IMG/VR virus record: IMGVR_UViG_3300032240_000618
Coordinates: 1 to 29,667 of that record
From: a virus
Reading direction: 5' to 3' (one strand)
DNA: 29,667 bases
The notes beneath the pieces are model-generated. The model saw nothing but the letters and a program-made list of their open reading frames with translations, did not search any database and was not told the DNA's origin. Positions within the stretch are counted from its first letter, which is position 1, and each line of letters starts with the position of its first letter. Both the position numbers and the translations under genes were made by a program. Shown here piece after piece: positions 1 through 29,667 of the stretch.

Positions 1-547
1 CCTCACCATTCGAACGGAGGAAGTTCTGGTAGCTCTCGTAGGGGTGAGTATTGCCGACGCCCTTACCGAACAACGACTTTGCCGGGATGTTCATCTGGTA
101 CACTTCACCGCTGGGATCACCCTCTGCCAGCACAGCGATACGGCGGCTGAAGCGGCATGCGCGGCCCTTACCGTTCTTGCCCGAACCCACCACGTTCTGG
201 GGGCAGTCAAGGCAGCTGTTGCTCTGCGGGTTACCCGCGCTGGCTTCCGGCTTGTCGCCAAGGTTAGACCAGCAGTCAGGCAGCGTCGGCTTTGCATCGG
301 GATCGTATTCGCCAGCGTAGTAGGTACGGCTAACCTTGGGCAGCTGGTCCACGATAATGACGTTGATCTTGTGCGGGATCGACTTGCCGATCTGCTCGCC
401 ACCAACGATGCGCTTGAAGTTACCATTGAGGGACGTAGCGATACGCCGAATGCTGTTGCTGCCGCCGCTCATCTTGGCTGCAAGCTTGGACTCACGCTTG
501 ACAGTGGGGAGGGCAGACTGCTCTTCAAAAATGGTAATATTGCTCAC
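1..547 (-). CDS. Partial zinc-binding early phage protein, C-terminus outside window
   Basis: The reading frame opens with GTG at 547, a few bases after an AAGGAG Shine-Dalgarno site, and runs off the left edge after 182 codons. The first half is basic and Ser/Asn-rich. Cysteines at about 92, 112, 115 and 131 form a C-x19-C-x2-C-x15-C cluster that looks like a structural zinc site, followed by RRIAVLAEGD. It is the last gene visible in a leftward operon of replication and recombination genes, just after a coiled-coil protein (11-bp gap) and likely served by the promoter near 1,005. Phage proteins with this cysteine layout are sometimes described as ssDNA-binding, but I cannot establish that here. 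The frame is convincing because codon use and the ribosome site match its neighbours; the function is open. Confidence 0.8.
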   Translation of the reverse strand, partial: MSNITIFEEQSALPTVKRESKLAAKMSGGSNSIRRIATSLNGNFKRIVGGEQIGKSIPHKINVIIVDQLPKVSRTYYAGEYDPDAKPTLPDCWSNLGDKPEASAGNPQSNSCLDCPQNVVGSGKNGKGRACRFSRRIAVLAEGDPSGEVYQMNIPAKSLFGKGVGNTHPYESYQNFLRSNGE

Positions 548-558
548 TTGGTTTCTCC

Positions 559-966
559 TTACTTAGCCGCAGGCTTACGGACTTGGATGACGTATTTGCT
601 ATCGATCTGGAGGCCGATAGGGAGTTTGTCTGGGTTGTTATCCAGAAACTCCTTGAGGTTCCCGTTATGGATACGCTGCTCCAGCAGGTACGGGGCATCG
701 TTTTGGAGGATGAAGTTGTACATAGCCTGCCAGTCGGTGGTCCAATACCGCGACCGAACACGGCGGGACACGGTGCCTGCCGGAGTCTTGATGCTGTCCG
801 CCCCGGTCTCCTTGCACACAGCAAGCAGTTTGGCGCTGATGGCATCCAGCTGCTCGCGCAGCTTGGCTAGCTCTTCTTCATGCTCGGCTTCTCTGTCGCG
901 GATGGTATCGCGCAGATTGCGATACTCCATCACCAACCCGTCAAGCGGGGTATTTGCGTCTGCCAT
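559..966 (-). CDS. Coiled-coil phage protein, Gp157/Gam-like
   Basis: A protein of 135 residues. Residues 12-50 are a charged heptad-like coiled coil (REAEHEEELAKLREQLDA). A compact domain follows, with TPAGTVSRRVRSRYW near 62 and ending in the strand KYVIQVRKP. This arrangement resembles small phage accessory proteins such as Siphovirus Gp157 and the Gam-type nuclease-protection proteins, which sit in recombination modules. The resemblance is architectural, not a firm family match. It starts at ATG 966 behind AAGGAGCAAACC, the leader motif shared by many genes in this window. It lies directly downstream of a TTGACA promoter candidate and upstream of the zinc-cluster gene. A role protecting DNA ends or assisting the nearby nuclease and helicase is inference. 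Confidence 0.8.
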   Translation of the reverse strand: MADANTPLDGLVMEYRNLRDTIRDREAEHEEELAKLREQLDAISAKLLAVCKETGADSIKTPAGTVSRRVRSRYWTTDWQAMYNFILQNDAPYLLEQRIHNGNLKEFLDNNPDKLPIGLQIDSKYVIQVRKPAAK

Positions 967-991
967 GGTTTGCTCCTTCGTTGGCGCGCTT

Positions 992-1019
992 AGAGTAATC
1001 TTACGTTTTACATTGTCAA
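992..1019 (-). promoter_or_regulatory. Sigma70-like promoter for the last two leftward genes
   Basis: On the minus strand a perfect -35 TTGACA (1019-1014) is followed, with a 16-bp spacer, by TACTCT (997-992), a weak -10. The -35 box overlaps the TGA stop of the upstream helicase gene. The spacer reads ATGTAAAACGTAAGAT, so it contains the AACGTAAG octamer that is clustered at 17.4-17.7 kb. This suggests control by the same DNA-binding protein. The -10 match is only 3 of 6, so the promoter is plausible rather than certain. Confidence 0.5.
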
Positions 1020-2554
1020 GTGTTGATAATGCTCCGGTAGAGATCGATCAACCGCTCGTGGTGGGCGATGTTACCCTGCAGCATGCTGTACAGCCGCTCC
1101 TCCGCCTCGCTGCCACGGATGTGGACAATGGTCATGGCGTTCTTCTGACCCGGGCGGTTGATGCGGGCGTTGGCCTGCAAGTATGTCTCTACGCTCGTAG
1201 TCGGTGCGTACCAGATAATCGTGTCTGCCTCAGTCAGGGTAAGGCCGTGGCTCGCAGCTTGAGGCTGGATGATAAGCACATGCGGGTCTGCCCTAGTCTG
1301 GAACTCCTGCACGATCTCCGACCTGCGGTTCACTGACACCTTGCCGTTGATGACAGCGCAGCTGACACCATGCTTCTCTAGGTGCGCCCTCAGTAGCTCG
1401 ATGGTGTGGGTGAAGGGCACGAAGACCAGCACCTTGTGGCTGGCTTCCTCGATAACCTCCAGCACGGCGTTTAGCCGGTTGCTGACATCGAACTCGACTA
1501 CCTCGCCAGTATCCGAATAGACCGCGCCTCCGCTGATCTGCAGGAGCTTGTTCAGCTTGGCGGCAGCGTTGACTGCGCTGACCTCTTCGCCCGCTGCCTC
1601 CATGAGCAACTGGTTCTTGAGGAGGTTGTAGTACTTGCGCTGCTGCGGGGTAAGCGGTGCCTCTCTGTCTACGTGCGTAACGTCAGGTAGGTCGAGACAG
1701 TCTTTCCTTTCGAACCGTATCGCAGGCTGCAATACCTTATGGACGATAGCTGCAGCTGCGGGCTTCGGCATCCACTTGAACTGCGTCACCTTCATCATGA
1801 CGGTCGAGCGAAACTCACCGTAGTACAGGTTAGATGCGTCGGGGTTAACAAGCTTCGCCAGCCCATAGGCATCGAGTGGCGACTGCGCCGCTGGTGTACC
1901 CGTCATCATCCACAGCATCGGCACATGTTTGGTGACTTCGCGGAGTACCTTCCACCGGTTGGTCTGCGGGTTCTTGTAGGCATTCGCCTCGTCCACCACG
2001 ATCAGGTCGAAGCCGCCGTTGATGATCTCGTCCTTGACGATAGCCAGCCCATCGAAGTTGAGGATCACGAAGTCGGAGCCAGCCTTGATGATCTTGGCGC
2101 GCTGCTTGGCGTCTCCGTATGCTACGCTACAGCTACGGTGCATAGCGAACTTGAACAGGTCCTGCTGCCACGCGGACTTCATGATGGATAGCGGGCACAG
2201 CACGAGGACACGCCTGACCTTGCCTACCTGCATGAGGTAATCGGCAGACCAGATAACGCTGGCGGTCTTACCCGTACCCTGCTCGTTGAAGCAGAATGCC
2301 TTGTCGCGGATGGAGAGGAATGAGGCTGTCGTCTTCTGGTGCGCAAAGGGTTGATGCTTGCCTGTCCACTGGTAGTCCCTAAGGATAGGCGATGGGACAT
2401 CAGGCACGTTCAGTGCAGCCAATGCCTTGGCTTCTGTAAGGCCCCAATGCACAGCCACGCCTTCATCGACGATGGCGCTCTTCTTGACTGCGGTAGTAAT
2501 AGCTTGGGGCTCGGCTGCATGGAACAGCAGCACCTTGTTGTCTACGATTTGCAC
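1016..2554 (-). CDS. SNF2/SF2-family DNA helicase-translocase
   Basis: A 512-residue superfamily 2 ATPase with the motif order of SNF2-type enzymes. The Walker A is NEQGTGKT (90-97), motif II is VVDEAN (about 186-191) with DEAN for DEAH/DEAD, and motif III is MMTGTP (216-221). Motif IV lies around KVLVFVPF, and motif VI is QANARINRPGQ (460-470), whose arginines contact ATP. Such phage proteins use ATP to move along or remodel DNA during replication and recombination. The start is GTG at 2554 behind AAGGAGCAAACT. No nuclease or zinc domain is visible, so it is the bare motor form. Its neighbours are a RecB/Cas4-type nuclease upstream and the polymerase further upstream, which suits a replication/recombination module. 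The TGA stop is embedded in the next promoter's -35 box. Confidence 0.93.
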   Translation of the reverse strand: MQIVDNKVLLFHAAEPQAITTAVKKSAIVDEGVAVHWGLTEAKALAALNVPDVPSPILRDYQWTGKHQPFAHQKTTASFLSIRDKAFCFNEQGTGKTASVIWSADYLMQVGKVRRVLVLCPLSIMKSAWQQDLFKFAMHRSCSVAYGDAKQRAKIIKAGSDFVILNFDGLAIVKDEIINGGFDLIVVDEANAYKNPQTNRWKVLREVTKHVPMLWMMTGTPAAQSPLDAYGLAKLVNPDASNLYYGEFRSTVMMKVTQFKWMPKPAAAAIVHKVLQPAIRFERKDCLDLPDVTHVDREAPLTPQQRKYYNLLKNQLLMEAAGEEVSAVNAAAKLNKLLQISGGAVYSDTGEVVEFDVSNRLNAVLEVIEEASHKVLVFVPFTHTIELLRAHLEKHGVSCAVINGKVSVNRRSEIVQEFQTRADPHVLIIQPQAASHGLTLTEADTIIWYAPTTSVETYLQANARINRPGQKNAMTIVHIRGSEAEERLYSMLQGNIAHHERLIDLYRSIINT

Positions 2555-2572
2555 AGTTTGCTCCTTGCGCAG

Positions 2573-2851
2573 TTACTTCTTCTTACGTTCTTTCTTGCTG
2601 ATCTCTGAGACTAGGTTGCCCTTACTGTCTCGCCGGAACGACCGGTTCTTGGATGCGCTCTGCACCGTGACGCCCTGCGCGTTGGTGCCACCCTTGTCGA
2701 AAGCCATCCTGTGGGCGACATCCTTGCCGTCGCCCTTGCTGACTTTGCCCTCCTTCATGAGCTTGCGGCGCATCTTGTTGCGGGCGACACGGTTAGCCAC
2801 CTGCTGCGGAGTGTCCTCGTACTGGGCTTCTTTCTTATAGTTACGGGCCAT
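2573..2851 (-). CDS. Small basic phage protein, possibly HNH-derived
   Basis: About 92 residues, very rich in Lys and Arg, with a tail of KKERKKK. The segment GDGKDVAHRMAFDKGGTN followed by SASKNRSF resembles the late part of HNH nucleases, in which an Asp-His pair, a Gly-x-Asn turn and a terminal Asn/His lie in the same order. Here the Asp-His pair has become V-A-H, so catalysis is doubtful. Start ATG 2851 shares bases with the stop of the nuclease gene upstream (TGATG) and has GGAGG 5 bp ahead; GTG at 2854 is the alternative. The charge suggests DNA or RNA binding. The gene is well supported by coupling and codon use; the function is a guess. Confidence 0.8.
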   Translation of the reverse strand: MARNYKKEAQYEDTPQQVANRVARNKMRRKLMKEGKVSKGDGKDVAHRMAFDKGGTNAQGVTVQSASKNRSFRRDSKGNLVSEISKKERKKK

Positions 2852-3525
2852 CACCGCCTCCGGGGCTTCCAGTGTTCACACTTATCCTCAACTGGGCACC
2901 ACCCGCACAGAGGACTGGTCTTGGCGTTCCATATACCATTATCCAAGGCCGCTTCCAACTGCTCAAGCTGCGGATCGAACACGGAAAGGTACTCGCCCAG
3001 CTTCTCACGGTAGTGAGTTTTCTTGGGGAACTCGTTACTGACCACATAGGCCAGACCAGACTTGATCTTCTCCACCTCGGGATAATGGACGAAGATGGCA
3101 CCCGCCATCAGGTCAAGCTGCTTCATGTCGGCATACTTGGCATTCTTACCAGTCTTGTAGTCAACCATGTGAGCGGTATCGCCGTCTACAATAAGCAGAT
3201 CGACAATACCGCGCCACCAGACGATGTCATCAAAGAAACCGCAAGGCTTGTAGCCAGTATCCGTCTTCTCGACACCTAGCCTAAGCTCGGTGTGCTTCTG
3301 GCCGGGGAACTGGTTCAGAGCCTCTACGGTTTCTTTGATGACATCGTACTTAGGTGGGATTGGTGTACCAAGTTTGATGTAGTCCTCGGCAGCTTTGTGG
3401 ACCTCTACCCCGTATATGGCGGCTTCCCCCGGATTGTCCTGAATATCCTTGGCAATCTTGAGGTGAAAGTACTTCTTCGGGCACTGATCGAAAGTCTTGA
3501 TGCTGCTGTAGGACCACGCAGTCAT
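2851..3525 (-). CDS. PD-(D/E)XK exonuclease, RecB/Cas4-like with Fe-S cysteines
   Basis: A 224-residue nuclease of the RecB/Cas4 type. The N-terminus reads SYSSIKTFDQCPKKYF, with Cys15. Next come His43 (EVHKAAED), Asp109 (GIVDLLIVDG) and the core VDYKTGK with Asp122 and Lys124. The C-terminus carries Cys207, Cys210 and Cys216 (PLCGWCPVEDKC), so together with Cys15 there are four cysteines placed as in the 4Fe-4S clusters of AddB and Cas4. The family resects DNA ends, producing single strands for recombination or degrading host DNA. There is no CRISPR locus, so the Cas4 likeness reflects the fold only. It begins at ATG 3525, four bases after the DUF3310 gene, and is coupled to the basic protein downstream and then to the SNF2 helicase. 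Together these could form an end-processing unit. Confidence 0.92.
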   Translation of the reverse strand: MTAWSYSSIKTFDQCPKKYFHLKIAKDIQDNPGEAAIYGVEVHKAAEDYIKLGTPIPPKYDVIKETVEALNQFPGQKHTELRLGVEKTDTGYKPCGFFDDIVWWRGIVDLLIVDGDTAHMVDYKTGKNAKYADMKQLDLMAGAIFVHYPEVEKIKSGLAYVVSNEFPKKTHYREKLGEYLSVFDPQLEQLEAALDNGIWNAKTSPLCGWCPVEDKCEHWKPRRR

Positions 3526-3528
3526 GAG

Positions 3529-3999
3529 TTAGCCTTCCTTTGTAACGCGGGTAAGATACCACTGCGCCTTCTTCAGGTCGGTTGTAGCATCACCCTTCTT
3601 CCCTGCGCGAGACATATATTTAAGGGCATTGCCGATGCAAAAGCCCCGGAACTCTTCCGGCGTCAGCTTGGCCTCGATGTAGTCGATAGTCTCGATCCCA
3701 CCGTCCGTGTAGTGGGCAGGGTGGTTAACTTCATCGTGGACCGGAGCTTCAGTCGCGGGGGTTTCCTTATCCTCGATGGGGGTTTCCCACACGAGCTTGT
3801 TCCAATTGAAAGCTGGGTTAACCGTCTTAGCGTCGTCAAAAACGGTAGTCTTGGCCAACTTATTGCGGATCATACGAACATAGCTAGCGGTACAACCGGC
3901 CCTATCGGCAATGCTAATTGCGGACAACAAGGGGTATTTAACCATAAGCTGCTCAACCTGCTGAGCCTTGGTAACCGGCTTGGTCTTGGTATTGATCAT
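3529..3999 (-). CDS. DUF3310 protein (T7 gp1.7-like) with N-terminal HTH
   Basis: 156 residues. The C-terminal half is a clear DUF3310 domain: VNHPAHYTDGGIETIDYIEA from about 91, then FCIGNALKYMSRAGKKG and DLKKAQWYLTR. T7 gp1.7 of this family is a nucleotide kinase acting on dTMP/dGMP and affects dideoxynucleotide sensitivity, so a role in dNTP supply is likely. Residues 20-45 look like a helix-turn-helix (ISIADRAGCTASYVRMIRNKL), so this version appears to be a fusion with a putative DNA-binding region. The start is set at ATG 3999 because an upstream GTG at 4014 would place the AAGGAGCAGACG ribosome site inside the coding region. It lies between a glycosyltransferase and the RecB-like nuclease. 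Confidence 0.88.
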   Translation of the reverse strand: MINTKTKPVTKAQQVEQLMVKYPLLSAISIADRAGCTASYVRMIRNKLAKTTVFDDAKTVNPAFNWNKLVWETPIEDKETPATEAPVHDEVNHPAHYTDGGIETIDYIEAKLTPEEFRGFCIGNALKYMSRAGKKGDATTDLKKAQWYLTRVTKEG

Positions 4000-4010
4000 C
4001 GTCTGCTCCT

Positions 4011-4781
4011 TCACTTCAAGTTACCGCCCGACTTAAGGATATCCCCGTTGTACACATAGGTTCCAACGTGATCCAATTTCACGAAGGGGTGGGCGTAAAT
4101 CTTCCCTCCGTGTTTGCGAAACAGTTCGCAAAAGTGGTAGTCCTCTGACAGCAGAGCCCCGCTCGCATCGATGCTGGTAGCGAAGAACTCATAGGTCAGC
4201 GGCTTCTCGTACTCACCATCAGGCTTGATGAATGAGGACGTACGGTATGTTGGAACATGTGGTGCAAGGAAGTCAAATACTCCCCGCTTGATGAGCATAA
4301 AGCCAGTGCCGCCGTGGCGCACTTCGATAACCCCGCGCTCGTCTGTCTCGACATGATGCTCACCTACCATGTTGAAAACGAAGGCACCGCCGTAATCCTC
4401 TAGGTCTTCTTTGCCTGCGCGCACTGCGCGCTTGATGCTGTCCCAGTTGACCTCTTTCTTGGGGTAAATACCGCACACGATGTCCTCGTCTACAGCTAGC
4501 AGGTGAGCCAAAGAGTCCCCATCGAACCCAATGTCTGCATCGATGAACATCAGGTAGTCGGACTTAGATGCTAAGAACACACGAGCAAGCTCATTGCGCG
4601 CACGAGTAATAAGACTCTCGTTGGTCATGTGAACCCACGAGACTTCGATCCCAAGCTCACGCATCTTGTTCATGGTGCTAAGCAGCCCCAGCACATACAT
4701 ACCCGTACACATACCACCGTACATGGGAGTGGCGATCATAATGCTCGGGCGCTTCGTTGCTACTTTAATTTCGTCAGTCAT
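4011..4781 (-). CDS. GT-A-fold glycosyltransferase-like protein
   Basis: 256 residues. The N-terminal PSIMIATPMYGGMCTGMY is the usual first strand and loop of GT2/GT-A enzymes. TRARNELARVFL (59-70) and YLMFIDADIGF (76-86) follow, with the metal-binding D-x-D at Asp81/Asp83. A later GGTGFMLIKRGVFDFL region is also typical. It would transfer a sugar from a nucleotide-sugar to an acceptor, which in phages may be DNA bases, virion proteins or host surface glycans; the sequence does not say which. The gene at the right edge (29,303) has the same core motifs, so the phage carries two related copies. It starts at ATG 4781, which overlaps the stop of the preceding gene as ATGA. Confidence 0.88.
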   Translation of the reverse strand: MTDEIKVATKRPSIMIATPMYGGMCTGMYVLGLLSTMNKMRELGIEVSWVHMTNESLITRARNELARVFLASKSDYLMFIDADIGFDGDSLAHLLAVDEDIVCGIYPKKEVNWDSIKRAVRAGKEDLEDYGGAFVFNMVGEHHVETDERGVIEVRHGGTGFMLIKRGVFDFLAPHVPTYRTSSFIKPDGEYEKPLTYEFFATSIDASGALLSEDYHFCELFRKHGGKIYAHPFVKLDHVGTYVYNGDILKSGGNLK

Positions 4782-5011
4782 TTGAGGTAATCTCCTGCTT
4801 CGATCTGGGCGGCGTACTCATCTGCCCAAAGCCCTTGCACTGCCCGCAGCCAAGCCACGATCTGATGGCGTTCGGCTTTGCGTCCTTCACGGACCAAATC
4901 CAGTTGCGCCTTACGGTATATGCCAGTCACCACAGAGACGCCGTGCTTTTCCGAGATGGCTTCGGTTATAGCCCAGTCATCTTCGAAGGTATCCCTCTCA
5001 TCATCAGTCAT
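4778..5011 (-). CDS. Small acidic phage protein, function unknown
   Basis: 77 residues beginning MTDDERDTFEDDWAITEAIS. The N-terminus is acidic, and a helical stretch follows with the basic patch REGRKAERHQIVAWLRAV. A longer frame opens upstream, but its first 50 residues are Pro/Arg-rich and overlap the previous gene completely. ATG 5011 is therefore preferred; it overlaps the upstream stop as ATGA. The stop overlaps the start of the glycosyltransferase gene in the same way, so the two are translationally coupled. I recognise no family. The amphipathic helices would suit a small adaptor or inhibitor, but that is speculation. Confidence 0.75.
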   Translation of the reverse strand: MTDDERDTFEDDWAITEAISEKHGVSVVTGIYRKAQLDLVREGRKAERHQIVAWLRAVQGLWADEYAAQIEAGDYLK

Positions 5012-5217
5012 GCGCCGTCGTCTCCGTCGCTGTCCGCCTTGGTGTCGCGGGGTATGATCGGGTTCGGGTAAATGCCGTGGTAGCCCAGTTCTGCCTCCAG
5101 TTCCGCCACCTGCTCGCGGAGGCTGCGGATTTCGGCGGCGGCTTGGCGCATGATCGGCCACGCATCGGCCCCATCGCTAGGACACCATTCCGTCAGGTCG
5201 CGCACCAGATCATCCAC
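5008..5217 (-). CDS. Small coiled-coil phage protein
   Basis: 69 residues starting at GTG 5217 with GAGGAG about 9 bp ahead. The middle (MRQAAAEIRSLREQVAELEAEL) is a clear short coiled coil. The tail is acidic and ends in DSDGDDGA. Proteins with an N-terminal 'D-L-x-x-L' stretch followed by a heptad leucine helix are common as unassigned small genes in phages of alphaproteobacteria. The first 8 bases overlap the end of the upstream gene, and the stop overlaps the next start as ATGA. Its function is unknown; oligomerisation or partner binding is the most that can be read from it. Confidence 0.75.
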   Translation of the reverse strand: MDDLVRDLTEWCPSDGADAWPIMRQAAAEIRSLREQVAELEAELGYHGIYPNPIIPRDTKADSDGDDGA

Positions 5218-5491
5218 GCTGGTTCTCCTCGATGGCTGCGCGGGCGATGTCCCATTCTTCGCCGCTCATAATCTCGTGACGCTTTTGCTGAGCAGCGCGG
5301 GTCAGGGAACGAAACAGATCATCTTGATCACGGCAAACATCGTCCAGCGTGTCAATGTCGTCTAAGATGCCCCATAGGCATACGGCTTGTTTCATCATCT
5401 TCGCCTCACGCGCCTCTGCTGCTGTGGCGCGGTTCAGTAGCATCGCCAGATTGGCATCGCGCAGCAATCTAAGCTCTTCCTCGCTCATCAT
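5210..5491 (-). CDS. Small helical phage protein, function unknown
   Basis: 93 residues (MMSEEELRLLRDANLAMLLN...). It is mostly alpha-helical and charged, with an Ala-rich middle (RATAAEAREAKMMKQAV) and an acidic stretch DDIDTLDDVCRDQDDLF. The start is ATG 5491, which overlaps the stop of the zinc-finger gene as ATGA and has AAGGAG about 8 bp upstream; the next codon is also ATG. A longer upstream reading of the frame lacks a ribosome site. No known domain is evident. It belongs to a chain of eight very small genes between 4.8 and 6.2 kb, each sharing bases with or abutting the next, which were probably transcribed together with the polymerase gene. Confidence 0.75.
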   Translation of the reverse strand: MMSEEELRLLRDANLAMLLNRATAAEAREAKMMKQAVCLWGILDDIDTLDDVCRDQDDLFRSLTRAAQQKRHEIMSGEEWDIARAAIEENQRG

Positions 5492-5685
5492 GTCGGCTCC
5501 TTGGATGAGTGGGCGTAGCAAGCGGGGCATGGCTCGTAGCAGGCGTAATCAAACATGCCGTACGGATCAGCGTCCTCACCTTCGCCGCCACAAGCTTCGC
5601 AATCGGGGTTGGGGCTGCTCGGCATATCCACCGGCACAGCCTCCCGCTCGGCATCAGTGCGGCGGGCGAGTTGGTCCTTATGCAT
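5488..5685 (-). CDS. Small zinc-finger protein (CxxCxGxG type)
   Basis: 65 residues from ATG 5685 (MHKDQLARRTDAEREAVP), with GAGGAGAG a few bases upstream. The second half holds CEACGGEG (about 38-45), then YACYEPCPACYAHS. Two CxxC pairs are thus present, and the first resembles the zinc-binding repeat of DnaJ. Such minimal zinc ribbons are common in phages and mediate protein or RNA contacts. A GTG-type extension to 5712 would overlap the ribosome site and is rejected. The stop overlaps the next start as ATGA. The specific role is unknown. Confidence 0.75.
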   Translation of the reverse strand: MHKDQLARRTDAEREAVPVDMPSSPNPDCEACGGEGEDADPYGMFDYACYEPCPACYAHSSKEPT

Positions 5686-5695
5686 ATTTCTCTCC

Positions 5696-5779
5696 TCAGA
5701 AGCGGATGTCATTGGGCGCCCAATCGTGGATGTCCCAGCCGAAGTTGGACCAAAGCCACGAGCGGAGGGCGTCGGTCAT
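5696..5779 (-). CDS. 27-residue mini-protein
   Basis: A tiny frame from ATG 5779 to TGA 5696 reading MTDALRSWLWSNFGWDIHDW and ending NDIRF. It is rich in Trp and Phe. It is preceded by AGAGCAAACA, a decayed copy of the AAGGAGCAAAC leader found before larger genes. Its start overlaps the stop of the gene before it as ATGA, and it ends 11 bp before the next start. That tight fit is the main evidence that it is translated. Aromatic mini-proteins of this kind could bind host proteins or membranes, but nothing specific can be concluded. Confidence 0.5.
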   Translation of the reverse strand: MTDALRSWLWSNFGWDIHDWAPNDIRF

Positions 5780-5946
5780 TGTTTGCTCTGCTTCAGTTTT
5801 TGGAACCGCTTCTCTGCGGCTGTTATAGTCACACCAAGTTTTGGTGCGATGTCTCGGAAATGCTCACCGGCGGCCTCCATACTAACAAGGGCCTGTTCCA
5901 TCTCTGAAGTCCACTGGGTCTTGGTTGTTGGGCGGCTTACTCTCAC
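5776..5946 (-). CDS. Small SANT/Myb-like HTH protein
   Basis: 56 residues from GTG 5946. The core QWTSEMEQALVSMEAAGEHF then RDIAPKLGVTITAAEKRFQK has the pattern of a SANT/Myb or homeodomain-like helix-turn-helix: a leading Trp, an acidic first helix, then I-A-x-x-L-G-V-x-x-x-A at the turn. A role as a small DNA-binding regulator, or the DNA-binding part of a larger complex, is likely. The start overlaps the stop of the gene upstream as GTGA, and the stop overlaps the next start as ATGA. Its basic ends (VRVSRPTTK and QKLKQSK) fit nucleic-acid contact. Confidence 0.72.
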   Translation of the reverse strand: MRVSRPTTKTQWTSEMEQALVSMEAAGEHFRDIAPKLGVTITAAEKRFQKLKQSKQ

Positions 5947-6056
5947 GCGCTGATGCTCTTCTTACGTACGACCAACTGGTAACCAACGTGGATAATCTGC
6001 GTCCGAACTTCCGGTGCCCACGCGAACCAGTCTTTGGTGAATTGGTAGTCGCTCAT
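5943..6056 (-). CDS. 37-residue mini-protein
   Basis: The frame from ATG 6056 to TGA 5943 encodes MSDYQFTKDWFAWAPEVRTQ, then a hydrophobic strand IIHVGYQLVV, then the basic tail RKKSISA. GGAGAGGGTTA lies just upstream as a ribosome site. The start shares a base with the upstream stop (TAATG) and the stop overlaps the next GTG as GTGA, so it is tightly coupled on both sides. No family is recognised. The aromatic N-terminus and amphipathic strand resemble host-targeting mini-proteins, but this is only an impression. Confidence 0.6.
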   Translation of the reverse strand: MSDYQFTKDWFAWAPEVRTQIIHVGYQLVVRKKSISA

Positions 6057-6235
6057 TAACCCTCTCCAATATAGTTTAGCAGTCGGCGGATAGCCTTGAG
6101 GTCTTTCCTGTAATCCTTCGCATCTTCAGGATGGACATAATTAGATTGACTATTGATGGTAATGGTCTCGCACGTATCGCGCAGCCACGCCCTGACTAGT
6201 CCGTCCAAAGTACAGGCATCGATTTCGACCTTCAT
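6056..6235 (-). CDS. 59-residue conserved-looking phage protein
   Basis: The frame from ATG 6235 to TAA 6056 encodes MKVEIDACTLDGLVRAWLRD, then a segment with Thr, Ile and Asn, and a helical end DLKAIRRLLNYIGEG. The layout of one short strand, one helix and a C-terminal helix recurs in small unassigned phage genes that sit after DNA polymerase genes; that comparison is from memory. It begins three bases after the polymerase stop codon, so it is surely co-transcribed with the polymerase. No catalytic motif is visible. Confidence 0.7.
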   Translation of the reverse strand: MKVEIDACTLDGLVRAWLRDTCETITINSQSNYVHPEDAKDYRKDLKAIRRLLNYIGEG

Positions 6236-6238
6236 ACC

Positions 6239-8905
6239 TTATCCTCCATAACTAATTCCTATCTTGCTCTCGCAGTTCAGCGGCAGGCCCTGTGCCCACT
6301 TGGGCCTGATCCTCATGCATTGCTCGACGAACGTTCTACCTTCGTCAGCTTCTTCGACCTTAGCCAGCGCACCCACGGCATCGTGTACGGTCATAACCAC
6401 AGGTAGCCGCCGTGCGATCATCAGCATCTGCTCGCCAATGATGATGCGGGCCAAGGCTTGGCACAGGTTCTCAACCATCTTGCCCCCATATATCCGGTTA
6501 GGGATAGAGGCTTTGCCTTTCTTGGTGGTGTAGACCATCTCCTCCTTACCGGTCTTTTCATAGACACGCAGTCGGAGCCCGGGGTACTTAACCCATAGGC
6601 CGTTAGGTAGACGCACACCGCTGGGGCTAACCGACAAAATGTTCGGAACCCCGATAGGCTTAGCCCCGCCACGAACCATCTCGTTAAGTGCCTCTTGAGC
6701 CTGCGACCACAACCTTGGGATCATGGGGTAGGTCTCGCGGTAGGCACTGATGATGCGCTTGCATTCCGCCAGTGGTAGGTCAACACCGAAGGTCTTAAGC
6801 TGTATGCGGAACTTCTGCGGCCCCATCCCGTAGCCGCAGTTATGTACGATAATCGGACCTGCATCGGTCGCAACTGTGTATCTGTTCCTCGGCCCTGCGT
6901 AGGCGATGTCGTAGGTCATCAATCTCCGTCTGGAGGATACTGACCTTTCTTCGGTTAGCATGGTTGTCTGCCCGCGAGACAAATTGGATGTTACCGGGTT
7001 CGTACCCCCGGTTATTGTCTGCGCGGTCCATATCGAACTCGGGGTTATCCCATCCCGGTAGGGTTTGAGCATAATGCAGAAATTCTGCGCGGTCGTCTCT
7101 CCACGACTTGCACACGGTGATACCTCTACCCCCATAGTCGGCGTACACCCGGTTGGTAGGTACGTGACAGCGGTTGATAGCCGAAGAAAGTCGGTTGAGT
7201 AGTCGCTCCCGATGCGCGGTATCGGGGAGTGCAGAGCTATATTTCCAGTAGCGTTTTCTGTGCCCTTCTCGCCTACCACACAAAAGGCAGCGGGTGCTTT
7301 TAAAGTTTTTGAAGTTGTGTTTATCGACGGTGTATTCTGATTGTCCGCAATCACATTGGACGATGAGCGCAGAGACTCCACTCCGCGTCCCTGTGACGTA
7401 CCCGGTGACAACCAACTGACCGCTCCGGTGTCCAATGCTAGGGAGAGGGTATTTCTGTCTTGTGCCACTGATTGCGCTTCCAGCCACTGTGTCCCGCACA
7501 ATACTTTGTGATCCGGCGTCAACCAAAGCCCGCAAAGACTCAATGTTTCTTTGGTGCCTTTCTTCACTAGTCCTTGATGGCATACCCACTCTTCTCCGTC
7601 CCATAGCTGGTCGGAGGTAGTCACCTCCTCAATCGCTACCCAGCCACGATCAGTTAGTACTGGAGTTCCCTCGGCAAGACAACCCAAGATTGTTGTTTTC
7701 CCTACAAATCGCTCTTGCTCAGTTATGGTATCTACTGGTTTGCCGTAGATGCTCGACGCCATGATCTTGTACACGTCCTCGCCTTTATCGAAGGCTTCGA
7801 CCAAGTCCTGCTGCCCCGCCAGCCACGCAAGGGTGCGGGCCTCGATCTGACTGCTATCGCAGTCGATCAGCAAGTATCCGTCTGGCGCGCGCATTGCCTT
7901 CTTTAGCTGCGACTTGCGCGGGAGGTTTTGAAGATTAACCTTGTCGTCGCCGCCCCAGCGGCCTGTGTGTGCTGCATAGTAGCGTAGGGGCACAGGAAGA
8001 GGGCCGCGCTCAGCGATACTAATGAACCGCTCAGTGCGGCTCTCCTCCAACGTAGACTTAACTCCTAGGCGCGCAGCTACAATTGCCTGAACAACGAAGT
8101 CTTCATGGTCGAGAAGCGCCTTGAACTCCTCATCTGTTTTGGCAAAAGCGTAAGTCTGCTTACCAGTGGTAGGACTTACCTTCATCGGTGGAGCTACTCC
8201 CAGAGACAGCAGGGTCTGTGCCAACTGGGGATTGCTCATCAGGTTTTCTTTGCTTATCAGCGCCTTGTCTAGCAGCTTCTCTTTCTTCTCTCTTACAGAC
8301 CTCAAATGGTCTTCGAGTACACACTTGTCCAACTCCAGCTTGGGTTCGGAGAACATCCTGATCGTCAGGTCAATTAGCCGCATCTCCAGCTTCGGCATCT
8401 GCGGAGCCATCGCAGCAAACAGGTCGTAGGTAAGCTCTACGTCATTGACGCAGTACGCACCGTACCGCTCAAGCTCTGCCGGGGTGAAATCAATACGCCG
8501 CTTGCCAAGCGCGTTCAAGACCTCAGTGCCCTTCTCACCTAGCTCGTAGTACTCGGCCAGTGACTTGAGGCTCAGGCTGATCCCATCCGCACCATGCAGC
8601 GCCCTTGCCATAGACAGCGTATCCGCAATCATCTTGGGGTGGATATCAAAATGCCAGCTAAGGATAGCCAGATCAAACGCAGCGTTGTGGGCTACAACTA
8701 CGCTACTAGCGTAGTCGAACTGGGCAAGCCACTTCTTGGTCGCGGGCATCGGCCCGCTGAACCACTGGGTTTCGCCGTCGTTGACTTTGACAGCAACACC
8801 GATCACTTCGAACAACTCGTGCCGAATGTACTCCTCGGTTGTAATCTTGGAGAGAGAATACTGCGGGTCGTAGTAGGTTTCCATATCTACTGTAATGATG
8901 TTCAC
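6239..8905 (-). CDS. polA: Family A DNA polymerase with 3'-5' exonuclease, split by an intein
   Basis: 888 residues including an intein at 409-689; the spliced enzyme would be 607 residues. Exonuclease motifs: VDMETYYD (Asp7, Glu9), AHNAAFD (72-78) and YCVND (Tyr151, Asp155). Polymerase motif A is DCDSSQIEAR, with Asp350 and Glu355. Motif B is split: RFVGKTTILG (Arg399, Lys403) joins CGYGMG after splicing, giving the R-x3-K-x7-YG spacing of the O-helix. Motif C is TVHDAVG (His841, Asp842). There is no 5' nuclease domain, as in T7-type replicases, so it is probably the phage replicative polymerase. The start is GTG 8905, overlapping the upstream stop as GTGA. Polymerase activity should depend on splicing, because the insertion separates the conserved Lys and Tyr that bind the incoming nucleotide. 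Confidence 0.96.
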   Translation of the reverse strand: MNIITVDMETYYDPQYSLSKITTEEYIRHELFEVIGVAVKVNDGETQWFSGPMPATKKWLAQFDYASSVVVAHNAAFDLAILSWHFDIHPKMIADTLSMARALHGADGISLSLKSLAEYYELGEKGTEVLNALGKRRIDFTPAELERYGAYCVNDVELTYDLFAAMAPQMPKLEMRLIDLTIRMFSEPKLELDKCVLEDHLRSVREKKEKLLDKALISKENLMSNPQLAQTLLSLGVAPPMKVSPTTGKQTYAFAKTDEEFKALLDHEDFVVQAIVAARLGVKSTLEESRTERFISIAERGPLPVPLRYYAAHTGRWGGDDKVNLQNLPRKSQLKKAMRAPDGYLLIDCDSSQIEARTLAWLAGQQDLVEAFDKGEDVYKIMASSIYGKPVDTITEQERFVGKTTILGCLAEGTPVLTDRGWVAIEEVTTSDQLWDGEEWVCHQGLVKKGTKETLSLCGLWLTPDHKVLCGTQWLEAQSVAQDRNTLSLALDTGAVSWLSPGTSQGRGVESLRSSSNVIADNQNTPSINTTSKTLKAPAAFCVVGEKGTENATGNIALHSPIPRIGSDYSTDFLRLSTAVTYLPTGCTPTMGVEVSPCASRGETTAQNFCIMLKPYRDGITPSSIWTAQTITGGTNPVTSNLSRGQTTMLTEERSVSSRRRLMTYDIAYAGPRNRYTVATDAGPIIVHNCGYGMGPQKFRIQLKTFGVDLPLAECKRIISAYRETYPMIPRLWSQAQEALNEMVRGGAKPIGVPNILSVSPSGVRLPNGLWVKYPGLRLRVYEKTGKEEMVYTTKKGKASIPNRIYGGKMVENLCQALARIIIGEQMLMIARRLPVVMTVHDAVGALAKVEEADEGRTFVEQCMRIRPKWAQGLPLNCESKIGISYGG
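6839..7681 (-). mobile_element. Intein in the polymerase O-helix
   Basis: A 281-residue intervening protein sequence. It begins with Cys at 7681 (CLAEGTPVLTDRGWVAIEEV, block A). It continues with GLWLTPDHKVL, whose Thr-x-x-His at intein residues 55-58 is block B. It ends with YDIAYAGPRNRYTV...PIIVHN (blocks F and G), then Cys+1 of the polymerase. All the residues for standard cysteine splicing are present: Cys1, block B His, penultimate His, terminal Asn and Cys+1. Between about intein residues 65 and 250 the frame is Ser/Thr-rich and shows no endonuclease motif, although the length is more than a mini-intein needs. That middle stretch encodes an HNH protein in another frame (next entry). The phage-side flanks read ILG and CGYG. 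Confidence 0.93.
6840..7604 (-). CDS. HNH homing-endonuclease-like protein nested out of frame in the intein
   Basis: 254 codons on the same strand as the polymerase but in another frame, wholly inside the intein DNA. Residues 59-110 hold SGQLVVTGY and two Cys pairs, CDCG (84, 86) and CLLC (106, 109), a zinc ribbon. Residues 154-168 read YADYGGRGITVCKSW and 189-219 read FDMDRADNNRGYEPGNIQFV, then NHANRR. That is the usual order of phage HNH homing endonucleases (Y-x-x-YGGRGI-x-VC-x-W, then D-R-x-D-N-x-GY-x-PGN). The TAA stop at 6842-6840 overlaps the last intein codon. ATG 7604 is the first in-frame start, with GAGGAGGTGA rather far upstream; ATG 7583, with GGAGA 9 bp ahead, may be the real one. 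About 55 N-terminal and 35 C-terminal residues overlap the splicing blocks. Confidence 0.8.
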   Translation of the reverse strand: MGRRRVGMPSRTSEERHQRNIESLRALVDAGSQSIVRDTVAGSAISGTRQKYPLPSIGHRSGQLVVTGYVTGTRSGVSALIVQCDCGQSEYTVDKHNFKNFKSTRCLLCGRREGHRKRYWKYSSALPDTAHRERLLNRLSSAINRCHVPTNRVYADYGGRGITVCKSWRDDRAEFLHYAQTLPGWDNPEFDMDRADNNRGYEPGNIQFVSRADNHANRRKVSILQTEIDDLRHRLRRAEEQIHSCDRCRSDYRT

Positions 8906-9276
8906 GGTCTGCTTGTCCTAACTATAGTAGCTGGCCCACTCGACGGATTAGCCGGGCGGCGCATAGTTGGATAATTTACATACTCTTCACTTACCTCATC
9001 TAGCAGGAGGACCCGCATAACTGCATCGGTGAAGACAGGTGATTGGAGGGACACCCACTTGTCGTATACAAGCTGCACTTCTTCGTCGCTCAGGAACGGC
9101 AGGTATCTGCGGTTTGGGTTCTCACCCGGAGCGCCCACCCGTGCCCGCACTTGGGTCATGATATGATCCCACTTGTCGGGTGGTCTACTAGCCAATAGGC
9201 TTTGAGTTTCGTAGTCGCTAAACTCTTCAGGATGGCTTTCCATACGCTTGAGTATCAGCTGGATACCTTCGTTCAT
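8902..9276 (-). CDS. Hypothetical phage protein upstream of polymerase
   Basis: 124 residues (MNEGIQLILKRMESHPEEFS...). It is mainly helical, and the centre RRYLPFLSDEEVQLVYDKW resembles a short charged helical bundle. Pro, Arg and Ser enrich the C-terminus (RRPANPSSGPATIVRTSRP), suggesting a flexible tail. It starts at ATG 9276 behind AGGAGCGAACAGA, a variant of the shared leader that overlaps the stop of the gene upstream. Its own stop overlaps the polymerase GTG start as GTGA, which argues for translational coupling and possibly matched amounts. Its small size and position fit a polymerase-associated factor, but no family is recognised. Confidence 0.82.
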   Translation of the reverse strand: MNEGIQLILKRMESHPEEFSDYETQSLLASRPPDKWDHIMTQVRARVGAPGENPNRRYLPFLSDEEVQLVYDKWVSLQSPVFTDAVMRVLLLDEVSEEYVNYPTMRRPANPSSGPATIVRTSRP

Positions 9277-9287
9277 TCTGTTCGCTC

Positions 9288-10148
9288 CTACGCAGCTACA
9301 ACTTGGTAATCTTTATGTACGAACCCGTCCGTCTCGCCTTTAATCATGCACGGCTGCACCCAGTGACGCACACCATGCTTGCTCGTACGGTAATATCCAC
9401 GGCGCAGATGGCTGCGCGGTGACGCATGGGTGCCACCTAACCGGCGAGACTTGGGCTTCTTCTTGCCTATGGTTAGCACCTTGTAAGTGAACAGCGGAGC
9501 CTTACCTCGCGTACGGCGGAAGCGGTTCTTGGCTTTGTCAGGTTCGATGTCGTCGAAAACAACTTCATTACTGTGAAGTACGTAACAGAAGTCGATGTAA
9601 GCGTTCATTTCGTCGCGTAGATCAGCCGCAATTTGCTGCGTCAACGCTTCTGCCGTCCCCGCCCACTTCCAGCGTATCGCCTCAAAGATTTTGGGTAAGC
9701 ATACGTCATATTTCACGCGCACATGGGCTAAACCATGCTTCACATAAAAGATATTCGGGTCATTATAATTGAAGGTACCCATATAGATGTGGGGAACCCA
9801 CCGGTTTTCTTTTTCATTAAAAAGGCATGGGAGGATGTTTACGTGCGTTCCCATATCCATGGCAATAACGATACGCTTGGGACAAGCAGTTTGTCCTTCA
9901 GGAGTTTCTCCCGGTACTTCTGCATACTCTAGTACCACATACTTGTATGGCGGTCTTAGCGAGTCGCCACTAAACGACTTGAGGTTCCTATCCGTCAGGA
10001 TACCGCCCTCCGGCAACACGAACACGATACCGCTTTCACGCACCCGTGCCGCCGTAGCTTCGGTAATCATGTAGTCTGCAGGATGGATCAGTTTTTTTAG
10101 CTTTGGTAGGCTGTCCAGATATTCTGTGAAGAATTGCCCGGGTTGCAT
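9288..10148 (-). CDS. Phage protein with AcrVA2-like C-terminal motif
   Basis: About 286 residues. The middle has beta-strand pairs (KRIVIAMDMGTHVNILPCLF; then VPHIYMGTFN). A helical part ends in a conserved-looking tail: GGTHASPRSHLRRGYYRTSK, then HWVQPCMIKG, then GFVHKDYQV. The pattern R-x-H-x-RRG followed by W-x-x-P and a short hydrophobic strand resembles what I recall of the C-terminal end of AcrVA2, the anti-CRISPR that lowers Cas12a synthesis, and of uncharacterised phage relatives. The rest shows only loose similarity, so an anti-CRISPR role is a hypothesis. Start ATG 10148 overlaps the VRR-NUC stop as TGATG; GTG 10151 is the alternative, and AAGGA lies upstream. The gene sits among replication genes rather than in an accessory island. 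Confidence 0.8.
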   Translation of the reverse strand: MQPGQFFTEYLDSLPKLKKLIHPADYMITEATAARVRESGIVFVLPEGGILTDRNLKSFSGDSLRPPYKYVVLEYAEVPGETPEGQTACPKRIVIAMDMGTHVNILPCLFNEKENRWVPHIYMGTFNYNDPNIFYVKHGLAHVRVKYDVCLPKIFEAIRWKWAGTAEALTQQIAADLRDEMNAYIDFCYVLHSNEVVFDDIEPDKAKNRFRRTRGKAPLFTYKVLTIGKKKPKSRRLGGTHASPRSHLRRGYYRTSKHGVRHWVQPCMIKGETDGFVHKDYQVVAA

Positions 10149-10459
10149 CACGTTGTTCCTTCTGATGATAGTAGTTTTTGCACCAGCGGGCGTATCATGT
10201 CCCAGTTCTCTTCGTTAGCGACCATAGCAACGCCACCCGCTGCGCGGATGCTCTCGATCTCACGCACTTGCAGGGCAGTTGGTTTCTTAGCCCCTGCCTT
10301 GCACTCGATAGCAAGAAAGTTACCGTTTACGCATGCTATGATATCAGGAACACCGCTACGCCCATATCCGTGGGTAGCAGGGAAGAAGTAGTACACCCCT
10401 TCCTCGCGCAGGATTTTGGTTACGCTGTCCTTGACCTTACCCTCGGGGGTTCTTGCCAT
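10148..10459 (-). CDS. VRR-NUC family nuclease (PD-(D/E)XK)
   Basis: 103 residues matching a minimal VRR-NUC domain. The catalytic residues are Asp39 in GVPDIIACVNG and Glu52-x-Lys54 in LAIECKAG, with Thr-x-Leu-Gln (61-64) after them. The family is found as standalone phage proteins and in FAN1; it cuts branched DNA such as replication forks or Holliday junctions and can act as a resolvase before packaging. The whole fold appears complete for the phage short form. It starts at ATG 10459 after a weak ribosome site, four bases beyond the zinc-finger mini-gene. Its stop is coupled to the next gene by TGATG. Confidence 0.92.
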   Translation of the reverse strand: MARTPEGKVKDSVTKILREEGVYYFFPATHGYGRSGVPDIIACVNGNFLAIECKAGAKKPTALQVREIESIRAAGGVAMVANEENWDMIRPLVQKLLSSEGTT

Positions 10460-10463
10460 GGTC

Positions 10464-10604
10464 TTATTCTCTATCTTTCAATGCTTTAACAGGCGGAAGC
10501 AGTGCTTTGGTGGTACATGTTTTGCGCATACAGGACTTCACACCAGACACGCTGATCTCAGTATTGCAGTAGTCACACCAAATCGGTGGTGGCGTTCTTG
10601 CCAT
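10464..10604 (-). CDS. 46-residue zinc-finger protein
   Basis: The frame from ATG 10604 to TAA 10464 reads MARTPPPIWCDYCNTEISV then GVKSCMRKTCTTKALLPP. Two Cys pairs, CDYC and CMRKTC, make a compact four-cysteine zinc ribbon. It overlaps the end of the preceding gene by 32 bases in another frame, so two real frames appear to share this stretch. The start has GGAACCGGCG upstream, a mediocre ribosome site. Its N-terminus MARTP is the same as that of the VRR-NUC protein that follows, perhaps by chance or from a local duplication. A nucleic-acid or protein-binding role is likely; the details are unknown. Confidence 0.62.
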   Translation of the reverse strand: MARTPPPIWCDYCNTEISVSGVKSCMRKTCTTKALLPPVKALKDRE

Positions 10605-10752
10605 CGCCGGTTCCATTCTTTCGGATTAGAGTTTGCACGATGTGCGGGTGCTCGCTGCACAGACGATTGAGCAGGTTCTGAGAAGCCATCGTCATGCGGA
10701 CGTAGGTGTCGTACTCATCCTTGGGTTTGTCGTGGTGAGAGTAGGTGTCCAC
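10573..10752 (-). CDS. 59-residue phage protein, first gene of the 10.8-kb operon
   Basis: The frame from GTG 10752 to TGA 10573 encodes a His- and Asp-rich N-terminus (VDTYSHHDKPKDEYDTYVRM), then a helix with TMASQNLLNRLCSEHPHIVQ. It is preceded by AAGGAGCAAACCG, the shared leader motif, and by a very good promoter 27-55 bp further upstream. As the first gene of the transcription unit that includes VRR-NUC and polymerase it would be made abundantly and early. No domain is recognised. It overlaps the zinc-finger mini-gene by 32 bases. Confidence 0.7.
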   Translation of the reverse strand: MDTYSHHDKPKDEYDTYVRMTMASQNLLNRLCSEHPHIVQTLIRKNGTGDGKNATTDLV

Positions 10753-10778
10753 CGGTTTGCTCCTTTATTATGGCAGCG

Positions 10779-10807
10779 AGTATCGGTATACCATTGGACA
10801 ATGTCAA
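10779..10807 (-). promoter_or_regulatory. Strong sigma70-type promoter for the VRR-NUC to polymerase operon
   Basis: On the minus strand TTGACA (10807-10802) is followed, after a 17-bp spacer, by GATACT (10784-10779), a 4-of-6 match to TATAAT. The next features downstream are AAGGAGCAAACC and the GTG start at 10752, so the leader is short. A transcription terminator for the previous unit lies just upstream at 10,819-10,845. The pair forms a compact terminator-promoter boundary. Confidence 0.75.
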
Positions 10808-10818
10808 GTGCTAAAAGG

Positions 10819-10845
10819 GATCGGGCTAACCCAGTTAGCCCGATC
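10819..10845 (-). terminator. Intrinsic terminator after the ribbon-helix-helix gene
   Basis: A perfect 11-bp stem (GATCGGGCTAA with TTAGCCCGATC) closes a 5-nt loop. On the minus strand the stem is followed by CCCTTTTAG, a short U-run. It lies 9 bp after the stop codon of the RHH gene, which transcribes towards it. The T-run is weak, but the stem is strong and the position is right. Confidence 0.75.
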
Positions 10846-10854
10846 TAAACCAAA

Positions 10855-11025
10855 TTACAGGTGCTCTTTCATGTACGCACGTAGAGCCTCGCGCATGGTG
10901 GCCGAGAACGCCGAGTGGTTCTTGTAGTACTCGAAAATGTCCATCGGTACGCGCAGGTGGATCGACACCATTGCGTCACCCGTGGGGGGACGCCCGCGCT
11001 TCTTGGACTGTGCTTCATCGGTCAT
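10855..11025 (-). CDS. Ribbon-helix-helix DNA-binding protein
   Basis: 56 residues from ATG 11025, with AGGAGCACAGAGAA ahead. After a basic KKRGRPPTG segment, AMVSIHLRVPMDIFEYYKNH gives the N-terminal beta-strand and first helix of a ribbon-helix-helix fold; FSATMREALRAYMKEHL is the second helix. RHH proteins of this size dimerise and repress promoters, often their own operon. It is the last gene before a strong terminator and just upstream of the 10.8-kb promoter, so it could regulate the switch to the polymerase operon; that is inference. The start overlaps the end of the preceding gene by 11 bases. Confidence 0.85.
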   Translation of the reverse strand: MTDEAQSKKRGRPPTGDAMVSIHLRVPMDIFEYYKNHSAFSATMREALRAYMKEHL

Positions 11026-11242
11026 TTCTCTGTGCTCCTAGTTCATGCAGCAGGCGGCGCAGCTGCGACACCTTGTTCCGCATACCACGCCCTTCAACAG
11101 ATGTGCTACTGAAAGGTAGGAAGCGCCGCTGCTCACTATATTGTACATACAGCTTGGGGTGGGGCCGTGTGTCCGCGACCTCGTAGGTAACCCCGGACCA
11201 TGCCCGGAGTTCCTGTTCCAATGCGTCTAGTGTCCTAGCCAT
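11015..11242 (-). CDS. Small HicA-like-looking phage protein
   Basis: 75 residues from ATG 11242 (MARTLDALEQELRAW). The arrangement of helix, strand (THEV-like TYEVADT), strand (HPKLYVQYSEQRRFLPFS), S/T turn and final basic helix (MRNKVSQLRRLLHELGA) resembles the short double-stranded-RNA-binding-like fold of HicA and related small phage proteins, which carry 'r-f-l-p-f-s-s-T' and an 'R-N-x-x-x-x-L-R-R' helix. The catalytic His of HicA toxins is not obvious, so toxin function is not claimed. A reading from 11311 would extend into the upstream gene and lacks support. It is next to the RHH gene, an arrangement also seen in toxin-antitoxin pairs, and this deserves caution. Confidence 0.72.
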   Translation of the reverse strand: MARTLDALEQELRAWSGVTYEVADTRPHPKLYVQYSEQRRFLPFSSTSVEGRGMRNKVSQLRRLLHELGAQRNDR

Positions 11243-12092
11243 TGGTATCATCCATGATAAAGTACATGTTGTCGGCCACCCTGATGCCGACATCGGGCAC
11301 GTACTCACCATCCTCCAGCATCTTGAGCATACCCAGCTTCATCTTGACATCGCGGGGTAGTTGGTCGCTCGTAACGATATCTGGGTCTTTGTCCTTGCGT
11401 GATAGCGCGTAGGAGCCATCCTTGATAACCACGATTACGCCCTTGTCTGCGCGGTGGAATGCATCACCGAACCTATTCGCCTTCTTGTACGCATCGTAGC
11501 TGGCAGGGAAATCGACAGGTACGAGTTTCTGCGCACGGAAAGCGGTGATCTGCGGCTGAAGTTCTTCCCAGTGATCCGCTATGTAGTGGCGGGCAAAGTC
11601 CTGCAAAGCCTCCCACTCACTGGTGAACTTACGCCGGATAGGTTGTGTGACGTTGCTGATAGCGTGAGATGTCTTGTCGCGGCTTTCCCGGAGAAGTTCT
11701 TGGATCGTCTTAGCGCCGAAGTTATCGACGACTAGGCGGATGGCCTTCTTCATATCCTTGGTTACAGTCTCCCACCCCCGCTGCCGCGCCCGTGCAATGC
11801 GGGCGTTTTTGACGACGAACTGGGGGCCGTGTCTGTAGTGGTCTCTGATAGCGATAGAGCCAAGCTCCTCGCCAGCCTCATATACCCTGAACGAACTTGA
11901 ATTTGTTGTGTTCCAAGGCGCGTACACAACGAACGTCCATCTAGGGAACTTCTTCATCAGTGCGTCGAGGAACGGAACGAGATAACGTGACAGGGATATC
12001 TCGCCAGTAGCTACTACCCGCCCCTTGCGCACCTCGGCCATCAGGTTGGGCAACCCCATGTTCACATAGTCATGCTCGACATGATCAAACAT
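11235..12092 (-). CDS. Hypothetical phage protein, 285 residues
   Basis: The N-terminus (MFDHVEHDYVNMGLPNLMAE) leads to an alpha/beta region with SLSRYLVPFLDALMKKFPRW and a strand FVVYAPWN. A basic helical segment follows (NARIARARQRGWETVTKDMK), then a long middle region. The C-terminus is acidic (MLEDGEYVPDVGIRVADNMY). The basic helix suggests nucleic-acid contact. No catalytic motif or family is recognised. It starts at ATG 12092 behind AAGGAGCAAAAAG, which is itself inside the end of the preceding gene. Its stop is overlapped by the start of the following gene. It lies between the MoxR/VWA cassette and the RHH gene and is probably co-transcribed with both. Confidence 0.88.
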   Translation of the reverse strand: MFDHVEHDYVNMGLPNLMAEVRKGRVVATGEISLSRYLVPFLDALMKKFPRWTFVVYAPWNTTNSSSFRVYEAGEELGSIAIRDHYRHGPQFVVKNARIARARQRGWETVTKDMKKAIRLVVDNFGAKTIQELLRESRDKTSHAISNVTQPIRRKFTSEWEALQDFARHYIADHWEELQPQITAFRAQKLVPVDFPASYDAYKKANRFGDAFHRADKGVIVVIKDGSYALSRKDKDPDIVTSDQLPRDVKMKLGMLKMLEDGEYVPDVGIRVADNMYFIMDDTNG

Positions 12093-12291
12093 CTTTTTGC
12101 TCCTTCTCTTTTACTATGAAATCAGAAAACGCTTGCTCCTCGCGCTCCTGCGCATAGAATTTCTTCAACGCACCAAGCTCGTCGGGGGCCATGACATATC
12201 TATAGTTAGCTGTGTTTGAGGTCGGACCCACATACTCCACTCGGTAGAAGTCTAGAGTTATGTGCCTGATCGTTACCACCTCGCTCACCAT
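12085..12291 (-). CDS. Small phage protein, 68 residues
   Basis: It reads MVSEVVTIRHITLDFYRVEY, then ANYRYVMAPDELGALKKFYA and an acidic-basic tail (EKEQKDV). Three or four beta-strands and a C-terminal helix are expected. It overlaps the stop of the preceding gene by 7 bases (start ATG 12291; a GTG follows at 12288) and the start of the next by 8 bases, so it is clearly a coupled gene. I do not recognise the family. The position directly after the third member of the MoxR/VWA cassette suggests that it belongs with that unit. Confidence 0.75.
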   Translation of the reverse strand: MVSEVVTIRHITLDFYRVEYVGPTSNTANYRYVMAPDELGALKKFYAQEREEQAFSDFIVKEKEQKDV

Positions 12292-13136
12292 GAGTTGGCA
12301 CTCAGGATAGCGTCGAGCTTGGCTTTGACATCCTCACGCACATCTGCGTCTTCCTTGATATCATCGATATCTACACCTACCAATGCACGTTGAAGGTCCT
12401 GCCTAGCCTGCTCCAGCTTCGCATCCTTGGTGATGTTGAGGTGGGTCAGCATCATGCACATGTCCTGCGCATTGGTCAGGAACGTGTCGTGCCAACGCTT
12501 CTTGGTGTCGTCGTCGCTCTCGGTGAGCTTGGAAGACATAGCCGTCAGCATCTTGTGCAGCTGCTCCCACGGGGTACGCATGGCATCAGCGAGTCGGTCG
12601 TTGAACGCATGCTCGTAGCTCTGCGCCATCTCCTCCATGTCCTGCTTTGGCAGGTCGAGCCGGAAGTCACCGGACTCGGGGACGGGGGAGAACACAAGGC
12701 GGAAGCCGAACTTGCTACGCACCTCGTCCTCGCTCGGGTAGTCAGCGGGGTCGAACAACGCACCAAGGTTCTGTCGTGCGGTATGCACATGGCTCTGGTA
12801 GTTAGCCATGAACTTGTCCACCATGTTGTCGAAGTACGCTCGGCGCGCGTTAGCCTCGTCCTTGTACGCTAGGAATAAACTAGTCGGCAGAAGCCTCGCA
12901 CCTTTGTCAGCCCACGGCAGCGTCCGGGTGTTGTGCCACAGGCGGCAGCTGGCCGCATAGTCCGCGATCTCTTTCCGCGCACCCGTGCCAGCCATGAGGT
13001 TCTTCTTGAACTGACCTGCATCTCGGACTGCGTTGTTATCGCTAGTCACCTTGTCGGTCGCACTGCGGTCGAGCTTCTGCCCAGTCCAGACAGAGATGTT
13101 GAGTTCCGTAAGCACGGAAGAGGAAGTGATACCCAT
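12285..13136 (-). CDS. Third protein of the MoxR/VWA cassette, DUF3150-like
   Basis: 283 residues, soluble and mostly helical. Recognisable stretches are SVWTGQKLDRSATDKVTSDN near the N-terminus, LWHNTRTLPWADKGARLLPT (about 66-86) and a central ADYPSEDEVRSKFGFRLVFS. Mobile elements and phages that carry a CobS/MoxR-type ATPase and a CobT/VWA-type protein often have a third gene of this size, sometimes listed as DUF3150; the assignment is from memory and context only. Start ATG 13136 has AAGGAGCAAACATC ahead, preceded by a hairpin leader that is duplicated before the MoxR gene. That shared leader is the best sequence evidence that these proteins work together. The C-terminus is charged and helical. 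Confidence 0.88.
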   Translation of the reverse strand: MGITSSSVLTELNISVWTGQKLDRSATDKVTSDNNAVRDAGQFKKNLMAGTGARKEIADYAASCRLWHNTRTLPWADKGARLLPTSLFLAYKDEANARRAYFDNMVDKFMANYQSHVHTARQNLGALFDPADYPSEDEVRSKFGFRLVFSPVPESGDFRLDLPKQDMEEMAQSYEHAFNDRLADAMRTPWEQLHKMLTAMSSKLTESDDDTKKRWHDTFLTNAQDMCMMLTHLNITKDAKLEQARQDLQRALVGVDIDDIKEDADVREDVKAKLDAILSANSW

Positions 13137-13143
13137 GATGTTT

Positions 13144-13188
13144 GCTCCTTGTTGAGTAGGCTTTGCCTACTTCTTGGTTGGTTTGGTT
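13144..13188 (-). promoter_or_regulatory. Hairpin leader upstream of the DUF3150-like gene (copy 1)
   Basis: The 53-bp gap before the gene at 13136 is filled by a leader that contains an AGTAGGC / GCCTACT stem (13155-13161 with 13165-13171) and a 3-nt loop. AAGGAGCAAAC follows just downstream on the minus strand. About 44 bp are almost identical to 15,930-15,973. It has no terminator-like T-run, so it is more likely an mRNA-stabilising or translation-modulating hairpin than a stop signal. Confidence 0.7.
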
Positions 13189-13189
13189 A

Positions 13190-13429
13190 TTAGAATCCAG
13201 ACTTATCGGGCTGGCCTGCAGCCTTACCCATACGGTACACAGTGTCGGGGATGAACTCGACAGTCGTGCTCTTCTCGTCCATGTTGTCCCAGACATGGAA
13301 GGTAGCTTCCTTCCCATAGCCTTGGCGCTTGAACCTCTCGGCGTTGGCGAGAGTCTGTGCGATCATTACCGCTACGTCAGCTTCTATAACATAGTCGTCG
13401 TACCCGATACGAATAACAGCTTTGCTCAT
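13190..13429 (-). CDS. Small phage protein, 79 residues
   Basis: It reads MSKAVIRIGYDDYVIEADVA followed by VMIAQTLANAERFKRQGYG. The strand pair and long Ala-rich helix are followed by a strand VEFIPDTVYRMG. The start at ATG 13429 is supported by AAGGAGGTGTGAG; that ribosome site is made of the last codons of the VWA gene, so the two genes are coupled across a 1-bp gap. A longer frame from 13543 runs through the VWA gene and is rejected. The function is unknown; as a constant neighbour of the VWA protein it could be a small partner of it. Confidence 0.8.
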   Translation of the reverse strand: MSKAVIRIGYDDYVIEADVAVMIAQTLANAERFKRQGYGKEATFHVWDNMDEKSTTVEFIPDTVYRMGKAAGQPDKSGF

Positions 13430-13430
13430 C

Positions 13431-14657
13431 TCACACCTCCTTGACATGAATGGTTTTGCCCACCGGGGCGGTGTACGCTTGCTTGTTGATGACGACCCAA
13501 AGAACCGGCGCAGGCCAGTCATCGCCCCAGTTATTGATCTCACCGTCCGTCACCATGATTATGCACTGTGGCTTGATGTGGTTCTCGCGCAGGAACTTGG
13601 TCATACAGCGGGGGTCGGTGCCGCCTCCACCTGTTGGCTTGGTAGAGTTAAGCATCATCTCGCGGTTACCGTCCGTGTAGACCTCATGCCGCTTGACCTC
13701 GGTGTCCCAGTAGATGAGATGTGTCGCCTCTGGCTTGACGGCATCGAGCAACCCCTTGACCTCGGACATACACGCCTTGACCGCAGCGGGGGACATGTTG
13801 GACGCCGACGTATCGTAGCCGATAGCTACACAGCCCACGCGCTCACCGATAAGCGAGGGGATATAGATACCCTCACCGATGAACCGCCGGTTAGCCCTGC
13901 GCCACGTACTCGTATCCTTGGCCACGCACTGACTACGCACGTACTCGGCAAGCTGCGCCCGCCAGTCCACCTTGGGCTTCAGCACATCCGTCAGGCTGAT
14001 CGGCAGGTTGTTGCTGCCAGCACCCGCTTTGAGCGCACGTTCATGAGCCATCTTGCCTTGGGCGATTGCCCGCTCGATTTCCTGCGTAAGTTCCTGCTTC
14101 TCAGCTTGCGATAGCTGATCCCCCGCACCCCAGTCGTGCGTGTCGAAGTTGTTCCCCGGCTCGCTGCCGTTCTCCTCCTTCTGCTTACGCAGGTCGTCGA
14201 ATATCTCCTTGGTCGTCCAGCCCTTGTACTTGGGTTCAAGCAGACCGATGCGTGTACCGTCAGGCGTACGGGGGAAGGCGATGTATTGCTCCCCCGGGTC
14301 GAGGTCCACGAGCATCTGGTTAATGCGGTAGTCGCAAGCACAGTTAGCGAGGTGCGGGTCGATCTTGGACAGCGCCTTATAGACCGACAGGTCTTGCGCC
14401 ATCTTGTGGCCACCCGCCTCGTGCAGCACGACGAAGGCAACCATCCTCTCGTCCTTCAGGCTCTCGATGAAGCCACGCCCGTACTTCTCGTTACGCCCGT
14501 CAGTGCAGGCAGTCGGGCACTCGTTGTCCTCTACCACCTCGCTGGTGCCCACAGACAGGATGCCAGAGAAAATAGCGAACTTGTCGCGCCGACGCAGGTT
14601 GATCCTCACGCGCTCCAGCACGCGCTCTGCGCTGTGTATGTCTATTACGCTAGCCAT
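13431..14657 (-). CDS. DUF2201-type metallopeptidase-like/VWA protein (CobT/ViaA-like)
   Basis: 408 residues from ATG 14657 (AAAAGGAGCAAAC upstream). The N-terminal part matches the DUF2201 putative metallopeptidase layout: VVLHEAGGHKMAQDL (77-90), then CACDYRINQMLVDLDPG (about 106-122), which corresponds to the family's A-x-D-x-x-IN signature. The expected HExxH here reads H-E-A-G-G-H, so one extra residue separates the two His. The C-terminal part is a VWA-like domain with a MIDAS motif DTSAS (282-286), a GGGGTD loop and TDGE. In bacteria VWA proteins pair with MoxR ATPases (RavA-ViaA, NorQ-NorD, CobS-CobT) to remodel or metallate targets. The MoxR partner lies two genes upstream. A frame extension to 14711 overlaps the leader and is rejected. 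Confidence 0.9.
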   Translation of the reverse strand: MASVIDIHSAERVLERVRINLRRRDKFAIFSGILSVGTSEVVEDNECPTACTDGRNEKYGRGFIESLKDERMVAFVVLHEAGGHKMAQDLSVYKALSKIDPHLANCACDYRINQMLVDLDPGEQYIAFPRTPDGTRIGLLEPKYKGWTTKEIFDDLRKQKEENGSEPGNNFDTHDWGAGDQLSQAEKQELTQEIERAIAQGKMAHERALKAGAGSNNLPISLTDVLKPKVDWRAQLAEYVRSQCVAKDTSTWRRANRRFIGEGIYIPSLIGERVGCVAIGYDTSASNMSPAAVKACMSEVKGLLDAVKPEATHLIYWDTEVKRHEVYTDGNREMMLNSTKPTGGGGTDPRCMTKFLRENHIKPQCIIMVTDGEINNWGDDWPAPVLWVVINKQAYTAPVGKTIHVKEV

Positions 14658-14676
14658 AGTAGTTTGCTCCTTTTGA

Positions 14677-14850
14677 TTAGTGTTCGGTTGGCCCGTTGCC
14701 GGGGCGCTCACCTATCGTGATACCGAGGGTTTGCAGTGTGTGAATGCTCTGCGCTGTGATCGTGGCATAAGCGTTCATTGCCTTAATCAAGCTAGACACT
14801 GCGTTACATAGCGAGTCGATATCCCACTCGTCGTCGTTGTTGTTATCCAT
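14677..14850 (-). CDS. 57-residue protein between MoxR and VWA genes
   Basis: The frame from ATG 14850 to TAA 14677 encodes MDNNNDDEWDIDSLCNAVSS, a helix with LIKAMNAYATITAQSIHTLQ, then a Gly/Pro-rich tail. Its start overlaps the MoxR stop as TGATG, so it is coupled to that gene. It ends 19 bp before the VWA start, leaving room only for the ribosome site. The acidic N-terminus and one amphipathic helix suggest a small linker or regulator for the ATPase. No family is recognised. Confidence 0.72.
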   Translation of the reverse strand: MDNNNDDEWDIDSLCNAVSSLIKAMNAYATITAQSIHTLQTLGITIGERPGNGPTEH

Positions 14851-15923
14851 CACAGCAGGTCTTCGTTCGCCAGCAGCCAGTCGCGGAACATCTCATTGCG
14901 GAAGGCCACTTGCTGCTTCTCCTTGTTCTTGGCGATCTGCAGGCAGAACACCGATTGGAACTCCACGCCGAGACGGTTCACGTAAGTGAAGATAGAGTTG
15001 ATGTTGCCTGCATCTGCCATCGTAACCAGATTGAACACCAGCACGTAGCAAGCAGCACCGGAGTCAGGCAGTCGTGCAGTCTTAGGGCTGTCGATGATGC
15101 TGTCGCGTGAGGGAAGCTCGTCTTGGTAGCGGACGAACGCCTCAAGAGTGTTGGCGGTAGCCAAGCCTACGCAACCTGCGAGGTCGGCCATGACTGCATT
15201 GTGCGAGAACAGGTGACGGCGCTCGATGATGTAGCTTGCCTGCCCAAGGCTGCGCGGTGAGGCATAGGCGTCCTGCACCTGTGTAGGTTGGAAGATGTAA
15301 GGGTTGTTGGTCTGATCCGGGTCGATGTAGCTTGCCAGTACGCTCGGGTTCTCATGCACGAAGGCAATGAGGCTGCCGTTGATACCCTTAGGGATAGCGT
15401 AGTTCTGAATCCACTCGGTGGCCGTGGACTTGCGCACGTAGAGCCTAGACCTGCGGTTCTTGGTATGGCCAAGCATGCTGTCGCCCACCCCGTCCGTCGA
15501 GCGGTTGCCCGTCATGGCAACGATGGAGCCCTTGGGTAGGGGGATGTTGTAGAAGCGCCGCTTGTGCGTCTCGATGAGCGGCTGGAGCATGTTCTGTGTA
15601 GGCTGCGGTGCCTTGGAGAACTCGTCCAGCACGATAAGCACAGGCTCACCACTGTGCAGTTCGAAACGCTCGTTAGGGTAGAAGCCGGAAGTCTTGTTCT
15701 CATGGTTGACCCACGGCAGGCCGCCATCGCCAAGCTCCATGCTCGCGCAGTCTATGAGTGCAACGCGCGAGATACCCGCGATCTCTGCCACTCGGGTAGT
15801 AGCCATAGTCGTCTTGCCGCAGCCGGGTTCGGACACCCACTCGTGCGTTACCTCTGGCAAGTGAGCGGTAAGCTGCGCTGCTTCTTCGAGGCTGACCATG
15901 TAGTTCTGATTGATAATGGACAT
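14850..15923 (-). CDS. MoxR/CobS-type AAA+ ATPase
   Basis: 357 residues from ATG 15923. The Walker A is EPGCGKTT (32-39), the Walker B is LIVLDEF (96-102), and sensor 1 is in VAMTGNRSTDG (about 135-145). The run of NMLQPLIETHKRRFYNIPLP between them is the usual MoxR/CobS feature (Q-x-L-L-x-x-x-E-x-x). An arginine-rich SMLGHTKNRRSRLYVRK follows, as in the arginine-finger region. Enzymes of this class are hexameric motors that work with a VWA partner on a substrate protein or cofactor. A long frame from 16013 covers the leader and promoter and is rejected in favour of ATG 15923, which has CAAGGAGCAAGCTA. It leads the cassette of MoxR, mini-protein, VWA, 79-residue protein and DUF3150-like protein. 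Confidence 0.93.
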   Translation of the reverse strand: MSIINQNYMVSLEEAAQLTAHLPEVTHEWVSEPGCGKTTMATTRVAEIAGISRVALIDCASMELGDGGLPWVNHENKTSGFYPNERFELHSGEPVLIVLDEFSKAPQPTQNMLQPLIETHKRRFYNIPLPKGSIVAMTGNRSTDGVGDSMLGHTKNRRSRLYVRKSTATEWIQNYAIPKGINGSLIAFVHENPSVLASYIDPDQTNNPYIFQPTQVQDAYASPRSLGQASYIIERRHLFSHNAVMADLAGCVGLATANTLEAFVRYQDELPSRDSIIDSPKTARLPDSGAACYVLVFNLVTMADAGNINSIFTYVNRLGVEFQSVFCLQIAKNKEKQQVAFRNEMFRDWLLANEDLL

Positions 15924-15929
15924 TAGCTT

Positions 15930-15973
15930 GCTCCTTGTTGAGTAGGCTTCGCCTACTTCTGGTTGGTTTGGTT
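15930..15973 (-). promoter_or_regulatory. Hairpin leader upstream of the MoxR gene (copy 2)
   Basis: An AGTAGGC / GCCTACT stem (15941-15947 with 15951-15957) with a TTC loop sits between the promoter at about 16,018 and the ribosome site CAAGGAGC. The surrounding 44 bp repeat 13,144-13,188 almost exactly, including the TTGGTTGG-like stretch upstream. It is probably transcribed as part of the 5' leader. Confidence 0.7.
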
Positions 15974-16003
15974 GGTGGTAGGTTGTGTTCTCATTGTGTA
16001 TTA

Positions 16004-16032
16004 ACTGTAGCACACTATGTTGGTTAAGTCAA
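16004..16032 (-). promoter_or_regulatory. Sigma70-like promoter for the MoxR cassette
   Basis: TTGACT (16032-16027), a 17-bp spacer and TACAGT (16009-16004) read on the minus strand. The same sequence, with three substitutions, is found at 17,350-17,378. This promoter is in the gap after the 64-residue gene, 80-110 bp ahead of the MoxR start, and would give a leader that includes the hairpin at 15,941-15,957. Confidence 0.72.
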
Positions 16033-16042
16033 GTCGGGTGGC

Positions 16043-16237
16043 TCACTGATAGCCCCACGTAACGCTGTCGAGTTCATCCCGCAGATACTGAAGCTCCTTG
16101 CACTCCCACTCTGCAGTGCGCAGCCGCTCGGCCAGCACGATGGCAAGCTCTGCGCTGGGGTTCTCCTTAGCTTCGGTTATCAAACTCTCATTGCTCTCAA
16201 GCCGGTAGTAGTTGCGGTCTCGGGACGGGGTTGTCAT
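16043..16237 (-). CDS. Small phage protein, 64 residues
   Basis: It reads MTTPSRDRNYYRLESNESLI, then a helix TEAKENPSAELAIVLAERLR and a coiled-coil-like end CKELQYLRDELDSVTWGYQ. It resembles small helical phage proteins of the early region. The start at ATG 16237 overlaps the stop of the preceding gene as ATGA. Its stop is 11 bp before the -35 box of the MoxR promoter, so it ends the first leftward unit. No family or function is recognised. Confidence 0.78.
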   Translation of the reverse strand: MTTPSRDRNYYRLESNESLITEAKENPSAELAIVLAERLRTAEWECKELQYLRDELDSVTWGYQ

Positions 16238-16437
16238 GATGCTTTCCTCTCCAGTTCGTTGCGCAGGTGGAACTCACGGTAGAGCGACATCCCACGCCGC
16301 TTGCCGTAGTCTATGCAGGCTTTGTTAAGCTGCGGTTCGAGCGCACGTAGTTCGGCGCGCAGTGCGTCCACCCTGCGCAGTAAGGCAATGGTCTCGGCAT
16401 CTGCTCGCGGGTCGGGTTGATATGGGCTATGGTGCAT
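16234..16437 (-). CDS. Small coiled-coil phage protein, 67 residues
   Basis: It reads MHHSPYQPDPRADAETIALL, followed by a long heptad helix RRVDALRAELRALEPQLNKA and a basic end. The start is ATG 16437, 2 bp after the stop of the HTH gene, and the stop overlaps the next start as ATGA. A coiled coil of roughly 30 residues is the only structural feature. It may form an oligomer or a regulator with the HTH protein encoded just upstream, which is inference from position. Confidence 0.75.
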   Translation of the reverse strand: MHHSPYQPDPRADAETIALLRRVDALRAELRALEPQLNKACIDYGKRRGMSLYREFHLRNELERKAS

Positions 16438-16439
16438 TG

Positions 16440-16679
16440 TCAGTCCTCCAGTTCATCGTAGATTGTGGTTGCGTTGATAACGAAAAGCCGCCCCCATTTT
16501 GTTGGGCTACCGTAGTGGCCATCGAGCGACTTGCGCGCTCCCAGCCTTTGGGTGCAGCCTTGCACAGCTTTGGGGGATACCCCTAGCCGGGCAGCGATAG
16601 CCTTGTTGCTGAACCCTGCGCGCTTCATACCCGCAGCGGTGGCCTTCATCTCGTCAGTCCATATGGTGCCTCTAGGCAT
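16440..16679 (-). CDS. HTH DNA-binding protein
   Basis: 79 residues. WTDEMKATAAGMKRAGFSNK (7-26) and AIAARLGVSPKAVQGCTQRL (27-46) form a typical helix-turn-helix with the G-x-S-x-x-x-I-A-x-x-L-G-V-S turn seen in GcrA/Myb-like and resolvase-type DNA-binding heads. The rest, KWGRLFVINATTIYDELED, is short. It would bind DNA as a small regulator; the octamer cluster 0.8 kb upstream and the promoters in this region are possible targets. It starts at ATG 16679 with GAGGAGG ahead, inside the end of the preceding gene, and is the only clear transcription-factor-like gene of the first leftward unit. Confidence 0.82.
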   Translation of the reverse strand: MPRGTIWTDEMKATAAGMKRAGFSNKAIAARLGVSPKAVQGCTQRLGARKSLDGHYGSPTKWGRLFVINATTIYDELED

Positions 16680-16680
16680 A

Positions 16681-16812
16681 TCAGTCCTCCTCGCTGCGCT
16701 CGTACCCGTCGCGCTTGCCTGCCTTACGCTCGGCTTTCCAGAACACGCGCTTGGTCCAGCGCAGATGCTTCCACCACTCGGGCGGCTTGGTGTAGTGACC
16801 CTTACTCGCCAT
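16681..16812 (-). CDS. 43-residue basic phage protein
   Basis: The frame from ATG 16812 to TGA 16681 reads MASKGHYTKPPEWWKHLRWT followed by KRVFWKAERKAGKRDGYERS. It is very basic and Trp-rich (PPEWWKHLRWTKRVFWKAER). This P-P-x-W-W-K-H-L-R pattern recurs in small phage early proteins. AGGAGG 6 bp upstream of ATG is a strong ribosome site. It ends 1 bp before the start of the HTH gene. Its charge suggests nucleic-acid binding. The function is unknown. Confidence 0.75.
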   Translation of the reverse strand: MASKGHYTKPPEWWKHLRWTKRVFWKAERKAGKRDGYERSEED

Positions 16813-16813
16813 G

Positions 16814-17008
16814 TTATCCTCCTACTTGCTTAGGGTTAAGCCAAGCTAGCTCGGCGCGGTTGGTGATAACGGTGTAGTTGGACTTGTTCATAGGCACGAT
16901 GCAGTGCCGTACTTTGCGAGCGGCAGTGTCGCCGCAGGGCAGGCAGGTGCGGTAGCCTAACTCGGTGCGCTTAGGCGCAACCTCGTCGCCGCAGTTACGA
17001 CAGAACAT
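16814..17008 (-). CDS. Zinc-ribbon phage protein, 64 residues
   Basis: It reads MFCRNCGDEVAPKRTELGYR then TCLPCGDTAARKVRHCIVPM. Two CxxC pairs (CRNC, CLPC) make a classic zinc ribbon, and the rest (KSNYTVITNRAELAWLNPKQ) is a conserved-looking tail that I associate with small phage proteins of this type. The start is ATG 17008, just beyond the stop of the preceding gene; a start at 17029 would add seven residues inside that gene and lacks a ribosome site. Zinc-ribbon phage proteins may modulate RNA polymerase or other host enzymes, which is inference. Confidence 0.82.
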   Translation of the reverse strand: MFCRNCGDEVAPKRTELGYRTCLPCGDTAARKVRHCIVPMNKSNYTVITNRAELAWLNPKQVGG

Positions 17009-17009
17009 G

Positions 17010-17285
17010 TCAGCCCTCCCACTCGTCAAGCATGGTGATCGGGCGCGGACGCACGATGTGGCGGTCAGAGTAGCTGTCCTCGGGGTCGTTACCCGTGGCG
17101 AAGTATGGGTTGAACTCAGGCACCTCGTCCCACGTAACCGTGAGATTGTGCTTCTTGCTCCAACGCCGCCACCTGCGGCGGTACATCTGTTCGTCAGCCC
17201 AGCACTCTAGGTTGCCGCCCCTGTCGTGCAGCCAGCGAGCGAACTCGGACATACGCAGGGCGAGCCAGTGGATTGCTTTCAGCAT
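17010..17285 (-). CDS. First gene of the leftward early region, 91 residues
   Basis: It reads MLKAIHWLALRMSEFARWLH, then a basic, Trp-rich middle (DEQMYRRRWRRWSKKHNLTV) and an acidic end (TMLDEWEG). The N-terminal helix is amphipathic, and the basic patch suggests nucleic-acid or membrane contact. It starts at ATG 17285 behind AAGGAGCAAACA and is the first gene downstream of the promoter at 17,350-17,378, so it is likely one of the earliest products. No family is recognised. The following zinc-ribbon gene starts 1 bp after its stop. Confidence 0.82.
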   Translation of the reverse strand: MLKAIHWLALRMSEFARWLHDRGGNLECWADEQMYRRRWRRWSKKHNLTVTWDEVPEFNPYFATGNDPEDSYSDRHIVRPRPITMLDEWEG

Positions 17286-17349
17286 TGTTTGCTCCTTACA
17301 GTTACGAAATGAGGGCGTGGTTGTGGCTTTGATCCCTCATTGTCCTTAT

Positions 17350-17378
17350 ACCGTAGCACATTATGTCGGTTAAGTCAA
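17350..17378 (-). promoter_or_regulatory. Sigma70-like promoter opening the leftward early operon
   Basis: TTGACT (17378-17373), a 17-bp spacer and TACGGT (17355-17350) on the minus strand; TATAAG lies just downstream and could act as an alternative -10. It is nearly the same sequence as the MoxR promoter at 16,004-16,032. It lies directly beside the octamer cluster (17,397 onward), so a protein bound there could control it. Confidence 0.75.
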
Positions 17379-17396
17379 GTTGGGGCAGTTTGGGGT

Positions 17397-17740
17397 AACG
17401 TAAGAACGTAAGGAAATTTGGGGGTAATGTAAGGTTTTTTGGGAAGTTTTCTTACATTAGGGTGGCAGAGAGGAAGTGTAGAAAAATCAGTTAGATAGAT
17501 AGATAGATAGATAAAAATATATATATAATGTAAGAACGTAAGGCGTTTTTTGGAGAATAAGGCCGATTTCCTTTTTTCTTTCTGGGTGCGCTCTGCACTT
17601 GCCAGAGAACTCGTTTTCCCGCTTTTTCTCGAAAATCCATCTTACAATCTTACATTATGCTTAAGTTGTTGAAATCATTATGTAAGATGTCTTACATTAG
17701 GTCCCTAATTTCTCTTACAAAAGGCCCGTTTTCTTACGTT
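17397..17740. repeat. Iteron-like cluster of AAYGTAAG octamers, candidate replication origin
   Basis: About a dozen copies of an octamer AA(T/C)GTAAG or its complement are packed here. Direct: 17397, 17405, 17426, 17527, 17535 and a variant TATGTAAG at 17679. Inverted: CTTACATT at 17451, 17649 and 17691, CTTACAAT at 17641, CTTACGTT at 17733 and CTTACAAA at 17714. Several are head-to-tail pairs with an exact 8-bp period (17397/17405, 17527/17535, 17641/17649). The centre is AT-rich with (AGAT)5 and an AT run. No supported gene lies here. Iterons plus an AT-rich unwinding tract are the usual form of a replication origin; a multi-site operator is the alternative. Confidence 0.72.
17493..17512. 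repeat. (AGAT)5 microsatellite inside the octamer cluster
   Basis: Five perfect copies of AGAT are followed at once by an AT-rich run (ataaaaatatatatataatg). Together they form the most AT-rich stretch in the window, centred between the octamer groups, as expected for a duplex-unwinding element. Copy number may vary between isolates through slippage. Confidence 0.85.
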
Positions 17741-17830
17741 CCAAATTTTCGTTCAGGTTGGAGGGTACCTTTTATGAACGAGCTTCCAAAAAAGTGCATT
17801 TGGGGGCTTGACAGATTGAAAATTTTGGGT

Positions 17831-17846
17831 AGACTGCCAGCAGTCT
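17831..17846. repeat. Inverted repeat AGACTGC-CA-GCAGTCT
   Basis: A 7-bp perfect stem with a 2-nt loop. A half-site GCAGTCT recurs at 17,884-17,890. It sits at the border between the AT-rich cluster and GC-richer sequence. No T-run follows on either strand, so it is not an evident terminator. Confidence 0.65.
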
Positions 17847-17895
17847 TGACGTCGCGCTAGCGGCTCCGACAAGACGCCCGGGAGCAGTCTAGTAT

Positions 17896-17910
17896 TTAGT
17901 GGCCCACTAA
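17896..17910. repeat. Near-perfect palindrome TTAGTGG-C-CCACTAA
   Basis: Two 7-bp arms around a single C. It lies in the non-coding region between the octamer cluster and the direct repeat at 17,920. Its tight symmetry is typical of a dimeric protein-binding site. Confidence 0.6.
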
Positions 17911-17919
17911 TTAGACCGA

Positions 17920-17967
17920 GCAACCGCTCGCCGCGCCGACGCTCTCCGTGCAACCGCTCGCCGCGCC
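17920..17967. repeat. 18-bp direct repeat with 30-bp period
   Basis: GCAACCGCTCGCCGCGCC occurs at 17920-17937 and 17950-17967. Downstream (about 17,998-18,031) lies a looser series of ACTATCA(C/T) units (three or four copies). Neither is in a supported gene. The 30-bp period is close to three helical turns, so two bound proteins would lie on one DNA face. Confidence 0.7.
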
Positions 17968-18039
17968 CGCGCTCATGCTAACCGCAGATACCAAGAACTA
18001 TCATCACTAACTATCACAACATCTATCACACTAGATGGA

Positions 18040-18118
18040 CAGCCTACGGCTGGCGTTGGTTTGATAAATCCAGCTTCGCTGGATGCTCCCCTTCGAGGAG
18101 CGGGCGCGCTTCGCGCGC
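18040..18118. repeat. Chain of four short hairpins
   Basis: Consecutive stems: CAGCC-TAC-GGCTG (18040-18052); ATCCAGC-TTC-GCTGGAT (18068-18084); GCTCC...GGAGC (18085-18101); GCGCGC-TTC-GCGCGC (18104-18118). They are followed by the terminator at 18,125. No supported coding region overlaps them. Such a chain might protect an mRNA 3' end or form a cruciform-rich site near an origin. Confidence 0.65.
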
Positions 18119-18124
18119 GGGCGC

Positions 18125-18157
18125 AAAAAAACCCCCACCCGGCAAACCGGATGGGGG
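18125..18157 (-). terminator. Strong intrinsic terminator after the 70-residue gene
   Basis: On the minus strand a GC-rich hairpin (CCCCCAT-CCGG loop GGGTGGGGG-like arms, about 18,132-18,157) is followed by seven T's (18,131-18,125). It is 10 bp downstream of the stop of the gene at 18,167-18,379 and is the clearest rho-independent terminator in the window. Confidence 0.9.
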
Positions 18158-18166
18158 CGAAAGAAA

Positions 18167-18379
18167 TCACGCGAAGGATAGAGCAGCCTCTACCCATCCA
18201 ATGGCGGCAACACGATCCGGCACCTGAGCCACCATGTCATTAAAGCGGCGACCCTGCATGACTGGTTCCCATATCACGACCCAACCGCCGCGCTCTTTTG
18301 GGTACACGAAGAAGTCCCCGACTTCTGTTGCATACATAGACGAACCATCAGCGCCCAGCGCCCTGCCCATAACACGCAT
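18167..18379 (-). CDS. Small phage protein, 70 residues
   Basis: It reads MRVMGRALGADGSSMYATEV, then a beta-rich part DFFVYPKERGGWVVIWEPVM and a C-terminal helix DRVAAIGWVEAALSFA. GGAG lies 8 bp before ATG 18379. It ends 10 bp before a strong terminator and follows the 309-residue gene on the same strand after a 52-bp gap that contains a hairpin. The two genes thus form a small separate unit beside the putative origin. No family is recognised; the fold looks like a small beta-sheet protein. Confidence 0.8.
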   Translation of the reverse strand: MRVMGRALGADGSSMYATEVGDFFVYPKERGGWVVIWEPVMQGRRFNDMVAQVPDRVAAIGWVEAALSFA

Positions 18380-18401
18380 ATCACATACTCCAGAAAGCGG
18401 A

Positions 18402-18419
18402 GGCAGGCCGGAGCCTGCC
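18402..18419. repeat. Intercistronic hairpin GGCAGGC-CGGA-GCCTGCC
   Basis: A 7-bp perfect stem with a 4-nt loop in the 51 bp between two minus-strand genes. On the minus strand no T-run follows, so it is more likely a stabilising or attenuating structure than a full terminator. It would alter the ratio of the two products. Confidence 0.65.
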
Positions 18420-18430
18420 CCCTAGGTTAA

Positions 18431-19360
18431 TCACAGGTCCAGCATCATGCGCGGGAATGCCGAGCGATAGGCTGCCCACCGTTCGGCCACCGAGTCGAGC
18501 ATAGTTTCGAGTTCGACCGAGAACGTCATTCCCTCGTCAGAGCCCAGCACCTCGTCGAGACTAGACAGGACCAGCGCAGCCGAGGCCTTGAGATCGACCC
18601 CCTTGTCCACCTTGCCCTTTGTGTCCCGAGTGGCGAGTGGAGGCAGCACACCATCCGCGCGAGCCTTGCCGACCAGCTTGTCAAGCCACTGTGCCGAGGT
18701 GAGAGCCTTAGCACCATCGAAGAGAGACGATGCGCGCCCGTCCGCTTCCACTTCAAAGGCAAGCATGAATGTTTCAAGCTCAGTATCATCGCGCGCATCC
18801 CGCTTGTTGTGCGCCCTGAAGATGGCAGGGAACAGACGCAGCGACTTTTTGCCTAGCGCCGAGAGCTTGCCCTCGCCATCGAGCAGAGGGAACATATCGA
18901 CCGCCGAGATGCCGCCGATCACTCGCTTGCTAGTCTTAGCGAGATCACCCGGAACCTTGGCCATACGCACGGACAGCGAACCGTCCGAACGCCCGTAGTA
19001 ATTCCACAGCGCAATGGCCTCAGGAATTAATTTGTCAATGGCCGTGCGCATGCGCTGTGGGATGGCGTAGCTTTCGAACCCGAACACGCTGCACAGCAGA
19101 GCTTCCCGACGATGACCCTGCACCGTCTTGCTCTCCGACCCATCCTCATTGCGAGGCTTGTTCATGACGATATCACGAACCGCGAAATCGTCCCGGTATT
19201 CTGTCCCATCCTTATCAGCATAGGTATAGACGACCGGAGTGGAGAGATAATCCACGAGATCGAGAGCCATCGCAGCGCGCCCGCCTTCCGCACCTTCCGA
19301 ACCCTTAAGGAATGCTTCCATATCCGCGCGGAGCGAGGGAGTGTTTGTTGCCTTTGTCAT
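18431..19360 (-). CDS. Hypothetical phage protein, 309 residues
   Basis: It reads MTKATNTPSLRADMEAFLKG. The middle is helical (RREALLCSVFGFESYAIPQR; RTAIDKLIPEAIALWNYYG) and the C-terminus contains several charged helices and a Trp-containing end (VAERWAAYRSAFPRMM). The first 45 residues include a helix rich in Ala and Gly. I see no nucleotide-binding, nuclease or HTH motif. It starts at ATG 19360 with GAGGAT 8 bp ahead, transcribes away from the 0.5-kb divergent intergenic region, and is followed by the small 70-residue gene. Single large unassigned genes of this kind are often abundant early products; that is inference from position only. Confidence 0.88.
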   Translation of the reverse strand: MTKATNTPSLRADMEAFLKGSEGAEGGRAAMALDLVDYLSTPVVYTYADKDGTEYRDDFAVRDIVMNKPRNEDGSESKTVQGHRREALLCSVFGFESYAIPQRMRTAIDKLIPEAIALWNYYGRSDGSLSVRMAKVPGDLAKTSKRVIGGISAVDMFPLLDGEGKLSALGKKSLRLFPAIFRAHNKRDARDDTELETFMLAFEVEADGRASSLFDGAKALTSAQWLDKLVGKARADGVLPPLATRDTKGKVDKGVDLKASAALVLSSLDEVLGSDEGMTFSVELETMLDSVAERWAAYRSAFPRMMLDL

Positions 19361-19872
19361 TGTACCGTATCCTCAATTACCAATGCGCGGAAAGCGCCGC
19401 GCCGCAGGGGATTTCCTTTCCCCATAATTAATAATAGGCGTAGCACGCTTATTCACCTAATCGGCTTTTTGAATTAAATCCAAGGCGCGCAGCATGGGAG
19501 CGAGGCAGCTTAGGGATACAAGGCGCGCAGCAGACGCAGGCCAGCAAAAAATCTTCGCTCGCTTCGCTCGCTCTGGAATAGGGGGATAGGTAGTAGATCA
19601 ATCGGGGCGGGGGGTATGGGGCAAGCGTTTTTGGCGTAGCGCTACCCCACTGGGGTGGCACCCCCGGAATATCATCGAGAGGTTGGGCGCTGTATTACTT
19701 ACTATTCTGCGCAGCCAATCACATTCCCCAAATTCATTACCCCCACCCCCTCGAATTATCCCACAATTCTTAGGTCCCTTGGAATTCCAAGGGACCCCCC
19801 GTCACTGTTTCTAATCGCAGACCCCCCACCCCCTATATTTTTTCTGCCACTTTTGTGGTATACGCAGCGCCC
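19361..19872. other. Divergent intergenic region with repeats and G/C-rich tracts
   Basis: No gene is supported here. A CAAGGCGCGCAGCA 14-mer occurs at 19481 and 19519 (38-bp period). A TCGCTCGCT-type tandem lies at about 19,550-19,572. G-runs lie at 19581-19585, 19604-19607, 19609-19614 and 19618-19621. Two related C-tracts, ACCCCCACCCCCT (19739-19751) and ACCCCCCACCCCCT (19821-19834), flank a 24-bp palindrome. GTAGCGCTAC and CCCCACTGGGG are minor palindromes at about 19,635-19,655. The region separates leftward early genes from rightward packaging genes, so it could hold divergent promoters, the packaging start site, or both. I could not identify convincing promoter boxes here. Confidence 0.7.
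19773..19796. repeat. 24-bp perfect palindrome next to the terminase cluster
   Basis: The arms GGTCCCTTGGAA and TTCCAAGGGACC form a perfect 24-bp palindrome without a loop, centred on GAATTC. It is flanked by C-tracts and lies about 80 bp upstream of the HNH gene. No T-run follows, so it does not look like a terminator. A dimeric protein operator or a nuclease/packaging recognition site is plausible. Confidence 0.85.
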
Positions 19873-20226
19873 ATGGCAGGACGCGATCCAGTAAGGCAGC
19901 AACTGGCTAAACGCCGGTATTACGAGGCTAATAGGGACGCGATCAAGGCCAAGTCCAAATCTGGAAACAAGCGTACTCGCACAATAGTCCATGCGTGGAT
20001 TCTCAAATATCTTGAATCGCACCCCTGCATAGACTGCGGAGAGACCAACCCTGTAGTGCTTGAATTCGATCACATTGGCGAAAAAGAGTTCAGCATCGGC
20101 GATGTGGCGAGGAGATGTATTTCCCTCAAGCGCGTCATATCTGAAGTGGCCAAGTGCGAGGTCCGCTGCGCCAATTGCCACCGGCAGAAGACGTATCGAG
20201 AGGCCGGGCGCACGCATCGAGGGTAG
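19873..20226 (+). CDS. HNH nuclease next to terminase
   Basis: 117 residues from ATG 19873 (MAGRDPVRQQLAKRRYYEAN). The HNH core is CIDCGETN (52-59), LEFDHIG (63-69) and CEVRCANCHRQKT (95-107). Cys52, Cys55, Cys99 and Cys102 are zinc ligands, and Asp66-His67, Asn101 and His103 form the nuclease site. HNH proteins beside TerS/TerL are established partners that help terminase cut the packaging site in several phages. An upstream GTG at 19855 is in frame but has no better ribosome site. There is no good Shine-Dalgarno ahead of ATG either, and a TATAC-like -10 lies close, so a very short or absent leader is possible. Confidence 0.88.
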   Translation: MAGRDPVRQQLAKRRYYEANRDAIKAKSKSGNKRTRTIVHAWILKYLESHPCIDCGETNPVVLEFDHIGEKEFSIGDVARRCISLKRVISEVAKCEVRCANCHRQKTYREAGRTHRG

Positions 20227-20300
20227 TTGCGCCGCTTTACATCTGCGTAGCAGTATAGCTATAAGACGCGTCTGCTCCCACAAACCGGACGCTGCACCTA

Positions 20301-20927
20301 ATGGCTTCTGTCAAGATCACGCCTACCAAGAGCAAGAAGCGGCCATACGACATGGCCGATGCTAAGCCTTCTACTTTTACGGAAGAATTGCAGGTAGCGG
20401 CAGCAACTGCCGAACTACTGGAGGCTATGGGTGCGCCGGTAGAAGTAGCCAAGGGTGATGAGGAGCGGCAAGCAAAGCTGCTTGAAGAGGCCATCAGGAA
20501 CAAGAAAGCATCGCCCCTGTCCAGCCTACCCGTTGCCATTTCTGCTTCGTCATTTCTGCGCGAGTACGGCAAGAACCTTGCATTCGATGCAGCGCAGGCG
20601 CGCATTGCCATTACCAACAAGCTCATGGAGATCGCTGATTGCGGCGATACCAAGTTCGAACTCAAGGCTCTGGAGCTTCTCGGTAAGCACAGCGACATCG
20701 GCCTGTTCACCGAGCGCAGCGAGATCACCATCAACTACAACTCACCCGAGCAGCTTGAGAACGCTATTAAGGAGCGCGTCAAGCGCCTGCTCAATGCCGA
20801 TGTGATCGACCTTACTCCACATGGTGCTGACCTCGATGAGGAGTTTGGTATAGCTAACATCACAGACGCCGAGTTTGCCGAGGTAGAAGACGCGCCTGCG
20901 GAGGACGAAGATGGTCCTGACGCATAA
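20301..20927 (+). CDS. terS: Terminase small subunit-like protein
   Basis: 208 residues. A basic N-terminus (MASVKITPTKSKKRPYDMAD) leads into helices, including ASSFLREYGKNLAFDAAQAR and LMEIADCGDTKFELKALELL. This is followed by an oligomerisation-like segment and a very acidic tail (EVEDAPAEDEDGPDA). Small terminase subunits recognise the packaging start site as rings and hand DNA to the large subunit. The assignment rests on position directly upstream of TerL and on size and helical character; no sequence motif is diagnostic. The last 17 bases overlap the TerL start. Spacing from the HNH gene is 74 bp, with a poor ribosome site. Confidence 0.8.
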   Translation: MASVKITPTKSKKRPYDMADAKPSTFTEELQVAAATAELLEAMGAPVEVAKGDEERQAKLLEEAIRNKKASPLSSLPVAISASSFLREYGKNLAFDAAQARIAITNKLMEIADCGDTKFELKALELLGKHSDIGLFTERSEITINYNSPEQLENAIKERVKRLLNADVIDLTPHGADLDEEFGIANITDAEFAEVEDAPAEDEDGPDA

Positions 20928-22458
20928 GGCCAAATCTCTCCTTGATGATATATCCCTGAAGGATATACCGGCTATCTTGCCAGCCCTAAGCCTACCCGAG
21001 CAGGAACGGTTGCTGGCGGAACTGGAGAAGCTTGAAGAACTCAAAGGTAAGAAGCTTGCAGAGGAGCGGTTCCTCGCCTTCGTTAAACGTATGTGGCCTT
21101 CATTTATCAGTGGTCGTCATCATGCACGTATGGCTGAAGCTTTTGAACGAGTGGCACGGGGGGAGTGTAAGAGGCTCATTATTAACATGCCTCCTCGTCA
21201 TACTAAATCTGAGTTTGCTAGTTATCTGTTTCCTGCGTGGTTTCTAGGCAAGTTCCCTCACAAAAAGGTCATCCAGTGCTCGCACACCGCTGAACTTGCG
21301 GTCGGCTTTGGCCGTAAAGTGCGTAACCTCGTTGACACCGATACCTACCATAAGGTATTCCCTGACTTGCACCTGCAGGCTGACTCCAAGGCAGCTGGGC
21401 GGTGGAATACATCGAAAGGGGGTGATTACTTCGCCATCGGTGTGGGAGGTGCGGTTACTGGTAAGGGCGCTGATGTCCTTATCATCGATGACCCTCACTC
21501 TGAGCAAGAGGCTGCACTCGCAGAAGTAAACCCCGACATCTACGACAAGACCTACGAGTGGTATACCTCAGGTCCGCGCCAGCGCTTGCAGCCGGGTGGG
21601 GCCATAGTCGTGGTCATGACCCGATGGTCTAAAAGAGACCTCACAGCGCAAGTCCTTAAGGCCGCTGCGCAACGTGGCGGCGATGAGTGGGAAGTGATTG
21701 AGTTTCCCGCTATCCTTCCTAGTGGCAATCCGCTGTGGCCTGAATTCTGGCCTATGGATGAGCTTGCTGTCCTACGGGATGAACTGCCAAATTCTAAGTG
21801 GCAGGCTCAGTACCAACAGGCCCCTACTTCAGATACCTCTGCTATCGTCAAGCGTGAGTGGTGGCGCGAGTGGGAGTCTGATCGTGCCCCTACTTGCGAT
21901 TTTATTCTCATGGCGTGGGATACCGCATTCGAAAAGACGCAGCGAGCGGACTATAGTGCCTGCACAACGTGGGGTGTGTTTTACCAGCCTGACGATAACG
22001 GCAATGACCAAGCCAACATTATTCTTTTAAACGCATTCAGGGATCGTATGGAGTTCCCAGAACTTAAGAAATGCGCCATTGAAGAGTATCGGGAATGGGA
22101 ACCAGACAGCATAATCATCGAGAAGAAGGCATCGGGTGCACCTTTGATTTACGAGATGCGGGCGATGGGCATTCCGGTGCAGGAGTTCACTCCTACCCGG
22201 GGGAACGACAAGATTTCTCGTTTGAACGCTGTCTCAGACCTCTTTGCGTCTGGACGGGTCTGGGCACCTGCCACTCGTTGGGCCGAGGAAGTCATCGAAG
22301 AAGTAGCTAGTTTTCCCGGAGCAGAGCACGACGACTACGTCGATACCGTGTCTATGGCGATGGCTAGGTTCCGTAAGGGTGGCTACATTACGACTAACCT
22401 CGACGAGCCGGATGAAATACAGTATTTTAAACGCCGTAAGCAGCAGGGATATTACTAA
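20911..22458 (+). CDS. terL: Terminase large subunit (ATPase-nuclease)
   Basis: 515 residues. N-terminal ATPase: a deviant Walker A MPPRHTKSE (93-101), Walker B VLIIDDPHSE (189-198) and the coupling motif MTRWS (236-240). C-terminal RNase-H-like nuclease: Asp337 in LMAWDTAFEKT, IIEKKASG with the second acidic residue, and HDDYVDT (473-479) with the third. It packages DNA into the prohead, with ATP, and cuts the concatemer. The MPPRHTKS form is a common phage variant. The start at ATG 20911 is supported by GGAGGACGAAG and overlaps TerS by 17 bases; the stop overlaps the portal start as TAATG. The length is typical for the family. Confidence 0.97.
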   Translation: MVLTHKAKSLLDDISLKDIPAILPALSLPEQERLLAELEKLEELKGKKLAEERFLAFVKRMWPSFISGRHHARMAEAFERVARGECKRLIINMPPRHTKSEFASYLFPAWFLGKFPHKKVIQCSHTAELAVGFGRKVRNLVDTDTYHKVFPDLHLQADSKAAGRWNTSKGGDYFAIGVGGAVTGKGADVLIIDDPHSEQEAALAEVNPDIYDKTYEWYTSGPRQRLQPGGAIVVVMTRWSKRDLTAQVLKAAAQRGGDEWEVIEFPAILPSGNPLWPEFWPMDELAVLRDELPNSKWQAQYQQAPTSDTSAIVKREWWREWESDRAPTCDFILMAWDTAFEKTQRADYSACTTWGVFYQPDDNGNDQANIILLNAFRDRMEFPELKKCAIEEYREWEPDSIIIEKKASGAPLIYEMRAMGIPVQEFTPTRGNDKISRLNAVSDLFASGRVWAPATRWAEEVIEEVASFPGAEHDDYVDTVSMAMARFRKGGYITTNLDEPDEIQYFKRRKQQGYY

Positions 22459-24983
22459 TGGCCGTTGATAAAGCTCTTAATCAGGCTCCTCTTGGCCTTC
22501 CTATGGGAAATAGCCTTGGGGCTATGGATAACCCCAATCTTGAGATCGAAATTGATCTCGGTGACGGCGAAGATGAGGAAGAAACGCCCGAAGATCAGGC
22601 TAAAGAGGACGAATTTAGCCAGAATCTGGCTGAAATCCTCGATGAGAAGCAGCTTACAGAGCTTTCTGGTGACCTGATTGCTGAGTTCGAAGAGGATATC
22701 TCCAGTCGGAAGGACTGGATTCAGACCTATGTAGACGGTCTTGAGCTTCTTGGCATGAAGGTTGATGATCGCACTGAGCCTTGGCCCGGTGCTTGCGGTG
22801 TCTACCACCCGCTCCTCAGCGAAGCTGTGGTCAAGTTCCAAGCTGAGACCATCATGGAGACGTTCCCGGCTGCGGGGCCGGTGCGTACTGAGCTTATCGG
22901 TGCAGAGACGCCCGAGAAGCGTGAAGCTGCTACTCGCGTAGAAGCAGACATGAATTACCAGCTAACTGATGTGATGGTCGAGTACCGGCCTGAGCATGAG
23001 CGCATGCTGTGGGGCCTTGGCCTTGCGGGTAATGCGTTCAAGAAGGTCTACTATGACCCGTCGCTGGGTCGTCAGGTCTCGATGTACGTCACTGCTGATG
23101 ACGTTGTAGTTCCTTATGGCGCGTCCAGCTTGGAAGTCGCTGGGCGCGTCACCCATGTTATGCGGAAAACCGAGAATGAGCTTGCCAAGCTGCAGGCCGC
23201 TGGGTTCTACCGCGATATCGATCTGCCAGAACCTAGTGACTCGTTAGATGATGTAGAAAAGGCTATTGCCGAGAAGATGGGCTTCCGTGCTTCTACGGAT
23301 GACCGCTACAAAATTCTCGAAATGCATGTCGATCTGGAGATCGAAGACGATAAGTTCGCAGACGAAGAGGGTATCGCTCTCCCGTATGTGGTAACTATTG
23401 AGAAGCAAACAGGCGAAGTTCTTGCAATTCGTCGTAATTGGGACCCTGATGATGAAAAGAAACTTAAGCGCAATCATTTCGTCCATTATTCATATGTACC
23501 TGGCTTTGGCTTTTATGCTTTTGGCCTTATTCACTTGGTCGGTGCTTTTGCTAAGTCTGGCACCAGCCTTATTCGTCAGCTTGTTGATGCTGGTACCCTA
23601 TCCAATCTACCGGGTGGTTTCAAAACTAAGGGACTGAGGGTTAAGGGTGATGATACGCCTATTGCCCCGGCTGAGTGGCGCGATGTCGATGTCGCCAGTG
23701 GCACGATGCGTGACAATATCATGCCACTTCCATACAAGGAGCCGAGCCAAGTCCTCTACAGCCTCCTTAATACCATCGTAGAAGAGGGCCGTAGGTTTGC
23801 CTCAGCAGCAGACCTGCAGGTCAGTGATATGTCTGGGCAGGCTCCTGTGGGCACTACGCTGGCTATCCTTGAGCGTACCCTCAAGACTACCTCGGCTATT
23901 CAGGCGCGCATCCACTACGCCATGAAGCAGGAGTTCAAGCTCCTAAAGGCTATCATCCGTGACTATACGCCAGCGACATATAGCTATGACCCTGTAGAGG
24001 GCGACCGCAAGGCCAAGAAGTCTGACTATGACATGGTCACGGTCATCCCGGTCTCGGACCCCAACGCTGCCACTATGGCGCAGAAAATCGTCCAGTATCA
24101 GGCGGTCCTGCAATTGGCCCAGACGGCTCCGCAGATTTACGACATGCCGTATCTGCACCGTCAGATGCTTGATGTGCTTGGTATCCAGAATGCCCAAAAG
24201 CTTGTCCCACTCAAGGACGGCGATGATATGAAACCGCGTGATCCGGTGTCTGAGAATATGGACATCATCAATGGCAAGCCGGTCAAGGCATTTATTTATC
24301 AAGACCATGAGGCCCATGTCACGGTCCATATGTCGATGATGCAGGACCCACAGATGCAGCAGATGATGGGTCAGAACCCCAATGCGCAGACCATGCAGGC
24401 TACCATGATGGCGCATATCAACGAGCATATCGCGTTTGAGTATCGCAAGCAGATCGAAGATATTGCAGGTGTTCCATATCCGGCTCCAGATCAGAATATG
24501 ACGCCCGACATGGAGGTGCAGATTTCGCGCCTTGCAGCGGCAGCAGCCCAGCAGCTACTCCAGCAGAACCAAGCCAGTGTTGCCCAACAGCAGGCTCAAC
24601 AGGCGGCTCAGGACCCGATTGTCCAGCTCCAGCAGCAGGAGCTTGCGATCAAACAGAAGGAAGTCGAGCTTAAGGAGAAGAAGCTTCTCCTCGATGCTGC
24701 GGCACAGACTGACAAGGTTGATATCGAAGAGAAGCGTATCGCTGCCCAGACCCAGATTGCGGGTATGCAGGTGGGGGCCAAGGTGGCGACAAGCCAAGCC
24801 CAGTTGTCTTCGCAGCAGCAGGAAGCAGGCCTTCAGATGGGTGTGCAGATTGCCCAGAGTGCGCTTGACCACCAGCACCGGACTAATGAGTCCCAGAGGA
24901 ACAGCCAGATGCAGATGATGCAGATGGCGCAGCAGCAAGCACAGCATAGTAACCCCCAAGAAGAGCAAGCTGAGGAACAGTGA
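22458..24983 (+). CDS. Portal (head-tail connector) protein
   Basis: 841 residues, larger than a typical siphophage portal and comparable to podophage-type portals. The N-terminus is acidic (DLGDGEDEEETPEDQAKEDE). WPGACGVYHPLLSEAVVKFQ and RMLWGLGLAGNAFKKVYYDP are characteristic portal-clip/wing segments, and SDMSGQAPVGTTLAILERTL is a typical crown-region helix. The last 200 residues are Gln-, Met- and Ala-rich coiled coil (NQASVAQQQAQQAAQ, KQKEVELKEKKLLLDA), which may form the internal barrel. It forms the dodecameric ring through which TerL pumps DNA. It starts one base into the TerL stop (TAATG). The assignment relies on position, size and these segments. Confidence 0.92.
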   Translation: MAVDKALNQAPLGLPMGNSLGAMDNPNLEIEIDLGDGEDEEETPEDQAKEDEFSQNLAEILDEKQLTELSGDLIAEFEEDISSRKDWIQTYVDGLELLGMKVDDRTEPWPGACGVYHPLLSEAVVKFQAETIMETFPAAGPVRTELIGAETPEKREAATRVEADMNYQLTDVMVEYRPEHERMLWGLGLAGNAFKKVYYDPSLGRQVSMYVTADDVVVPYGASSLEVAGRVTHVMRKTENELAKLQAAGFYRDIDLPEPSDSLDDVEKAIAEKMGFRASTDDRYKILEMHVDLEIEDDKFADEEGIALPYVVTIEKQTGEVLAIRRNWDPDDEKKLKRNHFVHYSYVPGFGFYAFGLIHLVGAFAKSGTSLIRQLVDAGTLSNLPGGFKTKGLRVKGDDTPIAPAEWRDVDVASGTMRDNIMPLPYKEPSQVLYSLLNTIVEEGRRFASAADLQVSDMSGQAPVGTTLAILERTLKTTSAIQARIHYAMKQEFKLLKAIIRDYTPATYSYDPVEGDRKAKKSDYDMVTVIPVSDPNAATMAQKIVQYQAVLQLAQTAPQIYDMPYLHRQMLDVLGIQNAQKLVPLKDGDDMKPRDPVSENMDIINGKPVKAFIYQDHEAHVTVHMSMMQDPQMQQMMGQNPNAQTMQATMMAHINEHIAFEYRKQIEDIAGVPYPAPDQNMTPDMEVQISRLAAAAAQQLLQQNQASVAQQQAQQAAQDPIVQLQQQELAIKQKEVELKEKKLLLDAAAQTDKVDIEEKRIAAQTQIAGMQVGAKVATSQAQLSSQQQEAGLQMGVQIAQSALDHQHRTNESQRNSQMQMMQMAQQQAQHSNPQEEQAEEQ

Positions 24984-25177
24984 TGAGTAACGATTTACTC
25001 AAGTACCTTTCAAACAAGGTACAGGAAGAGCTTAAGGTTATCGAAGCAGATATGGCTATGGGCCGTGCTGAAGACTTCGGTGCCTACAAATACGCCTGCG
25101 GCATTTATCGCGGTTTGCTTATGGCGAATAACATTCTAGTAGAAACCGCGCAACGGATGGAACAAGATGATGACTGA
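24983..25177 (+). CDS. Small phage protein between portal and co-chaperonin
   Basis: 64 residues starting MSNDLLKYLSNKVQEELKVI. The rest is helical (YKYACGIYRGLLMANNILVE) and ends in MEQDDD. Small genes with a central YACGxxRGL segment often lie directly after a phage portal gene, as I recall them. The start ATG 24983 overlaps the portal stop as TGATG, with GTG at 24980 as the alternative. Its stop overlaps the start of the GroES-like gene. A head-assembly accessory role is inference from location. Confidence 0.82.
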   Translation: MSNDLLKYLSNKVQEELKVIEADMAMGRAEDFGAYKYACGIYRGLLMANNILVETAQRMEQDDD

Positions 25178-25604
25178 GATTATTGGCGCGCCCAAACCCG
25201 CGCTTGTTGACCTCGCTGGTAAGCCGATTACGGTTACCCCCAAGGAGCCAGAAGTACCGGTCGAAGACCGGGCTAAACAGCTTCCTGACCCATCAGGCTA
25301 TCGTATTCTGTGCGGTATTCCCGAGGTAGAGGACAAGACTGCTGGTGGTATCTTCAAGGCTGATGAGACCAAGAAGTTCGAAGAGCTTACCACTCCGGTG
25401 CTATTCGTAATCAAGATCGGCCCTGACGCCTTCAAGGACCTTAATAGGTTCCCCAGTGGCCCGTGGTGCAAGGAGGGTGACTTCATCCTTACGCGCCCGC
25501 ATGCAGGCAGCCGTGTCAAGATTCATGGTCGTGAGTTCCGCCTCATCAACGATGACTCAGTAGAAGCAGTCGTAGAAGACCCCCGTGGGATTGCGCGCGG
25601 TTAA
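25167..25604 (+). CDS. GroES-like co-chaperonin
   Basis: 145 residues. A linker-like N-terminus (IIGAPKPALVDLAGKPITVT) precedes a Cpn10-type domain: GYRILCGIPEVEDKTAGGIF (from about 48), then VIKIGPDAFKD, CKEGDFILTRPHAGSRVKIH and FRLINDDSVEAVVEDP. The mobile-loop region (DKTAGGIFKADET) is present, as needed to bind a GroEL-type chaperonin. Phages such as T4 (gp31) encode these to fold their capsid protein in the host chaperonin. The start is ATG 25167 or ATG 25170, inside the end of the preceding gene. It lies between the portal and the scaffold and five genes ahead of the capsid gene, which agrees with a capsid-folding role. Confidence 0.88.
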   Translation: MMTEIIGAPKPALVDLAGKPITVTPKEPEVPVEDRAKQLPDPSGYRILCGIPEVEDKTAGGIFKADETKKFEELTTPVLFVIKIGPDAFKDLNRFPSGPWCKEGDFILTRPHAGSRVKIHGREFRLINDDSVEAVVEDPRGIARG

Positions 25605-25633
25605 AACGGGAAACCGTACAAAGGAGAAGTAAT

Positions 25634-26569
25634 ATGGCTACTAAGCCCGATGATGATTTCGCTTTCGAGATTGAAGACGAGCTTGCGGAAGGTGGTTCCG
25701 TAAGGCCAGAGATTGAGGTCGAAGACGACACTCCGGAGGCCGACCGAGGCCGTGAGCCGATGCCGAAGGAGATCGTTGACGAACTCGAAGCTGATGAGCT
25801 TGAAGAGTACTCTGATAAGGTCAAGACTCGCCTTAAGCAGATGAAGAAAGTCTGGCACGATGAACGGCGCGAGAAAGAGCGCCTTATGCGTGAGCAGAAC
25901 GAAGCCATCGGCACTGCCAAGCGCCTCATGGAGGAGAACAACAGGCTTAAGAGTTCGCTGTCGCAGGGCGAGCAGACTCTTGTACAGAGTTACCAGCAGG
26001 CAACGGAACTGGAACTCAATAATGCGCGCCGTGCATACCGCGATGCATACGAAGCTGGTGACTCTGAGCGTATTATCGATGCGCAAGAAAAGCTCACCAA
26101 TGCACAGTACCGTCTCCAACAGCTTGCGAGCTATCGACCTACTTTACAAACTCAAGAGGAACAGGTACAAGTACCACAGCAGCAGTTCCAGATTCCTCAA
26201 CTAGACTCCAAAACTATGGCGTGGCAAGAGCGCAATACGTGGTGGGGTGTTGATCCAGAGATGACTGCAGCAGCTCTTGGGCTTCACCAGAAGCTTGAGA
26301 AAGAACGGGGTCCACAGCATGTGGGTACCGACGAATATTGGCAGACCATCGACAAAACGATGAGTCGGCGCTTCCCCGAGTATTTCGGGGAGTCAGAGAA
26401 GCAAGTTTCGGACACTCCGAAGCCCAAGTCTGCGACCGTGGTTGCACCAGCTTCGCGCAGCACATCCTCCAAAAAGATCGTGTTGAAACAGTCCCAGCTT
26501 ACAATCGCTAAGAAACTGGGTCTTACCCCTGAGCAGTATGCTCGGGAATTTGCAAAGATGGAGCGTTAA
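25634..26569 (+). CDS. Capsid scaffold protein
   Basis: 311 residues. The N-terminus is strongly acidic (DDDFAFEIEDELAEGG; then VEDDTPEADRG). A long charged coiled coil covers roughly residues 65-170 (KTRLKQMKKVWHDERREKER and on). Next comes a Gln-rich stretch and a C-terminal basic, helical part (SSKKIVLKQSQLTIAKKLG) suited to contact the capsid protein. Scaffolds of this acidic-coiled-coil-basic design direct prohead assembly and leave before DNA packaging. It starts at ATG 25634 with AAGGAGAAGTA ahead, after the GroES-like gene. There is no protease motif, so prohead protease activity is not implied. Confidence 0.85.
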   Translation: MATKPDDDFAFEIEDELAEGGSVRPEIEVEDDTPEADRGREPMPKEIVDELEADELEEYSDKVKTRLKQMKKVWHDERREKERLMREQNEAIGTAKRLMEENNRLKSSLSQGEQTLVQSYQQATELELNNARRAYRDAYEAGDSERIIDAQEKLTNAQYRLQQLASYRPTLQTQEEQVQVPQQQFQIPQLDSKTMAWQERNTWWGVDPEMTAAALGLHQKLEKERGPQHVGTDEYWQTIDKTMSRRFPEYFGESEKQVSDTPKPKSATVVAPASRSTSSKKIVLKQSQLTIAKKLGLTPEQYAREFAKMER

Positions 26570-26571
26570 TC

Positions 26572-27051
26572 ATGGCACAGAATAAGCTTATGGAAGAACT
26601 TAGTGGGATTGATGTGGCGCGAGCGCCCCGTCAGAGCCGTGAACAGGCAGAGCGCCCGAAGGTTTGGCAACCAGCTTCAACGCTGCCCGAACCCGACAAG
26701 CAGGCTGGATATACGTACCGCTGGGTTCGTGTTTCCACACTCGGTCAGAACGATGCTCGGAATATTTCTGCTGCTTTCCGCGAAGGTTGGGAGCCAGTAG
26801 GTATCGAAGAGCAGCCCCAGTTTAAGTTCCTTGTGGACCCGGACAGCCGCTTCAAAGACAACATCGAAGTCGCAGGACTGCTGCTGTGCAAGGTTCCTGA
26901 TGAGTTCATGGTCCAACGTCGAGAACACTTCGACCGCCAGACCCAAGCTCAGAATGAGTCTGTGGATAGCAACTTCATGCGAGAGAATGATGCCCGTATG
27001 CCGCTCTTTGCGGAGAAGCGTACTAAGACATCGTTTGGTTCAGGCAGATAA
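26572..27051 (+). CDS. Head-module protein, 159 residues
   Basis: It reads MAQNKLMEELSGIDVARAPR. The core is YRWVRVSTLGQNDARNISAA then FREGWEPVGIEEQPQ, followed by VAGLLLCKVPDEFMVQRREH and a final MPLFAEKRTKTSFGSG. The combination R-W-V-R-V with G-W-E-P-V and G-L-x-L-C-K-x-P-x-E is common to a family located between scaffold and capsid genes in phage genomes, probably a minor head protein. The start ATG 26572 is 2 bp after the scaffold stop. I cannot name a specific structural role. Confidence 0.85.
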   Translation: MAQNKLMEELSGIDVARAPRQSREQAERPKVWQPASTLPEPDKQAGYTYRWVRVSTLGQNDARNISAAFREGWEPVGIEEQPQFKFLVDPDSRFKDNIEVAGLLLCKVPDEFMVQRREHFDRQTQAQNESVDSNFMRENDARMPLFAEKRTKTSFGSGR

Positions 27052-27066
27052 GCTAGGAGCTTATAG

Positions 27067-27660
27067 ATGGCATACCCTACTGTTTCGGGGCCGTATGGCC
27101 TCATCCCGATCAACCTGATCGGTGGGCAGGTTTTCGCCAGTGCTACTCGTCAGATTCCGATTGCTACCAACTCCTCGACGGCCATCTATTTCGGTGACGT
27201 TGTGAAGCTGAACAGCACCGGTACGCTCGACAAGGACACTGGTACGAACGCTGCTACTCCGGTCGGCGTTTTCCTTGGTTGCTCGTATACCGATCCGACC
27301 TTTGGTAAGACGTTCCGTCAGTACTACGCTGCTACCACGAACATCACCGACATCGTTGCCTATGTGCAGGATGATCCGGATGCGCTGTTCAAGGTCGCTG
27401 TGGTTTCGACTGGTACGAACGTCAGCTACGTCACCCGTGCGAACGTCGGTGAAAATGCTGTGCTGGTCCAGACCGCTGGTTCGACCATCACTGGTGACTC
27501 CAAGGTTGCTATCAGCAGCACCACGGGTACCACCTCGACTTGGCCGATCCGTATCATCGATGTTATTCCTGAAACCCAGTCGTCTGCGGGCTCCTACACG
27601 GAAGTCGTGGTCAAGTGGAATCAGGGTATGCATCCGTACTACAACCCGACCGGCGTGTAA
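27067..27660 (+). CDS. Virion structural protein, probable head decoration
   Basis: 197 residues. The start MAYPTVSGPYGLIPINLIGG and its Thr/Ser/Gly-rich beta-sheet content (ATNSSTAIYFGDVVKLNSTG; SKVAISSTTGTTSTWPIRII) are those of small, abundant phage head-surface or tail proteins. DDPDALFKVAVVSTG and FLGCSYTD are further recognisable parts. It is coded just ahead of the capsid gene, and the codons are biased towards a set also used by the capsid gene (optimal for high expression), so it is likely an abundant virion component, for example a decoration protein. The start ATG 27067 has AGGAGCTTATAG ahead. Confidence 0.85.
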   Translation: MAYPTVSGPYGLIPINLIGGQVFASATRQIPIATNSSTAIYFGDVVKLNSTGTLDKDTGTNAATPVGVFLGCSYTDPTFGKTFRQYYAATTNITDIVAYVQDDPDALFKVAVVSTGTNVSYVTRANVGENAVLVQTAGSTITGDSKVAISSTTGTTSTWPIRIIDVIPETQSSAGSYTEVVVKWNQGMHPYYNPTGV

Positions 27661-27674
27661 GAGGAGTTTAACCA

Positions 27675-28586
27675 ATGGCAATTTCACGCGCACAACTTCT
27701 CAAGGAACTCCTCCCCGGTCTGAACGCTCTGTTTGGTCTGGAATATGCTCGCTACGGCGAAGAGCATAAGGAAATCTTCGAGACCGAGACCTCTGAGCGT
27801 TCGTTCGAAGAAGAAACCAAGCTGTCGGGCTTCTCGGCTGCTCCGGTTAAGAACGAAGGTTCGGCCATCGCATACGACAACGGTCAGGAAGTCTTCACTG
27901 CTCGCTACACCCACGAAACGATTGCTCTCGGGTTCTCGCTGACTGAAGAAGCGATTGAAGATAACCTGTATGACAGCCTCTCGGCTCGTTATACTAAGGC
28001 CCTTGCCCGTGCGATGTCGTACACCAAGCAGACTAAGGCTGCTGCGGTCCTGAACAACGGCTTCAACACTAGCTACCCCGGTGGCGACGGTCAGCCCCTG
28101 TTCTCGGCTTCGCATCCCATCGTCTCGGGTGGTACCAACTCTAACACGCCTTCGACGCAGGTTGACCTCAACGAGACTTCGCTTGAAGCCGCAGTCATTC
28201 AGATTGCTGCTTGGACCGATGAACGTGGTCTGCTTATCGCTGCGAAGCCGAAGAAGCTGGTCATCCCGCCGAGCCTGATGTTCGTTGCTACTCGCCTGCT
28301 CGAAACCGAACTCCGCGTCGGTACCTCGGACAACGATATCAACGCCATCAAGAACAATGGTGCGATCCCGGAGGGTTACACTGTTAACCACTTCCTGACC
28401 GACACCAACGGCTGGTTCCTTACCACCGATGTTCCCAATGGTCTGAAGCACTTTGTCCGTACCCCGATGAACACCGGAATGGACGGTGATTTCGATACCG
28501 GCAACGTCCGCTACAAGGCCCGCGAGCGTTATTCGTTCGGTTGGTCTGATCCCCTCGGTATGTGGGGTTCGTCGGGTTCGACGTAA
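27675..28586 (+). CDS. Major capsid protein (Mu gpT-like, HK97 fold)
   Basis: 303 residues. ELLPGLNALFGLEYARYGEE (about 11-30) and the acidic ETSERSFEEETKLSGFS begin the protein; YTHETIALGFSLTEEAIEDN, SYTKQTKAAAVLNNGFN and DGQPLFSASHPI follow, with KARERYSFGWSDPLGMWGSS at the end. This order matches the Mu gpT-like major capsid family of phage heads, with an HK97-type fold. The protein starts without an obvious signal or propeptide. It is coded by a gene with strongly biased codons and followed by a terminator, as expected for the most abundant virion protein. AGGAGTTTAACCA precedes ATG 27675. Confidence 0.93.
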   Translation: MAISRAQLLKELLPGLNALFGLEYARYGEEHKEIFETETSERSFEEETKLSGFSAAPVKNEGSAIAYDNGQEVFTARYTHETIALGFSLTEEAIEDNLYDSLSARYTKALARAMSYTKQTKAAAVLNNGFNTSYPGGDGQPLFSASHPIVSGGTNSNTPSTQVDLNETSLEAAVIQIAAWTDERGLLIAAKPKKLVIPPSLMFVATRLLETELRVGTSDNDINAIKNNGAIPEGYTVNHFLTDTNGWFLTTDVPNGLKHFVRTPMNTGMDGDFDTGNVRYKARERYSFGWSDPLGMWGSSGST

Positions 28587-28593
28587 TAGATCG

Positions 28594-28626
28594 GGGGAAG
28601 GGGGAAACCTCTTCCCCTTTTCTTTA
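28594..28626 (+). terminator. Intrinsic terminator after the major capsid gene
   Basis: Stem GGGGAAG (28594-28600) with CTTCCCC (28611-28617) and a 10-nt loop, followed by TTTTCTTT. It starts 7 bp beyond the capsid stop. A second hairpin AGGGGTA/TACCCCT (28628-28648) and a CCCTA-C-TAGGG palindrome followed by TTTT come just after, so termination may be two-step and partial. Confidence 0.8.
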
Positions 28627-28685
28627 AAGGGGTATATACCTTACCCCTACTAGGGTTTTATCCCGCGCCAACTGTCCTAGCAGAC

Positions 28686-28717
28686 GTAGTAGCGATGGTG
28701 TGGGAATGTGCTACTAC
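28686..28717 (+). promoter_or_regulatory. Leader hairpin before the 178-residue virion gene
   Basis: GTAGTAGC (28686-28693) and GCTACTAC (28710-28717) form an 8-bp stem around a 16-nt loop, immediately before the ribosome site ACGGAGATATT and ATG 28732. It could govern mRNA stability or translation of the following gene. Confidence 0.6.
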
Positions 28718-28731
28718 ACGGAGATATTACT

Positions 28732-29268
28732 ATGGCTCAGGCTACCTTTCAGGGTCCCGTCCGCTCACTGAGCGGTTTCATTTCGCAGGGTCCTAACACC
28801 GTTGCCGCTATTTCGACTGCGACGGCTACCCTTGATGTCGCTAACTACGCGGGTAAGATCATCCGCGTTACTGCCGCGACCTCCACCATCACACTGCCTG
28901 CAGTGAATGCTTCGGCTAACCCGGTTCAGTCGGGTCCGGGTCAGGACCCCAACACGCTGAATAACCTCGGCGCGACCTACATCTTCTTCATCCCAGCAAC
29001 TGCCACGGCGATCAAGATCATCACGGGTGCGGGTGACTTCCTGCTCGGTCAGCTTATCACTGGTGTCAGCGCTGCAGCTACTGCGGGTTCGGTTGTGATG
29101 TATGCAGCGGATGGTTCGACGACTCGCTCGGTCAACCTGAACGGTACGACTACCGGTGGTATTGCTGGTTCGTTTATCACTATCGTTGCTGTGTCGGCTA
29201 ATACCTACATGGTCTACGGTAAGCTGATCGGTTCGGGTACGCTTGCTACTCCGTTTGCTACTTCGTAA
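28732..29268 (+). CDS. Virion structural protein, 178 residues
   Basis: It reads MAQATFQGPVRSLSGFISQG and then a Thr/Ala/Ser-rich, beta-sheet-like body (ISTATATLDVANYAGKIIRV; ATSTITLPAVNASANPVQSG; STTRSVNLNGTTTGGIAGSF). There is no cysteine and very few charges. The start M-x-F-x-G-P-V-x-S-x-x-G-F is shared by a family of marine and freshwater phage structural proteins as I recall them. The start ATG 28732 has GGAGATATTACT ahead; an upstream frame at 28708 would run through the leader hairpin. Its codon bias is like that of the capsid gene, so an abundant surface or tail component is likely. Its position after the capsid terminator implies separate expression control. Confidence 0.82.
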   Translation: MAQATFQGPVRSLSGFISQGPNTVAAISTATATLDVANYAGKIIRVTAATSTITLPAVNASANPVQSGPGQDPNTLNNLGATYIFFIPATATAIKIITGAGDFLLGQLITGVSAAATAGSVVMYAADGSTTRSVNLNGTTTGGIAGSFITIVAVSANTYMVYGKLIGSGTLATPFATS

Positions 29269-29302
29269 TAGGGGCTCCTCTATAACGACTAGTAGGTGAT
29301 AT

Positions 29303-29667
29303 ATGCAGAACGAGAAAGCTTTTGATCTAGCTGGGCGCAGTCTCTTTATTGCGCTGCCAGCCTATGACTTCAAGGTATCCTTGAAGCTGGCTATTTCGTT
29401 GGCTCAGTTCGCGCAGCAAGCACAGCAGCACGGGATATCTATCCAGATCGGCTCTATTTGTGGCTGTTCGGTAGTATCCCGTGCCCGCAACCTACTCGCA
29501 CAGGACATGTTGGATTCCGATTGCACGGACCTGATGTTCATCGATGCGGATATCAATTTTGAGGCTGCTGATCTCTTCCGTCTGATGGCTTGGACCTCAG
29601 ACCCCAAGAAGGGGATCGTCGCGGGTATCCCGCGCACACGCAGCACGACTAAGACATATATCGGTAC
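29303..29667 (+). CDS. GT-A-fold glycosyltransferase-like protein, C-terminus outside window
   Basis: 121 codons from ATG 29303 (MQNEKAFDLAGRSLFIALPA) up to the right edge. VSRARNLLAQDMLDSDCTDL and MFIDADINFEAADLFRLM carry the same strand, R-A-R-N helix and metal-binding D-x-D motif as the gene at 4,011-4,781, followed by GIVAGIPRTRSTTK, which matches that gene's IVCGIYPKKEVN. The two are therefore likely paralogues; this one is in the late structural region and may glycosylate a virion protein, while the other lies in the early region. The substrate is unknown. AGGTGAT upstream of ATG is a modest ribosome site. Confidence 0.85.
   Translation, partial: MQNEKAFDLAGRSLFIALPAYDFKVSLKLAISLAQFAQQAQQHGISIQIGSICGCSVVSRARNLLAQDMLDSDCTDLMFIDADINFEAADLFRLMAWTSDPKKGIVAGIPRTRSTTKTYIG

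Follow-up and report, generated by a model that had tools for sequence, protein, structure and literature searches.

A phage DNA polymerase A intein whose DNA also encodes, in another frame, a putative HNH homing endonuclease

We describe what is very probably a dual-coding mobile intein, in which the host frame would splice itself out of a phage DNA polymerase while the same DNA, read in the +2 frame, would give a separately translated HNH homing nuclease. It lies in a viral stretch of 29,667 nucleotides that we call the window (IMG/VR record IMGVR_UViG_3300032240_000618). Computational comparison gives both frames, the selection acting in each, their predicted folds, a conserved start codon, empty insertion sites and lateral spread, and it is from these that we infer splicing, expression, cleavage and homing.

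The host gene encodes a DNA polymerase A with a 3'-5' exonuclease and a polymerase domain, has extein homologues that lack the intein, and is a stop-free ORF of 888 codons running from 8905 to 6239. The features are the following:

6239-8905, minus strand: DNA polymerase A gene, interrupted by the intein
7682-8905, minus strand: N-extein
6239-6838, minus strand: C-extein
6839-7681, minus strand: intein in the host frame, 281 aa, polymerase residues 409-689
7394-7681, minus strand: N-terminal splicing segment, intein residues 1-96 (pLDDT about 94 over residues 1-90)
6938-7393, minus strand: intein-frame filler, residues 97-248, Ser/Thr-rich and predicted disordered (pLDDT about 30; dNN/dSN 0.75 over residues 88-235)
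6839-6937, minus strand: C-terminal splicing segment, intein residues 249-281 (pLDDT 93-94, 84 at the end)
6840-7604, minus strand: nested HNH endonuclease gene, a 254-codon ORF offset by +2 from the polymerase frame
7581-7583, minus strand: likeliest nuclease start codon, an ATG built from GTA (Val33) and TGC (Cys34)
7278-7355, minus strand: nuclease zinc ribbon (C84, C86, C106, C109), invariant in 36 sequences
6948-7214, minus strand: nuclease HNH core, residues 131-219 (H131, YGGRGI, DR..NN.GYEPGN, N214, N217; pLDDT about 90)

The sequence-only reading from which we started had proposed a host frame open across a 281-residue intein with splicing blocks and, on the same strand, an out-of-frame HNH protein of 254 codons with a zinc ribbon, placed in the slot usual for an intein endonuclease and ending on a stop that overlaps the intein end. 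All of this holds. Cys1, block A (CLAEGT), block B (TPDH), block F with its YD motif and block G are all present, and the C-terminal HN is followed by the Cys+1 of the C-extein. C1, T55, H58, D258, H280 and N281 are invariant across 39 inteins, and the +1 residue is Cys at all tabulated occupied sites except one (Ser). Judged from sequence and structural models, these splicing motifs, a Hint fold and a precise insertion with empty alleles are those of a class 1 intein. The second frame carries the nuclease motifs CxC...CxxC, YGGRGI and RADNNRGYEPGN, sits between the two splicing segments at offset +2, and closes with a TAA at 6842-6840, within the codons for the terminal His-Asn; in relatives CAT-AAC, which encodes that same pair, often provides the stop. 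The phage fragment holds a second, unrelated HNH endonuclease gene at 13431-14711 on the minus strand (phrog_1314, 1.4e-81).

The second frame is not an accident of composition. A profile search bears out the HNH assignment, with a match to the HNH endonucleases of phrog_374 (E=1.6e-30, residues 57-221) and to three more HNH or restriction endonuclease families; Pfam and NCBIfam give no accepted family for the nuclease, and in Pfam the zinc-ribbon CapR (E=0.0014) falls below the cut-off. When the intein was shuffled synonymously 20,000 times, no shuffle reached the 262 open codons of the +2 frame, the 99.9th percentile being 144 codons. When it is the HNH protein that is held fixed, just 0.27% of such shuffles leave the host frame open from end to end. 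Nature provides a control of the same kind: at all 21 newly found nested loci (L095-L115) the host frame is open and both splicing segments are present, while a long open second frame occurs in 0 of about 59 free-standing HNH relatives. Long other frames do exist in five bacterial free-standing HNH loci (L208, L212, L232, L236, L241), but they come without splicing blocks and are probably due to high G+C.

The layout also recurs. A survey of loci by tblastn and HMM found the same +2 offset in 76 continuous inteins (a redundant count), so that the second frame is conserved in related inteins; three of these loci (L032, L036, L037) have lost the nuclease core. Carriers include Vibrio phage 97.13, Pseudomonas phage MR14, EBPR siphovirus 2 and Salmonella phages, and our main comparison set consists of 41 non-redundant relatives, with Vibrio, Pseudomonas and Salmonella phages among them. 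Among the surveyed loci with splicing blocks, none has the HNH in the host frame; the offset is always +2 or +1. The sequence-only reading had itself pointed to a pair of compensating sequencing indels as the error that could mimic such a nested gene, and this is excluded because the same offset is found in dozens of independent contigs and in sequenced isolates. These shared layouts, together with the shuffles, the phrog_374 match and the purifying selection described below, leave a negligible probability for a chance open frame, an annotation error or a sequencing artefact.

Selection acts on both frames, each dominating a different stretch. Host codon position 2 is codon position 3 of the HNH frame, and it is the most variable position in the intein middle: over residues 88-235, variability between pairs of relatives at host positions 1, 2 and 3 is 0.185, 0.539 and 0.261. 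Over residues 1-30, before the nuclease start, the values are 0.215, 0.123 and 0.417, which is the normal polymerase pattern. We estimated dN/dS-like ratios with a four-class overlap method, which is approximate, the pairs being non-independent and the bootstrap running over codons. In the core (residues 88-235), strong purifying selection acts on the HNH frame (dNN/dNS 0.11, interval 0.08-0.14) whereas the intein frame is nearly relaxed (dNN/dSN 0.75, interval 0.58-0.93), which is the asymmetry that the sequence-only reading had proposed to look for. The intein-frame ratio is 0.16 in the N-terminal splicing segment; in the C-terminal one the two frames are similar (0.35 for the intein, 0.33 for HNH). 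Constraint on the HNH frame is weak in the N-terminal tail of the nuclease (0.59, with an interval up to 1.02). Eleven enterobacterial phages repeat the pattern, with 0.13 for the HNH core, 0.66 for the intein middle, and 0.19 and 0.04 for the splicing segments. Almost all relatives also show a higher identity for the nuclease than for the intein frame (for example, 62% versus 46%). The description of the intein middle as filler is thus confirmed by its variable second codon position and its predicted disorder.

How the nuclease would be made is suggested by its start codon. An ATG in the HNH frame stands at either of two positions two codons apart in 41 of 41 non-redundant relatives. The downstream one requires Val33 to be encoded by GTA, and this is so in all 33 cases where Cys follows, against 7.4 expected from each gene's own codon usage (shared ancestry uncorrected). 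In the window this conserved start is the ATG at 7583-7581, giving a protein of 247 aa; a GTG stands at 7589-7587 and the first ATG at 7604. The separate ORF of 254 codons that had been read from the sequence therefore stands as an open frame, but its likeliest start lies downstream of the one assumed. The purine stretch upstream is no stronger than synonymous expectation from the conserved WDGEEW (mean 4.63 versus 4.31), so that translational selection is visible in the start codon and not in a Shine-Dalgarno sequence. Alternatively, programmed -1 frameshifting could yield the nuclease as a fusion to the N-extein and the N-terminal segment of the intein. An offset of +2 equals -1, the direction of slippery-site frameshifting, and a few relatives do have X_XXY_YYZ heptamers in the region. 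Yet these heptamers occur in only 7 of the 41 relatives, at varying positions, none is found in the window, and no slippery site is conserved among the 41; moreover, the ATG is kept by synonymous choice, and a -1 route would not serve the related nested genes that lie in frame +1. We consider frameshifting quite unlikely, and translation from an internal start the better reading.

The predicted structures agree with this division of labour. The AlphaFold model of the intein has confident ends (pLDDT about 94) around a middle of about 30, and its top Foldseek matches are inteins (mini-inteins of DnaX, RecA and DnaB, with probability 1.00 and E of 1e-3 to 1e-2). The nuclease model has a mean pLDDT of 83; sequence and fold searches of the PDB returned no significant nuclease match for it. 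The disordered middle of the intein would also suit an insertion that is never spliced but remains in the polymerase as a disordered loop, and there is a precedent in the ShiLan domain of phage methylases, an in-frame insertion with a hidden HNH for which this has been proposed (PMC11855218). Here, though, all splicing blocks and the Cys+1 are present and constrained, the fold matches are inteins, and a loop of 281 residues should not be tolerated at this site, which lies in polymerase motif B. An unspliced loop is therefore highly improbable, and we retain the self-splicing intein.

Several lines of evidence point to lateral spread of the element, as far as can be judged from sequences. In empty polymerases the intein is absent exactly, with no residue missing or extra at the site, and their +1 residue is Ala in 30 of 32, versus Cys or, once, Ser in occupied ones. 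In the polymerase tree, the presence and absence of the intein requires at least six gain or loss changes, and one occupied polymerase (L022) groups with empty relatives in that tree and with the window group in the intein tree. The intein of the window and that of L002 are 88% identical in their bases while the extein bases are only 55-60% identical. Finally, an occupied and an empty polymerase (L016 and L051), whose exteins are 93% and 90% identical, drop, within about 120 nt of the site, to an identity of 0.73 on its upstream side and of 0.57-0.78 on its downstream side, a flank divergence that resembles a co-conversion tract. The exactly empty sites, the conflict between the trees and the divergence of the flanks next to the insertion thus make the element look mobile, as the sequence-only reading had supposed. 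Two observations on the sites deserve mention. An empty polA site with Cys at +1 (L061:6221-6222) has a flank nearly identical to that of the occupied L016, and is possibly a case of precise intein loss. Also, the same intein family uses two insertion sites in polymerase motif B, KT|C and LG|C, which lie three codons from each other.

Phages also employ HNH proteins for other purposes, and the broader family of this one is mostly free-standing, so that a real HNH protein might serve packaging or the breakdown of host DNA, for instance, rather than homing. Such a function is very unlikely in our view: the gene is confined to the intein and travels with it, it is absent from the empty alleles of near-identical polymerases, and it has been lost while the intein was kept in L032, L036, L037 and L035. 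HNH family similarity and residence in a mobile element at its own putative target site are, on sequence grounds, the marks of a homing endonuclease.

The cycle that we propose would be as follows. The polymerase frame would give a continuous precursor, in which the intein folds from its two conserved end segments and presumably excises itself, as its motifs and fold suggest and also its location within polymerase motif B. The DNA between the end segments would be a homing endonuclease gene in the +2 frame, whose separate translation would begin at an internal start codon, about 96 nt after the intein begins, and end at a stop inside the last two intein codons. In PolA alleles that lack the intein, the free HNH nuclease would make its cut at the insertion site; repair off the occupied copy would then bring in the intein and, with it, the element's own +1 Cys codon and some flanking sequence. 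The filler of the host frame would be kept open only, and not conserved. Since the DNA of the intein ends encodes the nuclease tails as well, the bases there would serve both proteins.

The nuclease is mostly unannotated among the records inspected. A close relative of the Ent2 intein is found in 165 phage records (147 from Salmonella and 11 from Escherichia); the Ent2 record annotates the splicing domains only, and those of Shigella EP23, E. coli fEg-Eco19 and the inspected Salmonella phages annotate the polymerase alone. In the host frame, all 39 aligned inteins match phrog_93 (in the intein of the window over residues 20-255, filler included). This family is labelled 'endonuclease', yet the endonuclease sits in the other frame, and automatic annotation may therefore mislead.

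Related layouts suggest that the window is one case among several. Two PolA inteins on bacterial MAG contigs (L252:537-4349 and L255:2199-4172) hold the HNH in frame +1, and in this pair the codon signature is correspondingly shifted. Frame +1 is also used in an SNF2-type helicase intein (L081:8977-11463, with the HNH at 10190-10909; also L025) and in a DEAD/ResIII-type helicase intein (L206:1252-4050). In other PolA genes the intein is split, its halves flanking a free HNH gene (L155:1485-4324 and L139:1344-4318), with intein and HNH families that are the same as in the window. Some polymerases carry two inteins, an upstream split one with a free HNH and a downstream nested one (L023:4995-8674 and L035:4965-8662); the upstream split intein was found in L002/L023 and L004/L035. 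In L035:7312-7818 (same contig as L004), a premature stop breaks the nested nuclease while the intein frame is still open, which is an early stage of decay. Mini-inteins of 137-158 residues have the nuclease core deleted (L032:1311-1721, L036:4813-5286, L037:2143-2574). A PolA gene on a Bacillota MAG contig (L176:1751-4297) shows a second, small intein-like block pair upstream of its nested intein. Free-standing relatives can be aligned to the nuclease only over about residues 42-240, so its tails seem peculiar to the nested form, and we think that these tails arose by overprinting of splicing-block DNA. Taken together, we lean slightly towards out-of-frame nesting being a general and repeatedly evolved way for homing nucleases to colonise mini-inteins, using at least two frames, in PolA and in two helicase inteins, and interchanging with the layout of split intein and free nuclease; splicing-block DNA would have been overprinted into new N- and C-terminal nuclease tails, tying the two proteins to each other in sequence.

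The idea of an out-of-frame intein nuclease is not new. For the large terminase TerL of a brucellaphage, one sentence reports an 'intein-encoded HNH endonuclease located out of frame' (PMC4422536, 2015). By that description, the likeness lies in an HNH out of frame within a phage gene, intein-encoded in the authors' term, and the difference in the extein, which is not PolA; the passage concerned contains no splicing-block, selection or comparative analysis. The ShiLan domain with its hidden HNH, an insertion in a phage methylase gene (PMC11855218, 2025; also PMC12613952), shares with the window an open host frame, an HNH in a third frame, a TAA in the last four bases and a disjunct distribution, but it sits in a different gene and has no splicing domains. 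Its HNH gives only E=0.06 against the present nuclease profile, the families being unrelated; with splicing blocks present as well, we rejected a ShiLan-type element for the window. On the subject of overlapping frames, the ShiLan paper cites a 2025 bioRxiv study of actinobacteriophage inteins of 'non-canonical architecture' and Gorbalenya 1998 (PMC11855218). In the literature covered, which excludes these two, we found no description of the PolA family, of selection in both frames, or of the series of +1, +2 and split forms; the precedents are the brucellaphage sentence and the non-splicing ShiLan.

The present family adds an element with two genes that occupy one stretch of DNA in different frames, an arrangement that extends across a large phage family. 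It makes a strong case of dual coding, and it is relevant to the ways in which mini-inteins are invaded by endonucleases and to the origin of split inteins with free nucleases. It is also directly testable, because so many phage records carry a close relative of the Ent2 copy.

The textbook intein is one polypeptide with splicing and endonuclease domains, and canonical bifunctional inteins have a LAGLIDADG or HNH domain in frame. The window shares with them the Hint splicing domain, an endonuclease between blocks B and F and, in all likelihood, the homing life cycle, but its endonuclease lies outside the intein polypeptide; with the HNH at offset +2 and not in the host frame, it is not an intein of that kind. 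Fractured genes, in which a free-standing endonuclease gene lies between the halves of a split intein, were reportedly described by Dassa et al. in 2009. There too a separate nuclease protein is encoded at the endonuclease position of the intein. L155 and L139 do qualify as such; the window does not, since its intein is continuous, the host frame is open throughout, and the nuclease gene fully overlaps the intein in another frame. Group I introns, finally, may hold internal homing endonuclease genes, and the likeness is that of an endonuclease gene inside a splicing element, made as a free protein. Unlike in those introns, the nuclease gene must leave the host frame open along its whole length, because splicing here would be carried out by protein.
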